From: Vicinamibacterales bacterium
Lineage (GTDB): Bacteria > Acidobacteriota > Vicinamibacteria > Vicinamibacterales > UBA8438
Direction: 5' to 3'
DNA length: 59,885 nucleotides
Assembly (NCBI GenBank): GCA_029940535.1
Contig: JAPYUM010000011.1
Location: 1-59,885, forward strand
A model generated the notes under the pieces. The model was not told the DNA's origin and did not search any database. It saw only the letters and a list, made by a program, of their open reading frames with translations. The position numbers were made by a program, and so were the translations under genes. Every line of letters begins with the position of its first letter. The first letter of the stretch is position 1. This document shows, piece after piece, positions 1 through 59,885 of this stretch.

Positions 1-2
1 GC

Positions 3-281
3 GGCGCCAATAAGCATGAGGTCAACACCACCGAGATCTACTACATGTTGAAGGGTGCGGCCACGCTGGTCACGGGGGGCACGATGCGACCATCAGGCCC
101 ACCAATCGCCGGCACTTCCGCACGAAGTCCCGGAATTGACGGCGGGGTCACGCGGCGGCTCACGGCCGGTGACGTCGTGATCATCCCGGGCCACACGCCA
201 CACTGGTGGAGCGACCTCGAGACCGACATCGAATACCTGATCTTCAGACCAGACCCCGACAACCGCCTGCCGCTGAAATAG
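3..281 (+). CDS. Cupin-domain protein, 5' end outside window
   Basis: An open frame enters at the window edge and ends in TAG at 279-281, leaving 92 residues and no start. The visible part looks like the second half of a small cupin barrel: a first-motif remnant (HEVNTTEIYYMLKG) followed by the second motif GDVVIIPGHTPHWW, which supplies the last metal-ligand histidine in such folds. Cupins of this kind bind a metal and act as isomerases, dioxygenases or sensors, so the substrate cannot be named. A C-rich repeat (282-372) follows the stop directly. The fold call is fairly safe; the function is unknown. Confidence 0.65.
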   Translation, partial: GANKHEVNTTEIYYMLKGAATLVTGGTMRPSGPPIAGTSARSPGIDGGVTRRLTAGDVVIIPGHTPHWWSDLETDIEYLIFRPDPDNRLPLK

Positions 282-372
282 GGGGCGCGCGACAATGCGC
301 ACTCCGCGGGTCCGGAGTGGGGCTTTGGGGCCCTGCGAGGGCCCGCGTGGGGTTCGGGCAAAGCCCCGTCTG
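282..372 (-). repeat. GC-rich palindromic repeat, family 2, copy 1
   Basis: Read on the minus strand, this stretch starts GACGGGGCTTTGCCCGAACC and ends with GCGCATTGT, the same ends as the copy at 52681-52720. It carries an extra ~40 bp of self-complementary GC-rich sequence in the middle. It lies immediately after the cupin stop codon. Up to the cytochrome start at 503 I see only a short direct repeat (AAGCCCCGTC at about 361 and 384). Confidence 0.5.
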
Positions 373-502
373 AAGAAGCCGCGAAGCCCCGTCAAAGTAA
401 TTGACATGATCTACTGATGCCGACAGACTGTCGTACTTCTAGTAGCCTGTGGCTAGCGCCTCGAACCGGCACAGCGGGCTACGTAACCTGAACGGTCTGC
501 AC

Positions 503-1315
503 ATGCGTACCTTCATCCAACGAATCCCGGTCCCGATCACGGCGGCTGGACCGTCTATCGCCGCTCTCACGCTGCTCGTAACGCTCGGCGCCGCGGACGG
601 CGTCGCCCAGAACCATGTCGGCCAGTACGAACAGGCCGACATCGAGTTCGGCGCGAGGCTCTACAACACGAACTGTGTCCGGTGTCACGGGGAGAGCGGT
701 GGCGAAGTGGCCGGGGTCGACCTGCGGGGCGGCACCTACGCCAGGGCCGAGTCAGACTTCGAGCTAATGCGACTGATCCGGACCGGCATTCAGGGGACCG
801 CGATGCCCCCGAACGATTTTTCACAGTCTGAATTGACCGGCATCGTCTCCTACCTCCGCACCATGCGTGACGTCGACTTGAGTACGGTCACACTCGGCGA
901 CGAAACGCGGGGTCGGGGTCTGTTCGCCGGCAAAGGCGCCTGCGCCTCCTGTCACCGCGTGGGCCGCAATGGTCGGCGCACCGCGCCCGATCTGACCGAC
1001 ATCGGTGCGGTGCGAACGGCCGCCAACCTGCAGGCGTCGTTGCTCGACCCGACCGGCTCGATGCTGCCGGTGAACCGACCAGTTCGGGCGGTGCTGGCCG
1101 ACGGCACGGTGCTCAACGGACGTCGCCTCAACGAAGACACCTACACGATTCAACTCATCGACGAGAACGAGCGGTTGCGCTCGCTGGACAAAGCTGAGTT
1201 GCGCGAACTGGCGGCGGGAACGACCTCACCCATGGCCCCGGCCACCGACGTGCTCGACGAGCAGGAGGTGGCCGATGTGCTCGCCTATCTGCTCTCACTC
1301 AAAGGCTTGAACTGA
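503..1315 (+). CDS. Secreted diheme cytochrome c (haem-binding domain type)
   Basis: A 270-residue c-type cytochrome that probably takes electrons from the PQQ dehydrogenase encoded directly downstream. The ATG at 503 is preferred over the in-frame GTG at 449 because it opens with a signal peptide (basic MRTFIQR, hydrophobic 16-32, cleavage near GVAQ). Two haem c sites are visible: CVRCH at 58-62 and CASCH at 147-151, with candidate axial methionines in TAMPPNDF (about 101) and SPMAP near the C-terminus. The second half has the layout of the planctomycete/verrucomicrobial haem-binding domain: CxxCH, APDLTDIG, LLDPTGS, DGTVLNGR, then a MAP-type ending. The stop abuts the next start with no gap, so co-translation is likely. 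Confidence 0.85.
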   Translation: MRTFIQRIPVPITAAGPSIAALTLLVTLGAADGVAQNHVGQYEQADIEFGARLYNTNCVRCHGESGGEVAGVDLRGGTYARAESDFELMRLIRTGIQGTAMPPNDFSQSELTGIVSYLRTMRDVDLSTVTLGDETRGRGLFAGKGACASCHRVGRNGRRTAPDLTDIGAVRTAANLQASLLDPTGSMLPVNRPVRAVLADGTVLNGRRLNEDTYTIQLIDENERLRSLDKAELRELAAGTTSPMAPATDVLDEQEVADVLAYLLSLKGLN

Positions 1316-2959
1316 ATGACCAGACAGACTCTCATCGCCCTGATGCTCGTCTCGCTGCTCCCAACTGGAGCCGCGGCGCAGGTCACGTTCGAACGCCTGC
1401 TCAATGCCGACGAGGAACCGGAGAACTGGCTGACGTATTCCGGCTCGTACTCGAGTAACCGTCACACCAAGCTCGACCAGATCACGCCTGACAACGTCGA
1501 AGATCTCGAGTTGTCGTGGGTGTTCCAGGCCGGTTCCCTGGAAGCGTTCCAGGCCACACCGTTGGTCGTCGACGGCATCATGTATCTGACGGAGCCGGTC
1601 AACAACGTTGTGGCGCTCGACGCCAAACGCGGGAGTGTGTTCTGGAAATTCGAGTACACGCCCTCGTCCGACGCGCGTCCCTGTTGCGGGGCGGTCAATC
1701 GGGGTCTGGCGATTCTTGACGACACGCTGTTTCTGGCCACGCTCGACGGGAACCTCATTGCTCTGGACGCCGTGGGGGGCAAGCCGCTGTGGCAGACGAC
1801 GGTCGCCGACCCCACCGAGGGCTACGCCTTGACGCTGGCACCGCTCGTCATCAAAGACAAGGTGATGGTGGGCGTCGCGGGCGGCGAGTACGGCATTCGC
1901 GGCTACATCGACGCCTACGACGCCAAGACCGGCGAACTGGCGTGGCGGTTTTACACCATTCCCGGTCCCGGCGAGCCGGGGCACGAGACCTGGGAAAACG
2001 ACGCCTGGAAAACTGGGGGCGCACCGGCGTGGCTGACCGGCTCGTATGACCCGGACCTGGACCTGACCTACTGGGGCATCGGCAACCCCGGACCGGATCT
2101 GAACCCGGCTCAGCGCCCGGGCGACAACCTCTACTCGGACTCGGTGGTTGCGCTCGACCCCGACACCGGCGAACTCGAGTGGTACTTCCAGTTCACGCCG
2201 AACGACCCGTATGACTACGACTCGGTCCAGATTCCGGTGCTGATCGATTTCCCGGACGGCAACGGCAATACCCAGAAACTGATGCTCTGGGGGAACCGGA
2301 ACGGCTTCTTCTACGTGCTCGACCGAGAGAGCGGTCAGTTCCTCAGCGGCACCAGCTTCGTGCCGGTGAACTGGGCCAGCGGCCTCGACGACTTCGGTCG
2401 GCCGGTGCAGACACCGCAGCCGCCGGGTGCAACCACCTTTCCTGGGATTCAGGGTGGCACCAACTGGTATTCGCCCTCCTATAGCCCGGAGACCGGTCTG
2501 TTCTACGTGTCAGCCTGGGAGGCGTACGGGTCGAACTTCGAGCCCCAGGACCAGACCCATGTACCAGGCCGCGTGTTCCTCGGCGGCCGCCCCGCCAATC
2601 CGTTCGGCGCCGGCGCCAACGTGCCGGGGCTACGGCGCGGGCACATCAACAACTGGACCGACGCGGCCGGCGGCGGCGCCGTGATCGCCATCGATCCGCG
2701 CACCGGCCAGCAACGCTGGCGGGTGCCGATGACCGATGTCACGAGCAGCGGCATTCTCACCTCCGCCTCCAACCTGCTCTTCACCGGTAACCGTGAGGGT
2801 CATTTTCACGTCATGCACGCCGAGACTGGCGAGCTGCTGTTGCGCAAGACGCTCGGCGGCATGATCGCCAACGGCCCGATGAGCTACATGGTCGACGGCA
2901 AACAGTATGTCGCGATCGCGGCGGGGCACTCGATGTTCGTGTACTCACTCCGCGACTGA
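1316..2959 (+). CDS. PQQ-dependent alcohol dehydrogenase, lanthanide-type motif
   Basis: A periplasmic quinoprotein (547 aa) of the methanol/ethanol dehydrogenase family, oxidising a primary alcohol or related substrate with PQQ and passing electrons to cytochrome c. A signal peptide ends at about AAAQ (residue 22). The eight-bladed propeller motifs recur (ALDAKTG-like, residues 99-470). Visible active-site features are the vicinal Cys123-Cys124 disulfide pair, metal ligands Glu191 (GGEYGIRG) and Asn257 (GIGNPGP), and the catalytic Asp300. Asp302 lies two residues further on; this DYD arrangement is associated with lanthanide use in XoxF/ExaF/PedH enzymes. The upstream diheme cytochrome is the likely partner. 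The family is certain; the substrate is not known. Confidence 0.9.
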   Translation: MTRQTLIALMLVSLLPTGAAAQVTFERLLNADEEPENWLTYSGSYSSNRHTKLDQITPDNVEDLELSWVFQAGSLEAFQATPLVVDGIMYLTEPVNNVVALDAKRGSVFWKFEYTPSSDARPCCGAVNRGLAILDDTLFLATLDGNLIALDAVGGKPLWQTTVADPTEGYALTLAPLVIKDKVMVGVAGGEYGIRGYIDAYDAKTGELAWRFYTIPGPGEPGHETWENDAWKTGGAPAWLTGSYDPDLDLTYWGIGNPGPDLNPAQRPGDNLYSDSVVALDPDTGELEWYFQFTPNDPYDYDSVQIPVLIDFPDGNGNTQKLMLWGNRNGFFYVLDRESGQFLSGTSFVPVNWASGLDDFGRPVQTPQPPGATTFPGIQGGTNWYSPSYSPETGLFYVSAWEAYGSNFEPQDQTHVPGRVFLGGRPANPFGAGANVPGLRRGHINNWTDAAGGGAVIAIDPRTGQQRWRVPMTDVTSSGILTSASNLLFTGNREGHFHVMHAETGELLLRKTLGGMIANGPMSYMVDGKQYVAIAAGHSMFVYSLRD

Positions 2960-2979
2960 CGTTCGCACGTCGGACGGCG

Positions 2980-3363
2980 TCAGCGCTCTCGACGGTCCTG
3001 ACAACTCAAACAGAACGGGGCTTCCGGCCGCGCGCGCAACCGGGGGTATCCGATCGGCTCTTCACACGACCGACACTGGCCATAGACGCCCTTCGTATGG
3101 CCGTCGAGCGAGGCCTCGACTTGTCGCCGCTTGAGCTCGAGGGTGGATCGGCCGGCCCGGGTCATCTCCTGTTGTTGAATGGCATCCATGCGGGACAGGC
3201 GTCCGATCGGGGTGCCGAGTTGCACCGGCTTGGACCCCTCTTCGCTGAGCCGCAGATGGGTTTCCAGACGGTCGCGCTCGGCCAGCAGCAGCTGGCGCAA
3301 CTCTTCGAGCTGCTCTGGAGTAAGCTCCGCAATCTCCATCGTGTGACGTGCGACCTGTTGCAT
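2980..3363 (-). CDS. DksA/TraR-type C4 zinc-finger protein
   Basis: A 127-residue protein of the DksA/TraR family, whose members insert a coiled coil into the secondary channel of RNA polymerase or act as small regulators. Residues 10-85 are predicted coiled coil with an SRMDAIQ segment at the expected tip. Residues 97-121 form a four-cysteine finger (C97, C100, C118, C121) followed by a basic tail. The ATG at 3363 begins on the base after the stop of the PQQ dehydrogenase gene; an internal ATG at 3339 (MEIAELTP) is also possible and neither has a strong ribosome site. It is the last gene of a three-gene reverse unit with a NIPSNAP protein and a PQQ enzyme, an odd setting for a transcription factor. 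Confidence 0.8.
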   Translation of the reverse strand: MQQVARHTMEIAELTPEQLEELRQLLLAERDRLETHLRLSEEGSKPVQLGTPIGRLSRMDAIQQQEMTRAGRSTLELKRRQVEASLDGHTKGVYGQCRSCEEPIGYPRLRARPEAPFCLSCQDRRER

Positions 3364-5334
3364 CTAGGGAAGCGCGAGCGCGATCCACTCGCCCGGGAAC
3401 TCGAGTGACCCGATCGGCAGCACGATGTACTGTTTACCGTCGCGCAGGTAGGTAATCGGCGACCCCACGTTCCCGGCCCGGAACGCAGTTTCCCAGACGA
3501 CCTCGCCCGTCACTTTGTCGAAGGCGCGGAAACCCTTGCCCGCCTCGGGTCCGGCGCCCGGCGGGGTCCGAACCATAATCGGGTCGCCTTCACTGACGAA
3601 CAGCAAGCTCTTGGTCAGTAGAGTCATCGCGCGTCCCGGCTGTCCCAACGGGGGGAGGTTCAGATGGGCGATGTCGGGGTGGTTCCGCGGCCCATCACCG
3701 TTCGCCACCATCCAGACATGCTCGCCGGTGTTCATGTCGATCGCCGTGATCCGGCCATAGGGGGGCTTCAACAGAGGGAGCCCCCGGGGCCCAGCGGGAA
3801 AGGCCCGGTTGCCACGCGTATATCGGACGTTCATCCGATCCGGATTCCCGGGGGTCAGGTCCGCGACGAACGTGCCGGTCACCGACGGCACGTAGAGCAT
3901 CCCTGTCTCCGGGTCGAACCCGGCCCCGCCCCACTCGGCGCCGCCGACCGAGCCGGGCAGTTGCAACGTGCCCTTCGGGTCTCCGTCACCGTCACCCCGA
4001 ATCGACGGCGGGGTGAAGATCTGGCCGAGCATGTAGGGCGCCGCGATCTCGACCCCCTCCTCGCGCAGCTCCGGCGTGAAATCGATCAAGGTGTCGGTCG
4101 ACATCCCGTGCACGTCGAACGGCGCCGGCTTCGTCGGGAATGGCTGGGTCGGCGAAATCCACTCCCCGGGTGTCTCGGAGGTTGGGACTGGTCGCTCGAC
4201 TATCGGCCACACCGGCTCGCCCGTCACGCGGTCGAACGTATACGCCATCGCCTGTTTGGTGAGCTGCACGACCGCCTTGATCTCGCGCCCATCCACCGTG
4301 ATGTCCATCAAAATCGGGGCCACGTTGTTGTCGTAGTCCCACAGGTCGTGATGCACCATCTGAAAGTGCCAGACCATCTCACCGGTATCGGCGCGCACAC
4401 ACACCAGGCTGTTCGCATAGAGGTTGTTGCCCGGGCGATGCCCGCCATACATGTCGTTGCTGGGCGCTCCGGTCGGCAGATAGATGAGCCCCAGCTCCTC
4501 ATCGGCGCTCATCATGGTCCAGACGTTGGCCATCCCCGAGTACTGCCAGGAATCGTCGAGCCAGGTCTCGACCCCAGGTTCGCCCTCTCCAGGAATCGGA
4601 TTCCACGTCCACTGCAGGGCGCCGGTGCGAACGTTGTAGGCGCGGACATACCCCGGACGCTGCTCCATCGTCAGCGGATGGTCCTCCATCGCCTGCCCCA
4701 CCACGACGACGTCGCGCACCACGAGCGGCGGCGAGGTGTAGCTGTAGGGAATCAACTCGGTCGTATCGGCATACACCCGAAGATCCACCTTGCCGCCGTC
4801 TCCGAAGTCGGACACCAGACGACCAGTCTCGACGTCGGTGGCCAACAGATACGGAGGCCGCACCGACAGAATGCGTCGCCCGCCGCCGTCGTCATCTTCC
4901 CAGAACCCGACGCCGCGATTGGCGGCCCCGCGCGGCGTCTCGTCGTCGGTCAGGAACGGCAGATCCTGGACCCAGCGTGTCTCGCCTGTCGCCGAGTCGA
5001 ACGCTTCCACGATTCCGAGACCGTTCGAGCCGTAGAGCACGCCGTCGACCATGACCGGCGTCGACCGCAGCTGGTTGGAGTACCGGAGGTCCGGCCACCG
5101 GTCGTGGAGACTCCGGTCGACGGCCGGCCGCCGCCAGACGATCTCGAGGTCGTTCACCGTGTCGGCGTTGATCTGGTCGAGTGGCGCGTACCGGGTATAC
5201 CCGCTATCCCCACCATGCGCCCGCCACTCGCCGGTAGTCCCGTCCTGCGCTGCCGCCGTCGAGGTCACGCCGCCGGCGAGCATCGTCGCCGCGAAGACTC
5301 GTGTCGCCCTGCACCATCTGGTCGCCTGGTCCAT
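3364..5334 (-). CDS. PQQ-dependent glucose-dehydrogenase-like quinoprotein
   Basis: A 656-residue secreted quinoprotein closer to membrane-bound glucose/quinate dehydrogenases than to alcohol dehydrogenases. It lacks their N-terminal five-helix membrane domain: a signal peptide (to about TAAAQ, residue 30) leads directly into the propeller (EWRAHGGDSGYTRYAPLDQI). Other family marks are RGAANRGVGFW, RPGNNLYANSLVCV, and HHDLWDYD around the catalytic Asp. No Cys-Cys pair is seen. It probably oxidises a sugar, cyclitol or aliphatic polyol in the periplasm. It lies 11 bp downstream of a NIPSNAP gene and abuts the zinc-finger gene, so the three are likely one transcript. Confidence 0.87.
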   Translation of the reverse strand: MDQATRWCRATRVFAATMLAGGVTSTAAAQDGTTGEWRAHGGDSGYTRYAPLDQINADTVNDLEIVWRRPAVDRSLHDRWPDLRYSNQLRSTPVMVDGVLYGSNGLGIVEAFDSATGETRWVQDLPFLTDDETPRGAANRGVGFWEDDDGGGRRILSVRPPYLLATDVETGRLVSDFGDGGKVDLRVYADTTELIPYSYTSPPLVVRDVVVVGQAMEDHPLTMEQRPGYVRAYNVRTGALQWTWNPIPGEGEPGVETWLDDSWQYSGMANVWTMMSADEELGLIYLPTGAPSNDMYGGHRPGNNLYANSLVCVRADTGEMVWHFQMVHHDLWDYDNNVAPILMDITVDGREIKAVVQLTKQAMAYTFDRVTGEPVWPIVERPVPTSETPGEWISPTQPFPTKPAPFDVHGMSTDTLIDFTPELREEGVEIAAPYMLGQIFTPPSIRGDGDGDPKGTLQLPGSVGGAEWGGAGFDPETGMLYVPSVTGTFVADLTPGNPDRMNVRYTRGNRAFPAGPRGLPLLKPPYGRITAIDMNTGEHVWMVANGDGPRNHPDIAHLNLPPLGQPGRAMTLLTKSLLFVSEGDPIMVRTPPGAGPEAGKGFRAFDKVTGEVVWETAFRAGNVGSPITYLRDGKQYIVLPIGSLEFPGEWIALALP

Positions 5335-5345
5335 CGTCTGATCCG

Positions 5346-5768
5346 CTACTTGAGGGCCGAATACGAGGTCGGCACAAGCATCCGCGCGTTGATTTCCGCT
5401 GCGAGTTTTCGGTCCGGATCCTGCTCGGCGGCCACGATGATTCGCTGGAACTCCTCATTCTGACCCAGCGTCCTCCACATCTCGTCACGCGCCTCGAGCG
5501 AGGGGTAGCCCAACATGTACACGAAGGTATCGTTCACGTCGGGACCCGTGGCGGCGGTCCAGTACGCCACGTTCTCGATGCCGGCCTGTTCGAACATCGC
5601 CGCCGTATGGTCACGGAACCGGTCCGAGAGCTCCGCGCGCTTCCCGGCGGTAGCCTTGTAGATCCGCAACTCGAACACCTTGGAATCCGCCTGCTGCGCC
5701 GACAACCCCCACCCGGTCCCCAGCACCCCAAACGTGAACCCGACAATCGCCAGAATCTTCCACTTCAT
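5346..5768 (-). CDS. Secreted NIPSNAP-family protein
   Basis: A 140-residue NIPSNAP-type protein: ferredoxin-like fold starting FELRIYKATAGKRAEL and ending with the DEMWRTL...EEFQ segment typical of the family. The start at 5768 is chosen because GGAGA lies seven bases upstream and the sequence then opens with a signal peptide or anchor (MKWKILAIVGFTFGVLGTG). The longer reading back to 5864 has no ribosome site. Small bacterial NIPSNAP proteins have no firmly established reaction, and here it is probably periplasmic. It leads a reverse operon with a PQQ dehydrogenase. Confidence 0.8.
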   Translation of the reverse strand: MKWKILAIVGFTFGVLGTGWGLSAQQADSKVFELRIYKATAGKRAELSDRFRDHTAAMFEQAGIENVAYWTAATGPDVNDTFVYMLGYPSLEARDEMWRTLGQNEEFQRIIVAAEQDPDRKLAAEINARMLVPTSYSALK

Positions 5769-5890
5769 TGTGATGTCTCCAGGTGATGACGCCCGACAGC
5801 CTTCATCGCTGACGGCGTTCACCTCGTGTAGGCGCATTGCAAACGGTTCCCCTGCCCGTGTCAAGCCACTGGGGGTAACATGACCGTCGC

Positions 5891-6811
5891 ATGAGCGGCG
5901 CGCCCGTAATTCGAGTGTCCGGTATTCGGAAGACCTATGGCGACACGGTCGCGGTCGACGAGGTGTCGTTCGAGGTCCCTCGCGGACAAATCTTCGGGCT
6001 GATCGGGCCCAACGGCGCCGGCAAGACCACCACGATGGAATGCGTCGAGGGCTTGCGGAAACCGGACCAGGGCCGGATCGAAGTATTCGGGCTGGACCCC
6101 ATCAAGCACGCACACGCGCTGCAGCGACGTATCGGTGTGCAGCTCCAGGAGGCGCAGCTCCAGAAACGTATCAAGGTCTGGGAAGCGGTCGACCTCTGGG
6201 CCTCGCTGTTCGACGCCACGGTCGATGCCGAGGGCCTCCTCGACCAGCTTGGTCTCAGCGACAAGCGCAACGCCTGGTTCATGACGCTCTCGGGTGGCCA
6301 GAAACAACGGCTCTTCATCGCCCTCGCACTGATCAACGACCCGGAACTGGTCTTTCTCGACGAGCTGACGACCGGTCTCGACCCACAAGCCAGACACACC
6401 ATTTGGGGCCTGGTCCGCGACATTGCGGCCCGGGGGAAGACCGTGTTTCTCACGACCCACCTGATGGAGGAGGCGGAGCGTCTGTGCGACCACGTCGCCA
6501 TCATCGACCACGGACGCATCATCGACCACGACACCCCGGCCGGGCTCGTGACCAGACATTGCCCCCAACGGTCCGTCTTCGTCTCCACGACGCACCCCGA
6601 CGCGGCCGCGCGTTTCGACGCGCTGGCCTCTGTCGACAGCGTGACCACGGTGGGTGATCAGCTCACCATCCGGGGACGCGGCGACGATCTCGTCACCGAG
6701 ACGATCCACTGTTTGTCGGAACATGGGATGCGCGTCACCGCGTTCCGCACCGAGGAACCGACCCTGGAAGACGTCTTCCTCACGCTGACCGGCCGGTCGG
6801 TCCGAGAATGA
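5891..6811 (+). CDS. ABC exporter ATP-binding protein
   Basis: A 306-residue ATPase of the ABC-2 drug/polysaccharide exporter type. Walker A is GPNGAGKT (39-46), the signature LSGGQ is at 133-137, and Walker B is LVFLDE (153-158). The residue after the catalytic Glu is Leu rather than the usual Pro (DELTTGLD). A switch histidine is at LTTH. Residues 220-306 form the C-terminal extension seen in this subfamily, ending TLEDVFLTLTGR. The stop overlaps the permease start by 4 bp (ATGA), and the permease overlaps a DUF1326 gene the same way, so three products are translationally coupled. Confidence 0.92.
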   Translation: MSGAPVIRVSGIRKTYGDTVAVDEVSFEVPRGQIFGLIGPNGAGKTTTMECVEGLRKPDQGRIEVFGLDPIKHAHALQRRIGVQLQEAQLQKRIKVWEAVDLWASLFDATVDAEGLLDQLGLSDKRNAWFMTLSGGQKQRLFIALALINDPELVFLDELTTGLDPQARHTIWGLVRDIAARGKTVFLTTHLMEEAERLCDHVAIIDHGRIIDHDTPAGLVTRHCPQRSVFVSTTHPDAAARFDALASVDSVTTVGDQLTIRGRGDDLVTETIHCLSEHGMRVTAFRTEEPTLEDVFLTLTGRSVRE

Positions 6812-7581
6812 CGCCGATGCCTGTGCTCGCCACACTGCGCGGTCTCTTGAAGCTCACCTGGTTGGAGATCAAGGTCTTCGTCCGAGAGCCGATGGGGCTA
6901 ATCGGCAACGTCGTCATCCCGGTCGGCATCTTCGTCGTGCTCGGCCGCGCGGTCGGTTCGAGGCTCGGCGATCTCACGTCCGGCTTCGCCACGCAGATGC
7001 GGGTCGGTCTGCCGGTGTTCGGCGCCATCTTCATCGCGATCAACACGGTGCTGTCGCTGGTGGCGATCATCGCCATCTACCGTGAGGGCGGGATTCTGAA
7101 GCGCTTGCGGGCGACACCGTTGTCCCCCATCACCATTCTGGTCGCCCACGTGCTGGTGAAACTGATGTTCACCGCCGTTACCGTGACCGTCATGGTACTC
7201 GTCGGACGCCGCTACTATCCGGCCGGCACCGATGTGCCGGTGGTGTCGTTCACATTTGCGATGCTGCTCAGCACCTGGAGCATTCTCTCACTTGGGTTCA
7301 TCATCGCGAGCCTCGTGCGCACCGCACGTTTCGCACCGCCGCTGGGTAGCCTGGTCCTGTACAGCATGCTGCCGTTCTGTGGGCTGTTTCGACCGATCGA
7401 CACGTTCCCGGACGGAATGCAGATCGTCGCCAGGGCGTTGCCACTGACACCCGCGGTGTCGCTCCTGTCGGGCATCTGGCAAGGCAACCCGTGGTCGGCC
7501 CACCTGGACGACGTGGCGGCGCTAGTGGTCGTGTTCGCCGTGTGCACGCTCATCGCCTCGCGTGTGTTCCGATGGGAATGA
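6808..7581 (+). CDS. ABC-2 type permease
   Basis: A 257-residue integral membrane protein with six predicted helices, the size and layout of ABC-2 permeases that pair with the preceding ATPase. It has an amphipathic N-terminus (LLKLTWLEIKVFVREP), helices near 30-50, 60-90, 105-130, 140-165, 175-195 and 230-252, and the conserved REGGILKRLRATPLSP loop. Both gene junctions are ATGA overlaps. The transported compound cannot be told from sequence. Confidence 0.88.
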   Translation: MTPMPVLATLRGLLKLTWLEIKVFVREPMGLIGNVVIPVGIFVVLGRAVGSRLGDLTSGFATQMRVGLPVFGAIFIAINTVLSLVAIIAIYREGGILKRLRATPLSPITILVAHVLVKLMFTAVTVTVMVLVGRRYYPAGTDVPVVSFTFAMLLSTWSILSLGFIIASLVRTARFAPPLGSLVLYSMLPFCGLFRPIDTFPDGMQIVARALPLTPAVSLLSGIWQGNPWSAHLDDVAALVVVFAVCTLIASRVFRWE

Positions 7582-8204
7582 GGCCAGGCGGGGACACACC
7601 GCCGTGGCAGGCCCGTGGCCTGCTGTTCGAAAACTGCAACTGCGATCTCCTCTGTCCCGGTCATGTGTCGTTCAAACAGCCCTGTTCGCATGACCGCTGT
7701 CAGGGCAGCTGGGCGATGCATCTCGACAGTGGTCGATTCGGTCAGGTCGACCTGTCCGGCGTCAACGCGGTGATCGTCTTCGACGCCCCGCGGCGCATGT
7801 ACGACGGCGGCTGGACCCAGGCCTGCTTCATCGACAAAGCGACCACCACAGCGCAACGCGCAGCCGTCGACGACATCCTGTCCGGACGCGCCGGCGGCCC
7901 GTGGGGTATCCTCACCCGCTTCGTCGAGACCCCCCTCGACACCCGATTCGTCCCGATGCGGTTCGAAGATGACGGTCGTAAGAAACGACTCATGATTCCC
8001 GGTCTGTTCGACACCACCGTCACCGCCATCCGGGGCGCCGACGGTCAATCGGACGCGCGCATCGAAAACCTCCACAACGTCATCCACGGTCCCACGCATA
8101 CCCTGGCGCGGGGCAATACGCGGTGTACGCACCCCAGCTTCGACTTCCTCAACGAACAGACGCACGGGTTGTACTCGCGCTTTTCCTGGGAGGGAAAAGG
8201 CTAG
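7578..8204 (+). CDS. DUF1326 domain protein
   Basis: A 208-residue soluble protein of the DUF1326 family. It shows the family's cysteine-rich start (GLLFENCNCDLLCPGHVSF, with further Cys at PCSHDRCQGSW) and a C-terminal region around HNVIHGPTHTLARG. The start at 7578 is chosen because its ATG overlaps the permease stop as ATGA, repeating the junction of the two preceding genes; a codon at 7572 is equally open. The cluster of Cys and His residues could bind metal, which is an inference. Linkage to an ABC-2 exporter suggests a role with that transporter or its substrate, but no function is established. Confidence 0.8.
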   Translation: MRPGGDTPPWQARGLLFENCNCDLLCPGHVSFKQPCSHDRCQGSWAMHLDSGRFGQVDLSGVNAVIVFDAPRRMYDGGWTQACFIDKATTTAQRAAVDDILSGRAGGPWGILTRFVETPLDTRFVPMRFEDDGRKKRLMIPGLFDTTVTAIRGADGQSDARIENLHNVIHGPTHTLARGNTRCTHPSFDFLNEQTHGLYSRFSWEGKG

Positions 8205-8383
8205 CCGGTACAGCTCATGGGTGCCCGCCGCTTAGGCCCCCTGCCGGGGCTGGGACGAATATGAGGGTCGTGTCAACAAGGGTGGTCTAATAGCGTCTAT
8301 CCGCCACGACACGTTCCGTTGACGCCGGACCGGCTGAAGACCGAGCTTGACATCCGGAACTGCCACCGAGCCGAGGTGAAGAT

Positions 8384-10249
8384 ATGACGCGAATATCGGC
8401 CGCCAGCGTATCGATTCTGGCCGCGACTGGCTTGGCGTTGTCGGCCGAATCGCCGGCGAGGACCATCGCCGCGCCCGAACAAGCAGCCGCTAGACCCACC
8501 CAGGCATCACCCTCCACGACACAGGTGTTCTTCAACCGGTATCAGGCGCCGGTCATGAGGTTGTTCATCGCCGCCGCCGACGGCAGCAACGAAACGGCGT
8601 TGTTGCCAATCACGGAGCTGGCCTACTCGCCATCGTTCTCGGCCGACGGCGAGTGGGTGGTCTTCACGGCGGAACCGGATGGGCAGGCCGACCTCTTCCG
8701 GATTCGTCCCGACGGCACGGCGCGCGAGCGGCTCACCGACCATCCGGCCTTCGACGATCAAGGGGCGCTGTCTCCCGATGGCCGGACGCTGGCGTTCGTG
8801 TCGACGCGTGCGCGGGGCACCGCGGACCTCTGGGTGATGGACCTCGAGTCGAAGACGTCGTCGAACCTCACCACCCACCACTCTGGGAACTTCCGACCTC
8901 GCTGGTCTCCCGACGGGGCGTGGATCGCGTTCACCTCCGACCGCGACGCGCAGCCCGGCAACAATCCGGGCATGTGGGAGCATCTGCAGTCGACGGGCGT
9001 GTATGTCATTCGGCCTGACGGCAGCGGCCTGCGACGCGTCACCGACGAGGGTGGGGTGGCGGGAAGCCCGTCCTGGTCGCCCGATGGCCAGCGCATCCTG
9101 TTCTACGAGACCGATCCCGTCGGCGCCTACCTCGCCAAGAACGCCAGCTCCAGGACCGAGCTCGTGTCCGTTGATGTCGCCACCGGCGAGCGGACGCAGT
9201 ACACCGCGTCGCGTGAGACCAAGCTTTCACCCTCGTGGTTGTCTGACGGGCGGATCGGTTACGTGGCCCGAAGGAGCGGTGACAACGGCGGCCTGCGGGT
9301 CTGGCATCCTGACCGGCGCGTGGACACGGTCGTGCAGGGAGCGGTTCGTGGGCCAAGCTGGTCAGGTGACGGCCGGCAGGTCGTGTACGAGCGGATCACG
9401 CGACTTGGCTCCACCCAGCATGTCGTGCCGACGTTCAGTCCCGACGCCGAGTTCGAGCTCTTCTTGAACGATCCATTCGTCTCGTTTTCCCCGGACGGGA
9501 CCCAGATGCTGTTCAGCCAGTATGGCGATCGGAACTCGGAGGCCACCGGGCTCGAGGCCTCGAATCCCATGAATACGAGTGTCGAGGTGATGCCGGCCAG
9601 CGGCGGTACGACCTCGACGCTGTTCCACCGTGAGGGCTTCAGCGCGTTCTCCGCGGCCTGGTCACCAACCGGCGAGGAGATCGCGTTGTCGGTCGGGCGC
9701 TATTTCCGGCCGCCGGGCCGGCCACCGGCCCAGATCGCGCTGATCAAGCCTGACGGCACCGACCTGCGGCTCATCGTGGACGACGAGCTGAACAACGGGT
9801 TCCCGAGTTGGTCACCGACGGGAGACCGTCTCGTGTTCAAGCGCGGCCGGCAGCTCTTCGTGACGACGCTGGAAGATGGCGCGATGGAGCCGCTCACGGG
9901 CCCCGCCTACTACAGCAACTTCCCGGCCTGGTCACCCAACGATGAACGAATCCTGTTCACGTCGAATCGCGACGGGGATTTCGACCTGTACACGGTGCGA
10001 CCCGATGGGACGCATCTCGAGCGCCTCACCAACGTTCCGGGCGTCGACGCGCATTCGACCTGGTGCGCCAACGGCGAGTGGATCGTGTTCAGCAGCGCGC
10101 GAATGGGATTCAAGGACGAGATGGCGCTCTACGATGCGGTGCCGCAGCCCTATGGAGAGATCTTCGCGATGCGAGCGGACGGCTCTGATGTGCGCCAGCT
10201 GACCGACAACAAGTGGGAAGATTCCGGCGCGGTGTGTCGGCCCAAGTGA
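8384..10249 (+). CDS. Secreted TolB-like beta-propeller protein
   Basis: A 621-residue exported protein made almost wholly of WD40-like PD40 (TolB-type) repeats. At least nine copies of the pattern x-PxWSPDGxxIxF are visible (for example PSWSPDGQRILF, PAWSPNDERILF, PRWSPDGAWIAF), each paired with a strand such as DLWVMDLE or DLYTVRPDGT. A signal peptide covers residues 1-25 and GAGGTGAAG precedes the ATG. No DPP-IV or amidohydrolase domain follows the propeller, so it is probably a binding scaffold rather than an enzyme. It appears to be a single-gene unit. Confidence 0.85.
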   Translation: MTRISAASVSILAATGLALSAESPARTIAAPEQAAARPTQASPSTTQVFFNRYQAPVMRLFIAAADGSNETALLPITELAYSPSFSADGEWVVFTAEPDGQADLFRIRPDGTARERLTDHPAFDDQGALSPDGRTLAFVSTRARGTADLWVMDLESKTSSNLTTHHSGNFRPRWSPDGAWIAFTSDRDAQPGNNPGMWEHLQSTGVYVIRPDGSGLRRVTDEGGVAGSPSWSPDGQRILFYETDPVGAYLAKNASSRTELVSVDVATGERTQYTASRETKLSPSWLSDGRIGYVARRSGDNGGLRVWHPDRRVDTVVQGAVRGPSWSGDGRQVVYERITRLGSTQHVVPTFSPDAEFELFLNDPFVSFSPDGTQMLFSQYGDRNSEATGLEASNPMNTSVEVMPASGGTTSTLFHREGFSAFSAAWSPTGEEIALSVGRYFRPPGRPPAQIALIKPDGTDLRLIVDDELNNGFPSWSPTGDRLVFKRGRQLFVTTLEDGAMEPLTGPAYYSNFPAWSPNDERILFTSNRDGDFDLYTVRPDGTHLERLTNVPGVDAHSTWCANGEWIVFSSARMGFKDEMALYDAVPQPYGEIFAMRADGSDVRQLTDNKWEDSGAVCRPK

Positions 10250-10575
10250 GACGACAGGGCCAAGTCCATCTCTCACACGCACGACAGGCTCGCGGGTTCC
10301 GGGTGAAGCACGGCGATTGCCCAGGGGAGGTCCAGGCGCTCGCCGTGCCAATCAGACGGTCGTGGCCATCGAGAACGGCCGGCCTGCAGACGCTGAGGCC
10401 GTCCTGGGGAACCCAGAGTACCGGTCGCCGCTTTGCGCCGGACCCCATCAAAACGTTGTCAAGCACTCAATGGGAAGACGACCGGAAATCGGCGCGCCAC
10501 AGGCATGACCGGCTGATTCTCACCAGCTACGTGCTGCAGGAACGCGCGTACGCGGGGGTTGTTTCGGCCGAGGGG
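10250..10575. other. Intergenic region without recognised gene
   Basis: This 326-bp stretch separates convergent genes. I see no convincing coding frame, no strong hairpin followed by a T-run and no repeat shared with other gaps. Short frames here have no ribosome site and no recognisable composition. Confidence 0.5.
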
Positions 10576-11622
10576 CTATCGAGTGGGATTCTCGATGCCT
10601 GTCGGAGCCTCGCCGCGGAACTCCGCTTCGAGGAACCGCGCCCCCTTCATGATGCCCGCCAGCGGGTAGTTGCCTTCGTGACAGGCGAACTCGTACAGCT
10701 TGTTCTGGCTATGGGGCCAAGCGTACTCTCCGGTGAAGGGCGCGGTCCACACGGTCGGGTCACGCACCTCGAAGGTGTAGATCAGGGTGTTGGTGCTATC
10801 AAACCAGAACCACTCGCCGACGGTCATGCTTCCCGTGCCTTCCCTGAACAGGGGGTCGTCCACGAAGTTGGTCGTCTCGACGACGAGGGTGTCGTCCTCC
10901 CACCACCCGATCGAGTCTCCGAGCCACTTCCTGATCTCGGGCGGGTCATGCTCGGCGTTCATCCGAATGATGCGTGCGTCGTGCACCGTCTCGGCGAGAA
11001 TCATGATCGTGTCCTCGCTCTGCACGATCCGTTTGTAGTTGTTGGCGAGTGATGGCAGCATCGGAGGGTCGGCGCTCGACCCCATGCTGAGGCAGCGTTC
11101 GGCGTAGGTGAGCTGCTCCATGTTGTCATACGGTCCCGGCGCATCGAGACCCGACTCGAGCCAGCCGGCGGTGCCGTCGAACTGTCGGCGCTGGGCCCGG
11201 TTCCGTCTCGGCGCGTCAGTCACGCGCGGTGGATATCGGCCATTTGGCGGGTCGACGAGAATCGACGTGCGCCACTGGCCGTCGATTTGGAATGCACCCC
11301 GCCCGGGATCGATCCAGAAGGCGTTGCCCGAGTCCCTGGAACCACCCACTGGGGGAGCGCCCCGATTGGGATCGCTGGGTCGGGCGGCGAACTCCGCTGC
11401 CTGACGCGCACGCTCCGCGAACAGGGCCGCCGCGTCGGCAGGCAATGTCATGAGTTCGCCGAACGATTCCGCCCGCTCCATCCCGGTCAACGTCGCGATG
11501 TCATAGGTCCCCGACAGGTCGGGACGACCGCTCGACGTGCGCGGCACGTCTGGGCTCTGCGCGGCGCTGCCGGCGGCCAGCGTGAGCCAGACGGCGGCGG
11601 TGATCGCAATTGGATGAGGCAT
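10576..11622 (-). CDS. Secreted 'PDLSGxY/PDLQGxW' family protein, paralog 1
   Basis: A 348-residue exported protein of unknown function. The start at 11622 has AAGGA six bases upstream and begins a signal peptide (MPHPIAITAAVWLTLAAG...AQS); the longer frame to 11760 is poorly supported. It shares an ordered set of motifs with the gene at 13429: RPDLSGTYD near the N-terminus, LVDPPNGRYP, ERCLSMG, HDARIIRMNAEH, GWWEDDTLVVETTNF and YEFACHEGNY. This is a family I associate with Acidobacteriota and related metagenomes, with no known activity. The repeated Trp/Asp/Glu-rich motif suggests a beta-rich binding protein. Confidence 0.75.
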   Translation of the reverse strand: MPHPIAITAAVWLTLAAGSAAQSPDVPRTSSGRPDLSGTYDIATLTGMERAESFGELMTLPADAAALFAERARQAAEFAARPSDPNRGAPPVGGSRDSGNAFWIDPGRGAFQIDGQWRTSILVDPPNGRYPPRVTDAPRRNRAQRRQFDGTAGWLESGLDAPGPYDNMEQLTYAERCLSMGSSADPPMLPSLANNYKRIVQSEDTIMILAETVHDARIIRMNAEHDPPEIRKWLGDSIGWWEDDTLVVETTNFVDDPLFREGTGSMTVGEWFWFDSTNTLIYTFEVRDPTVWTAPFTGEYAWPHSQNKLYEFACHEGNYPLAGIMKGARFLEAEFRGEAPTGIENPTR

Positions 11623-11950
11623 GTGTCCTTCTGCTTGCCGCGACGGCACCGGGCCACCCATCCGTGGCGCCTTCATTGCCTCGTGCCCACCCCCTAGCAG
11701 CCTGCGCGCCGGCGGCCGCTCGTCCGACTGATCGACCCGTCCGTCACTCAACCGGGACACGCGCCAACAGGTCTTGCGTCCAGATCAGAACAACGGTAAT
11801 GCGCCGGTTGTCTGACCCGGCCTTCGCCGGTGGCTGCTTCTGGAATAGAAATCGGCGGCCAGCGGGCGACATGTCGAACAACCGTGGTGTCAGTGGCCTG
11901 GGACGAACTGGCCGATCACACCGGATCGATGGAGGCGACCGAGACCAGGG
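11623..11950. other. Intergenic region without recognised gene
   Basis: A 328-bp gap between two reverse-strand genes. It must hold the promoter of the 10576-11622 gene, but I cannot pick convincing -35/-10 boxes. No stable coding frame or repeat is seen. Confidence 0.45.
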
Positions 11951-13336
11951 TCAGCGGCCACCGTCGTTGCTCAGACGGTACAGCTTCGTCTGGGTGCGCA
12001 GAAGCAAAGAGCCTCGCACGACCGCGGGCGTAGCCAGCGCCATCTCGTCCAACGTGTTGGTGTGGAGCAGTTCAAACTCGTCCCCCGCACGGATGACAAA
12101 CGTGTCGCCGTCTTCGCCCATGAGAAAGATGCGGTCGTTGTAGGCCCACGGGGATGCGGTGAATCCAGCGCCTGGCTTGATGCGGGTTCGACCGTAGATC
12201 TCGCGGCCGGTCCTGGCATCGTGATTCAGGAGGAACCCGCGGTCGAGCAGGGTGTAGTAGTGGCCGTCATAGACCAGCGCCGAGGTGTTGTAGGTGCCCA
12301 GCATCGGCTGATACCAGACGATGAAGTCGTTGCCATTCTCGCCCTCGCTCAACGAGATATCTCCAGATGCGCCCGGACGGATCGCGTAGACCGGCCGGGG
12401 CATGCCGCCGGGATACCCCGAACTGATGTAGACCAATCCGTCCCGGGCGAACGGCGTCGGCACGACGTTGACAGTCATGCCGCCGAGCTCCCACAGCAGC
12501 TGGCCATCCAAGTCGTAGGACCGCACCCGGCGCAACCCGGCGGTGACGATTTCGGTGCCAACGTCGTTCTCCCACACGAACGGCGTGGCCCAATTTTCGA
12601 CTTCGTCGCGCTCGACTCGCCAGATTTCGTCACCGGTGGCCGCGTCCAGTGCGAGAAGAAACGACTGGGTCGTGTTGTCGTTGACCACATACAGACGCCC
12701 GTCGTGGAGAGCCGGCGACGCGGCGGTACCAAAACGCTGTCGGCCGTTGAAGACGCCCAGCTCGCGTCGCCACTGCACCTCTCCGGTCAGGTCGAGAGCC
12801 GCCACCAGCCCGATCGTGCCGAAGTAGACATAGACCCGCTCGCCATCGGTCACCGGGGTCTCCGAGGCGAAGCTGTTCTTGAGATGCCGCTCGATCTGGG
12901 GCACGGCGACCGCCATCTCGCGGACCCACCGCACCGCCCCAGTCGCGAAGTCGAGGTCATACACCAACCAGCGATGACTCGCGTCCGATCGGGTGGCGCC
13001 GCTGGCGGCTCCGGGGTCGTACAACCCGCGCACCGGCTGGCGCTCTTCTCCCGCACTGACTGCGGTGGTCAGAAAGATATGGTCGTCCCAGACCACCGGC
13101 GAGCTCCACCCGAGACCGGGAACGTCCGCCTTCCAAACAACATTGGTGGTTTCGCTCCAGGTGTCCGGCAATCTCGGGTCGTCGGCCACCGCGCCGTTGT
13201 CGGGTCCCCGGAACTTTGCCCACTGAGCCTGCGAGTCCTGAGCCAGTCGAGCAGGCTGGCCCGATACGACCGCCGGGACCGCTATGGCCGCCGCCAGTAT
13301 CATGATCACCCTAGCTATGGTCGTCGTCGTCCGCAT
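11951..13336 (-). CDS. Secreted PQQ-like beta-propeller protein
   Basis: A 461-residue exported propeller. The start at 13336 has AGGAGA eight bases upstream and opens a signal peptide (MRTTTTIARVIMILAAAIAVPAVVSG); the frame continues further upstream without support. After WAKFRGPDNGAV and TTNVVWKADVPGLGWSSPVVW come about seven BamB/PQQ-like blades (ALDLTGEVQW, ALDAATGDEIWR, YDLDGQLLWE). Catalytic features of PQQ alcohol dehydrogenases (Cys-Cys, GNPGP, WDxD) are absent, so a structural or binding role is more likely than dehydrogenase activity. It is flanked by two paralogous 'PDLQGxW' genes and divergent from the second. Confidence 0.8.
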   Translation of the reverse strand: MRTTTTIARVIMILAAAIAVPAVVSGQPARLAQDSQAQWAKFRGPDNGAVADDPRLPDTWSETTNVVWKADVPGLGWSSPVVWDDHIFLTTAVSAGEERQPVRGLYDPGAASGATRSDASHRWLVYDLDFATGAVRWVREMAVAVPQIERHLKNSFASETPVTDGERVYVYFGTIGLVAALDLTGEVQWRRELGVFNGRQRFGTAASPALHDGRLYVVNDNTTQSFLLALDAATGDEIWRVERDEVENWATPFVWENDVGTEIVTAGLRRVRSYDLDGQLLWELGGMTVNVVPTPFARDGLVYISSGYPGGMPRPVYAIRPGASGDISLSEGENGNDFIVWYQPMLGTYNTSALVYDGHYYTLLDRGFLLNHDARTGREIYGRTRIKPGAGFTASPWAYNDRIFLMGEDGDTFVIRAGDEFELLHTNTLDEMALATPAVVRGSLLLRTQTKLYRLSNDGGR

Positions 13337-13428
13337 CACCCGTCTCCTGATGTGAAACCCGTCGCGCCGTGTCTCTGCGGTGCTATCGTATCGGTGGGCG
13401 TCAGCCGGCGCCACTGTCGGAGATCTAG

Positions 13429-14406
13429 ATGAAGCACGCCCACGCCCGAATCGGCTGGTCGCTGCTGGCAGCGACCAGTCTCACGGCCTCCCTGGGGGCG
13501 GCTCAGGAGCGCGAGACTGACGTCGTCAACTGGACCACGCCACGTACCGCCTGGGGCGCGCCCGATTTGCAGGGCATCTGGGACTATCGCACGTTGACGC
13601 CGCTCGAGCGACCTGACGAGCTCGATGGCCGGGAGTTCCTCACCCACGAGGAAGTCGCAGACCTCGAGCAACAGCGCCGCGACCGACCCGACGGACGTCC
13701 GCCCGGTGATCCGCGGACGGCGCCGTCTGTGCACGCTCCGTATTGGCTCGACTATGGCACCACGGCGGTCAGCAGTGGCCGGAGCTCGCTCATTGTCGAC
13801 CCGCCGGATGGTAGGATTCCCGCGCTCTCGACGGAGGGCCTTCGCCGGGCGGCGCAGCGCCGAAGCGCCAGACAGAGACGCGGACCGGCCGACTCGTTCA
13901 GCGACCGCAACCTCTGGGAGCGCTGCATCACCCGCGGCCTGCCGAACGGAATGCTGCCCGCCGGGTACAACAACAACATCCAGATCCTGCAGACCCCCAA
14001 CCACGTGGTCATCCTCAACGAGATGATTCATGACGCGCGGATCGTGCCGCTCGACGCCCGCCATAGCGTCGGTGCCACCCTCGCCGACGGCGTGCGGCAA
14101 TGGCGCGGACACTCACGTGGCCACTGGGAGGGAGACACCCTGGTGGTAGAGACGACGAACTTCTCACCCGCCGCCGAATTTCGCGGGGCCGCGGACAACC
14201 TGCGTCTGGTCGAGCGTTTCCGTCTGGCGGACCCAACCACGCTCGACTACTCGTTCACCGTCACGGACCCGACCACCTGGACCAGCCCGTGGACCGCCAC
14301 CTTTCCCATTGAGCGGATCGACGGCCCCATGTACGAGTATGGCTGTCACGAAGGTAACTACGGACTGCTCAACATCCTGACCGCGGCGCGCGTCAACGCA
14401 CGCTAG
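13429..14406 (+). CDS. Secreted 'PDLQGxW' family protein, paralog 2
   Basis: A 325-residue exported protein paralogous to the one at 10576-11622. GGAG lies seven bases before the ATG and a signal peptide covers residues 1-25. Shared motifs appear in the same order: APDLQGIWDYRTLTPLERP, LIVDPPDGRIP, ERCITRG, HDARIVPLDARH, GHWEGDTLVVETTNF, and YEYGCHEGNYG close to the C-terminus. Function is unknown. The 92-bp gap to the divergent propeller gene should contain both promoters. Confidence 0.75.
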   Translation: MKHAHARIGWSLLAATSLTASLGAAQERETDVVNWTTPRTAWGAPDLQGIWDYRTLTPLERPDELDGREFLTHEEVADLEQQRRDRPDGRPPGDPRTAPSVHAPYWLDYGTTAVSSGRSSLIVDPPDGRIPALSTEGLRRAAQRRSARQRRGPADSFSDRNLWERCITRGLPNGMLPAGYNNNIQILQTPNHVVILNEMIHDARIVPLDARHSVGATLADGVRQWRGHSRGHWEGDTLVVETTNFSPAAEFRGAADNLRLVERFRLADPTTLDYSFTVTDPTTWTSPWTATFPIERIDGPMYEYGCHEGNYGLLNILTAARVNAR

Positions 14407-14622
14407 TGTCACGTCTCAACTCGGATTCTAGCCAACGAGTCTTACCAAGTGCTCCACTATTCGAGTGTGTCATAACCGCTCATTGAGCAGAGCGCGCACA
14501 CGAGGCGTCGCGCTTGTCCCCGTCGCCTGCCGCGAGCAAATAAACCACGTTGCACCCACACAGGAAGCGCAAGAAAATCTACTCGACCGTCATACCGCGC
14601 CGATACAACTAGCGTCTGTCTT

Positions 14623-16316
14623 GATGGGGCCGCTTTCTCGTCGTCTGCGATCGAAGTTGCTGCTTGTGCTCAGTGCTGTCACCGTCGGCGTCGCCGTTTG
14701 CGGGTCAGGGGACCCGTGCGGCCGAGCTGCTGGACACCACCACAGCGGCGTATCGGCCAGCGCGGAGGAACCTGTGAAGAGAGAACGCAATGTCACCCGT
14801 CTCGCGCAGATGTCCGGCACAGGCCATACCGGCGGGCGCGGCCAGCAAACCGACGGCGACTGCCTCGGACGAGAGGCGGCGGGAGAACACAGGAGTCGAA
14901 ACGGTCAGTTGGGCGACCGCCGGAAGGGTCTCGAGACGGCCGACCGGAGTGCCGACTTGGGTCGGTGGGAGTGGGATTTGGCCTCCGACATCGTACGCTG
15001 GTCGGCTGAGGCGTATCGGATGTTTGGCCTCTCGGATGATCGTGGCGACCTGTCACCAGAGACCTACCTGCAGTGCGTGCATCCCGAGGATCGGGCCATC
15101 GTGAGACATGCGCACGAGGAGGCGCTGAAGAACGGCGTGTACGATGTCACTGACCATCAGGCGCTCGACGGGCAACTTCAACACGAGAAGAAGATGGCCG
15201 CGCTGGGCGAACTAGCCGCCGGTATCGCGCACGAATTCAACAACCTGCTCATGGTCGTGGAGGGCCCATGGCGAACTCCTGGCGAAGCGACTGCCGCCGG
15301 AAGATGCCGGCGCTCGGTCAGCCGAAAGCATTCTCCGCGCGTCGCGTCGGGCTCAGTCGCTGACACGACAGCTCCTGGCGTTTAGCCGAGACGACGCGGT
15401 CAAGCCCGCGGACCTGGACCTCAACTCGGTCGTGCGGGACGCGGATGACATGCTTCGCCGGCTGCTTGGCGACCATCTCGATCTGGTCACGCGGTTGGTG
15501 CCGGAACTGGGCCACACTCGGGTCGACCGCAGTCAGGTCGAACAGGTGATTATCAACCTCGCGCTCAATGCTCGAGACGCCATGCCAATGGGCGGCCGAC
15601 TTGAAGTCGCCGCCCACAACACGGACATCAAGGCGAATGACAAGGACCGACCGGGGCGTCCACGGTCCTACGTGGTGTTGGAGGTCAAAGACGGCGGCAC
15701 CGGCATGAAGTCGGAGACACTTTCTCGCATATTCGAACCGTTCTTTACCACGAAGGAAGAAGGCAAAGGCACCGGCCTGGGTCTCTCGGCCGTCCACGGA
15801 CTCGTAAAGCAAGCGCGCGGCTATCTCGTCGCCGACAGCGAGGAAGGACGGGGCTCGCTCTTCAGGATCTACTATCCACGAGTGCGGCCAGCGCAGACGA
15901 CGCAGCAACCTCTCGACCCGATTGAAGATGACATCTCAGGGTCCGAGACAATACTGTTGGCCGAGGATGAGTCTGAACTGCGAACCTTGATCCGCGACTT
16001 TCTCCGTGATGCGGGCTACACGGTGCTCTTGGGCAACACCGGTCTCCAAGGCCTACGGCTCGGTGTCCAGCACGGCGGGACAATCGACCTGCTGGTCACC
16101 GACATGTCGATGCCCGGGATGATGGGAACGGAGCCCGCCGAAGCGCTCCGGTCTCGACGCTCCGACATGAAAGTGTTGTACATGTCCGGCTATGAACCGG
16201 GGACCCTCGCGGAAGCCGATGAGACCCCCGGTGTTCGATTTCTCCAGAAGCCAGTCTCGCTGGCGGCGTTGGGGGAACACGTCCGGGGGCTGCTCGACTC
16301 ACCTCTCGCCTCCTGA
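14623..16316 (+). pseudogene. Hybrid PAS sensor histidine kinase, frameshifted and internally deleted
   Basis: Pieces of one hybrid kinase lie in two frames. The first frame (open from 14465, likely start 14623) carries a membrane-like N-terminus, a PAS domain (LGRWEWDL...HPEDRAIVRHAHEEAL) and the phospho-acceptor H-box GELAAGIAHEFNNLL. One extra base near the CCC run at 15265-15267 shifts the frame; reading on in the other frame gives GELLAKRLPPEDAG and TRQLLAFSRDD as expected. The second frame to 16316 has the N-box (VEQVIINLALNARDAM), G-boxes (TGLGLSAVHG) and a receiver domain with phospho-Asp in LLVTDMSMPG. The PAS core also runs straight from NGVYDV into the post-PAS helix TDHQALDGQL, so about 40-50 residues look deleted. 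Two independent lesions favour a true pseudogene over a read error. Confidence 0.75.
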
Positions 16317-16490
16317 CAGCGCACCGCTTCTTGTCTCGTCGGCGAGCCGATCACCGTTCTACGACCCGTGCGCCGGCCGAGCCGTGCCGTCGGCGCTCAC
16401 CCGCCACGGCCGCCACACCAGGTGCCGGAACAAGACGGATCCGGCGTTCTCGTGTTCCGTCAACCGCCGGCATTGATTACAGTAGTCAGC

Positions 16491-17030
16491 GTGCGGCCCT
16501 TGGTGATTCGGCTTCTGTTCATCCCGTCCCTCATCTACAACCTGGTCCTGGAACGGCTGCTGCCGAGCCGACACTGGTGGGACGAGGTCGAGGACCATGT
16601 CCTCCTCGGTGCCCTCCCGTTGCCGTGGCTCGTCGACGACATGGCCGCCGCCGGGGTGCGCGCCGTGGTCAACACCTGCGCCGAGTATGGTGGCCCGACC
16701 GCGGGCTACGCCAGACACTCCATCGAGCAACTCCGGACGCCGACGCTCGACTTCACGCCACCGACGCTGGAGAGCATCGAGCGCGCGGTCGAGTTTGTTG
16801 AGACCCACCGACGCCGCGGCGACACCGTCTACATCCACTGCAAGGCGGGTCGCGGCCGAAGCGCCACGGTCGCCCTGTGCTGGCTGGTCGCATACCGCGG
16901 GATGACACCCGAACGGGCGCAGGCCCACCTGGAGTCGGTGCGTCCGCACATCAATCGCACGCTGTGGCAACGCGACGTGGTGCGGCAGTTCGACCGCGCG
17001 CACGGCCAGAATGCTTGCTCGAGCCCGTAG
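16491..17030 (+). CDS. PTPMT1-like dual-specificity phosphatase
   Basis: A phosphatase of the cysteine-based dual-specificity fold (179 aa from the GTG at 16491; an upstream extension is open but unsupported). The catalytic loop HCKAGRGRS gives Cys117 and Arg123, and Asp87 in TLDFTPPT is the likely general acid. The N-terminus (LVIRLLFIPSLIYNLVLERL) is hydrophobic or amphipathic and probably membrane-associated. The pattern resembles PTPMT1-type enzymes that dephosphorylate phosphatidylglycerophosphate; other lipid or carbohydrate phosphates are possible. It ends 11 bp before a PA14-GT39 glycosyltransferase gene, which suggests a shared role in lipid-linked sugar or envelope metabolism. Confidence 0.82.
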   Translation: MRPLVIRLLFIPSLIYNLVLERLLPSRHWWDEVEDHVLLGALPLPWLVDDMAAAGVRAVVNTCAEYGGPTAGYARHSIEQLRTPTLDFTPPTLESIERAVEFVETHRRRGDTVYIHCKAGRGRSATVALCWLVAYRGMTPERAQAHLESVRPHINRTLWQRDVVRQFDRAHGQNACSSP

Positions 17031-17041
17031 AATGGCGGTTC

Positions 17042-19267
17042 GTGCGCGTATCGACAACCACCATCATCGGTCTGGTCGCCGTCATCGGCGCGGCATGTGG
17101 CCTCGGCGCGGCCGGGGTGGCGGGCTCCAGACACGGCCTCGTGGCCCGCTACTACTCGAATCCGGAATGGACGGGAGCCCCGGGAGCAGAGGGCCGCGAC
17201 CAGCGCATCACGACAGGGGCGCTCGACGAGCGGGTGATGGCCATCCCCGAGGCCGCCGATGGCGGTTTCAGCGCCAGGTGGCAAGGGTTTCTCCAAGTCG
17301 ATCGGTCGGCCGTGTACCGGTTCACGGTGGTCGCGGAGGACGTCGCCTGGCTGTATCTGGATGGACGCCTCCGCGTGAACAACGGCGCCTACGGCCCATC
17401 CGAGCAGACGGCGGCAGTCTCGCTCGAGGCCGGTCTACACGCGATCGAAGTGGCGTTTGTCAGCCACGGCGGCGACTACACTCTCGAGCTGTTGTGGGCG
17501 GATGGCCCGGGGCCCGTCGAGCCGATCACGACCGACCGATTGTTTCCGACGCGCACCGCTTGGCGTGCGTACGATGCCCTGTGGGGCCAGGCGTATCTGT
17601 GGCCCCTCACCGGCTCGCTGTTCATTTTCGTCGGCTTCTGGTGGTGGCCTCTCCGCCACGTCGCCCGGCACTGTGACACGCGCGCCGACGAGCCTGACGC
17701 CAACCGGATCTTGTGGCTCTTGTTGGCCACCAGCTTCCTGCTGAGCGTCGTCGCCATCGGCTGGGGTCTTCCGCAACCGATCACCTGGGCCCCCGACGAG
17801 TTGCACCCGATCGACGTGACGGACGCGGTGGCCCAACGTTTCTCGGGAGGCTGGCACCTGAAGTACCCGCCGGTCCAGCTCTATCTGCTGACGACCCTCT
17901 ATGCGCCGTTCTTCGTGGCCCAATGGTTCGGTGTCGTCGACCTCACGGCCGACCTCACCCACACGGCGCTCTTCATGCTGGCGCGCCTGATGAGCGTGGC
18001 CATGGCGGTGGGCACGGTCTATGTCGTCTACCTCTGTGGCTTGCAACTGTACACAAGTCGACGGGCGGGGCTGGCGGCGGCAGCATTGGTAGCGGCCATG
18101 CCGCCGTTCGTCTACTACGCCAAGATGGCCAACGTCGACGTGCCGTATCTGTTCTGGTTCGCGCTGTCGTTGTTGTTCTACATTCGTGTAATCCAGGCCG
18201 ACCGCGCCAGCGACTACCTGCGGTTCGCGCTCACCGCGGCATTGGCCGTCTGCACCAAGGACCAGGCGTATGGGCTCTACGTCCTCCCGGTCCTGCATCT
18301 CGTCTGGCTTCGTGCATCGCGGGCCCCGGGTGAGGGGGCGTGGGCCCGCGGCGCGTCGGTCTGGGCGGACCGCCGCCTCCGATGGGCGGCGGTGACCGGT
18401 CTCTGCGTGTTCGCGTTGGGCCACAATCTCCTGTTCAATCTGACCGGGTTCCTGAGTCACGTCGCGTTGTTGGTCGGACCGGTCAGCCAGGAGTACCGCA
18501 TGTTCACCGCGACCCCCGCAGGGCATCTCGCGATGGCCTGGGAGTCGGTTCGGGTGCTGGCGTTGTGTCTGAGCCTGCCCGGGCTCCTGGTCTGCATCGC
18601 GGGCTTGGTCTCCAGTGTTCGCGCGCGCGACCACCTGTTCCTGTTGCTGCCGGCGCTGTCTTACTATCTGTGCGTCATCAGCGTGGTGATGTATCACTAC
18701 GACCGATTCTTTCTCGGGATCTGCTTCATCCTCGCCCTCTTTGGCGGCAAGCTGCTCTCCGATGGACTGGGTCCGGGACGGTGGCTCGTCTGGCGTCGGG
18801 CGGCCGTCGCCGGACTGTTCGGCTACCTCTTGCTGGCAGGGGTCACGGTCGACGTGGTGATGGCCAGCGACTCGCGTTACGGGGTCGAGCGTTGGCTCGC
18901 GGAACCGGTGCACGCGGCGGGACAGATCGGGATGCCTGGGATGACCATCTATCTGCCACGGGTCGACGCGGCGCGGGCGTTGGAAATCCGAGAGTCGTGG
19001 GCCGAGGTCGACGAGATACGGCCCCGCTTCATTGTCGTGAATCGAGGCTTCAGCTGTCGGGCCGAGCCGGGAAGCTCGGCCGCCGACTTCTACGCGGGGC
19101 TCCGCGATGGGTCAAAGGGCTACCGACTATCCTTGGCCCACCGATCGACCCCGACCTGGCCGATGGTGGGACCAGATCGGGTGTGGCGGGGCGTCTGCGA
19201 AGACCCCTTCACGGTCCTGGCCAAGATCAACCCGGAAATACAGGTATTCGAGCGGGTCGGCCAGTAA
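17042..19267 (+). CDS. PA14 domain fused to GT39-type membrane glycosyltransferase
   Basis: A 741-residue multi-pass enzyme. The GTG at 17042 is the only sensible start after the preceding stop at 17030. A short N-terminal membrane segment (7-28) is followed by a PA14 domain (about 32-165: GLVARYYSNPEWTG, FSARWQGFLQV, YRFTVVAEDVAWLYLDG). About ten transmembrane helices of the protein O-mannosyltransferase/ArnT-like fold follow. Asp252-Glu253 in WAPDELHP fits the acidic pair in the first extracytoplasmic loop of GT39 enzymes, which use polyprenyl-phosphate sugars. PA14 domains bind carbohydrate, so this one may position the acceptor glycan or glycoprotein. The convergent gene makes a likely lipid-linked sugar donor. 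Confidence 0.85.
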   Translation: MRVSTTTIIGLVAVIGAACGLGAAGVAGSRHGLVARYYSNPEWTGAPGAEGRDQRITTGALDERVMAIPEAADGGFSARWQGFLQVDRSAVYRFTVVAEDVAWLYLDGRLRVNNGAYGPSEQTAAVSLEAGLHAIEVAFVSHGGDYTLELLWADGPGPVEPITTDRLFPTRTAWRAYDALWGQAYLWPLTGSLFIFVGFWWWPLRHVARHCDTRADEPDANRILWLLLATSFLLSVVAIGWGLPQPITWAPDELHPIDVTDAVAQRFSGGWHLKYPPVQLYLLTTLYAPFFVAQWFGVVDLTADLTHTALFMLARLMSVAMAVGTVYVVYLCGLQLYTSRRAGLAAAALVAAMPPFVYYAKMANVDVPYLFWFALSLLFYIRVIQADRASDYLRFALTAALAVCTKDQAYGLYVLPVLHLVWLRASRAPGEGAWARGASVWADRRLRWAAVTGLCVFALGHNLLFNLTGFLSHVALLVGPVSQEYRMFTATPAGHLAMAWESVRVLALCLSLPGLLVCIAGLVSSVRARDHLFLLLPALSYYLCVISVVMYHYDRFFLGICFILALFGGKLLSDGLGPGRWLVWRRAAVAGLFGYLLLAGVTVDVVMASDSRYGVERWLAEPVHAAGQIGMPGMTIYLPRVDAARALEIRESWAEVDEIRPRFIVVNRGFSCRAEPGSSAADFYAGLRDGSKGYRLSLAHRSTPTWPMVGPDRVWRGVCEDPFTVLAKINPEIQVFERVGQ

Positions 19268-19318
19268 CGACGCCCGAGCGCCAGTGCCCACGACGGAGGT
19301 CGCGCTCCGTCAGTGTTC

Positions 19319-20095
19319 TCAGGCCTCGGGCGCCCCGCCCTCAACCCCACTGCCGTCCGACTGCGAGTAGAGGCCGCGCCGGTCGTTGACCCGCAGACGC
19401 ACGATATCGGCGAGCATGCGGAGTGAATCGCGCACCGGACGCACACGACTCGACGGATCGTTGACCCAGGTGACCGGCACCTCGACCACGCGGCACCCCT
19501 GTTGGCGCGCAATCCACAGCAACTCCACATCGAATGAGAAACCGGCCATGCGCTGTCGCGGGAAGATCCGCTGCGCCGCCTCCGCCCGAAAACACTTGAA
19601 CCCGCACTGCGTGTCGCGAACGTCGGGTACCGCCACGCGGCGCACGATCTGATTGAAGACGCGGCCCATCGACTGTCGCCACCACGCTTGACGCACGCGC
19701 ACATCGGAATCAGCCAGCGCCCGCGAACCGATCGCCACGTCGGCGCCGCCGTCGATCGTGTCGATCAATCGATCGACGTCGGCAATCGGTGTCGACAGGT
19801 CTGCGTCCGAGAACAGTCGATACCGGCCGCGGGCCGCCAGCATGCCACGTCGGACCGCGTACCCCTTGCCCTGATTGACCGCGTTCTCGAGCACGACCAG
19901 GGCCGGCCAGTCACGAGCCAGCCCGCGGGCCAACTCCACTGTCCCATCACGGCCGCCGTCCACCACCACCACCACTTCACTCTCGAAGCGTCGGTGATCC
20001 AGGAAATAGCGGACCTGTTCGAGAGTCGGACCAAGCCGCGCGGCCTCCTCGAACGCGGGAATCACAACGCTGAGGTGGATGGGAGCCTCGGTCAC
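19319..20095 (-). CDS. GT2 dolichyl-phosphate-glucosyltransferase-like synthase
   Basis: A family 2 glycosyltransferase (258 aa from the GTG at 20095, preceded by GGAAAG; the frame is open to a GTG at 20137). It has the ALG5/DPM1-like core: LSVVIPAFEEAARL, VVVVDGGRDGT, NQGKGYAVRRGML and the metal-binding SDADLSTP (Asp97-Asp99), then TQCGFKCFRAEAA and FDVELLWIARQQG. There are no C-terminal GtrA-like helices. The predicted role is transfer of glucose, mannose or a similar sugar from a nucleotide donor to polyprenyl phosphate. The product is the class of donor used by the neighbouring GT39 enzyme, which is encoded convergently. Confidence 0.87.
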   Translation of the reverse strand: MTEAPIHLSVVIPAFEEAARLGPTLEQVRYFLDHRRFESEVVVVVDGGRDGTVELARGLARDWPALVVLENAVNQGKGYAVRRGMLAARGRYRLFSDADLSTPIADVDRLIDTIDGGADVAIGSRALADSDVRVRQAWWRQSMGRVFNQIVRRVAVPDVRDTQCGFKCFRAEAAQRIFPRQRMAGFSFDVELLWIARQQGCRVVEVPVTWVNDPSSRVRPVRDSLRMLADIVRLRVNDRRGLYSQSDGSGVEGGAPEA

Positions 20096-20298
20096 GGTCG
20101 GCTTTCCGAAGCATCCCGAACGCTCATCAAGCGCCACATCATCTCATGGTGGTTCGTGAAAATTTCGGCCCGGCGCTACGAGCGTCCCGTCGAGGATGCA
20201 GTGACCCAACGAGGTCGTCGTCGATGAACTGGGGAACGTGCGGGCCGGCCTGACGAGTACCCGATGGACTAGTGTCGGTCGTATGGAGACGCACGGAG

Positions 20299-21933
20299 TC
20301 AGCGCGCCCCGGCGGACTCGTCTTCCGCCGCGTCGGGGTCGACCGCGCCGAGCTCGCGCAGGACGTCGGCGGTGTTCCCATCCGGGGCCCGGTCCGCCAG
20401 TATGGAGCTTCGTTCCCGGCCGGCGGCCGCCGCGATGGCCAGTTGCAGGGGCGTGCGCCCGCTCCCATTCTCTAGGTTCAGATCGGCGCCCTGCTCGACG
20501 AGCAGCCGCACCACGGTCGTGAAGTTGAGCTGGGCCGCAGCATGGAGAGCGGCGCCGCCACGCGCGTCGGTCTGGTTGACGTCGGCGCCGAACTCGACCG
20601 CGACCCGAACCGAATCCAGAACTTTTTGGGCTTCCTCATTCTGGTCGCCCGCCGAGCCCAGGAAGAAGCGTCCCTTGTTGGCAGGGCCGCGGAGTGCCGC
20701 GAGAAGCGGCGCCACGAACCCGCCGGCGTTGTACGGAGCCCCGACACCGCCGGCGCGCTCGAACACCGGTCTCCACAATTCGAGCGTGGTCAACCGTGGA
20801 TCAGCCCCGGCCGCCACCAGATCGCGCATGATGTTGGGCTCACGAAAGTACGCCGCCAGCCAGTAGGGCGTCGCGCTCACGAGCGCTGGGTTGAAGGCCC
20901 AGTCCTGACTGGTCCGCCTCAACGGTGTGCCACTCTCGAGACGCAGGTCCGGGTCCGCTCCGTGTTTCAGCAGTGCTTCGACAAGGCGTTCCTCACCCCG
21001 AAGCGTCGCCGCATGTAACGCGGTGTACCCGGCGCCGATGGCGTCCGGATCAGCCCCCTCGTCCAGCAGGAACGCGGCGAACTCAGACTGCCCGCTGTGC
21101 GCGGCCACCACGAGAGGGGTGGCGCCGGTGGGCGCGGCGGCGTCGACATCCGCGCCGGCACCGAGCACCAGTTTGGCTGACTCGATGTCACCATGTCGGG
21201 CGGCAAACAGCAACGAGGTAAACCCGCCGCGGTTCCACATCATCCCTTGGTCGTACTGCGAGGCGTTCGTATTGGCGGCATGCATCAGCCGCGGCCGCTC
21301 CATGGACCGGGCCGTCACGTCCGCGCCGTGCTCGATGAGGGCAGACACCACCGCGTGGTGCCCTTGCGCGACGGCCCACATGAGGGCGGTCTGTCCCCGG
21401 GTCGTCTCGGTCGCATTGACGTCGGCGCCAGCCGCCACCAACGCATTCACCGCATCGACACTCCCGGTCCGCGACGCGGTCATGATCGGGGTCTCGCCCT
21501 CGGGCAGCGCGACGTTCGGGCGGGCCCCCGCCGCCAAGAGACGCAGCACCATCGGGGTGCTCCCGTTGTCAGCGGCGAGCCAGAGCGCGGTGGCACCCAG
21601 TTCGTTGGCCACGCTGACATCGGCGCCGGCGTCGATCAGCAGGTTGACAATCGCCAGGTTGTCGCGGAACACCGCCCAATGCAGCGCCGTGGCTCCGTCG
21701 GGCTGCGCCGAATCGACATCCGTCCCCTCGCCCAGCAGAGCCGCAACCGCGGCGGGGTCTTCTGACTTCACCGCCGCGATGAGCGGCACCTCGTCCGCCT
21801 CCAGGCCGAGTGACCGCGCGGCCCCCGGCGTCGGCCAACCTGTCAGTCCGGCGCACACCACCAGCGCCACACACAGACGCATTGGCGGCTTGAGGACTCG
21901 GAAAGAGCACAGAAGGGAGGTACGCAGATGCAT
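20299..21933 (-). CDS. Secreted ankyrin-repeat protein
   Basis: A 544-residue exported protein with roughly ten ankyrin repeats (for example GATALHWAVFRDNLAIVNLL, GQTALMWAVAQGHHAVVSAL, GATPLVVAAHSGQSEFAAFL). The start at 21933 is preferred because GGAG lies nine bases upstream; the first in-frame ATG at 21948 has no ribosome site. A signal peptide covers the N-terminus through GWPTPGAARS. Two stretches (about 220-240 and 390-430) are not canonical repeats. The tail is acidic (DPDAAEDESAGAR). It is divergent from the DUF1592/DUF1552 pair, a neighbourhood I recall for these families; it may be a periplasmic binding partner. Confidence 0.82.
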   Translation of the reverse strand: MHLRTSLLCSFRVLKPPMRLCVALVVCAGLTGWPTPGAARSLGLEADEVPLIAAVKSEDPAAVAALLGEGTDVDSAQPDGATALHWAVFRDNLAIVNLLIDAGADVSVANELGATALWLAADNGSTPMVLRLLAAGARPNVALPEGETPIMTASRTGSVDAVNALVAAGADVNATETTRGQTALMWAVAQGHHAVVSALIEHGADVTARSMERPRLMHAANTNASQYDQGMMWNRGGFTSLLFAARHGDIESAKLVLGAGADVDAAAPTGATPLVVAAHSGQSEFAAFLLDEGADPDAIGAGYTALHAATLRGEERLVEALLKHGADPDLRLESGTPLRRTSQDWAFNPALVSATPYWLAAYFREPNIMRDLVAAGADPRLTTLELWRPVFERAGGVGAPYNAGGFVAPLLAALRGPANKGRFFLGSAGDQNEEAQKVLDSVRVAVEFGADVNQTDARGGAALHAAAQLNFTTVVRLLVEQGADLNLENGSGRTPLQLAIAAAAGRERSSILADRAPDGNTADVLRELGAVDPDAAEDESAGAR

Positions 21934-22067
21934 CGACGTCATCTCCATGGGGGGGACCTTGTGGGCGCGGCCGGCACTGCCGATTGAGCCCGATCCTACC
22001 GCAGCCGATCGCGATTGACAACGGACGACGTCTGCGGCGACACTAGCCTATCTTGTACTGTAATTGG

Positions 22068-24587
22068 ATGACGACCTCGCAGAAAGGCCGGTCAGTGGGC
22101 AGACGCGTGGGCGCGGTCGGAGCGGTGGTAGTAGCGGTGGCCACTTGGGCCTCGCTGACCCCCCAGGCCGCCGGGCAACAGCCGGATGTCGAGCCCTCGG
22201 CGACCGCCGTCTCGCCACAACGCGCCCTGGTTGACGAGTACTGCGTCACCTGCCACAACGGCGACTACGTCAACGGCACCGATGAGCCCCGATCGCTCCT
22301 GATCTCGCAACTGCGCGCCGTGGGCCTGGCGCTGGATGACGTCAACGTCGACAACGTCGCCGAACATCCCGCAGTCTGGGAGAGCGTGGTGCGCAAGCTG
22401 CGGGTGGGCGCCATGCCGCCGCAGCCGAGACCTCGCCCTGACAAGGCACGCTATGACGGCTTTCGACGCTGGCTCGAGGACGAGCTCGACCGCGCGGCCG
22501 AGGCGAACCCCAATCCCGGCCGCACCCAAGCATTCCACCGACTGAATCAGACGGAGTACCGAAACGTGATTCGGGACCTGCTGGACCTCGACATTGATGT
22601 CGCGGAGTGGATTCCAGCCGACTCCCCCGATCGGTATGGGTTCGACAACAACGCCGGCGCGCTCTCGCTCTCCCCCGCGCTCTTCGGGCGCTACGTCTCC
22701 GCCTCTCGAAAGATCAGCCGACTGGCAATCGGTCGGGCACCGGCCGGTGGCACCGTCATCAAGACCTACGACGTCCCGCTCCGGCGGGTGCAGGACACCC
22801 AGCAAAGCGAAGATTTGCCATTCGGGTCGCGCGGTGGGACGGCGGTGCGACATCACTTCCCGGTCGACGGCGAGTATCTGGTCAAGCTGCGGCTGCGCAC
22901 CAACTATGTGGGCTACGTGCGGGGCATCGACCAGGCCCACGACGTCGAGATTCGCTTGGACGGTCGTCGTATCAGGCAGTTCACGTTCGGCGGCGAGGCG
23001 CCCGGCATGCCGGCCCCGATGAGTTTCGCGGGCAATGTGCGTGGTGACGACGTGTGGGAGTCCTACACGCTGCACGCCGACGATGGCATCGAAGTGCGCA
23101 TCAACGTGGATGCCGGACCCCACCTGATTGCCGTCTCGTTCCCACGCGAGACCTGGGAAGAAGACGGTGTGTTGCAGCCCCGCCAGACGGGGTTCGCGCT
23201 GGCCGTCGACGACATGCCGGACAGCAACCCGGCCCTGGACAACGTCCAGATCAGCGGACCCTACACGGTGGATGGACCGGGGCAGACGCCGACACGGGCG
23301 AAGGTGTTCACCTGCACGCCGGCCACTGTGGCCGACGAGGTGCCGTGCGCCACCGACATCCTGTCAACACTGGCGCGACGTGCCTATCGGCGTCCCGCTA
23401 CCGACGCCGACGTTCGCACGCTACTCGGATTCTTCGAAGCGGGTCGAGCCGGAGGCAGTTTCGACGAGGGCATCGGCTTTGCCCTCGAGCGGTTGTTGGC
23501 AGACCCGGAGTTTCTCTTTCGGATCGAGAACGACCCGGTGGACGGCCAGCCCGGTATGACCTACGCGCTACGCGACGTGGAGCTGGCCTCGCGACTCTCG
23601 TTCTTCTTGTGGAGCAGCATCCCGGACGACGCATTGATGTCGACGGTGGAGAACGGCACCCTTGGCACTACGGAGGTGCTCGAACAACAGGTGCGACGGA
23701 TGCTGTCCGACCCCCGGTCCAGGTCGCTGGTGGACAACTTCGCCGGTCAGTGGCTGCATCTGCGAAATATTCAGGGCGCCTACCCCGATCCGATCGCGTT
23801 CCCGGATTTCGACGAGAATCTGCGTGAGGCGTACCAGATGGAGACCGAGCTCTTCATCGAGAGCCTGATACGCGATGACGCGAGCCTGCTCGAGTTGCTG
23901 AGCGCGGACTACACCTTCGTCAACGAGCGCTTGGCTCGGCACTATGAGATTCCGAACATCTACGGCAACCGATTCCGGAAGGTGACGTTCGAACCGGGTG
24001 AGCGCGCCGGACTGTTGAGTCACGGCAGCCTGATGACGGTAACCTCGTATCCAAACCGGACCTCGCCGGTCTTGCGCGGGAAATGGGTACTCGAGAACCT
24101 TCTGGGCGCTCCCCCGCCGGAGCCGCCCCCCAACGTGCCGACGCTGGAGGAAGAGAACGAGGACGGCGAACCACTCTCCATGCGTCAGGCAATGGTGCAG
24201 CATCGGGAAAACCCGGCCTGTGCGGTGTGTCATAACGCCATGGACCCGATCGGCTTCTCGCTCGAAAATTTCGACGCGGTCGGTGCCTGGCGTGAATTGA
24301 GCGAGGACGGCACGCCAATCGACGCCTCGGGTGCCCTACCGGACGGCGGGGCCTTCACCGGACCGACCGGCCTGCGCGATCTGCTGCTGGACCGCCCCGA
24401 CGACTTCGTCGGGACCGTGACCGAAAAATTGATGGGATACGCCCTGGGGCGTGGGCTCGAGTACTACGACGCCCCGACCGTTCGCAAGATCGTCCGCGAA
24501 GCGGCCAGCGACGACTACCGCTGGTCATCTATCATCCTCGGGATTGTGCAGAGCGACGCGTTCCAGATGCGGAGAACCGACTCATGA
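22068..24587 (+). CDS. DUF1592/DUF1588/DUF1585 cytochrome-like protein
   Basis: An 839-residue secreted protein of the multi-domain type carrying the planctomycete cytochrome-like and DUF1587/1592/1588/1585 modules. The start at 22068 opens a signal peptide (to about AAGQQ). A haem motif CVTCH is at 59-63, followed by FHRLNQTEYRNVIRDLL (DUF1587), LARRAYRRPATDADV (DUF1595), LASRLSFFLWSSIPD (DUF1592), the DUF1588 region with NPACAVCHNAMDPIGF, and a C-terminal DUF1585 helix bundle. Function is unproven; the haem and CxxCH sites suggest redox activity in the periplasm. The stop overlaps the DUF1552 start as ATGA. Confidence 0.88.
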   Translation: MTTSQKGRSVGRRVGAVGAVVVAVATWASLTPQAAGQQPDVEPSATAVSPQRALVDEYCVTCHNGDYVNGTDEPRSLLISQLRAVGLALDDVNVDNVAEHPAVWESVVRKLRVGAMPPQPRPRPDKARYDGFRRWLEDELDRAAEANPNPGRTQAFHRLNQTEYRNVIRDLLDLDIDVAEWIPADSPDRYGFDNNAGALSLSPALFGRYVSASRKISRLAIGRAPAGGTVIKTYDVPLRRVQDTQQSEDLPFGSRGGTAVRHHFPVDGEYLVKLRLRTNYVGYVRGIDQAHDVEIRLDGRRIRQFTFGGEAPGMPAPMSFAGNVRGDDVWESYTLHADDGIEVRINVDAGPHLIAVSFPRETWEEDGVLQPRQTGFALAVDDMPDSNPALDNVQISGPYTVDGPGQTPTRAKVFTCTPATVADEVPCATDILSTLARRAYRRPATDADVRTLLGFFEAGRAGGSFDEGIGFALERLLADPEFLFRIENDPVDGQPGMTYALRDVELASRLSFFLWSSIPDDALMSTVENGTLGTTEVLEQQVRRMLSDPRSRSLVDNFAGQWLHLRNIQGAYPDPIAFPDFDENLREAYQMETELFIESLIRDDASLLELLSADYTFVNERLARHYEIPNIYGNRFRKVTFEPGERAGLLSHGSLMTVTSYPNRTSPVLRGKWVLENLLGAPPPEPPPNVPTLEEENEDGEPLSMRQAMVQHRENPACAVCHNAMDPIGFSLENFDAVGAWRELSEDGTPIDASGALPDGGAFTGPTGLRDLLLDRPDDFVGTVTEKLMGYALGRGLEYYDAPTVRKIVREAASDDYRWSSIILGIVQSDAFQMRRTDS

Positions 24588-25918
24588 TGATCACAAAGAA
24601 GGCTATTCCCCGCCGCACCGTGTTGCGCGGCATCGGCGCCGGCCTGGCGCTTCCGCTGCTCGACGGGATGGTCCCAGCATTCGCCGCCATCCGCAACAGC
24701 GCCGCCAACCCGGTGCGTCGGTTCGGCGTCGTCTATGTGCCGAACGGGATGGCCATGAAGCACTGGACGCCCGACGGCGAGGGCACCGGCTTCGAGACCA
24801 CGCGGCTGCTGGATCCGATCGCCGCGTATCGTGATCAGATGACCCTGCTGACCGGTCTCAACGGCGTGCCCAGCAACGCTGGCGTGCATGCCAGCGCGGC
24901 CACGCGTTTCCTGACCGGGGTCACCCCGGCCCGCACCGAGTCGAACCTGCGAGCGGGCATCTCCGTCGACCAGCTCCTGGCACGCGAGTTCGCGAAACAC
25001 ACGCAGCTCGGCTCGCTCGAGCTCGCGCTGGATAGCCGTGACGTCTCAGGGTCGTGCGATGTCGGCTTCAGTTGTACCTACACCAACACGATCTCGTGGC
25101 GCAACGAGACCACCCCGCTGATGGGTGAGAACAACCCGCGTGCGGTGTTCGAGCAGCTCTTCGGCGACAGCGGGTCAACCGACCCGGCCGCGCGTCTGGC
25201 TCGGATGCAGAAGGACCAGAGCATTCTCGACTCGGTCACCGAAAAGATCGATTCGCTCCAGAGCGGGCTTGGCGCGTCCGACCGACTCCGGGTCAACGAG
25301 TATCTCGACGCAGTGCGCGACATCGAGCGCCGCATCCAGATGGCCGAGGCCCAGAGCGATCGCGAACTCCCCGAAGTGGACCAGCCGGCCGGCGTACCGG
25401 CGACCTACACCGAGCACGCCAAGCTCATGTTCGACCTCCTGCTGCTGGCGTATCAGACCGACCTGACCCGGGTCAGCACCTTCATGCTGGCACGTGAGAT
25501 CAGCGGCCGGACATACCCGGAAATCGGGGTACCTGACTCGCATCATCCAACCTCACACCACCGGGACGACCCGACGCTCTACGAGAAAGTCGCGAAGATC
25601 AACACGTTCCACCTGACGTTGTTCTCGCATTTCCTCGAGAAAGCGCGGGCGACGCCCGACGGCGACGGCACGTTGCTCGACCACATGGTCATGCTGTACG
25701 GGGCCGGGATGTCTGACAGCAACCGCCACGACAACAGGGGCCTGCCGCTCGTGATGGTGGGTGGCGGGTCAGGTCATCTCAAGCCGGCCGGACACATCCG
25801 GTATGAGGAGCGCACACCGATCAGCAACCTGCACCTCACCATTCTCGACAAGATGGGGGTGCCGGTCGACCAGATGAGTGACAGCACCGGCAAGCTGGAT
25901 CTGCTCAGCGTCGGCTAG
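24584..25918 (+). CDS. Tat-exported DUF1552 protein
   Basis: A 444-residue DUF1552 protein, the usual partner of DUF1592-type cytochromes and related to the DUF1501 sulfatase-like fold. A twin-arginine signal is visible near the start (PRRTVLRGIGAGLALPLL). Family motifs include RFGVVYVPNGMAMKHWTP, LTGLNGVPS, ISVDQLLA, SGSCDVGFSCTYTNTISW, and GVPDSHHPTSHHRDDP, where a dense histidine run may bind metal. The ATG overlaps the upstream stop by 4 bp; a second ATG three bases later is equally possible. Folding before export fits a cofactor- or metal-containing periplasmic protein. Confidence 0.87.
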   Translation: MMITKKAIPRRTVLRGIGAGLALPLLDGMVPAFAAIRNSAANPVRRFGVVYVPNGMAMKHWTPDGEGTGFETTRLLDPIAAYRDQMTLLTGLNGVPSNAGVHASAATRFLTGVTPARTESNLRAGISVDQLLAREFAKHTQLGSLELALDSRDVSGSCDVGFSCTYTNTISWRNETTPLMGENNPRAVFEQLFGDSGSTDPAARLARMQKDQSILDSVTEKIDSLQSGLGASDRLRVNEYLDAVRDIERRIQMAEAQSDRELPEVDQPAGVPATYTEHAKLMFDLLLLAYQTDLTRVSTFMLAREISGRTYPEIGVPDSHHPTSHHRDDPTLYEKVAKINTFHLTLFSHFLEKARATPDGDGTLLDHMVMLYGAGMSDSNRHDNRGLPLVMVGGGSGHLKPAGHIRYEERTPISNLHLTILDKMGVPVDQMSDSTGKLDLLSVG

Positions 25919-25975
25919 GCGAGGGCAGCACGAATACGCCGGGTGGGACATCCATCCCTCGCGGCATCACCCTGA

Positions 25976-26001
25976 GGCCCGGCACTCGCGCCGGGCCTTT
26001 T
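25976..26001 (+). terminator. Rho-independent terminator after the DUF1592-DUF1552 pair
   Basis: A perfect 8-bp stem GGCCCGGC/GCCGGGCC (25976-25983 with 25990-25997), loop ACTCGC, followed directly by TTTT at 25998-26001. It lies 58 bp after the DUF1552 stop and before the next start, the expected place for an intrinsic terminator. Confidence 0.8.
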
Positions 26002-26025
26002 CGTTGAGTCCGACGGAGACGAGTC

Positions 26026-28128
26026 ATGGGTTATCGACTACGCAAGATACTGGGAGCTGGGGTCGTCGCCGGGGCGCTGGTCATGACCCCGGGTTGCGAG
26101 GATGGGATGCCCTCCGACGGCACCGGGGCGGGCGCCGTCGACATCGATGGCGACGACATCGGCGGGGTCGTCACCAGTGTGGACGGTCCGGAAGCTGGCG
26201 TCTGGGTCGTGGCCGAGACCACCGACCTCCCGACCCGCTTCATCCGGATCGTGGCGACCGACGACCAGGGTCGGTATGTCCTCCCGGATCTGCCGGACGC
26301 CACGTACGAGGTGTTCGTGCGTGGGTATGGCCTTGTCGACTCGGCCCGGGTCGCAGCCACCCCGGGACAGCAGCTCGACCTCGACGGTGTTGTGGCGCCG
26401 GACGCCCAAGCCGCGGCCCAGGTCTACCCCGCCGCCTGGTGGCTCTCGATGGTGGAGCTGCCGGAGGGTGAACACTCTCAGCAAGCCCTCGGCAGCACCG
26501 TGACCGGCTGCCTGAGTTGCCACCAGATCGGCAACCTGGCCACCCGAGAAATTCCCGGTGACATCCTCCGCGAGTCGGATTCGCATCTGCAGGCGTGGGA
26601 CCGGCGCGTGGCCATGGGCCCGATGGGCTCGGCCATGGCGGGCGCATTCGGACGGCTCGGGGACCAGCGCGCGATGTTCGCCGACTGGACTGACCGTATC
26701 GCCGCGGGTGAGTCGCCCACCCAGACCCCATCTCGCCCCACCGGGATCGAACGCAACGTCGTCGTAACCCTGTGGGACTGGGGCACGGAGACCGACGGAC
26801 GCACCGACAGCACCGCCTCTGACGTGCGGGACGCCACCGTCAACGCCAACGGGCTCGTCTACGGCGTCGTGCAGCCAAGCGACATTCTGACCGTGCTCGA
26901 CCCCGTCACCCATACGGCGAGCGTCATCGAGATCCCCTCGAACGGCCCGACGATTCAAGATCAAACGCCGACATCGCCCTACTGGGGCGACGACCCGGTC
27001 TGGGCCCGCCAGGCCGACCCCCGCAGCGTGGCGATGGACGCGGACGGTCGTGTCTGGCTCACGGGCCGCGTACGCGCGGCCGACGCGCAGCCGGCGTTCT
27101 GCACTGATGAGGCGAACCGGTTCGCCGCGCACTTCCCCGTGCCGCGCGGCTCTCGCCAGGTGTTCATGTATGACCCCGGGACCGAGGCGTTCGACGAGAT
27201 CGACACCTGCTTCTCGGCCGACCACAACATGATCAGCGAGGATGACGTCATCTACTACGGGTTCAACGACGGCGTGGGCTGGATCGACATGGACATGTGG
27301 GACGAGACCGGTGACGCCGAGACCGCGCAGGGGTGGTGTCCGGCCGTGCTTGATACCACGGGCGACGGTGTGGCCGAGCCGGGGTGGACCGAACCGACCG
27401 CCGAACTCGACCCCACGCGTGATCACCGGGTGCAGTTCAACTGCTACTCGCCCGCGGTGAACCCCGCCGACGGGTCGGTGTGGTGTTCGGGCAATGGCCC
27501 GAGGGACAACAAGCTCGTGCGTATCGAGCTCGGTGACAACCCGCCCCAGTCGTGCCGCGCCGAACTATATCTGCCGCCGCCCACGGTCACCAACCCGACC
27601 GCCTACGGGAGTGGGGGGCTCCACTTCACCGAGGACGGCGTCGCCTGGCAGGACTGGCGCGGCAGCGGTCATCTCGCGTCGTTCGATCGCGGCCAGTGCG
27701 CGTCGACCGTCCCGGACCCGACTGGCCAACGCTGCCCCGAAGGCTGGACGTTCCAACGGCTGGAAAAGCCCACGTATCAGAACGCCGACTTTCCGATCAA
27801 TTCTGACGAGAGCTACCTCACACAGATCGACCACCACGACGTGCTCGGTCTCGGGCACGACGTTCCGCTGTACGGAGACGTGAACACGGATTCGCTGCAG
27901 GTCTTTGTCCCGGACACCGAGCAATTCATCACGCTGCGAGTCCCGTATCCAATGGGCTTCTTCTCGCGATCGTCCAACGGCCGAATCGACGATCCGACGA
28001 CCGGATGGAAGGGCAAGGGGCTGTGGTCGAGTTACTCGAACTATGCGGCCTGGCACTTGGAGGGCGGCGCCGGCACGCACCAGAAAAACGTCAAGTTCCA
28101 GATTCGTCCGGATCCGCTCGCGAAGTAG
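26026..28128 (+). CDS. Lipoprotein with carboxypeptidase-regulatory domain, haem motif and lyase-like propeller
   Basis: A 700-residue exported protein. The N-terminus has a lipoprotein-like signal (RLRKILGAGVVAGALVMTPGC, Cys24). Residues 45-125 look like a CarboxypepD-regulatory Ig-like domain (GGVVTSVDGPEAGVWVVAET, DQGRYVLPDLPDATYEVFVR). A single haem c motif CLSCH follows at 162-166. The remaining ~500 residues are propeller-like with streptogramin-lyase flavour (DADGRVWLTGR, NPADGSVWCSGNG, HFTEDGVAWQDW). A role as a membrane-anchored periplasmic redox or binding protein is inferred. It probably stands alone; DUF2164 and GNAT genes follow. Confidence 0.75.
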   Translation: MGYRLRKILGAGVVAGALVMTPGCEDGMPSDGTGAGAVDIDGDDIGGVVTSVDGPEAGVWVVAETTDLPTRFIRIVATDDQGRYVLPDLPDATYEVFVRGYGLVDSARVAATPGQQLDLDGVVAPDAQAAAQVYPAAWWLSMVELPEGEHSQQALGSTVTGCLSCHQIGNLATREIPGDILRESDSHLQAWDRRVAMGPMGSAMAGAFGRLGDQRAMFADWTDRIAAGESPTQTPSRPTGIERNVVVTLWDWGTETDGRTDSTASDVRDATVNANGLVYGVVQPSDILTVLDPVTHTASVIEIPSNGPTIQDQTPTSPYWGDDPVWARQADPRSVAMDADGRVWLTGRVRAADAQPAFCTDEANRFAAHFPVPRGSRQVFMYDPGTEAFDEIDTCFSADHNMISEDDVIYYGFNDGVGWIDMDMWDETGDAETAQGWCPAVLDTTGDGVAEPGWTEPTAELDPTRDHRVQFNCYSPAVNPADGSVWCSGNGPRDNKLVRIELGDNPPQSCRAELYLPPPTVTNPTAYGSGGLHFTEDGVAWQDWRGSGHLASFDRGQCASTVPDPTGQRCPEGWTFQRLEKPTYQNADFPINSDESYLTQIDHHDVLGLGHDVPLYGDVNTDSLQVFVPDTEQFITLRVPYPMGFFSRSSNGRIDDPTTGWKGKGLWSSYSNYAAWHLEGGAGTHQKNVKFQIRPDPLAK

Positions 28129-28176
28129 CGACGCCGACCGTCAATCGACGCTGACCGTCGTCGGAGTAGGAGTGAT

Positions 28177-28440
28177 GTGGCCAAGAGACACGGCGTGCCA
28201 ATCAAACTGGCCGCGGACGCGAAGGAACGCTCGCTCGCCTCGATCAAACGCTTTTTCGAGGAGCACATGGATGACGACGTGGGCGACTTGCAGGCCAAGC
28301 TCCTCCTCGATTTTTTTCTCGAAGAAATCGGCCCGTCGGTCTATAACCGTGCCATCACCGATGCCCAGGCGGTGATGCAGGACCGCGTGGTCGACCTGGA
28401 CGGCACCTGCTACCAGCCTGAGTTCAGCTACTGGCGGTAG
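28177..28440 (+). CDS. DUF2164 family small protein
   Basis: An 87-residue cytoplasmic protein of the DUF2164 family: basic start, IKLAADAKERSLASIKRFFEEH, then GDLQAKLLLDFFLEEIGPSVYN and a terminal YQPEFSYWR. The GTG at 28177 is supported by AGGAG a few bases upstream. Function is unknown. It precedes the acetyltransferase gene by 6 bp, so both probably share a transcript. Confidence 0.8.
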   Translation: MAKRHGVPIKLAADAKERSLASIKRFFEEHMDDDVGDLQAKLLLDFFLEEIGPSVYNRAITDAQAVMQDRVVDLDGTCYQPEFSYWR

Positions 28441-28446
28441 GACCGG

Positions 28447-29190
28447 ATGCCCCGCCGGACCGACCCGAACGAGATCCGCGCGATCCTTCGCCGTGACCCT
28501 GTGTGGAGCGTCTACGCACTGGGCGATCTCAAACCAGGGATGGAAGCGAAGGCCCGGTGGTTCGCGCCGGATCTCACCCTCGTCCTGCACGATTACGGTA
28601 CGAGCATTCTCTTCGCGATCGGAACCGGCAGCGTGCGGGAGGCTCTCGCTCACGTGACCTGGCCGGTGCACCTCCAGGTGCAAACGGACGCGCTCGAGGA
28701 AATCGCACGACACACCCCGGTGACCGACGCCCACTCGATGTGGCGCATGGGTTGGAGCGGCACGCCAATTCCGGTCTGCCCCCAGAACGCGACGCGCCTC
28801 GGCGCGAGCGATGTGCCCGCGCTCCACCGACTGTACTCCGATGGCGACGAGACTGGCGAAGCACCCGACTTCTTCTTTCCATCAATGGTGACCGATGGTG
28901 TGTTCTTCGGGATCTACGCAGACGAGGTGCTGGTGGCGGCCGCGGGCACGCATCTGCTATCGCGCCGCGAACGCGTCGCCACCATTGGCAATGTCTATAC
29001 GCGTCGCGACTTCCGTGGGCGCGGGCTGGGACGTCTCGTCATGAGCGCGGTGCTCAAGGCCCTCGCCGGCATCGAGACCATCGGTTTAAATGTCCGGGCC
29101 GACAACCGTGCCGCTATTCGTGTCTACGAATCGCTGGGATTCGTCCGACACTGCCCGTTCTACGAAGCGCTCGCCACGAGAGACCCGTAG
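28447..29190 (+). CDS. GNAT-family N-acetyltransferase
   Basis: A 247-residue acetyltransferase. The C-terminal half (about 125-240) has the GNAT core: a strand ending VLVAAAGTHLLS, IGNVYTRRDFRGRGLGRLVM with the acetyl-CoA loop RGRGLG, and NVRADNRAAIRVYESLGFV. The N-terminal half (VWSVYALGDLKPGMEAKARW) resembles the extra domain of two-part GNATs. The acceptor substrate is unknown. The TAG stop is followed without any gap by a dispersed repeat element (29191-29293). Confidence 0.85.
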   Translation: MPRRTDPNEIRAILRRDPVWSVYALGDLKPGMEAKARWFAPDLTLVLHDYGTSILFAIGTGSVREALAHVTWPVHLQVQTDALEEIARHTPVTDAHSMWRMGWSGTPIPVCPQNATRLGASDVPALHRLYSDGDETGEAPDFFFPSMVTDGVFFGIYADEVLVAAAGTHLLSRRERVATIGNVYTRRDFRGRGLGRLVMSAVLKALAGIETIGLNVRADNRAAIRVYESLGFVRHCPFYEALATRDP

Positions 29191-29293
29191 GTTTTCCGAC
29201 GAGGTGCCCGTCTGGCGGTGTTGCTTCGTCGGTCACATGCCGCCTGCATGCTCCCTCCTTGCGCCTTGCCAGACAGACGCCTCGTCAGAAAAC
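29191..29293 (+). repeat. Dispersed 103-bp inverted-repeat element, family 1, copy A
   Basis: The element runs from GTTTTCCGACGAGG to CCTCGTCAGAAAAC; its two ~26-bp ends are imperfect inverted repeats that could fold into a long hairpin. It begins on the base after the TAG stop of the acetyltransferase gene. Against copy B (44076-44178, other strand) I count about four differences in 103 positions. It contains no gene, though a short frame (FSDEVPVWRCCFVGHMPP...) is open in both copies. Confidence 0.85.
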
Positions 29294-29374
29294 ACCCTCG
29301 GATTTTCTTGGTGACGAGATCGGGTTCCGTCGCGGTCCGTGGAGACTGAGATGCGTGGTGCTCCTGCCCACACG

Positions 29375-31108
29375 CTACTGGCGCAGTGCGAACACCCACA
29401 CGACGCCACCTTGGGGGACCTGGATATTGCGGCCGAGGTGTGTATTCACGGCGCGCTGCATGCCTTGCGCGTCGACGCCCCAGCCCGACTGCACCGCGAT
29501 GTATTGCACGCCGTCGATCGAGTAAGACGAGGGCACACCGGTCACCCCGGAGTTGGTCCGCTGTTGCCACAGCAATTCCCCGGTCCGCGCGTCAAACGCC
29601 CGGAAGTACCGGTCGTGGGTACCGCCCGAGAAGATCAGTCCTCCCCCGGTGGCCAGAATCGGACCCCAGTTCTGGGACTCGGCAAACTCATGCGTCCAGA
29701 CGTTCTCGCCCGTGGAGAGGTCCCAGGCCTGAATCTCGCCCAGGTGATCGGCGCCATCCGCCACGAAGGTCTGTGCCGTCGCGCCGGTGTAGCCCGCGCC
29801 CGGACGGTACTCGACTTCCCGCCCCACGAGCGTCGAGCAGAGGTTCTCATTCGCGGGGATATAGAGGTACCCGGTCTGCGGGCTGTAGGCGGCCGGCGGC
29901 CAATCCTTCCCCCCCCACAGCGATGGGCAGAACGTGGCCGGCTTGCCGGTCCCCGGCTTCCGCTCCTGGTCGTAGGTCGGCCGGCCGGTCACGGGGTCAA
30001 TCGACGCGAAGACGTTCTGGTCGACATACGGCTTGGCGTCGACGAAGTTGATGGCATTCGCCTCGCGCTCCAGCAGCCACAGATAGCCGTTGCGGGCCGG
30101 ATGCACCAACGACTTGATGGTGCGACCGTCACGGCGCACGTCAATCAACAACGGAGCCGAGACTTCGTCCCAGTCCCACGATCCGTTGTGGTGGTACTGG
30201 TGGTGGGCCTTCATCTCCCCGGTGTCAGCGTCGAAAGCGACGACCGAGTTCGTGAACAGGTTATCTCCGGGCCGCTGGTCGCCGATCCACGGACCTGGGT
30301 TCCCGGTGCCCCAGTAGGTGAGGTTGAGGTCCGGGTCGAACGAACCCGTGACCCAAATCGAGGCACCCCCGGTCTTCCACGTGTCACCGGGCCAGGTCTC
30401 GTTGCCCGACTCGCCGGGTCCCGGCACGGTGTACGACCGCCACACCTCGTCCCCGGTGGCCGCGTCGTAGGCGGCGACAAATCCACGGATGCCGCGCTCT
30501 CCACCCGAGGCGCCGACCAGAACCTTCCCGTTCGCGATGAGCGGGGCCATGGTCATGTAGTACCCACTCCGGTAGTCGGCCACCGACGACTCCCAGACGA
30601 TCTCGCCCGTCTTGGCGTCCAGCGCGACGACGAAGGCATCATGCGTCGTGTAGAACACCTTGTCGCCATAGAGACCGACCCCGCGGTTGGTCCAGTGCGC
30701 TCGCAGGGTCTCCTCGGGTAACTGGCGCCGGTGACGCCAGATCAGATCACCCGTGCGCGCGTCGATCGCCAGGACCTGGTCTTCGGGGGTGGTGACGAAC
30801 ATGACCCCGTCGTTGACGATCGGCGGCGACTGATGCCCGGACACGACGCCGGTCGACAGGGACCAGACGGGGACCAATCGTGACACGTTGTCGGTCGTGA
30901 TCTGGTCGAGGGCGCTGTAACCCCAACTGTTGTAGGTGCCCCGATACATCAGCCAGTCGGCGTCGTCGGGGGTGCGTAATCGCTCGTCGGTCACCGGGGT
31001 GTAGTCCATCTCTGGCGCCTGGGCGTTCGCCGCCCGAAACGTCGTCGCCACCACCGCCACCGCCACGAGTAGCGTCACACCCAGCCGTTTAGTCGATAAT
31101 CTCGCCAT
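29375..31108 (-). CDS. PQQ-dependent alcohol dehydrogenase, second lanthanide-type enzyme
   Basis: A 577-residue periplasmic quinoprotein of the methanol/ethanol family. The ATG at 31108 is chosen because GAGGAG lies six bases upstream; a start two codons earlier would overlap that site. A signal peptide ends near RAANAQ. Ligand positions are Glu204 (GGERGIRG), Asn270 (WGTGNPGP) and catalytic Asp312, with Asp314 two residues on (SWDWDE), the pattern tied to lanthanide use. Unlike the enzyme at 1316 it lacks the Cys-Cys disulfide, having THDAFVVALD in the nearby blades. There is no adjacent cytochrome gene, so its electron acceptor is unassigned. The substrate is unknown. Confidence 0.88.
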   Translation of the reverse strand: MARLSTKRLGVTLLVAVAVVATTFRAANAQAPEMDYTPVTDERLRTPDDADWLMYRGTYNSWGYSALDQITTDNVSRLVPVWSLSTGVVSGHQSPPIVNDGVMFVTTPEDQVLAIDARTGDLIWRHRRQLPEETLRAHWTNRGVGLYGDKVFYTTHDAFVVALDAKTGEIVWESSVADYRSGYYMTMAPLIANGKVLVGASGGERGIRGFVAAYDAATGDEVWRSYTVPGPGESGNETWPGDTWKTGGASIWVTGSFDPDLNLTYWGTGNPGPWIGDQRPGDNLFTNSVVAFDADTGEMKAHHQYHHNGSWDWDEVSAPLLIDVRRDGRTIKSLVHPARNGYLWLLEREANAINFVDAKPYVDQNVFASIDPVTGRPTYDQERKPGTGKPATFCPSLWGGKDWPPAAYSPQTGYLYIPANENLCSTLVGREVEYRPGAGYTGATAQTFVADGADHLGEIQAWDLSTGENVWTHEFAESQNWGPILATGGGLIFSGGTHDRYFRAFDARTGELLWQQRTNSGVTGVPSSYSIDGVQYIAVQSGWGVDAQGMQRAVNTHLGRNIQVPQGGVVWVFALRQ

Positions 31109-31240
31109 GTCCATCTCCTCGCCACTTCCCTAGCAGCCCGCTCAGGAAGACGTCGTCCACTCTGGGCGGTTCCTAAGTGTATCGTCGCATCGCACACGCC
31201 AGGCCTCAGGCCCAGATTGCAGGCCCGGTTCCAAAGCGAG

Positions 31241-32413
31241 TCAGGCCGCCCGCTCCACCAGCGCGCGCATCGCCGCCTGCACGCCCTGGGCGTCGTGTGG
31301 AATCTCTGCCAACGACAGTCCCATCTCCACTCCGGCCAGGGTCCCGAGCAGACTCACGTCGTTGAGATCGCCGAGATGCCCGATGCGAAACACCGTGCCC
31401 GCCAATCGAGCCAGCCCGACCCCAAGCGAGAGGTCAAACCGATCGAGCACGACGCTTCGGAGTCGATCCGCGTCATGGCCGTCGGGGGTCACCACGGCTG
31501 TGATCGAGGCGCTGTACTCGTCCGGGTTGGCACACAGAATGTCGAGCCCCCAGGCCCGCACGGCGTGTCGCGTCGCCTCGGCATGACGCTTGTGCCGGGC
31601 AAACACGTTGGACAAGCCCTCTTCGCGCAGCATCGCCAGCGCTTCCTGCAGTCCGTAGAGTAGATTCGTCGCCGGAGTGTAGGGGAAAAACCCTTTCTCG
31701 TTGGCCGTGAGCACGGCGGTCCAATCCCAGAACGACCGCGGCATCGCCGCCTGCGCATGCGCCGCCAACGCTTTGTCACTGACCGCGTTGAAGCTCAGAC
31801 CCGGCGGCAACATCAGTCCCTTTTGCGAGGCTCCGACCGTGACGTCGACCGACCACTCGTCATGGCGATAATCCATGGATCCGAGTGACGAAATTGTGTC
31901 GACCAGGAAGAGCGCCGGATGGCTGGCGCGGTCGAGCGCGTCACGGACCTGCGCGATCCGGCTGACGACCCCGGTCGACGTCTCGTTGTGCACCACGCAG
32001 ACCGCCTTGATGGCGTGCTCCCGATCATCGGCGAGCCGCGTCTCCACCGCGGACGGGTCGACGCCGTGACGCCAATCGCCCGGTATCCAGTCGACCTCGA
32101 GCCCGAGTCGCTCCGCAATCTGCTTCCACAATGTCGCGAACTGCCCCGTTTCCACCATCAGGATCCGGTCCCCGGGCGAGAGGCAGTTGACCAGGGCCGC
32201 CTCCCAGGCGCCGGAACCGGAAGCCGGGAAGATCACCACCGGATGCGTCGTCTTGAACACCTCCCGCACACTCTCGAGCAACTCGTAGCCCAGTGCCTGG
32301 AACTCCGGTCCGCGATGGTCGATGGTCGGGCGTGACATGGCCCGCAATACTCGACCAGGGACGTTCGTCGGTCCGGGTATCTGCAGGAAGTGGCGGCCAG
32401 CGCGATAGGACAT
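31241..32413 (-). CDS. Alanine/serine-glyoxylate-type aminotransferase
   Basis: A 390-residue fold-type I PLP enzyme of the AGXT/serine-glyoxylate group. Family marks are IPGPTNVPGRVLRAM, a substrate/PLP loop FPASGSGAWEAAL, VVHNETSTGV, Asp172 in LVDTISSLGS and the Schiff-base Lys198 in VGASQKGLMLPPG. A C-terminal TVFRIGHLGDLN carries the conserved Arg that binds the substrate carboxylate. It likely interconverts glyoxylate and glycine with alanine or serine. Neighbours (PQQ dehydrogenase, ADOP permease) give no clear pathway; a link to C1 or glyoxylate metabolism is plausible but inferred. Confidence 0.88.
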   Translation of the reverse strand: MSYRAGRHFLQIPGPTNVPGRVLRAMSRPTIDHRGPEFQALGYELLESVREVFKTTHPVVIFPASGSGAWEAALVNCLSPGDRILMVETGQFATLWKQIAERLGLEVDWIPGDWRHGVDPSAVETRLADDREHAIKAVCVVHNETSTGVVSRIAQVRDALDRASHPALFLVDTISSLGSMDYRHDEWSVDVTVGASQKGLMLPPGLSFNAVSDKALAAHAQAAMPRSFWDWTAVLTANEKGFFPYTPATNLLYGLQEALAMLREEGLSNVFARHKRHAEATRHAVRAWGLDILCANPDEYSASITAVVTPDGHDADRLRSVVLDRFDLSLGVGLARLAGTVFRIGHLGDLNDVSLLGTLAGVEMGLSLAEIPHDAQGVQAAMRALVERAA

Positions 32414-32747
32414 GGCGTGAGTCTACTCTGTCGGTCGGTCGGAGCGGAGCCCTCGCCGTTCCGGGCCGCCGTGGCGCTCGGGGCGGCTCCGATGAAACCC
32501 CAAGATCGCACCCCCTGGCGTGGTGTGGGCGTTGGTCACGGGGCGGCTCGCGCCGGGCCTCCGCGCCGGGGGGATGGCGGTCTGGTCCCTGCTGCGCTGC
32601 GTCCGCTCGGTCGCGACGCCGGGAGACGTTGTTCGACTGTACGTGGCCACGCTGGAGGGCGATCTAACCGGCACCCGCTGCGAGGCTTGTGGCGTACTGG
32701 TCAGACCGCAGGCGCTGTGACAGGCCTCTCTCGGCGCGTCTCACACC
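32414..32747. other. Intergenic region with doubtful small zinc-ribbon-like frame
   Basis: A 334-bp gap between two reverse-strand genes. A forward frame with a GTG at 32520 and stop at 32720 could make 66 residues with a CEACG pair near its end (LTGTRCEACGVLVRPQAL). There is no clear ribosome site and only one Cys pair, so I do not call it a gene. Nothing else is recognisable. Confidence 0.35.
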
Positions 32748-35156
32748 TCATTGGTCCCGTAGCGCCCGCATCGGGTCGATGCGAACGGCCCGTCGAGCCG
32801 GAATCAGACTGGCACTGACCCCGACCGTCGCCAACACCAGACCGGCCGCGACGAACGTCGTGAGATCGAACGTGCTGACGCCGTAGAGGATGCCGGCCAT
32901 CGAGCGCGCCAGCACCGCCGCGGCCACGAAGCCGACGCCGACGCCGGCCCCGATCAAGAGCATGCTGTTCCCCACGACGCCGCCGACGGTCTCGCGGGCA
33001 CTGGCGCCGAGCGCCATCCGCAGTCCGATCTCACGCGTCCGTTGGTTGACCGAGTAGGACAACACCCCGTAGATACCCAAGGCCGCCAGCAGCAACGCCG
33101 CGCTCGCGAAGATGGCCAGCAACGTGGTGCTCATCCGCGGGAGAAAGACCGCGCGCGCCAAAATCTGGTCCATGGTGCTCAGATCGTAGATTGGCTGGCC
33201 CGCATCCACCGCCCAGATCTCACGCTGGAGCGTGCTCGCAAACGCCATCGGGTCGCGCTCGGTGCGCGCCACCAGCGACATCGCCGGGACCGGGTTCTGG
33301 CGCAACGGCAGATACACCTGCTTCTTGGGTTCGCTGTCGAGTCCCTGGTTGCGCACGTCAGCGACCACCCCCACCACCTCGTTCCGACCGTGCGGGTTCT
33401 CGATGAACAGACCGACCGGGCTGCGGTCCGGAAAGTATCGGCGCGCCATCGTCTCGTTGATCAGGGCCGTGCGTGTGGCATCCGCCGTGTCCCGATCGTC
33501 GAAGAAGCGTCCGTCGAGCAACGGAATCTTCATTGTCTCGAAGTAGCCTGCCGCGACCATGCGCACATCCGCCCGCGGGTCCTCCGTCTCGGGTGGCACC
33601 CGGCCCTCGACCGAGAACGGCAACGCGGACGCGATGGCCACCGCCTGCATCGGGAGCGTCGAGACGGCCGAGGCGGCGGTCACACCCGGCGCCCCTCGCA
33701 GACGCTCGATGACGTCCTCGAAGAACTGGGCGATCTGCGGGCGCTGACTATAGGTCGTCGTCGGCAGGTAAACCTGCGCCGCCACCACGTTGTTGGGCTC
33801 GAAGCCGGGGTTCACCTGGAGCAGGGCCGAGAAGCTGCGAACCATCAACCCGGCGCCCACGAGCAGGACCAGCGCCAGCGCCACCTCGACCACGACGAGA
33901 CTACTCAGGGTCCGCCGCGCCGCAAAGCTCCCGGTGGCGCCGGTCGACTCGGTCAGGTTCTCTCGCAGGTGCGATCGCGACGCCTGCAGGGCCGGCAGCA
34001 GACCGAACGCTATAGCCACGAGAATCGACACCACGGTCGTGAACAGCAGCACGCCCCCGTCCAGCGTCACCGCCTCCATCCGCGGCAATCCGCCCTCGGG
34101 CAGCGTGGTCAGCAGGCGGAGCCCACCCACGGCAACCAGCAGCCCCAGACCGCCACCCACCACCGACAGCAGCAGGCTCTCGGCCAGAATCGGCCGCGCC
34201 AGCTCCCAGCGCCCGGCGCCAAGCGCGCCGCGGACGGCGATCTCCCGACGTCGACCGGAGAGCCGCGCCAGCAACAGATTCGCCATATTGGCGCAGACGA
34301 TCAGCAGGAGGAATGCGACGGCGCCCATGAGTACCAGCAGGGCCGGACGCGAGGCGCTCACGAGTTGTTCGTGCGCGGCGACCACACGCACGCCCCAGCC
34401 CGCATTGCTGCTCGCAAATTCGTCGGCGATCCGCCCGCCCAGCACTGTCATCTCTTGCTGCGTCTGGCCAACGGTCACGTCCGGCGTCAGACGACCCACG
34501 ACGAGAAGTGAGCGCGCGCGACGAGAATTGCCGTGCATGTCGTTCGGGTTGAACGCCAGCGGTGTCCAGAGTTCGACATCGGTGCTCGTCGGAAACTCGA
34601 ACCGGGGCGGCATGATGCCGACGATGGTGTAGGGCTCGGCGTCGAGATCGATCGTCGTGCCGACCAGTCCGGACCGTCCGCCCAAGGTGCGTTCCCAGAA
34701 GCCGTGGCTCAGCACCACCACGTGGTCGTTACCGAGCACGGCTTCGTCCGCCACGAAGGTGCGGCCTACGCGGGCATCGGCGTTGAGCACGGCAAACAGT
34801 TCCGGCGTCGCGCGCACCCCCAAGATGTCGCGCGGGTCCCCACGTCCGACAAACGTGTAGTTGACTTGCCGGTAGGCCGCCAGTGCCTCCAGACCGCGTG
34901 TCTCGTCCCGCCAGTCGCGATAGGTCGGGATGGAGACCGACTCCAGGCTGCCGTCTGGATTGACTTCCCACAGCACGACGACCTGCTCCGGGTCCTCATA
35001 CGGCAATGGGTTCAGCAGGACGGTCTTGATGACGCTGAAAATCGCGGTGTTCGCGCCAATGCCCAGCGTCAGCGTCAACAGAGCGATCAGCGTGAACGTC
35101 GGCTGCCGGGTCAGCGCGCGGAACGCATAGCGAAAATCGGCAATCCAATTGACCAT
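32748..35156 (-). CDS. ADOP-type duplicated orphan ABC permease
   Basis: An 802-residue membrane protein of the acidobacterial duplicated orphan permease group. It has a leading FRYAFRALTRQPTFTLIALL segment and first helix (GIGANTAIFSVI), a MacB-like periplasmic domain, three helices of the first FtsX domain (about 285-415), a second periplasmic domain, and three C-terminal helices (about 680-790: LGIYGVLSYSVNQRTREIGL). GGAGG precedes the ATG. No ATPase gene is next to it, as is usual for this family. MacB relatives drive mechanotransmission for export; the partner ATPase here would have to be encoded elsewhere. This is a strong taxonomic marker for Acidobacteriota. Confidence 0.9.
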   Translation of the reverse strand: MVNWIADFRYAFRALTRQPTFTLIALLTLTLGIGANTAIFSVIKTVLLNPLPYEDPEQVVVLWEVNPDGSLESVSIPTYRDWRDETRGLEALAAYRQVNYTFVGRGDPRDILGVRATPELFAVLNADARVGRTFVADEAVLGNDHVVVLSHGFWERTLGGRSGLVGTTIDLDAEPYTIVGIMPPRFEFPTSTDVELWTPLAFNPNDMHGNSRRARSLLVVGRLTPDVTVGQTQQEMTVLGGRIADEFASSNAGWGVRVVAAHEQLVSASRPALLVLMGAVAFLLLIVCANMANLLLARLSGRRREIAVRGALGAGRWELARPILAESLLLSVVGGGLGLLVAVGGLRLLTTLPEGGLPRMEAVTLDGGVLLFTTVVSILVAIAFGLLPALQASRSHLRENLTESTGATGSFAARRTLSSLVVVEVALALVLLVGAGLMVRSFSALLQVNPGFEPNNVVAAQVYLPTTTYSQRPQIAQFFEDVIERLRGAPGVTAASAVSTLPMQAVAIASALPFSVEGRVPPETEDPRADVRMVAAGYFETMKIPLLDGRFFDDRDTADATRTALINETMARRYFPDRSPVGLFIENPHGRNEVVGVVADVRNQGLDSEPKKQVYLPLRQNPVPAMSLVARTERDPMAFASTLQREIWAVDAGQPIYDLSTMDQILARAVFLPRMSTTLLAIFASAALLLAALGIYGVLSYSVNQRTREIGLRMALGASARETVGGVVGNSMLLIGAGVGVGFVAAAVLARSMAGILYGVSTFDLTTFVAAGLVLATVGVSASLIPARRAVRIDPMRALRDQ

Positions 35157-35236
35157 TGAACCTCCGTGTTACAACCGTCCAGGGTTGAGTCGGCGATTGG
35201 CCTCTTGAGCATACTCCACCCGGGCGCTGTTGCTTG

Positions 35237-37012
35237 TCACTCTCCGGGCGCCGACATGACCACGGGCAGACGGTCTTCGACCACGTCGACCACGAGTTCC
35301 TGGCCCACGGCGAGCGTACGCGTGCGGTTCGTCTCGCGGGCGTTATATCGCGACGCCCCCCGAGCGCCAGGCGGGCCGCAGACGTGCAGGTCGATCGCTT
35401 CGTGGGTCCCCAGGTTGCGCACGAGGTGAATGGTGTCGCCCTCGGCGAACTCGGTGCGCTCCGACGGGCCAAGCTCCATGCGCCCGGTGACTCGAAGACG
35501 ATCTGTTCCGGCGCGCTCGAACTCGACGACCTCGACGGTTCCCTCGATGCGCCGACCCACGGCCGAGTAGTCGTGCGAATGGATGTGCGCCGTCGTGCCC
35601 GGCGTCCACAGGATTCCGACGAGTGACGAGCCGTGCTCCGCGCTGCGCCAGTAGGTCAGCCGCCGGTAATTGATGCCTCCCTGAATCGGGCTTTCGCGCA
35701 GCGAGACGAGCTCGCCGATGGCCGGCTGCACCCGGTCCATGACGCGCCGGGCGAGGCTCTCACTCACCGGGCCCTCCCGATCGAGCAGGTCGAGCACTTC
35801 GACCGCCTCGCGGAGGGTGAGCGGTTCACCCTCGTCGAGCCGGGCCCGCAGCGAGACCGCGGTGGGACCCCAGCGGCGAAACGCCGTGAACCCGAGACTC
35901 AGCACCACCAGCCCCCCGGCCACGTTCACGGCGGTCACGCCCGCCGCCCCGCTCACGAGCAGGCCCAGCGACAGCCCGGCGATCGTGACCCAGGCGGCCC
36001 CGGCGGTCAGGGCCACCCGCCACCCGACGTCGACGAGCGTGCGCAGATGAATCTGCAGGCCGATCGACGCGCACACCGTGGCGATGGCGAGGCCGACCAC
36101 GCCGTCGTTGAACGCCAGCAGTGCCGGCCACACGGCTCCGTCGGCGGCGAACACTCGATCACCGCCCATGCGCAGCCCAAACATCAGGAGATACCCCACG
36201 ACGAACAGCGGCAGGTACGCCGCCAGGCGGAGACGTAGGCTCTCTTCGGCCGGAGCACGCCGTCGGAGTTGGCTGAAGACGACCAGCAGCGGGCCAAGCA
36301 GCACGATCCGAACCGTCTTGCCCATCGCCGCCACGATGCTCTGGTCTTCCCCAAACTGCCCTCCCACGGCCACACTCGACGACAGGTCGTTCACGGCCAG
36401 ACCAGCCCACAGCCCAGCCGATTCGGCATCGAGCCCGAGCGCCGTCCCAACCGGTAACAGCGTCATCAACGCCACGACGCTGAAGAGAAAGATCGCGGTG
36501 ACGGCGAGCCCCTGGTCGCGGCGCCGCGCGAACACGGTGGGCGCCAGCGCGTTGATGGCCGACGCTCCGCAGACCATGGTGCCGATCGCCACCAGATCGG
36601 CCATCTCGCGCCTGAGCCCCAGCAACCCGGCCACGGCGTGGGCGATGAAGAACGTCGTCGGCAGCGTCACGACCAGGACGAGCACCACCCGGGCCAGCAG
36701 CTGCGTCTCGATGAGATCGGTGCTGGCCTTGAGCCCCATCAGCACGATGGCGAGACGCAGCACCCACTTGCCGGTGAAGCGAAGTCCGCGCTCGTAGGCA
36801 TCGCCCTCGCGACCACGATCAACCGCGAGCCCTATCCACGCTGCCACGGGAGAGTTCAGGACCAACGCGCCGAGACCGATCGCCATGACGACGGGCGAAA
36901 CCCACGGTGAACCGGAAGACACCACGGGGGTGAGCCACAACGCGACGGTCGCCAGCCCCGCCGCAAGCCCCAGCCCCGGGAGCTCACGACGGGACGGCAG
37001 CCAGGCAGGCAC
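35237..37012 (-). CDS. UPF0324 sulfate/sulfite-exporter-like protein fused to a thiol-dioxygenase cupin
   Basis: A 591-residue two-part protein (GTG at 37012, 22 bp after the cytochrome stop). Residues 12-375 are a YeiH/UPF0324 membrane domain with ten or so helices and the hallmark IGTMVCGASAINALAP (143-159); members are annotated as putative sulfate exporters. Residues 390-591 are soluble and match cysteine dioxygenase landmarks: NYRRLTYW (Arg for the substrate carboxylate), HIHSHDYSA giving iron ligands His478 and His480, third ligand His529 in GDTIHLVRN, and second-sphere His543 in DLHVCGPP. The Tyr of the eukaryotic Cys-Tyr crosslink is Cys545 here. Together with the SoxC/D-like genes just upstream it suggests thiol oxidation coupled to export of the oxidised product. 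Substrate and membrane side are inferred. Confidence 0.8.
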   Translation of the reverse strand: MPAWLPSRRELPGLGLAAGLATVALWLTPVVSSGSPWVSPVVMAIGLGALVLNSPVAAWIGLAVDRGREGDAYERGLRFTGKWVLRLAIVLMGLKASTDLIETQLLARVVLVLVVTLPTTFFIAHAVAGLLGLRREMADLVAIGTMVCGASAINALAPTVFARRRDQGLAVTAIFLFSVVALMTLLPVGTALGLDAESAGLWAGLAVNDLSSSVAVGGQFGEDQSIVAAMGKTVRIVLLGPLLVVFSQLRRRAPAEESLRLRLAAYLPLFVVGYLLMFGLRMGGDRVFAADGAVWPALLAFNDGVVGLAIATVCASIGLQIHLRTLVDVGWRVALTAGAAWVTIAGLSLGLLVSGAAGVTAVNVAGGLVVLSLGFTAFRRWGPTAVSLRARLDEGEPLTLREAVEVLDLLDREGPVSESLARRVMDRVQPAIGELVSLRESPIQGGINYRRLTYWRSAEHGSSLVGILWTPGTTAHIHSHDYSAVGRRIEGTVEVVEFERAGTDRLRVTGRMELGPSERTEFAEGDTIHLVRNLGTHEAIDLHVCGPPGARGASRYNARETNRTRTLAVGQELVVDVVEDRLPVVMSAPGE

Positions 37013-37034
37013 AGGACTGTGTTCTTGAAGACGG

Positions 37035-37733
37035 CTACCGTGCGGCGATGTCGGGCCGAGGATCGATGACAAACCCGTCACGGTTCGGCATCGCGATCCG
37101 TGGGAGGGTGTTGGCATCAACCGGGTCACGTTCGCCGACGAGGTCGTTGAGGAACAGCACGTAGGCCACCGCCGCGTAGACTTCGTCCACACCGAGCGAC
37201 CCCGGCTGGTTGAACGGCATGGCGCGGTTCACGTAGTCCCAGAGGGTCGTGGCGACCGGCCAGTAGCTACCGACGGTTTTCCGCGCTTGATCGGTCGCCA
37301 GCGATCCTTGTCCCCCCGCCAGCCGGGGATCCGGCCCCTCGGTCCCGGTCGGGCCATGACAGCCGGCACACCGCCGGTCGTAGAGGGCGCGTCCCTCGGC
37401 CGCAGTCGCCCCACCCGGCGGCAACTCGTCGCCGTCGGGACCGATGATCTCCCCCCAGGCCTCGATGTCCGACGCCGTCGCCGGGCTTCCAACCCCAGTG
37501 CGCGACCCCTGCGCAACCACCGGGCCAGCCCAGAGCATCGTCACCGCCGACACACCGATGATGGCCAAGACCAGCTTCCGGAGCGCGGCACCCGTCTGGC
37601 CAGGCCTGGCGAGGTGGGTTTTCCTGGCGAGGCGTTCGTCTGGCAAGGCGCGACGAGGAAGCAGCCAGGCAGGCTGTGACCGAGGTAGCAACGCAGTCCA
37701 GACGGACGCCTCGCCAGGAAAACGGCTAGACAT
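37035..37733 (-). CDS. SoxD-like monohaem cytochrome c
   Basis: A c-type cytochrome of the SoxD/sulfite-dehydrogenase partner type: CAGCH (Cys122-His126 of the 232-residue frame), GSYWPVATTLWDYVNRAMPF, PGSLGVDEVYAAVAYVLFLN and the terminal MPNRDGF. It probably receives electrons from the SoxC-like enzyme encoded upstream. The frame opens with an ATG at 37733 that overlaps the soxC-like stop, then reads through an inserted repeat (residues 4-39) before a normal signal peptide (LRKLVLAIIGVSAVTMLWAG, about 51-75). The true start may be a later non-ATG codon; the overlap start would put ~50 extra residues before the signal. SoxD proteins often have two haems; only one is seen. Confidence 0.82.
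   Translation of the reverse strand: MSSRFPGEASVWTALLPRSQPAWLLPRRALPDERLARKTHLARPGQTGAALRKLVLAIIGVSAVTMLWAGPVVAQGSRTGVGSPATASDIEAWGEIIGPDGDELPPGGATAAEGRALYDRRCAGCHGPTGTEGPDPRLAGGQGSLATDQARKTVGSYWPVATTLWDYVNRAMPFNQPGSLGVDEVYAAVAYVLFLNDLVGERDPVDANTLPRIAMPNRDGFVIDPRPDIAAR
37618..37723 (-). repeat. Dispersed inverted-repeat element, family 1, copy C
   Basis: A 106-bp, more diverged copy with ends GTTTTCCTGGCGAGGCG and CGCCTCGCCAGGAAAAC, read on the minus strand in the same orientation relative to its upstream gene as copies A and B. It begins two bases after the TAG of the soxC-like gene and lies wholly inside the open frame of the soxD-like gene without breaking it. Confidence 0.75.
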
Positions 37734-38961
37734 CGACGTTCTCCACGGTGCCGTCGCGACCGATGCGCCAGCCCTGAATCGCGTTGTTGTGGTAGCTCGA
37801 TTGGGTGCCTCGCACCGCGATCAGCGATGCTCGGGTCGGTTGCACGTCGCCGCTCTCGTCGATGCAACGGGAGGCCAGCGTCGTCTCCGACCCGTCCCAG
37901 CTCCAGTCGAAGCGGAACCGTGTGTGCGCCAGCGGCAGGACCGGCCCTTGCAGTTGCGCCTCGGACCACGACCGACCGCCATCGGTCGACACCTCGACCC
38001 GTTGCACGCGCCCGCGCCCCGACCACGCCAGACCAGAGATTTGATAGAAACCGGGACCGTCCAGCCGATGCCCCCCGGACGGACGGGTGATCACCGACTT
38101 GGAGTCCATGACGAACGTGTACTGCCGCGCCTCACCGTTCGGCATCAGGTCGGTGTACTTGGCCGTCTCCTCGCGGGTGAGGTACGACTGGTCCACGAGC
38201 TGCAAACGACGCAGCCACTTGATGGAGATGTTGCCCTCCCACCCCGGGATCAACAACCGCAGCGGGTACCCCTGGGCGGGTCGAATCGCTTCGCCGTTCT
38301 GGCCGTAGGCGACCAGGATGTCGTCCATCGCCTTGTCGAGCGGCACGCTCCGCGTCAAGCGACACGCATCGGCCCCCTCGGCCACCATCCAGCTGGCGTC
38401 GGGCCGCACGCCCGCCTCGCGCAGCAGCACCGACACCGGCACCCCGGTCCACTCACTGCAACTCGTCATGCCGAACGCCGCCTGGGCATCGGTCTCCGGC
38501 TCGGCCGGAGACCATTTGACCCGGCCGTTGCCGGAGCACTCGACGAAGTAGACGCGGGTCACGGCCGGCATCCGCTGGAGTTCGTCGACCGAGAAGACCA
38601 GCGGACGGTCGACCAGACCATCAATCAGCAACCGATGCTCTGCCGGATCGATGTCAGGAATCCCTGCGTGATGTCGCTCGAAATGCAGCGCCGACGGCGT
38701 GATGGTGCCGTTGAGGTCCTGCAGCGGGGTCAGACTTCCGGCCGCCTGTTCGTAGCGCGACCCGCGCACGCGGCGCAGCGTGCTCTCGAACCCCGAGCGC
38801 TCGCCGTAGCCGCCAACTCCCCCGCCCAGCGACCGCCCGTTCCGCTCCTGCCCGACCAGCGTCGAGGGCCGAAGCACGGCCGCCGCCGACCCCAGCGTCG
38901 CCGCCTTCAAGAATCCGCGGCGGCCTCGCCCAGTTTCGGATCGTCTCTCATCACCTGCCAT
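37726..38961 (-). CDS. SoxC-like sulfite/sulfane dehydrogenase, molybdopterin subunit
   Basis: A 411-residue Tat-exported enzyme of the sulfite oxidase family. The Tat signal is GRRGFLKAATLG (Arg14-Arg15). Catalytic Cys142 lies in YFVECSGNG and should bind the molybdenum cofactor. Further family motifs are TSCSEWTGVPVSVLL, GYPLRLLIPGWEGNISIKWL (cofactor and substrate-binding region), and a C-terminal dimerisation domain (RVQRVEVSTDGGRSW). It has no haem domain, so the SoxD-like cytochrome directly downstream is the expected partner. The rest of a Sox system (XYZAB) is absent from the window; here the pair is joined to a thiol-dioxygenase/exporter fusion, favouring sulfite as substrate. Confidence 0.87.
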   Translation of the reverse strand: MAGDERRSETGRGRRGFLKAATLGSAAAVLRPSTLVGQERNGRSLGGGVGGYGERSGFESTLRRVRGSRYEQAAGSLTPLQDLNGTITPSALHFERHHAGIPDIDPAEHRLLIDGLVDRPLVFSVDELQRMPAVTRVYFVECSGNGRVKWSPAEPETDAQAAFGMTSCSEWTGVPVSVLLREAGVRPDASWMVAEGADACRLTRSVPLDKAMDDILVAYGQNGEAIRPAQGYPLRLLIPGWEGNISIKWLRRLQLVDQSYLTREETAKYTDLMPNGEARQYTFVMDSKSVITRPSGGHRLDGPGFYQISGLAWSGRGRVQRVEVSTDGGRSWSEAQLQGPVLPLAHTRFRFDWSWDGSETTLASRCIDESGDVQPTRASLIAVRGTQSSYHNNAIQGWRIGRDGTVENVDV

Positions 38962-39017
38962 CGCTGTCCCTCCAATACCACGCGCGCGCCCCCCGGAGCC
39001 GTCGGCGTCGCGTTATT

Positions 39018-41984
39018 GTGTCACTGAATACGCCCCCTCAGGAATACGAGAAGGCGGAGCCAGTGGGATTCGACCAATCCCGTATACTCGCCCGCGTGAG
39101 GGAACAGCTCCGGCACGACCTCGAGTCCTCGCTCGACGGTGACGTCCGCTTCGACGCCGTCACGCGGTTGCTGTATTCCACTGACGCGAGCGTGTATCAG
39201 ATCGAACCAACCGGCGTGGTCATGGTGCGGTCCCGGGACGATGTGGTGCGCACCATCGAGATTGCCGGCCGGCACGGGGTGTCGATCACGGTGCGCGGCG
39301 GCGGCACGTCGCAGGCGGGACAGGCGATCGGCGCCGGACTCCAGCTCGACACTGCCAAGTACTTCAATCGTCTTCTCGAGGTGAATGTCGAGGAGCGGTG
39401 GGCCCGGGTCGAGCCAGGCATCGTGCTCGACGAGTTGAACGCACACCTGTTGCCGCACGGTCTTCGATTCGCGCCGGACATCTCCACCGCCAGCCGGGCC
39501 ACCATCGGCGGCATGGTGAGCAACAACTCCAGCGGCGCCCGCTCGGTGCTCTACGGCAAGACCATCGACCATGTGCTCGACCTCCATGTCGCCCTGAGCG
39601 ATGGCTCCATCGTGCATTTTCGCGCCTTGGAGGGGACCGAACTGGAGACGGTGTGTGACACCGACACGCTCGAAGGTCGATGCTACCGCGAGGTGCGACG
39701 GCTGGGGGCCGAGCACGCGGCCGAAGTCGCGCGCCGCTTCCCAAAAATCCTGCGCCGTGTCGGCGGCTACAACCTGGACGCGTTCAGCGACCCGGACCAA
39801 CCGTGCAACCTGGCCAAACTGGTGGTCGGCTCCGAGGGCACGCTGGGCGTCCTCGTCGAAGCCCGGCTGAACCTGATGCCGTTACCACGCGCGACAGCCG
39901 TCCTGACGATCGAGTTCGACGAACTGCTCGACGCACTGGGGGCGACGCCGACCATCCTGGTCCATCAACCGTCCGCCATCGAGGTGATGGACCGGTTCAT
40001 CCTGGACCACGCGCGGGAAAGTCCGGCGCTCGATGCGATCCGTCGAACCGTGCTCCAGAGCGACGACACGCCCGGTGCCCTGCTCTGTGTCGAACTCTCC
40101 GCCGACGACGCCGCGAGCCTTCCGGGTCGACTCACCGCTATCGAGCAGGATCTGCGCGCGCGGGGCATGACCGTCCGTACTGCCCGAGCCGAGACGGCGG
40201 ACGCGCAGGCGCGTATCTGGAAGTTGCGACAGGCGTCATTGGGGCTCTCGATGGCGATGAAGGGCGATGCGAAAAGCATCTCGTTCGTCGAGGACACCGC
40301 CGTCGATCCGGAGCGGCTGCGGGCCTATATCGAGCGGTTCCTGGCGGTGGTGCACCGCCATGGCAGCCGCACCGGTATCTATGCGCACGCCTCAGTCGGG
40401 TGCTTGCACGTGCGCCCGGTGGTCAATCTGAAGACCTCCGACGGCGTGGCGCAGTTCGAGGCGATCGCGCACGACATCGCGGATCTGGTGCTGGAGTTTG
40501 GCGGCGCACTCTCGGGCGAGCACGGAGACGGCCTGGTCCGCGGACCGTTCATGGAACGTATGTTCGGCTCGCAGCTCTACGAGGCGTTTCGCGACATCAA
40601 GCGCACGTTCGACCCCGACGGGCGGTTCAATCCGGGCAAGATTGTCGACACCCCGCCGTTGACGGACAACCTCCGGTACGGCGCCGGCTACGAAACGCCG
40701 AACCCGCCCGCCCGGTTCGACTACGGCGAGTATGGCGGACTGGGCCGCGCGGTCGAGATGTGCAGTGGGGTCGGCGCCTGCCGGAAGACGCTGGACGGGA
40801 CGATGTGTCCGTCGTACATGGTGACCCGCGATGAGGCGCATTCCACCCGCGGCCGGGCCAATGCGCTGCGTTACGCGATGAACGGCCAACTCGACGAGGC
40901 CGGTCTCGGCGACCAGGGGGTGTACAACACCCTCGATCTCTGCCTGGAGTGCCGCGCCTGCAAGGCCGAATGCCCGGTCGGCGTCGACATGGCGCGTTTC
41001 AAGAGCGAGTTCCTCGCCGACTACTGGAGCCGCCACGGTACCCCCCTCAGAGCCCGGTTGCTGGGCGGCATCCACGAACTGTCGGCCTGGGCCAGCCCCT
41101 TCGCGCGGCTGCTCAACCCACTGGTGGCGAGCCCGGTGGTCCGGCTCCTGAACGAGCGGCTCCTGGGCCTGGACCGGCGCCGTCGGCTGCCGGCGTGGAC
41201 CACGCGAACGCTGGCGGCGCGCTGGCTCGAGCGGCCGGTCACCAAAGACCCGGACGCCGTCGTCCTGTTCAACGACACGTTCACGAACTACTACCACCCC
41301 GAGATCGGGCTGGCGGTGGCGGCGCTCAGTGACCGGGCCGGCATCGGGATCGGGCTGGGGCCGGATGCGTGTTGCGGGCGACCGCTGATCTCTCAGGGGC
41401 TCCTGGACGAGGCGCGGGGTCAAGCGGTGGAGACGACGCGGAGGCTTCACCCGATCGTCGCGTCCGGGAAGCCGGTGATCGTGCTCGAACCCAGCTGCCT
41501 CTCATCGCTACGCGACGACATCCCCGCCCTGCTGGGTGGCGAGGACGGGCGCCGCGCCCGTGAGGTCGCCAACGGCTGTCTGCTGTTCGAAGAGTGGCTC
41601 GACGGGGTCCTCACGGATGAAGCCACGCGGCTCAGCTTCCGACCTGGCCCGAAACGGTTGCTGCTGCACGGACACTGTCATCAGAAGTCGCTCGGCCTGG
41701 TGCCGCCGGCCCGGGCGCTGCTCAACCGGATCCCGAACACCGAGGTGATCGAACTCGACGCCGGCTGTTGCGGGATGGCCGGATCGTTCGGCTACGCGCG
41801 CGAGCACTTCGATGTGTCGCGACAAGTTGGCGAGCGGCGGCTCCTCCCGGCCGCTCGGGCGCTGGGTCCGGACGAGGCGCTGGTGGCGTCCGGCGTCTCC
41901 TGTCGACACCAGGTGCATGATCTGGCCGGCGTCACGGCCCGACACCCGGCCGAGCTGCTCGCCTCTCTCCTGGCCCCGTTATAA
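39018..41984 (+). CDS. FAD- and Fe-S-containing D-2-hydroxyacid dehydrogenase (Dld/GlcD-type fusion)
   Basis: A 988-residue GlcD-GlcF-like fusion. The N-terminal part has a PCMH FAD-binding domain (GVSITVRGGGTSQAGQ, RFAPDISTASRATIGG) and the FAD-linked oxidase C-terminal domain with GALSGEHGDGLVRG near 500. Two cysteine clusters for 4Fe-4S centres follow (CSGVGACRKTLDGTMCPS near 580; CLECRACKAECPVG near 640), then two CCG domains (DACCGRP near 785, DAGCCGMAG near 915). It probably oxidises D-lactate, glycolate or a related acid and feeds electrons to quinone or a cytochrome. A GTG at 39018 is annotated; a GTG at 39063 with AAGGCGGAG upstream is a good alternative. It is divergent from the sulfur operon across about 56 bp. 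Confidence 0.88.
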   Translation: MSLNTPPQEYEKAEPVGFDQSRILARVREQLRHDLESSLDGDVRFDAVTRLLYSTDASVYQIEPTGVVMVRSRDDVVRTIEIAGRHGVSITVRGGGTSQAGQAIGAGLQLDTAKYFNRLLEVNVEERWARVEPGIVLDELNAHLLPHGLRFAPDISTASRATIGGMVSNNSSGARSVLYGKTIDHVLDLHVALSDGSIVHFRALEGTELETVCDTDTLEGRCYREVRRLGAEHAAEVARRFPKILRRVGGYNLDAFSDPDQPCNLAKLVVGSEGTLGVLVEARLNLMPLPRATAVLTIEFDELLDALGATPTILVHQPSAIEVMDRFILDHARESPALDAIRRTVLQSDDTPGALLCVELSADDAASLPGRLTAIEQDLRARGMTVRTARAETADAQARIWKLRQASLGLSMAMKGDAKSISFVEDTAVDPERLRAYIERFLAVVHRHGSRTGIYAHASVGCLHVRPVVNLKTSDGVAQFEAIAHDIADLVLEFGGALSGEHGDGLVRGPFMERMFGSQLYEAFRDIKRTFDPDGRFNPGKIVDTPPLTDNLRYGAGYETPNPPARFDYGEYGGLGRAVEMCSGVGACRKTLDGTMCPSYMVTRDEAHSTRGRANALRYAMNGQLDEAGLGDQGVYNTLDLCLECRACKAECPVGVDMARFKSEFLADYWSRHGTPLRARLLGGIHELSAWASPFARLLNPLVASPVVRLLNERLLGLDRRRRLPAWTTRTLAARWLERPVTKDPDAVVLFNDTFTNYYHPEIGLAVAALSDRAGIGIGLGPDACCGRPLISQGLLDEARGQAVETTRRLHPIVASGKPVIVLEPSCLSSLRDDIPALLGGEDGRRAREVANGCLLFEEWLDGVLTDEATRLSFRPGPKRLLLHGHCHQKSLGLVPPARALLNRIPNTEVIELDAGCCGMAGSFGYAREHFDVSRQVGERRLLPAARALGPDEALVASGVSCRHQVHDLAGVTARHPAELLASLLAPL

Positions 41985-42040
41985 TTCGTTGCTAGAAGGA
42001 CCACGGGACCCCGGCTGCGTCATCCCGGATACGCCCCCAT

Positions 42041-43087
42041 ATGCAATCCCTGCTCAGGAACGATACCGCTGTGATGCTGGCCACCATCGTGCTCGCCGCC
42101 GCCCTCTCCTCGGTTCCGGGCCATGCGCAAGTCGGCGTTCCACCGCCGAACAACCTCCCACACGCGTTCATCACGGTGCTGAACTGGCCCAAGTTGCCGG
42201 ACGGTCGCCGTTTCGGATCCACGGCCGGCGTGGATGTGGCGCCGGACGGCAGCATCTGGGCCTATGACCGCTGTGGAGCCAACAGTTGTGTCGAGTCCGA
42301 TCTCGATCCGATCCTGCACCTCGACGCGTCCGGTCGGCTGCTCGACAGCTTCGGGGCCGGGCGGTTCAACTTTCCACACGGATTCCACATCGATCCCGAC
42401 GGCAACGTGTGGGTGACCGACCATGGCGTAGAACCGGGCAACGGGAAGGGCCACCAGGTCTTCAAGTTCAGCCCCCGGGGGCGGGAACTGATGACACTGG
42501 GACAAGCCGGGGTGCCGGGCGGAGGGCAAGACACATTCAATCAGCCGTCCGACGTGCTGGTGGCTCCGAGCGGCGACATCTTCGTCGCCGACGGCCATGG
42601 TCCGAGCACCAACGCGCGGATCGTCAGGTTTGCCGCCGACGGCACGTTCATCGCGTCGTGGGGGCACCACGGGGCCGGGCCGGATGCGCTGGAGGGGCCC
42701 CATTCACTCGCCATGGACTCACAGGGGCGCCTGTTCGTCGCCGACCGGACCAACAACCGGATCCAGATCTTCGACCAGGAGGGCGCGCTCCTCGACTCCT
42801 GGACGCAATTCGGACGGCCGAGCGGGCTCGCGATCGACCAGCACGACGTCCTCTATGTGGCCGACTCCGAGTCGCGTGACAACGAGGGTGGCTACGGGCA
42901 TCACCCCAACGTGCGCCGGGGCATCCGGATCGGCAGCGCCATCGACGGTACCGTCACCGCCTTCATCCCCGATCCGGCGGAGCGCGGTGGCACCAGCGGG
43001 GCCGAAGGCGTAGCGGTGGACGCCGACGGAAACATCTACGGCGCCGAGGTCGGCCCGCGCGACGTCAAGAAATACATTCCGCGATGA
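42041..43087 (+). CDS. Secreted NHL-type beta-propeller protein
   Basis: A 348-residue exported six-bladed propeller of the NHL/peptidylglycine-lyase-like group. A signal peptide covers residues 1-30. Blades carry the repeating pattern x-DxDGNxWVxD: VDVAPDGSIWAYD, HIDPDGNVWVTDHG, LVAPSGDIFVADG, AMDSQGRLFVADR, VDADGNIYGAEVG. Catalytic activity is uncertain; the fold serves lyases, lactonases and binding proteins. The stop overlaps the next start as ATGA, tying it to the VWFA-like gene. Confidence 0.8.
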   Translation: MQSLLRNDTAVMLATIVLAAALSSVPGHAQVGVPPPNNLPHAFITVLNWPKLPDGRRFGSTAGVDVAPDGSIWAYDRCGANSCVESDLDPILHLDASGRLLDSFGAGRFNFPHGFHIDPDGNVWVTDHGVEPGNGKGHQVFKFSPRGRELMTLGQAGVPGGGQDTFNQPSDVLVAPSGDIFVADGHGPSTNARIVRFAADGTFIASWGHHGAGPDALEGPHSLAMDSQGRLFVADRTNNRIQIFDQEGALLDSWTQFGRPSGLAIDQHDVLYVADSESRDNEGGYGHHPNVRRGIRIGSAIDGTVTAFIPDPAERGGTSGAEGVAVDADGNIYGAEVGPRDVKKYIPR

Positions 43088-43899
43088 CCGCGCCCATTAA
43101 CACTGGCCACTGGCTGGCGGTTCGGTGCCTGGCGGCCGCGGGCGTCGTGGTGGCGACACTCTCGTCGTCGACCGCATCCGCGCAAGCGCCGACGCGTCTG
43201 CTGGTCACGGTGATGGATGAGGCGGGCGCCCCGGTCGCCGGGTTGACCCGTGACGAGTTCACGGTCCGGCTCGACGATGTCGAGCTCGACCTGGTCGGCG
43301 TCGAACCCGCCCCGACGAGTGTGCAGATCGTCGCGATCTTCGAGGGCCTGGCGGTGACCCAGCAACAACTCACGTCGGCGCTCTCACAGTTCATCGAGAG
43401 CCTCGACGACGAGAGCATCGTCGACATGCAGAGTGTCGATGGAGAGCTCGATGCCGCCATCATCGAGGCGATTGACGATCTCTCCGCGCGGGCCGCCCCG
43501 CGGCCGATCATCCTCATGCTGGGACAAGCGAGCGAAATCGCCCCGTCGGGTCTGCAATCGTCACAAGTGCGTGGTCGCCGCCGGGCGACCGATCTGAACG
43601 GAGATATCGACCGCCTGGCCGCCTCGCTGCGGGAACACGGCATCCTCTTCTACGGCGTCTCCGCAGCGCAGGTCCCGCTCACGAATCTCGAGCGTCTCGC
43701 CGCGGGGGCCGGTGGACACTTCGACACCATCGCCGCGCCCGCAGACCTTGGCGGAACGATGGACGCCATCGGCCGTGAACTGGGCACCCAGTACATCCTC
43801 TCGTTCTCGTCATCCACCCCCACCGAGATGCCAGACATCAGCGTGTCGCGCCCCGGAGCCACCACCGTCCGCGCCATCCCTCTCCCCCGCCTCAGATAA
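43084..43899 (+). CDS. VWFA-related protein with degenerate metal site
   Basis: A 271-residue exported protein of the acidobacterial VWFA-related type. A signal peptide (to about TASAQ) is followed by a short beta-rich lead (LLVTVMDEAGAPVAGLTRDEF) and a Rossmann-like domain with RPIILMLGQASE, LRAHGI-like ILFYGVSAAQVP and GGHFDTIAAPADL. The usual MIDAS motif DxSxS is replaced by IVAIFEGLAVTQ, so metal-dependent ligand binding is probably lost. Translational coupling to an NHL propeller suggests the two products work together outside the cytoplasm. The function is unknown. Confidence 0.75.
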   Translation: MTAPINTGHWLAVRCLAAAGVVVATLSSSTASAQAPTRLLVTVMDEAGAPVAGLTRDEFTVRLDDVELDLVGVEPAPTSVQIVAIFEGLAVTQQQLTSALSQFIESLDDESIVDMQSVDGELDAAIIEAIDDLSARAAPRPIILMLGQASEIAPSGLQSSQVRGRRRATDLNGDIDRLAASLREHGILFYGVSAAQVPLTNLERLAAGAGGHFDTIAAPADLGGTMDAIGRELGTQYILSFSSSTPTEMPDISVSRPGATTVRAIPLPRLR

Positions 43900-43960
43900 G
43901 GCGGGCTTCCTGCCGACCGCCGGTTGTCGGCGCACGGCGTCTGTGTCTTGAGAAAACGTA

Positions 43961-43992
43961 CGTAGCCGCCGGTCTTCAGACCGGCGGCTACG
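43961..43992. repeat. 32-bp near-perfect palindrome
   Basis: CGTAGCCGCCGGTCT and its exact reverse complement flank a 2-bp centre (TC). It lies 62 bp after the VWFA-like stop in a non-coding gap and has no T-run, so it is not a standard terminator. It resembles REP-type bacterial palindromes. Confidence 0.7.
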
Positions 43993-44075
43993 AATGACGA
44001 CGTCGTTTCCTACAGCGCCAGGAGGGCGGAAGCGACGCCAAAGGCGGACGCTTCCCCGTCTCGCACGTCCAGGGG

Positions 44076-44178
44076 GTTTTCTGACGAGGCGTCCGTCTGG
44101 CTAGGCGCGAGGAGGGAGCATGCAGGCGGCATGTGACCGACGAAGCAACACCGCCAGACGGGCGCCTCGTCGGAAAAC
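44076..44178 (-). repeat. Dispersed 103-bp inverted-repeat element, family 1, copy B
   Basis: Same length as copy A and about 96% identical by eye, on the opposite strand. In gene orientation it starts on the base after the TAG stop of the sigma-54 regulator gene (stop at 44179-44181), as copy A does behind the GNAT gene. Confidence 0.85.
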
Positions 44179-45594
44179 CTATTTATTGGACGCGCGGCGG
44201 AGGTCATGCCGCCGCATGATTTTCAGAAGACTGGAGTGGTCGGCGAGACCGAGCTGACGAGCGGTCTGGGAGATGTGCCATTGGTTGGCGTCGAGTGCGT
44301 CGACGACGATGCGGCGCTCGGCCTGGAGCCTGAGCTCTTTCAGGGTCGACTGGTCGGGGAGTGCCCCGGGTGGCTCAGCCTCACCCTGTTCACGTATTTC
44401 CTCTGGGATGTCGTCGAGGCCGAGCTGCAGACCGTCGGTCGCGATCACCATCCGCTCGAGACAGTTTCTGATCTCGCGTACGTTGTTTCTGGCCCAGTCA
44501 TACCGGGCGAGTCGCGCCACCACCTCGGGCGGCGCACTGATCGGACGTACGCCGAAGCGGGTCGTAATGTCGACCAGCAGATGCTCCACCAGCTGCGGCA
44601 AATCTGACAGCCGCTCCCGGAGGGGTGGGACGCGGATGATGTGGACGTTGAGGCGATAGAACAGATCCTGACGAAAGGTCCCCGCCTCCACTTCACGCTC
44701 GAGATCGCGGTTGGTGGCGGCGACGATGCGAGCCCGCACCCGCGTCGGACGGTCTCCGCCCACGCGAGTCACGGTGTGGTCTTCCAGCACACGCAGCAAC
44801 TTGGCTTGCACCGACGCCGGCAGCTCGCCGACCTCGTCGAGGAACAGGGTGCCGGCGGCCGCGGTCTCGAACGCTCCCTTCCGCAAACGATCCGCCCCGG
44901 TGAACGCGCCCCGCTCGTGTCCGAATAACTCGCTCTCCACCAAATGCTCCGGCAACGCCGCACTGTTGACCACGACCAACGGGTGTTTCTCACCGGCGCC
45001 GAGCCGGTGCAACTCGCGCGCCACCAGTTCCTTTCCCGTTCCACTCTCGCCCAGGATCAACACGCCGCTGGGAATCGGGGCCAATTTCTCGATGAGCCCG
45101 CGGAGCATACGCATCGGCATACTGTCACCGATCAGCGGGGTCTCGGCCCCGGCACGCCCCCGCAGCGTCTTGAGCTCGGCCAACATGCGCCCTCGCGACA
45201 CCGCCTGTGCGATCTCCTGCACCACGCGCTCGATGTGCTCGGCCTTGTCGATAAAACCCAGGGCTCCTTGTCGAACCGCTTGCACGCATCGGTCGTACGA
45301 ACCGGTGCCGGTGTAGACGATGACCGGTGTCTCGATGCCGCGCTGCTTCATCGTCCGGAGCACCTCGAACCCATCCGTTCCCGGCATCTCCAGGTCCAGC
45401 ACCACGCAATCAACCGGCTCCCGACTCAGTACCTCAAGGGCCTCGTCGCCCGTGGCGGCGATGCACGTGTGGTAGCCCCCGACGCGCCTCAGGTCATAGG
45501 CATAGTGCTCTGCCATCACCGGCACGTCGTCGACGACGAGCACGTGGATCATCTCGCGCCGTTCCGTTTCCGTGGCTCGAGGTTCACTCGACAT
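44179..45594 (-). CDS. Sigma-54-dependent response regulator (NtrC type)
   Basis: A 471-residue activator. A receiver domain (15-130) has the phospho-acceptor Asp67 in CVVLDLEMPG and the conserved Thr/Lys region. An AAA+ domain follows with Walker A GESGTGKE (about 185), the sigma-54-contacting GAFTGA loop (about 232), Walker B GTLFLDEVGEL and the arginine-containing RQDLFYRLNV. The C-terminus is a Fis-like helix-turn-helix (QTARQLGLADHSSLLKIMRRH). The start overlaps the sensor kinase stop by 11 bp. It should activate promoters of the -24/-12 type when phosphorylated by that kinase. Confidence 0.92.
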   Translation of the reverse strand: MSSEPRATETERREMIHVLVVDDVPVMAEHYAYDLRRVGGYHTCIAATGDEALEVLSREPVDCVVLDLEMPGTDGFEVLRTMKQRGIETPVIVYTGTGSYDRCVQAVRQGALGFIDKAEHIERVVQEIAQAVSRGRMLAELKTLRGRAGAETPLIGDSMPMRMLRGLIEKLAPIPSGVLILGESGTGKELVARELHRLGAGEKHPLVVVNSAALPEHLVESELFGHERGAFTGADRLRKGAFETAAAGTLFLDEVGELPASVQAKLLRVLEDHTVTRVGGDRPTRVRARIVAATNRDLEREVEAGTFRQDLFYRLNVHIIRVPPLRERLSDLPQLVEHLLVDITTRFGVRPISAPPEVVARLARYDWARNNVREIRNCLERMVIATDGLQLGLDDIPEEIREQGEAEPPGALPDQSTLKELRLQAERRIVVDALDANQWHISQTARQLGLADHSSLLKIMRRHDLRRASNK

Positions 45595-47359
45595 GGTCGA
45601 CCTGGGGCTCGGACCGGCGTGGGCTCGCTGGCGCGGCCGGAATGTCGACGGTTACCTGTGTGCCCTCGCCGAGTTCGCTGGCCACGCGAACGGTGCCTTC
45701 GAGGTCAAGCACGAGACGACGCACGATCGAGAGCCCGAGGCCGGTACCGGTTGGTTTGGTCGTGTAGAAATCGGTAAACACTTTCGACGCCTCGGTGTCA
45801 CTCATTCCGCACCCGTCGTCGGCGACCGTCAGCCGCGCCGTCGCCCGACCCGCGTCGTGCACTCGCGCGGTCACAATCGTAACGGCGCCGCGGCCGCCGG
45901 TCAGACTGTCAACCGCGTTGGCGATCAGGTTATCCAAGATACGCCTCACCGCCACTGGGTCTCCAACGATCGCCGGCACGTCCTCGGCCAGGCGTCCCCG
46001 GAGCACGGCGTGCGGACCATGCGACACGTGCATGGCCTCGCTCGCGATCGTGTTCAGGTCGCACATCCGGCGCTCTGGGGCGGGTGACAAACGCCCATAG
46101 TTCGTGGCCAGCGTCTCGAGGTAATCGATGCTCGCGTCGATGGTGCCGCGGCGCTCATCAAACACGGTCGCCAGGGCGGTCGGATCATGACGATCGACCT
46201 GCGACAGGTGGCGGAACACGTTGCGCAGCGGAATCAGCCCGTTCTTGATGTCGTGGGTCACCTGACGGGCCATCTGCCCGACCGCCGCCCTGTGCTCAGC
46301 CTCCCGGAGCTGGCGCCGGCTCGTCTTGAGTCGCGTAGTCAAGTCCCCAAGCAACCGGGACAGGATACCGATCTCGTCGCCGCCTCGAGCATCGAAGTCG
46401 ATGTCGAGACGATCGAGGTCCAACGTCGCCGTTTTCTCGGCCAAGGCGGCGAGCGGCCGACTCACCCGCAAGGACAACCATGCCGCCAGCACCAGCGCCA
46501 CCACGGAGGTGGTCACCGCCGCGCCGATGAACCAGGTATCGACACGTCCCACCAACAACCGGAGGGGCTCGAGCGTGTGGGTCACCAATACCTGGGCCGT
46601 TGCGACCGGTGGGCGTTCGCCATCGGCCCCCATGACCGTAACCTCGAGGCGCCCCGCGATGAGGTCGTCGAGGCCAACTGCGCCGTCAGGGGGTACGACC
46701 GACAGTTCGGCCAACCGTGGCACCAAGGCGGGACTCGATGACACCTCCAACCCCGGATACACCAGTGAGACCGATACCTCTCGGTCTCGAGCGAGTCGCT
46801 GGAAGAACCGCCGATCGAGGGACACGCCACCGACCATGGTGAAGGCGCGCCCGCCTACCTCCAGTTCCTCGCCACGAACCAGCGCCATGAACGCGCCCTC
46901 CGGGGTACGAGCGGTCAGGAACGCGACGTCATCAGGGTTCGCCACGAGACGTCTCGCCAGCACTGGCGCCAATCGGCCATGCTCGTTGCGAAAGTGTCCA
47001 GAGCTGACGATACGGCCGTCTTGATCCTGAATCTGCAGGACCGACAGTCCGGTCAGCCCGATGACGACACCGGCATAGTCCAGCAGGTACTGGCGCTCGG
47101 ACTCTGCCCCCGCGACCGCGGCGGCGCGAAACCGGTTGTCGTTCTGCAACCCGTCGCCAAGCGCCACTAGTCGCTCCGTGATCCCATCGCTCTCGAGACG
47201 AAGGTCGGCTTCGATCGCCGACACCGTGGCCTCGATCCGTTGCCCGTACTCGTCCGACAACTGTCTCGACACTTCGCGACGCAGCCCGAACGCCAGCACG
47301 GCCAGCGACACGAGCGCGACGACAGCCACCGTCATCAGGAGTCGGGTACGGAAGCTCAT
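45584..47359 (-). CDS. Membrane sensor histidine kinase
   Basis: A 591-residue kinase. Two transmembrane helices (about 5-25 and 275-297) enclose a ~250-residue periplasmic sensor that looks like a Cache-type domain (GLSVLQIQDQDGRIVSSGHF, FTMVGGVSLDRRFF). A HAMP linker (298-350) precedes the H-box RQVTHDIKNGLIPLRN (His369), the N-box DNLIANAVDSLTGG and the G-boxes DDGCGM and GTGLGLSIVRRL. It sits between a periplasmic binding lipoprotein gene (3-bp gap) and the sigma-54 regulator gene (overlap), so the three form one signalling operon. Confidence 0.9.
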   Translation of the reverse strand: MSFRTRLLMTVAVVALVSLAVLAFGLRREVSRQLSDEYGQRIEATVSAIEADLRLESDGITERLVALGDGLQNDNRFRAAAVAGAESERQYLLDYAGVVIGLTGLSVLQIQDQDGRIVSSGHFRNEHGRLAPVLARRLVANPDDVAFLTARTPEGAFMALVRGEELEVGGRAFTMVGGVSLDRRFFQRLARDREVSVSLVYPGLEVSSSPALVPRLAELSVVPPDGAVGLDDLIAGRLEVTVMGADGERPPVATAQVLVTHTLEPLRLLVGRVDTWFIGAAVTTSVVALVLAAWLSLRVSRPLAALAEKTATLDLDRLDIDFDARGGDEIGILSRLLGDLTTRLKTSRRQLREAEHRAAVGQMARQVTHDIKNGLIPLRNVFRHLSQVDRHDPTALATVFDERRGTIDASIDYLETLATNYGRLSPAPERRMCDLNTIASEAMHVSHGPHAVLRGRLAEDVPAIVGDPVAVRRILDNLIANAVDSLTGGRGAVTIVTARVHDAGRATARLTVADDGCGMSDTEASKVFTDFYTTKPTGTGLGLSIVRRLVLDLEGTVRVASELGEGTQVTVDIPAAPASPRRSEPQVDHVE

Positions 47360-47362
47360 GAT

Positions 47363-49015
47363 CTACCGCACGCCATCCAGCCGCAGGGCACCATCCCACT
47401 CGACCTCGACGCCGGCTCGTCCCCGCCGGATCACGGCCCAGGTCCTGGTGTCTACCAGCGGGACCACGGCCGCATCAAGTGCCTCGGCGGAGCGCACGAG
47501 CCATGTCGCCCGGGATGTCAAGCTCCGCGCTGGCTGACACGGGCCGAACGGGCGACGGTCCAGCGCCAGAACGTAGCCACTGTCCAGACCGGCGGCCAGG
47601 GCGCGTTCGAAGTCGGCATGGCTGAGACCGACCGTGACGAGACCTGTCGCGCCAGTGGGAAACAGTGCGCGCATCAGCCTGGCATTGTCCGCCTCGTCAA
47701 ACGCGCTGAGCGCGACCAAACGAGCCGCCAGTCCTCCGGCGACCGGGTCATGGGCCGGGAACACCACCCGCTTGGCGTACACGCCGGCCCCCACGGGCCG
47801 GTTGCGAGTGTATGGAACGCCGGTCGCACAGTCGGCCGGCAACTCCCACCAGAACGTCCCTCTCGCCCCACGGGCTTCGCCCCGTACGGCATCGGTCGCC
47901 AGCGCCTGTCGGGTCGCCGCACCGATCACCGCCTGCCCCGAGCCGCGCGGTGGTTCGCGCGCCGGGGCCAACAGGACGTGGGTCCGGAGCCACGGGAGCG
48001 GCACGCGGCGGAATGCCGGCACGGTCGCGGCGTAGGACAGGACCGCGGGGTCGCGGGTGACCAACAGATCGACGGGCAGCTCGGTCGTCCGGCCAGCGTG
48101 GTTCGATCCGTCCGTCTGATCCAGCCTGTCCCGAAGGTCAGCTTCCGGCTCCACCAGAAACTGCACCAGCCCACTCCGCCTCGCCCCGGTCTCGCGACCA
48201 TCCCCGGCGTGGCGCCCAATCGTCACGACGTTGATCTCCCCGGACACCCTCGACTGATGGTCAATCACCCGGAGTCCGGTGGTCCCCAGCGGCCACGGGT
48301 TGCCGGACTGGCGAGTCGCAATCGCCAACGCGGGGTTGGCCAGCGCCCGCAGAGACGCTCGGCTGTCTGGGTCGTGCAGCGTGATGCCGATCACCCGCGG
48401 ATTGACCGCCACCATCGAGCGGACAAACCGTCGCACCCCGGGGCGAAGCGCGGCACCCCGCCCCGGCTCGCCCCACCCCGACAGCACGTGGGCGGTCGTC
48501 AGCGGGCTGCCATCGGAAAACCGAGCCTGCTCGTCGAGGGTGAGGACCCAGGTGGGCCCGGTCGGATCCAAACGCCAACTCGACGCCAGCCCCGGTTGCA
48601 GACGGCCATCACAGTCGACACGCACGAGCGTGTCATAGAGCTGCCTGAACAGAAACCGCTCGCTGTCGTTTCTCGGATACGGCGCGTGTGTCGGATCGAT
48701 GTGCTCCGACAGCGCCACCGTGCGAATGGGCGTACCGGCCGGCGAGACTAGGGAGCAGTCGGCCGCGACCGGTGCCGCCGCCGGTGGAGGATCGACCGCG
48801 GGCTCGGGCACCGTCGGCTCGGGCGTGACGGCGGCGGGTGGCGGCACGGCGACCGCGATCGGAGCCGGTTCCGGCTCGACCTGCGGCGCGACCGGCGCGG
48901 GGCGCGGCTCTGGCGGGGGCACGGCGGGAGCGGAGCGAGCACCGCAGGCCCACCCCGAGGCACTGATGCCGGCGACGCACGCGAGTCGAACGGCTATCAG
49001 TCGTGGCATCCCCAT
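47363..49015 (-). CDS. Peptide-binding-type (SBP_bac_5) lipoprotein, sensory
   Basis: A lipoprotein of about 550 residues. The ATG at 49015 follows GAGGG and opens a lipoprotein signal ending SGWAC; ATGs at 49009 and 49033 are alternatives. A long Pro/Glu/Ala-rich linker (about residues 30-95) tethers the binding part, which resembles oligopeptide/nickel-type solute-binding proteins: VALSEHIDPTHAPYPRND, FRQLYDTLVRVDCDGRLQPGLASSW, and TWVLTLDEQARFSDGSPLTTAHVL. No permease or ATPase genes are nearby; the kinase and regulator follow instead. It most likely presents a ligand to the kinase rather than feeding a transporter. The ligand is unknown. Confidence 0.75.
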   Translation of the reverse strand: MGMPRLIAVRLACVAGISASGWACGARSAPAVPPPEPRPAPVAPQVEPEPAPIAVAVPPPAAVTPEPTVPEPAVDPPPAAAPVAADCSLVSPAGTPIRTVALSEHIDPTHAPYPRNDSERFLFRQLYDTLVRVDCDGRLQPGLASSWRLDPTGPTWVLTLDEQARFSDGSPLTTAHVLSGWGEPGRGAALRPGVRRFVRSMVAVNPRVIGITLHDPDSRASLRALANPALAIATRQSGNPWPLGTTGLRVIDHQSRVSGEINVVTIGRHAGDGRETGARRSGLVQFLVEPEADLRDRLDQTDGSNHAGRTTELPVDLLVTRDPAVLSYAATVPAFRRVPLPWLRTHVLLAPAREPPRGSGQAVIGAATRQALATDAVRGEARGARGTFWWELPADCATGVPYTRNRPVGAGVYAKRVVFPAHDPVAGGLAARLVALSAFDEADNARLMRALFPTGATGLVTVGLSHADFERALAAGLDSGYVLALDRRPFGPCQPARSLTSRATWLVRSAEALDAAVVPLVDTRTWAVIRRGRAGVEVEWDGALRLDGVR

Positions 49016-49201
49016 CTGACCCTCAATCGCCATGATAGCGCGCGACCGCAGGGCACTGACCACTATCACCGTGCCATCTTGGGCGTCGCCGCACCCGTTC
49101 GACACGGCGAGGCGCGCACACCGGACGTCTACCACCCGTCGGGGAATACCCCGGACGCGCCGACGCCAGATGCGCCGACGCGCCCGGGTGTCGCCGTCCG
49201 C

Positions 49202-49900
49202 TTATCCCAGCACTCGGACGACCACCCGCCGGTTCATGGCCCGCCCGTCGACCGTATCGTTGGGCGCAATCGGTTTCTCCTCGCCGTAGCTAATCACGCT
49301 GATCTTGTGCAGGGGCAGTCGATGCTGCTCGTGCAAGTAGCGCCGCACCGACTCGGCCCGTTCCAACGCGAGCCGCGCGTTGTACTCCGCGGGGCCGGTC
49401 GCGTCAGCGTGGCCTTCGATCTCGAGGTGGGCCGGCGCGTCCAGCGATCGAACCCGATCCACGAGCTCGTCCAACCTGGCCGATACCGGGTCGGGCAGGG
49501 CCGCGTCCCCGAACCCGAAGTGCCCATGGTCTTCCGCCACGGTCACCTCGAACAGGAGCCGCTTGGCGGCGGCGTCGAGCCCGTCAGACACGCTCCGGGC
49601 GTCATTGGCCGTCATCTGAGCCAACCTGGCCGCGGTGGCCGCCGCGTGGGCGGTCTCCTGCGCACTCGCCGCCTGGTCATGGGCGTTCGTCGCGGTTTGG
49701 TCGACCTCGCGGATGTAGGCGGCATTGCGACCGGTGCTCAGGGTCGCGTCCTCGGCCACCCGCTCGACCTGCGTGACACGCTGCTCCACCTCTCGGGTCC
49801 TCTCGTCAACCGTTCTGGTGACGTACCCTCGTGTGGCGCAGCCAGTGGAACCAGCCAGAGCCAGCCCGGCGGCAACAACGATCAGGGAATGCGTGGGCAT
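49202..49900 (-). CDS. OmpA-family lipoprotein with coiled-coil stalk
   Basis: A 232-residue outer-membrane lipoprotein. GGAGG precedes the ATG; the lipobox ends at Cys21 (AGSTGC). Residues 25-110 are an Ala-rich coiled coil (RTREVEQRVTQVERVAEDA, AASAQETAHAAATAARLAQ) like Lpp/Pal-type stalks. The C-terminal OmpA domain has LEIEGHADATGPAEYN, ALERAESVRRYL and the terminal DGRAMNRRVVVRV, which bind peptidoglycan. It probably links outer membrane and cell wall. It appears monocistronic. Confidence 0.88.
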   Translation of the reverse strand: MPTHSLIVVAAGLALAGSTGCATRGYVTRTVDERTREVEQRVTQVERVAEDATLSTGRNAAYIREVDQTATNAHDQAASAQETAHAAATAARLAQMTANDARSVSDGLDAAAKRLLFEVTVAEDHGHFGFGDAALPDPVSARLDELVDRVRSLDAPAHLEIEGHADATGPAEYNARLALERAESVRRYLHEQHRLPLHKISVISYGEEKPIAPNDTVDGRAMNRRVVVRVLG

Positions 49901-50116
49901 GGGAGCCTCCTCTCTCTCGGGAGGATGTAACGCAAGGAGCGGACCACACGTGGACGGTCACACCTAGGCTCTTGTCTCGCAATGACTTAGTCGCATCAGG
50001 CGTCAGCCGTGGCGGCGCCGACGTGGTCTGCACGACACGCACAGAGCGGTTCGACTGTGTTCATCCGGACACCCCTTAGCCACGGTGCGTGGGTTGTGGA
50101 CCCGTGCAGGAATAGG

Positions 50117-50763
50117 TCAACCATTCCCGCGCGGGTCCTTGCGGAAGAGCGTCTCGCGGGAATGACTTCTGAGCAGCACGAATTCGTCGGCCGTCAGGGT
50201 GCCGAACATGCGGTGGATCTCTCGGGTCGCGAGGACTTCTCGCCGAGTGCGGGTCGCCGCGTACGTCTGCAGCCGCAACCGGTCGTCGGCCTCCAGCACG
50301 AAACGCGTGTAGTGGGAGAGTTCGATGGGCGTCGTCCCGAACAGCCCGTAGAGTACCCCTCCGGGCCTGAGGAGACCGGTCAGGCTCGCGGCCAAGGTGC
50401 GACTGGTCGGCACGTCGAGATAGTCAAAGAGGTCCCAGCACAGAATACCGCCACAGACTCGCGCGGCTGCAGCAAGTGGGACGCCAACGGGCCTACGTCC
50501 GGGTCACGCGCCCGCCCCCGGGCGTGCGCCTCCACGTTGGCAAACAGATCTTGGACATGGATCGTGCAGTCCAGCCGTTCGCTGAGGAACCCGACGTTCG
50601 AACCGACCACGGCGCCAAGATCGACGACGACTGGCGCCGCCCGGCGGGCCACTGCCGCCATGAACTTCGGCATGACGGTCGAACGTACGACGGTCCCGGG
50701 CCTGACCTGCGACACCTGGGATGCCGTGGCTCCATCGTCCCGGTCAAGCCGCCGCTTGAACAT
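50117..50763 (-). pseudogene. SAM-dependent methyltransferase-like gene, frameshifted
   Basis: Two frames make one protein. The upstream part (50763 to about 50455) has SAM-binding motif I, VVVDLGAVVGSNVGFLSERL. Around 50450-50460 the frame shifts: the first frame runs on as nonsense, while the other gives GGILCWDLFDYLDVPTSRTL, LTGLLRPGGVLYGLFG and the expected C-terminal strands to 50117. The join GGILCWDLFDYL is characteristic of class I methyltransferase motif IV. A single-base error in the assembly would give the same picture, so the call is pseudogene or sequencing error. Confidence 0.65.
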
Positions 50764-51336
50764 GCTTTGTGTCCCGTCTCAGCTGAGACGCACGATCCTA
50801 CGACGAAGCGGGCCTCGCTGAACGGGTCGACACACTGCCGCCCCTCGTGACGGGGCGGACCGCGTCGGCCCGCGCTCCAGCCGACGGCCGCGCTCTCGCC
50901 GCCCCAGGCACCTGGTCAGCCTGTTGCATGTCGATACTGCCACGGAAGTGGCAGCGGGTGGGGTCGTGTGTTCTGGCTCTTGTCGCTTCCACATGGTCAG
51001 GGCTCCGCTGGCGTGGCAGACGGCCGTCCACGCCGGATCATTGGCAACTGTGCAATATCTGAGACGGGACACTACTGACGCAGGAACCATGCCACGCCGA
51101 CGGATCACACGGCAGCCGGAGAACCGGCCGGGCAAGCGCGACGGGCGTGGGTACGGACCTATCTGGCGTGTCCGCGTCCACACGGCGGGTGTCGCGACGT
51201 GTGGCGCGCTGGACACGACGGTCACACCGACGACGCTCGTCCACGCGCGAAGTCGACTATGCTTGCGTCATCGAACCACCCAGCAGGGTGACGTGCGCCG
51301 ACGCGCCCGCGACCGTGATGTCGGCGGGAGGCTACG
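50764..51336. other. Intergenic region, nothing recognised
   Basis: A 573-bp gap between the broken methyltransferase and the PLP enzyme. Frames on both strands are open but Arg-rich, without ribosome sites or recognisable motifs. The last bases supply GGAGG for the downstream start. No hairpin with a T-run and no copy of either repeat family is seen. Confidence 0.5.
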
Positions 51337-52674
51337 ATGGGCAAGCATACGCAGCTCGGTCGACGGTCGTTTCTGAGAACGGCCGGAGCGACTGCAATCG
51401 CCGGAGCGGCGGGTGCCGCCCTGCCAACCGCGCCCGCTAGCGGCGGCCAGCAGCCACCGGGCGGCCGCTACGACTTCGACACCATCTACAGTCGCATCGG
51501 CACCGACTCGTCGAAGTGGGACGCCCAGATTGCCAAGTACGGCCGACGGCAGGTCGAGGTCGGCATGGGCACCGCCGACCAGGATTTCCGGATCGCCCCG
51601 GCTATCACACGCGCGCTCCGCGACCGCGTCGCTCACGAGAACTACGGCTATCTGACCAAACCCGAGTCGTATCTCGAATCGATCGTCGACTGGAACCAGC
51701 GTCGCTACGGTCTCGAGATCGCGCCTGAAACCATCTTGCACTCGGACGGGGTGCATCCGGCGATCATCAGCACCTTGCGTGCGTTCTGCCCTCCCGGCAG
51801 CAAGATCCTCCTCCAGACTCCGGGCTACAACGGCTTCTACACCGATATCCGCGTCGTGGGCGCCGTGGCCGAGGAATGCCCGCTGCGACTGTCGAACGGC
51901 CGGTACAGCATGGATTTCGAGGATCTCGAACGTCGAATCGACCACGACACCTACGCGTTCATTCTCTGCAACCCGCAAAATCCGACCGGCAACGTCTGGT
52001 CACGCGACGACCTGATGACCCTGGGTGAGATTTGTACCCGCCGCCGGGTCGTCGTCCTTGCCGATGAGATCCACTGTGACTTCGTGACCCGAGGGCACAC
52101 CTACACGCCGTACGCGACCCTCGACGACGAGGCGATCGTCCGCAACAGCATCACCTACAAGTCGGTCAGCAAATCGTTCAACCTCTCGAGCCTGAAGTGC
52201 GCCTACCTGTTCTCGACCAATCCGGACTACCTCGACCGGATTCGCGGCGCCGGACAGCACCGACAGGGCATCAACACCTTGGGCGTCGTCGCCGCCGAGG
52301 CCGCCTACAACGAGTGCGAAGGCTGGCTCGACCAACTGCTCGACTACATCGACGGCACGCAAGACCTGGTCGAGTCGTTCGTCGGTGCACGCGTGCCTCA
52401 CGTCCAGGTCGTCAAGCCCGAAGGCACCTTCTTGTCATGGCTGGATGTCAGCGAGGCTATCGACCGGGTCGATAGCGGCGATGTGGCAGAGAACGGTGAA
52501 ACGCCCGAACAACGGTTCCAGCGCTACCTGCTGGAGCAGGCCCACATCCACATCATTCCAGGATCCAGCTATGGCACCAGCGGGTCGGGCTGCATGCGGA
52601 TGAACATCGCGACGAGCCGGCAATTGGTTGAGCGGGCGTTGAGCAACCTGGCGAGCGCGATGGCGCGCGTCTAG
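51337..52674 (+). CDS. Tat-exported MalY/PatB-like PLP-dependent enzyme
   Basis: A 445-residue fold-type I aminotransferase-like protein, closest to the MalY/PatB (cystathionine beta-lyase, C-S lyase) group. A twin-arginine signal is clear (GRRSFLRTAGATAIAGAAG). Core motifs are YGYLTKPESYLESIVDWNQRR, ILHSDGVHPAII, CNPQNPTGNVW, LADEIHCDFV, Schiff-base Lys279 in YKSVSKSFNL, and a C-terminal MRMNIATSR with the substrate-carboxylate Arg. GGAGG precedes the ATG. Export of a folded PLP enzyme fits Tat; a periplasmic C-S lyase or transaminase is unusual. The substrate is unknown. Repeats from both families follow its stop. Confidence 0.85.
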   Translation: MGKHTQLGRRSFLRTAGATAIAGAAGAALPTAPASGGQQPPGGRYDFDTIYSRIGTDSSKWDAQIAKYGRRQVEVGMGTADQDFRIAPAITRALRDRVAHENYGYLTKPESYLESIVDWNQRRYGLEIAPETILHSDGVHPAIISTLRAFCPPGSKILLQTPGYNGFYTDIRVVGAVAEECPLRLSNGRYSMDFEDLERRIDHDTYAFILCNPQNPTGNVWSRDDLMTLGEICTRRRVVVLADEIHCDFVTRGHTYTPYATLDDEAIVRNSITYKSVSKSFNLSSLKCAYLFSTNPDYLDRIRGAGQHRQGINTLGVVAAEAAYNECEGWLDQLLDYIDGTQDLVESFVGARVPHVQVVKPEGTFLSWLDVSEAIDRVDSGDVAENGETPEQRFQRYLLEQAHIHIIPGSSYGTSGSGCMRMNIATSRQLVERALSNLASAMARV

Positions 52675-52680
52675 TAATTA

Positions 52681-52720
52681 GACGGGGCTGCGCCCCGAAC
52701 CCCCCGCGGGGCGCGCATTG
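52681..52720 (+). repeat. GC-rich palindromic repeat, family 2, copy 2
   Basis: GACGGGGCTGCGCCCCGAACC followed by a GC-rich hairpin and GCGCATTGT, matching the ends of 282-372 on the other strand. It includes the small hairpin GGGGC-TGC-GCCCC at 52684-52696. It starts six bases after the PLP-enzyme stop codon. Confidence 0.5.
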
Positions 52721-52722
52721 TG

Positions 52723-52762
52723 GTGCGCCTTCGCCTGGCCGACAGACGCCTCGTCAGAAAAC
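52723..52762 (+). repeat. Dispersed inverted-repeat element, family 1, partial copy D
   Basis: Only the 3' arm of the family 1 element is present (GCGCCT...GACAGACGCCTCGTCAGAAAAC), with the same orientation relative to its upstream gene as the full copies. The left arm seems replaced by the family 2 repeat just before it. Confidence 0.7.
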
Positions 52763-52871
52763 CCCTGGGACCGTTTTCAGCGACCTGCGAGTCTTCTGTC
52801 ACGGTGATTTGCGGCAAACGTCGGTCAGCACGGCACGCGAGTGGAGAGGCGAGCCGGTCCAGGAGAACCCT

Positions 52872-54302
52872 GTGAACCCGAGAAACAGAAGTGCCGCGGT
52901 GACGGCCGGGCTGGTCGCCACGGCGGCGATCACGCTCAACGCGCAAACCACGTCGCCGGTCGAGGACATGCAGCGAGCGCGATCGATCCTCTCCGAGCTC
53001 GTCGAAACGAACACCACGAACAGCGAGCGGGGCGACAACACAGTGGCGGCGCGTGCGCTTGAGCGGCGGCTGCTTGACGCGGGCTTCCCCGAGCAGGACG
53101 TCCACGTCCTGGTACCGGACGATGCGCCGACAAAGGGAAACCTCGTCGCCCGATATCGGGGCCGGGACTCCACCCTGAAGCCGATCCTGTTGCTGGCCCA
53201 CATCGATGTGGTGGAGGCGCTGCCTGAAGACTGGAGCGTCGACTTGAACCCGTTCGAGTTTGTCGAGCGCGGTGGCTACTTCTACGGTCGGGGCGTGACG
53301 GACGACAAGGACGAGGCGGCGATCTACACCGCCAACTTCATCCGGATGCGTCGAGAAGGATTCGTGCCCGACCGGGACATCGTCGTGGCACTGACGGCCG
53401 ACGAGGAAGGCGGCCCGCGCAACGGGGTGCAGTTCCTCCTGGCGGAGCATCGGGAGCTGATCGACGCGGTGTTTGCCCTCAACGAAGGCGGTGGGGGCAT
53501 GGAGCGCGATGGCCGGAAAATCTCGCACAACGTCCAAGCTGGCGAGAAGAAGTTCCTATCGTTCTACTTCGCGGCGACCAACCCGGGTGGTCACTCATCG
53601 CGGCCGGTCGAGAAGAATGCGATCTACGACCTGTCGGGGGCCCTATTGGCCGTCCAGGACCACGATTTTCCGGTCCAACTGAACGAGGTCACCGAGGCAT
53701 TCTTCGCGGGTTCAGCCGGTCTGGTTGGCGGGGAGATGGGCGAGGCGATGCGACGCATCGTGGCCGACCCCGGTGACGGATCCGCCGCGGCCACGCTCTC
53801 CGAGGATCCTGGCTATAACTCGCGGCTACGTACCACTTGCGTGGCGACGTTGCTCGAGGGGGGCCACGCCCAGAACGCGTTGCCACAAACGGCACGGGCG
53901 AACGTGAACTGCCGGCTCCTACCGGACCACGACCCAGGCGACGTGCAGGCCCGCCTCGAGGCGCTGGCGTCGCCGTTCGACGTGGAGGTGACGGCTCGGG
54001 GCGAAGCCACTCCGAGCCCGCCCTCCCCTCTCACATCGGAGGTGTTGGGGCCGATCGCGCGGATCACCGAGGAAATGTGGCCGGGGGTGCCGGTGCTCCC
54101 CGTGATGTCCACCGGCGCGACCGATGGTCTATATCTGCGCCGAGAGGGCATCCCCGTCTACGGCGTGAGTGGGATCTTCGGAAACATGGACGACTCGCGA
54201 GCGCACGGTCAGGACGAACGGATCCTCATCGAACACTTCTACGAGGGTCAGGAGTTTCTCTACCGACTCGTCAAGGCGCTGGCGGGAGACGGTGCGTCCT
54301 AG
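52872..54302 (+). CDS. Secreted M20-family metallopeptidase
   Basis: A 476-residue M20 (carboxypeptidase G2/ArgE-like) di-zinc peptidase. The GTG at 52872 is chosen because AGGAG lies seven bases upstream and a signal peptide follows (RSAAVTAGLVATAAITLNA). Zinc ligands and catalytic residues are visible in order: AHIDVVEALPEDW, GRGVTDDKDEAA, the catalytic DEEGG, and a terminal HGQDERI. The central dimerisation domain starts around NPGGHSSRP. It probably cleaves short peptides or acyl-amino acids in the periplasm. It appears to be a single-gene unit. Confidence 0.87.
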   Translation: MNPRNRSAAVTAGLVATAAITLNAQTTSPVEDMQRARSILSELVETNTTNSERGDNTVAARALERRLLDAGFPEQDVHVLVPDDAPTKGNLVARYRGRDSTLKPILLLAHIDVVEALPEDWSVDLNPFEFVERGGYFYGRGVTDDKDEAAIYTANFIRMRREGFVPDRDIVVALTADEEGGPRNGVQFLLAEHRELIDAVFALNEGGGGMERDGRKISHNVQAGEKKFLSFYFAATNPGGHSSRPVEKNAIYDLSGALLAVQDHDFPVQLNEVTEAFFAGSAGLVGGEMGEAMRRIVADPGDGSAAATLSEDPGYNSRLRTTCVATLLEGGHAQNALPQTARANVNCRLLPDHDPGDVQARLEALASPFDVEVTARGEATPSPPSPLTSEVLGPIARITEEMWPGVPVLPVMSTGATDGLYLRREGIPVYGVSGIFGNMDDSRAHGQDERILIEHFYEGQEFLYRLVKALAGDGAS

Positions 54303-54309
54303 CAGCCCT

Positions 54310-54897
54310 CTACACCTTCTTCACGGAGAACATCAGGACATCACGCACCAGCTCGGACTCGACCACCTCCACGTCGAAGGAGGGCATCCCAGGCGCATTC
54401 GCGAAGGCGCGACGCGCGCGGCCCCGCCAGCCTTTCTGTCGCCTCGCGTGTTGATAGCAGACCAGCAGGTCTCCGGGCCGTAGAGCCTCGAAAACCCGCG
54501 CGATGTCGGCCGACGTGACGTGCTCGGGCCCACCCTGTTCGGCTTCGATACCGATGTCAGGGTCCAGGAACACGATGACTCGCCCGGAGCGCGCCCGCAC
54601 CAAACCGCAGACCTCGCCAAAGTAGGCCGCCCGGTCGGTAAAGGGGCTCTTGAAGACGTCGACCTCGAGCCCGGTCGCGGTGGCCAGCCGTTGAATGTCA
54701 TCGACGTCGCGAAAGTGGCGCAGCACCTCGTCCGGCGGTGCGACAGCACCGAACGCGGTGGCCAGCGGGGCGATCGGCTGACTCGGACGATACATGGCGA
54801 CGTGCAGGATTCCGGTGACCGACTCGCGTCGTGCCAAATGGACGAGCGTGCTCCACTTGAGGACGTCCCGGTCATCGCCGTACCACTGATCTCGCAT
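54310..54897 (-). CDS. Conserved hypothetical protein
   Basis: A 195-residue cytoplasmic protein with AGGA five bases before its ATG. I do not recognise the family with confidence. It starts MRDQWYGDDRDVLKWSTLVHL and has a central acidic strand VIVFLDPDIGIE, which recalls the FLDPxG motif of TcmP-type and some methyltransferase-fold proteins, followed by a helix-strand pattern ending VRDVLMFSVKKV. No signal peptide or membrane segment is seen. It lies convergent with the M20 peptidase gene and just after the ABC-F gene in the same direction, with a 39-bp gap, so co-transcription is possible. Confidence 0.65.
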   Translation of the reverse strand: MRDQWYGDDRDVLKWSTLVHLARRESVTGILHVAMYRPSQPIAPLATAFGAVAPPDEVLRHFRDVDDIQRLATATGLEVDVFKSPFTDRAAYFGEVCGLVRARSGRVIVFLDPDIGIEAEQGGPEHVTSADIARVFEALRPGDLLVCYQHARRQKGWRGRARRAFANAPGMPSFDVEVVESELVRDVLMFSVKKV

Positions 54898-54936
54898 GTC
54901 ATTCCTGCCCTCAGCGGCTCTGAGGGCCCTTGCAAA

Positions 54937-56862
54937 CTAGTCGCGGAAATTGCCGCGACGGGCTTCCAGGTGCTCCCAGCGAGTGTAGGACGATTCCAGT
55001 TCCACCCGGGCGGCCTCCAGACGCGCCAGGGTTGCCTTGATCGACTCCGGCGCCTCGCGATAGAAGTCCGGCGCCATCGTCGTACCGTTCAGCCGATCCA
55101 CATCGACCTCCAACCGCTCGATCCGCCCAGGTAGCGCCACCAGCTCGCGCTGCTCGTTGTAGGACAGTCGCGCTGGGGGGACCACCGCCGCGTCGGTGGA
55201 TGTCTGCAGTTCAGCCGTCTGGGCGCGAGGTGTCGTGAGACGCCCCGGACGCTCCGCGGGGGACTGGGCCCGGCGTTGACGCAACCAATCCTGGTAACCG
55301 CCGACGTACTCCTGCACCTGGCCATCGGACTCGAACACCACCGTACTACTCACCACGTGGTCGAGAAACACCCGGTCGTGACTGACGAGCAGGACCGTAC
55401 CCGACCACCCGACAAGCTGCGACTCCAGCAACTCGAGGGTGTCCAGATCGAGGTCGTTGGTCGGCTCATCGAGCACGAGCACGTTGGCCGGACGCGTGAA
55501 CAAGCGTGCCAGCAGGAGCCGATTTCGCTCGCCGCCAGACAACGACTTGACCGGCGAGCGGGCGCGCTCGGGCGAGAACAGGAAGTCGCTCAGATAGCCG
55601 TGGACGTGACGGGACTGGCCATTGACGGTGACGGTGTCGTTCCCGTCCCCCACCGTGTCGAACACGGTCCGCTCAACGTCGAGCTGTTCGCGTTGCTGGT
55701 CGTAGTAGGCGACCTGGACGTTGGTCCCGCGACGAATGTGACCCTGGTCTGGCTCCAGATCGCCGAGCAGCAAACGCAGCAACGTGGTCTTGCCGGCCCC
55801 GTTGGCACCGATCAGACCGACCCGGTCTCCCCGCAGCACGCGCAGATTCAACTCCGGAATCACCGCGGTCCCGTCGAACGACTTGGCGACCCCCTCGAGC
55901 TCGAACACCAATCGACCGGAGGCGTCGGCCGTGACGGGCTTCAGCCGGACACGCCCCATTTCGGCGCGTCGCGCCGCCCGGTCCGCTCGCATCGCCATCA
56001 GCGCCTTGACGCGCCCTTCGTTCCGGGTGCGGCGGGCCTTGATACCCTGGCGCAACCACGCCTCTTCGACCGCTTGTCGCTTGTCCTGCTTGGCGTGCCG
56101 CACCGACTCGTCCGCTCGGCGCTCTTCCAGCCGACGCTCATAGTTGTCGTAGTCTCCCGGCCAGGAGGTGAGCTGTCCCCGGTCGATCTCGACGATCCGC
56201 GTCGCCACTCGTCGGAGGAACTGACGGTCGTGCGTGACCAGGACCACGGCGCCGGGGTAGTCGACCACGAACGCCTCGAGCCAATCGATGGCCTCGATGT
56301 CGAGGTGGTTCGTGGGCTCGTCAAGCAACAGAATCTCCGGCTGGGCGACCAGCGCCTGCGCCAGTAACACTCGCCGCCGCCAGCCGCCGGACAGCGTGTT
56401 GACCACCGCGTCCGACGGCAGCCGCAGCCGCTCGATGATCAGCTCGACGCGTTGTTCGACCCGCCAGCCGTCGCGCTCCTCGAGGGCGTGCTGCAGACGG
56501 CCCAGCGTGTCGAGCCGGGCCGAGGTGGAACCGGCGCCCAACTCAGTGGCGGCACGATGATAGGCGAACACCAGTTCGGCCAGGTCTCCCAATCCTTCTG
56601 CCACGACCTCGAAGACGGAACGGTCTGAGACCAGCGGAACATCCTGCGCCAGCAGCGAGATCCGCACGTGACGCTCCCGGCGGACGTGTCCTCGGTCCGG
56701 CGTCTGTCTCCCGGCAATCAACTGAAGCAGAGTGGACTTGCCGGCGCCGTTCCGCCCGATGACGCACACGCGCTCGCCAGCCTCGATTCGCAGGCTGGCC
56801 GATTCGAGCAACGGCACGTGCCCGTGCACCATCGAGACCTGGTCCAACGAAGTGAGCGGCAA
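54937..56862 (-). CDS. ABC-F ATPase, Uup-like
   Basis: An ABC-F protein of about 640 residues with two ATP-binding cassettes and no membrane domain. Cassette 1 has Walker A GRNGAGKS, signature LSGGWRRR and DEPTNHLD. Cassette 2 has GANGAGKT, LSGGERNR and DEPTNDLD. An Arg/Lys-rich linker helix (EEAWLRQGIKARRTRNEGR) lies between them. A C-terminal coiled coil (PGRIERLEVDVDRL...) is typical of Uup. ABC-F proteins act on ribosomes or in replication/repair-linked processes. The TTG at 56862, with AGGA upstream, is my preferred start; the frame extends to another TTG at 56895. Confidence 0.9.
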   Translation of the reverse strand: MPLTSLDQVSMVHGHVPLLESASLRIEAGERVCVIGRNGAGKSTLLQLIAGRQTPDRGHVRRERHVRISLLAQDVPLVSDRSVFEVVAEGLGDLAELVFAYHRAATELGAGSTSARLDTLGRLQHALEERDGWRVEQRVELIIERLRLPSDAVVNTLSGGWRRRVLLAQALVAQPEILLLDEPTNHLDIEAIDWLEAFVVDYPGAVVLVTHDRQFLRRVATRIVEIDRGQLTSWPGDYDNYERRLEERRADESVRHAKQDKRQAVEEAWLRQGIKARRTRNEGRVKALMAMRADRAARRAEMGRVRLKPVTADASGRLVFELEGVAKSFDGTAVIPELNLRVLRGDRVGLIGANGAGKTTLLRLLLGDLEPDQGHIRRGTNVQVAYYDQQREQLDVERTVFDTVGDGNDTVTVNGQSRHVHGYLSDFLFSPERARSPVKSLSGGERNRLLLARLFTRPANVLVLDEPTNDLDLDTLELLESQLVGWSGTVLLVSHDRVFLDHVVSSTVVFESDGQVQEYVGGYQDWLRQRRAQSPAERPGRLTTPRAQTAELQTSTDAAVVPPARLSYNEQRELVALPGRIERLEVDVDRLNGTTMAPDFYREAPESIKATLARLEAARVELESSYTRWEHLEARRGNFRD

Positions 56863-56973
56863 TCGACTGTCCTGTCTGGTATCAGTACTTCGCAAGCATG
56901 CGTCGTGGACGACCTGCGGTGCGCGGCGCCCGGAGCTGGCCAGAGGCGACGAGGACGGTGTGGTGGCAGGGCA

Positions 56974-57882
56974 CTACTGCCTGGCTCGCAGGACGGCAAG
57001 CTGGTCGGCCGCGGCGGCCCGTACCGTCTCATCGTGATCGACCGCCTGGACGTAGTCGAGTAACTGCATGGCGGTGGATCCGCCGATGGCGCCGAGGGCA
57101 TCCACGGCCCGGAGACGATGTAGCCGCGAGCGATCGTGCAGGACGCCCGTCAACCCCCGCGCGGCTCGGTCTCCTCCAATGCGGCGGAGCGCCTCGATCG
57201 CGTCCAGACGGAGGCCGATCTCAGCATCCCGCAAGGCCACTTCCAGCAGGGTGACCGCATCGTCGCCGCCGCGAGCGGCCAGTGCGTTGACGGCCCTCGC
57301 CCGAACCCAGCGGTCCGGGTCGCGCAGCGCGGCCAGCCCCGCTCGTCGCACCACGGTCAGGTCGTCGCTCGCGAGAAGCGCTTCGAAAGGACCAGGGCCG
57401 TCGGCGGACTCGCGAATCGGCTGGTGCGCCGCCTGGTCGGCCGGCGGCGCCGTGGCCGCTGGAGCCCGGAATGACACCGTACGGGGGCCGATCACACGAA
57501 GCCGGAACAGCGACGGCTCGGTGCTGCCGCCAAGCCCCTGCCCCGACTCGGACGTGAGCGCATATCGCCACCCACTCAGAATGAGCGCGAGCCCATCCTC
57601 GAGCGTTCGCCGGCGGAACCGAACCGTCACGTCGCCTCGCAACGCGTCCGCTCTCTCCAGCCGCACACCACTCTCCCGCGAGATCTCTTCGATGAGCCCA
57701 CGGAGCGACGCGTCGTGGGCGGCCACCGTGAGACGCCCCTCGGCGAGGTGCACGAGCTGCAGCGGCTGTGCCGCCGCCGGCCCCGGTGACGTCGACGTGA
57801 GCCACAGCAGAAGCCAGACGCCGGTTGCACACCGGCTCGCCCCCCGTGCTGAACGTCTCACAGACATCGCGTACGTGGACAT
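56974..57882 (-). CDS. Secreted STN-domain and HEAT-repeat protein
   Basis: A 302-residue exported protein (ATG at 57882; an ATG six codons earlier is possible). After a signal peptide ending GPAAAQ comes a secretin/TonB short N-terminal domain (about 45-105: TVAAHDASLRGLIEEISRESG, RFRRRTLEDGLALIL). The second half is three to four HEAT-like repeats (DPDRWVRARAVNALAARGGDDA, EIGLRLDAIEALRRIGGDRA, RLHRLRAVDALGAIGGSTA). STN domains usually belong to secretins or TonB receptors; here no barrel follows. It may be a periplasmic adaptor. Confidence 0.78.
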   Translation of the reverse strand: MSTYAMSVRRSARGASRCATGVWLLLWLTSTSPGPAAAQPLQLVHLAEGRLTVAAHDASLRGLIEEISRESGVRLERADALRGDVTVRFRRRTLEDGLALILSGWRYALTSESGQGLGGSTEPSLFRLRVIGPRTVSFRAPAATAPPADQAAHQPIRESADGPGPFEALLASDDLTVVRRAGLAALRDPDRWVRARAVNALAARGGDDAVTLLEVALRDAEIGLRLDAIEALRRIGGDRAARGLTGVLHDRSRLHRLRAVDALGAIGGSTAMQLLDYVQAVDHDETVRAAAADQLAVLRARQ

Positions 57883-57925
57883 GATAGCGCGCGGTTCCAC
57901 GTGTCACCATCGCGCGCGGACCGCG

Positions 57926-58957
57926 CTACTGGAGGCAGCATTTCTTGAATTTACGTCCGCTCCCGCACGGGCAGGGTGAGTTCCGACCGAACTTGAGTCG
58001 CCCGCGCTTGAGCTCGCGTCGCAACGCGCCCGCTCGCGCCCGCAGGTTCTGATTGAACACGCCCTCCAGTGCGGCATGCAACTCCGGGTGCTTCCGCGCC
58101 ATCACCCCTGGCCGCTCAAAGAAATACTCCGAGGCGACCGCAAAGAACTCCGCTTCGTTGGTCAGCGCGTAGCGGTTGATGTCTGACCGCCCCTCCTCGA
58201 TTTCCGACATCTTGCGCCTGACCAGATCGACCCAGGGACCGATGGCGTCCGGGACCAACCCGACCCCCGGCACGCCGTCGATGACCCCGTCGCTCTTGTC
58301 CACCAAGTGCGCGAACTCGTGGACGCCCACGTTACGCTTGTCGGTCGCGTTCCGGAAGCCACCAATGAGGTCCGGCTTCGACAGAATCATCAGGCCGTTC
58401 AGGCTGCCGGTGCCAACCATCCCGAGTATGTTGTGATCTTGTCGGTCGCCGAAATCGAACTCGCCGTCGAACCGCGTCGGGTAGACCAGCACCTCGCGAA
58501 TCTGATCCCATTCCCAGTCGGGAAACCCGAAAATCGGGATGATGGCGCTGACGGCCGCCAGCACCTGGGTGGTCGTGTCCAAGCGCACCTTGACGCCGGT
58601 GATCCGTTTTTCGCCGAGAAAGACCTGCAGCTCCCGCCGGAACCGTACCTGGTCCGACGGGTCGAGCGCTCGAAAGAACAGCACATCACGCTGGAGCACG
58701 GTCTCCCACTCCGGCGGGAACGATGCGCTGAGGAGGGCACGTCGGCGACGGATGCGCGCGGTGTGCCACACATACACGCCCGCCGCGGGAGCCAGGGCCA
58801 GGATGAGAGTCGTTGCGGCCGGACGACCCGCCCGAATCAGCACGAGGGCGCCCAACATCGTCACTCCGAGCACGAGCGCCGCGAACACCAGCGCCCAGAA
58901 TCTGGTGCGTCGCTCCCATGCGACGAATCTGGGTGGCGCCGCATCGTCGTCGTTCAT
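57926..58957 (-). CDS. mtfA: MtfA-like zinc peptidase with SEC-C tail
   Basis: A 343-residue M90-type protein: two N-terminal transmembrane helices (about 20-65), then the MtfA peptidase domain with zinc motif HEFAH (NVGVHEFAHLVDKSDG) and downstream ligand Glu in NEAEFFAVASEYFF, and a C-terminal SEC-C zinc-binding motif (GRNSPCPCGSGRKFKKCC). MtfA of Escherichia coli is soluble and modulates glucose uptake through Mlc; the membrane anchor and SEC-C tail are additions. The ATG at 58957 is preferred over a GTG at 58978. Gene symbol by family, not by proven orthology. Confidence 0.85.
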   Translation of the reverse strand: MNDDDAAPPRFVAWERRTRFWALVFAALVLGVTMLGALVLIRAGRPAATTLILALAPAAGVYVWHTARIRRRRALLSASFPPEWETVLQRDVLFFRALDPSDQVRFRRELQVFLGEKRITGVKVRLDTTTQVLAAVSAIIPIFGFPDWEWDQIREVLVYPTRFDGEFDFGDRQDHNILGMVGTGSLNGLMILSKPDLIGGFRNATDKRNVGVHEFAHLVDKSDGVIDGVPGVGLVPDAIGPWVDLVRRKMSEIEEGRSDINRYALTNEAEFFAVASEYFFERPGVMARKHPELHAALEGVFNQNLRARAGALRRELKRGRLKFGRNSPCPCGSGRKFKKCCLQ

Positions 58958-59155
58958 TGGTGTCGCGGCCGAAGGCACCGCACGATCTTACAGGCTTGAG
59001 CGTATGTGACACACGACGTTGGCGTGGGACTTGCGCCGGCGGCGGGCGTCGCTTGGGAGATGTCGCGGAAGGCCGGGGCCTGAGCCCCGTGACTCGCGGT
59101 ATGTGTCGGGCGGTCCAACAACCCGTGTCGCCCGACCGACAGTAGGGGTCCACAG

Positions 59156-59885
59156 ATGACGTCTCGACGTATCGCGCTCTTCTCGGACCACACGCTGGGT
59201 GTGGGTGGCGGGAAGTACTACACCTACTCGTTGCTGCGGGCGCTGCTCGCGAGGTATGAGGTCGACCTGAAGTGAGAAGCGGACCGCGCCGCCCCGGATC
59301 CGGCGCGACTCGAATCCGCCTTCGGGTTCCGGCTGACACATCCTCGACTCAGGCTCCGGACCATCGACACGCCCTCGAAGCTGCGCGGATATGACCTGCT
59401 CATCAATCTGTCGCACTTTCGGGCATGGCCGCCGGCCGCCCGTCGCAATCTGCTCGTCGTCTTCTTCCCCCAGATGCTGAACGACCGCGTCGGGGACTAC
59501 GACGCCGTCCTCACCATTTCCGAGTACTCAGCCCGCACCATTGCGCGTCGGTGGGACGCCGAGCACACGGTCATCGCCCCACCGGCCGTCTCGGCGGACC
59601 GTTTCACCGTAGGGTCGGCCGAGTCGCTGATCCTGAGCGTCGGTCGGTTCTTCGACGTGCCTGACGGAAACACCAAGCAGCACCTGCTGATGGTCGATGC
59701 CTTCAAGACGTTGTGTGACCGTGGCATCACCGGATGGCGTCTGGTGCTGGCTGGGTCGAGCGACGCCGCCCATGCCGACTATCTGGCCCGAGTCCGATCG
59801 GGAGCCGCCTTCCGGCCCCAGACTTGTCTGGCCGACATCACGTGTTCGTCACGGTCCAGAACACCATGGCGGCCGAGCCCGCGCA
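59156..59885 (+). pseudogene. GT4-like glycosyltransferase with in-frame stop, runs off window
   Basis: From an ATG at 59156 the frame reads RRIALFSDHTLGVGGGKYYT, reaches TGA at 59273-59275 after 39 codons, then continues in the same frame as a coherent family 4 glycosyltransferase (YDLLINLSHFRAWPP, YDAVLTISEYSARTI, SVGRFFDVPDGNTKQHLLM, WRLVLAGSSDA). Near 59790 the sense is lost again (RVRSGAAFRPQTCLAD), and a plausible continuation (HHVFVTVQNTM) appears in another frame. Two lesions suggest a true pseudogene. An earlier sequencing error or stop recoding cannot be excluded for the TGA alone. Confidence 0.65.

Follow-up and report, generated by a model that had tools for sequence, protein, structure and literature searches.

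A gene of a Vicinamibacterales bacterium (Acidobacteriota) encodes a UPF0324/YeiH-type membrane exporter joined in one polypeptide to a cupin domain resembling cysteine dioxygenase (CDO), and this fusion is a new domain architecture built from known families. It lies within the window, the whole stretch of 59,885 nucleotides that was analysed, in a closely packed reverse-strand trio whose order is SoxC-like gene, monoheme cytochrome c gene, fusion gene. We propose that the fusion protein is a membrane-tethered unit for thiol oxidation and sulfite export, from which sulfite passes to the SoxCD-like enzyme; we give this reading a probability of about 0.5. One short operon could then make, export and neutralise sulfite. 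The genes and the parts of the fusion protein are the following.

37726 to 38961, reverse strand: SoxC-like Mo sulfite/sulfane dehydrogenase, 411 amino acids, with twin-Arg leader RRGFLK and Mo ligand Cys142 (TIGR04555, PDB 2xts_A).
37035 to 37733, reverse strand: SoxD-like monoheme cytochrome c, 232 amino acids, with heme motif CAGCH at residues 122-126 (2xts_B, PF00034, heme motif).
35237 to 37012, reverse strand: fusion of the UPF0324/YeiH-type exporter and the thiol-dioxygenase-like cupin, 591 amino acids, GTG start.
35960 to 37012, reverse strand: UPF0324/YeiH membrane domain, residues 1-351 (PF03601).
35882 to 35938, reverse strand: predicted extra transmembrane helix, residues about 359-377, followed by Arg-rich FRRW (hydropathy).
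35240 to 35827, reverse strand: CDO-like cupin domain, residues 396-591.
35660 to 35662, reverse strand: R451, aligned with the substrate arginine (CDO Arg60), invariant in 15 aligned proteins and Trp in the fusion of the related genome G485.
35573 to 35581, reverse strand: putative metal motif H478-x-H480 (CDO His86/His88), invariant in 15 aligned CDO-like proteins and in G485.
35426 to 35428, reverse strand: putative third metal ligand H529 (CDO His140), invariant in the same proteins and in G485.
35384 to 35386, reverse strand: second-sphere H543 (CDO His155, by alignment), Gln in G485, with Cys545 at the position of CDO Tyr157.

The tight order of the three genes, pointed out in a preliminary description of this DNA, is borne out by the coordinates: the ATG of the cytochrome gene and the stop of the SoxC-like gene share an 8 bp overlap, and 22 nt separate the cytochrome stop from the start of the fusion. 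The identities assigned there are likewise supported. The SoxC-like protein scores 558.2 bits with TIGR04555 (equivalog cut-off 420) and has 2xts_A as its best PDB match (E 1.2e-115), while the cytochrome finds 2xts_B, which is SoxD, as its best (E 1.4e-32) and also matches PF00034. Residues 12-336 of the fusion match PF03601 at 149.3 bits (cut-off 24.5, E 1.5e-43) over nearly the whole profile (1-303 of 304). The cut-off of the YeiH subfamily model TIGR00698 (232.6) was reached neither by the fusion (68.1 bits) nor by P0002, P0003 and G485.

The same fusion occurs in frame in three relatives of the window genome (G000), namely G401 (81% identity), L062 (69%) and G485 (41%); a further copy sits at a contig end in G403. 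In G407 the copy is frameshifted twice, near the domain junction and near residue 34. The break close to the junction might suggest that sequencing or assembly had joined two separate genes, a reading that is extremely improbable and in our view refuted, because the relatives carry the same junction in frame, even at 41% identity. Across residues 375-390, where a frameshift or join had been named as the possible flaw, the frame is continuous in G401, L062 and the divergent G485. Moreover, both halves are under purifying selection (dN/dS about 0.06-0.3), the exporter parts of the fusions form one clade (support 100/100), and the GTG start is supported by G401 and L062, whose starts align with it. 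G407 was considered as a natural unfused state and rejected in view of its two frame breaks; since the second lies near residue 34, the copy has suffered damage or misreading and is not a natural split. The exporter-cupin fusion was thus seen in the window bacterium and a few relatives. None of 461 UPF0324 plasmid records reached 80% query coverage, so no plasmid fusion was found, and our literature search, in agreement with the preliminary description, returned no paper joining UPF0324 and cysteine dioxygenase and no precedent for the fusion.

As to the exporter half, Salmonella owes its sulfite resistance mainly to YeiH (PMC12880088), and relatives of this protein have been proposed as sulfite exporters feeding periplasmic sulfite dehydrogenases (PMC11582611). 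The extra helix is not present in stand-alone UPF0324 proteins, and most such relatives end 0-6 residues past the YeiH profile. The C-terminus of Salmonella YeiH is predicted to be periplasmic. Since the fusion adds one helix to a fold of this type, its cupin is predicted to lie back in the cytosol.

The C-terminal domain is, as judged from its sequence, a remote cysteine-dioxygenase-like cupin. It has no Pfam match of its own; PF05995 (CDO_I) is silent on the window protein, and its cut-off of 23 was reached by no fusion relative (top score 14.8, in L062). The domain does match PDB 6xb9, a CDO-family protein that we take to be 3-mercaptopropionate dioxygenase (E 0.003), and in tblastn searches plasmid CDOs matched it at E 2e-4 or weaker. 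Comparison by hhalign with genuine CDO_I proteins gave a probability of 97.8% (E 1.3e-12). AlphaFold models built from two-sequence alignments had pLDDT values of 41 (full fusion) and 50 (C-terminal domain), too low to serve as evidence, and a Foldseek search with the latter gave nothing significant, its top matches including human CDO (E 0.18, rmsd 15). No CDO-like protein other than the fusion was found in the window genome, and scans of viral contigs found no CDO relatives.

The preliminary description credited this domain with the full CDO ligand set and with conversion of thiol to sulfinate. H478/H480, H529, H543 and R451 indeed fall on invariant alignment columns. On the other hand, the domain departs from canonical CDO in that Val485 occupies the position of Cys93 and Cys545 that of Tyr157, and the Cys93/Tyr157 cofactor pair is not kept in any fusion. 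The Ser-His-Tyr outer-sphere motif described in PMC8503633 is also replaced, by D541-H543-C545.

Genuine CDOs are found next to exporters of this family elsewhere in Acidobacteriota. A stand-alone CDO_I gene lies beside a UPF0324 gene in four of the 60 listed genomes that have both, against 0.11 expected (Poisson P 5e-6); two of the pairs are on the same strand with CDO first (G119, G071) and two are convergent (G347, G115). These independent pairs, together with the role of YeiH in sulfite resistance (PMC12880088), strengthen the sulfur-oxyanion logic first advanced for the locus. They also bear on the idea of a sensory instead of a catalytic cupin, one that gates the exporter and binds a metal along with a thiol, sulfite or oxygen. 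Such a role would fit the absence of the Cys-Tyr pair from all fusions and the state of the G485 cupin, where Tyr449, R451, W469 and H543 are changed, so that the three metal histidines are the only residues of the CDO set constant in every complete fusion. However, no change at Tyr449, Arg451, the second-sphere His or the cupin motifs is seen among the four closest fusions, as is usual for enzymes, and the pairs with genuine CDO_I enzymes favour a catalytic partner. We consider a sensor unlikely.

In the proposed unit of thiol oxidation and export, the extra helix would set the cupin on the cytoplasmic face of the membrane, where it may bind Fe(II) through H478, H480 and H529. The cupin would oxidise a small carboxylate-bearing thiol, presumably held by R451, to a sulfinate. 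Sulfite could then arise spontaneously, were the product sulfinosuccinate, or after transamination, were it cysteine sulfinate. The YeiH domain would expel the toxic sulfite into the periplasm, and the co-encoded SoxCD-like enzyme may convert it there to sulfate, passing electrons to cytochrome c.

The step from sulfinate to sulfite had been regarded as missing, with no aminotransferase beside the fusion. A class-V aminotransferase gene related to the aspartate-glyoxylate enzyme BhcA is in fact present 2.8 kb downstream (31241-32413), scoring 453 bits against a cut-off of 650; as a part of the operon it was rejected, since no such gene was found in the neighbourhood of the G401 fusion. Aspartate aminotransferases are ubiquitous. 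Sulfinosuccinate formed by mercaptosuccinate dioxygenase, for its part, releases sulfite spontaneously (PMC5373536). The lack of a dedicated transaminase is, for these two reasons, no real gap.

The step would be unnecessary altogether if the cupin oxidised a persulfide, such as glutathione or protein persulfide, and freed sulfite directly for removal by the exporter. ETHE1-type persulfide dioxygenases release sulfite from persulfides in this way, with another fold, and the G485 fusion closely follows two genes for YeeE/YedE-type sulfur transporters (PF04143). Nevertheless, we regard persulfide as a distinctly improbable substrate: the YeeE neighbour occurs in one genome only, the conserved Arg451, a carboxylate-binding residue, suggests a small thiol bearing a carboxylate, and no 3-His cupin is known to us as an established persulfide dioxygenase. 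The MBL-fold neighbour of the G407 fusion was rejected as a persulfide dioxygenase gene, since it matches ComEC and hydrolase models. Whichever the substrate, a bolder version of our proposal would be that sulfite is both made and exported by one polypeptide, in which a membrane-anchored cupin, a new type of thiol or persulfide dioxygenase devoid of the CDO Cys-Tyr machinery, delivers its product directly into the exporter channel with no build-up of free cytosolic sulfite; we hold this version with considerable doubt.

The destination of the sulfite is suggested by the neighbouring genes. Arg96, Arg147, Tyr269 and Arg384 of the window SoxC correspond to the sulfite-binding Arg138, Arg190, Tyr322 and Arg450 of chicken sulfite oxidase; Trp204 of the latter is not conserved. 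The operon seen in the window is present, but optional. SoxC- and SoxD-like genes stand directly upstream of the fusion, in the same order and with short gaps, in three genera (G000, G401, G403); among the six genomes with the fusion they are adjacent in these three, elsewhere in L062 and G407, and not found in G485, whose genome (84% complete) gave no SoxC match. This distribution, as well as the SoxCD orthologues unaccompanied by the fusion in six or more genomes of the family, could mean that the fusion is unrelated to SoxCD and that the operon is merely common to one group of genera. Such a reading is rather doubtful, as the order is kept across the three genera although G000 and G401 have diverged to dS about 0.8 or more, and the L062 and G407 genomes still carry the SoxCD pair.

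UPF0324/YeiH proteins are widespread, and whether their substrate is sulfate or sulfite is still argued over. The fusion, the independent pairs in other Acidobacteriota lineages and the adjoining sulfite dehydrogenase provide direct genomic evidence that UPF0324 handles thiol-derived sulfur oxyanions, and the fusion makes it possible to assay oxidation and export jointly in one protein.

Several known systems resemble parts of the proposed unit. In dermatophytes, Cdo1 and Ssu1 convert cysteine to excreted sulfite (Grumbt et al. 2013, as cited in PMC10652793 and PMC10655438). There the thiol dioxygenase works first and the sulfite exporter second, as the two halves of the fusion would; unlike the fusion, however, Cdo1 and Ssu1 are two separate fungal proteins with no periplasmic sulfite dehydrogenase. 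Ssu1 belongs to another transporter family than UPF0324. If our proposal is true, the fusion would be a bacterial counterpart to this excretion route. Another such system is the mercaptosuccinate dioxygenase (Msdo) pathway of Variovorax and Advenella, where the sulfinate formed by a cupin homologous to CDO gives off sulfite spontaneously and separate exporters, Pse and TauE, were proposed for sulfur oxyanions (PMC5373536). Msdo shares with the fusion cupin both CDO homology and the sulfinate-to-sulfite logic, but it is a soluble, unfused enzyme and, as far as PMC5373536 says, is not in one operon with an exporter.

On the membrane side, SuyZ of Paracoccus pantotrophus and Salmonella YeiH belong to UPF0324 (PSE family) and are connected with sulfite resistance or proposed sulfite/sulfate export (PMC12880088, PMC11582611). 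They are of the same family as the exporter half, but have neither a cupin nor an extra C-terminal helix, and their C-terminus is predicted to be periplasmic. The P. pantotrophus SoxCD (2xts) provides the closest solved relatives of the window's Mo subunit and cytochrome alike. SoxCD works with SoxYZ on protein-bound sulfane sulfur. In contrast to the Paracoccus setting, the window genome has no SoxB above the cut-off of 550 (best 65.9 bits; control genomes also fell below it). A SoxY search gave no match in six genomes, nor in the positive controls. The window SoxC has Arg147 where the P. pantotrophus protein has Gly, and set against P. pantotrophus SoxCD the window cytochrome has one heme motif. 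Finally, the fusion cupin shares with PF05995 CDOs and with 6xb9 the three metal histidines, the second-sphere His and the cupin motifs, and has Arg at the Arg60 position as in CDO, where 6xb9 has Gln. It differs from CDOs in lacking Cys93, in having Cys for Tyr157 and Asp for the Ser of the Ser-His-Tyr motif, in scoring under the family cut-off, and in being anchored to the membrane by its fusion.

The placement of three genes in the window by the preliminary description was confirmed, as follows.

38961-37726, reverse strand: SoxC-like gene, scoring 558 bits with the SoxC equivalog profile, whose cut-off is 420
37733-37035, reverse strand: cytochrome gene, with SoxD of the P. pantotrophus complex (2xts_B) as top match
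37012-35237, reverse strand: fusion gene, reaching the PF03601 cut-off across the full exporter profile

Both halves of the fusion belong or relate to known families. Taken on their own, its C-terminal 200 residues matched no Pfam family. The resemblance of this domain to cysteine dioxygenase (CDO) is apparent by several routes, namely a phmmer match to PDB 6xb9 (E 0.003), tblastn matches to annotated plasmid cysteine dioxygenases, matches to the CDO family CDO_I below threshold in the fusion relatives, and profile-profile alignments, which gave probabilities of 97.8% (E 1.3e-12) with genuine CDO_I proteins from this phylum and 95.2% with a second CDO group.

The search for further fusions covered 28 genomes of the family, 162 of the order, 193 of the class and 396 of the phylum, together with one GTDB contig scan. 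The same architecture in a single open frame was found in the related genomes G401, G516 (locus L062) and G485. The copy in G403 is truncated by a contig end near residue 330, and in G407 both halves are present with the frame broken twice, near residues 34 and 372; this broken copy (locus L091, 6850-8741, reverse strand) adjoins a gene for an MBL-fold protein with matches to models of ComEC type. The six fusions have exporter halves that form one fully supported clade, separate from 22 stand-alone UPF0324 proteins, and dN/dS is about 0.06-0.29 across both fusion domains, with weaker constraint on the joining stretch. Other UPF0324 members of the class mostly stop where the YeiH profile stops. 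Such endings, the in-frame relatives, the single clade and the low dN/dS together indicate that the fusion is old, rare and maintained. The domain architecture is genuine and conserved, and as far as could be searched it is undescribed.

Salmonella YeiH is predicted to cross the membrane with nine helices and to end in the periplasm (PMC12880088). Hydropathy of the fusions shows one added hydrophobic helix, at about 359-377, followed by Arg-rich sequence; under the positive-inside rule, this helix would bring the chain back to the cytosol, where the cupin is predicted to reside.

An association of the two families was also sought as separate genes, by comparing UPF0324 with CDO_I matches across the same 396 phylum genomes. 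Among the matches listed, 60 genomes have both, and in 4 of these they lie at most 3 kb apart, against 0.11 pairs expected by chance (P 5e-6, an approximate value that takes genomes as independent and placement as uniform). In G119 and G071 the genes share a strand, CDO first, and adjoin or overlap; in G347 and G115 they are convergent. As the four paired genomes fall into two groups of the exporter tree, both outside the fusion clade, the association probably arose more than once.

Alignment of the cupin with eleven stand-alone CDOs revealed invariant Tyr449, Arg451, Trp469, Gly472, His478, His480, Gly491, His529, Asn533 and His543. Among these, Tyr449, Arg451, His478, His480, His529 and His543 correspond to CDO Tyr58, Arg60, His86, His88, His140 and His155; roles of CDO residues are described in PMC8503633. 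In contrast to CDO, the window fusion has Val485 in place of Cys93 and Cys545 in place of Tyr157, and each of the four close fusions has Cys at the latter position. One stand-alone CDO_I protein, from genome G132 (locus L132, 6151-6774, forward strand; its HxH motif reads HRH), also has Cys at the Tyr157 position and is possibly a relative of the fused type. In the G485 protein, the most divergent fusion, nothing of the CDO set is retained except its three metal His residues, and for this reason it may have another substrate or act as a sensor.

The nearest solved relative of the window SoxC is that of P. pantotrophus (2xts_A). Arg96, Arg147, Tyr269 and Arg384 occupy the positions of the sulfite-binding Arg138, Arg190, Tyr322 and Arg450 of chicken sulfite oxidase, an enzyme whose Trp204 has no counterpart in the window SoxC. 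The Arg190 position is Gly in P. pantotrophus SoxC, and Arg147 is present in 10 of 10 SoxC orthologues. For this SoxCD-like enzyme, free sulfite is the likelier substrate, since profile searches gave no SoxB above cut-off and no SoxY match, the latter in a search without positive control. SoxC/SorA-type molybdoenzyme matches number 2-9 per family genome, with 5 in that of the window. Just past the cytochrome start codon lies an inverted repeat (37619-37722, TTTTCCTGGCGAGGCG at each end), translated in frame as part of the leader; G403 has a similar stretch at the same position. Its 16-mer has 28 genomic sites (at most one mismatch), many of them paired in opposite orientation at a spacing of about 88 bp, which gives it the look of a REP-type element.

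The order SoxC, cytochrome, fusion is common to the window's genome, G401 and G403. At least six further family genomes carry the SoxC-cytochrome pair without the fusion, and in G407 and G516 the pair lies elsewhere. No SoxC match was found in the G485 genome, whose fusion, with no such pair beside it, is directly downstream of two YeeE/YedE-type sulfur-transporter genes (locus L174, 3006-3990, reverse strand). Ankyrin-repeat, DUF1592-type and DUF1552-type genes occupy 20299-25918 of the window; in G401 and G403, relatives of these three (44-60% identity) immediately precede SoxC on its upstream side. Divergent from the window SoxC gene is one for an FAD-linked oxidase of glycolate/D-lactate dehydrogenase type (39018-41984, forward strand), which carries fused Fe-S and CCG domains.

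The most economical reading is a four-step route from thiol to sulfate, of which activity, substrate and coupling are all predicted. The cupin would oxidise a thiol to a sulfinate, which would yield sulfite spontaneously or via transamination; the YeiH domain would export the sulfite, and the periplasmic SoxCD-like enzyme would convert it to sulfate. The first and third steps are connected by the fusion itself, and the fourth by the shared operon, in three genera only. The preliminary description considered the middle step missing; it need not be, since sulfinosuccinate, the product of mercaptosuccinate dioxygenase, frees sulfite spontaneously (PMC5373536). A class-V aminotransferase of the window (31241-32413, reverse strand), nearest to BhcA (L-aspartate--glyoxylate aminotransferase; 453 bits, below the 650 cut-off), is unlinked to the fusion and could conceivably be a sulfinate transaminase, because cysteine sulfinate is an aspartate analogue.

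A role of Salmonella YeiH in sulfite resistance is experimental (PMC12880088), and sulfite export to a periplasmic dehydrogenase was proposed for YeiH relatives (PMC11582611). The same logic of enzyme plus exporter as we propose for the fusion is established for Cdo1 and Ssu1 of dermatophytes (PMC10652793, PMC10655438), and a like arrangement with TauE was suggested for feather-degrading Streptomyces (PMC7181669).
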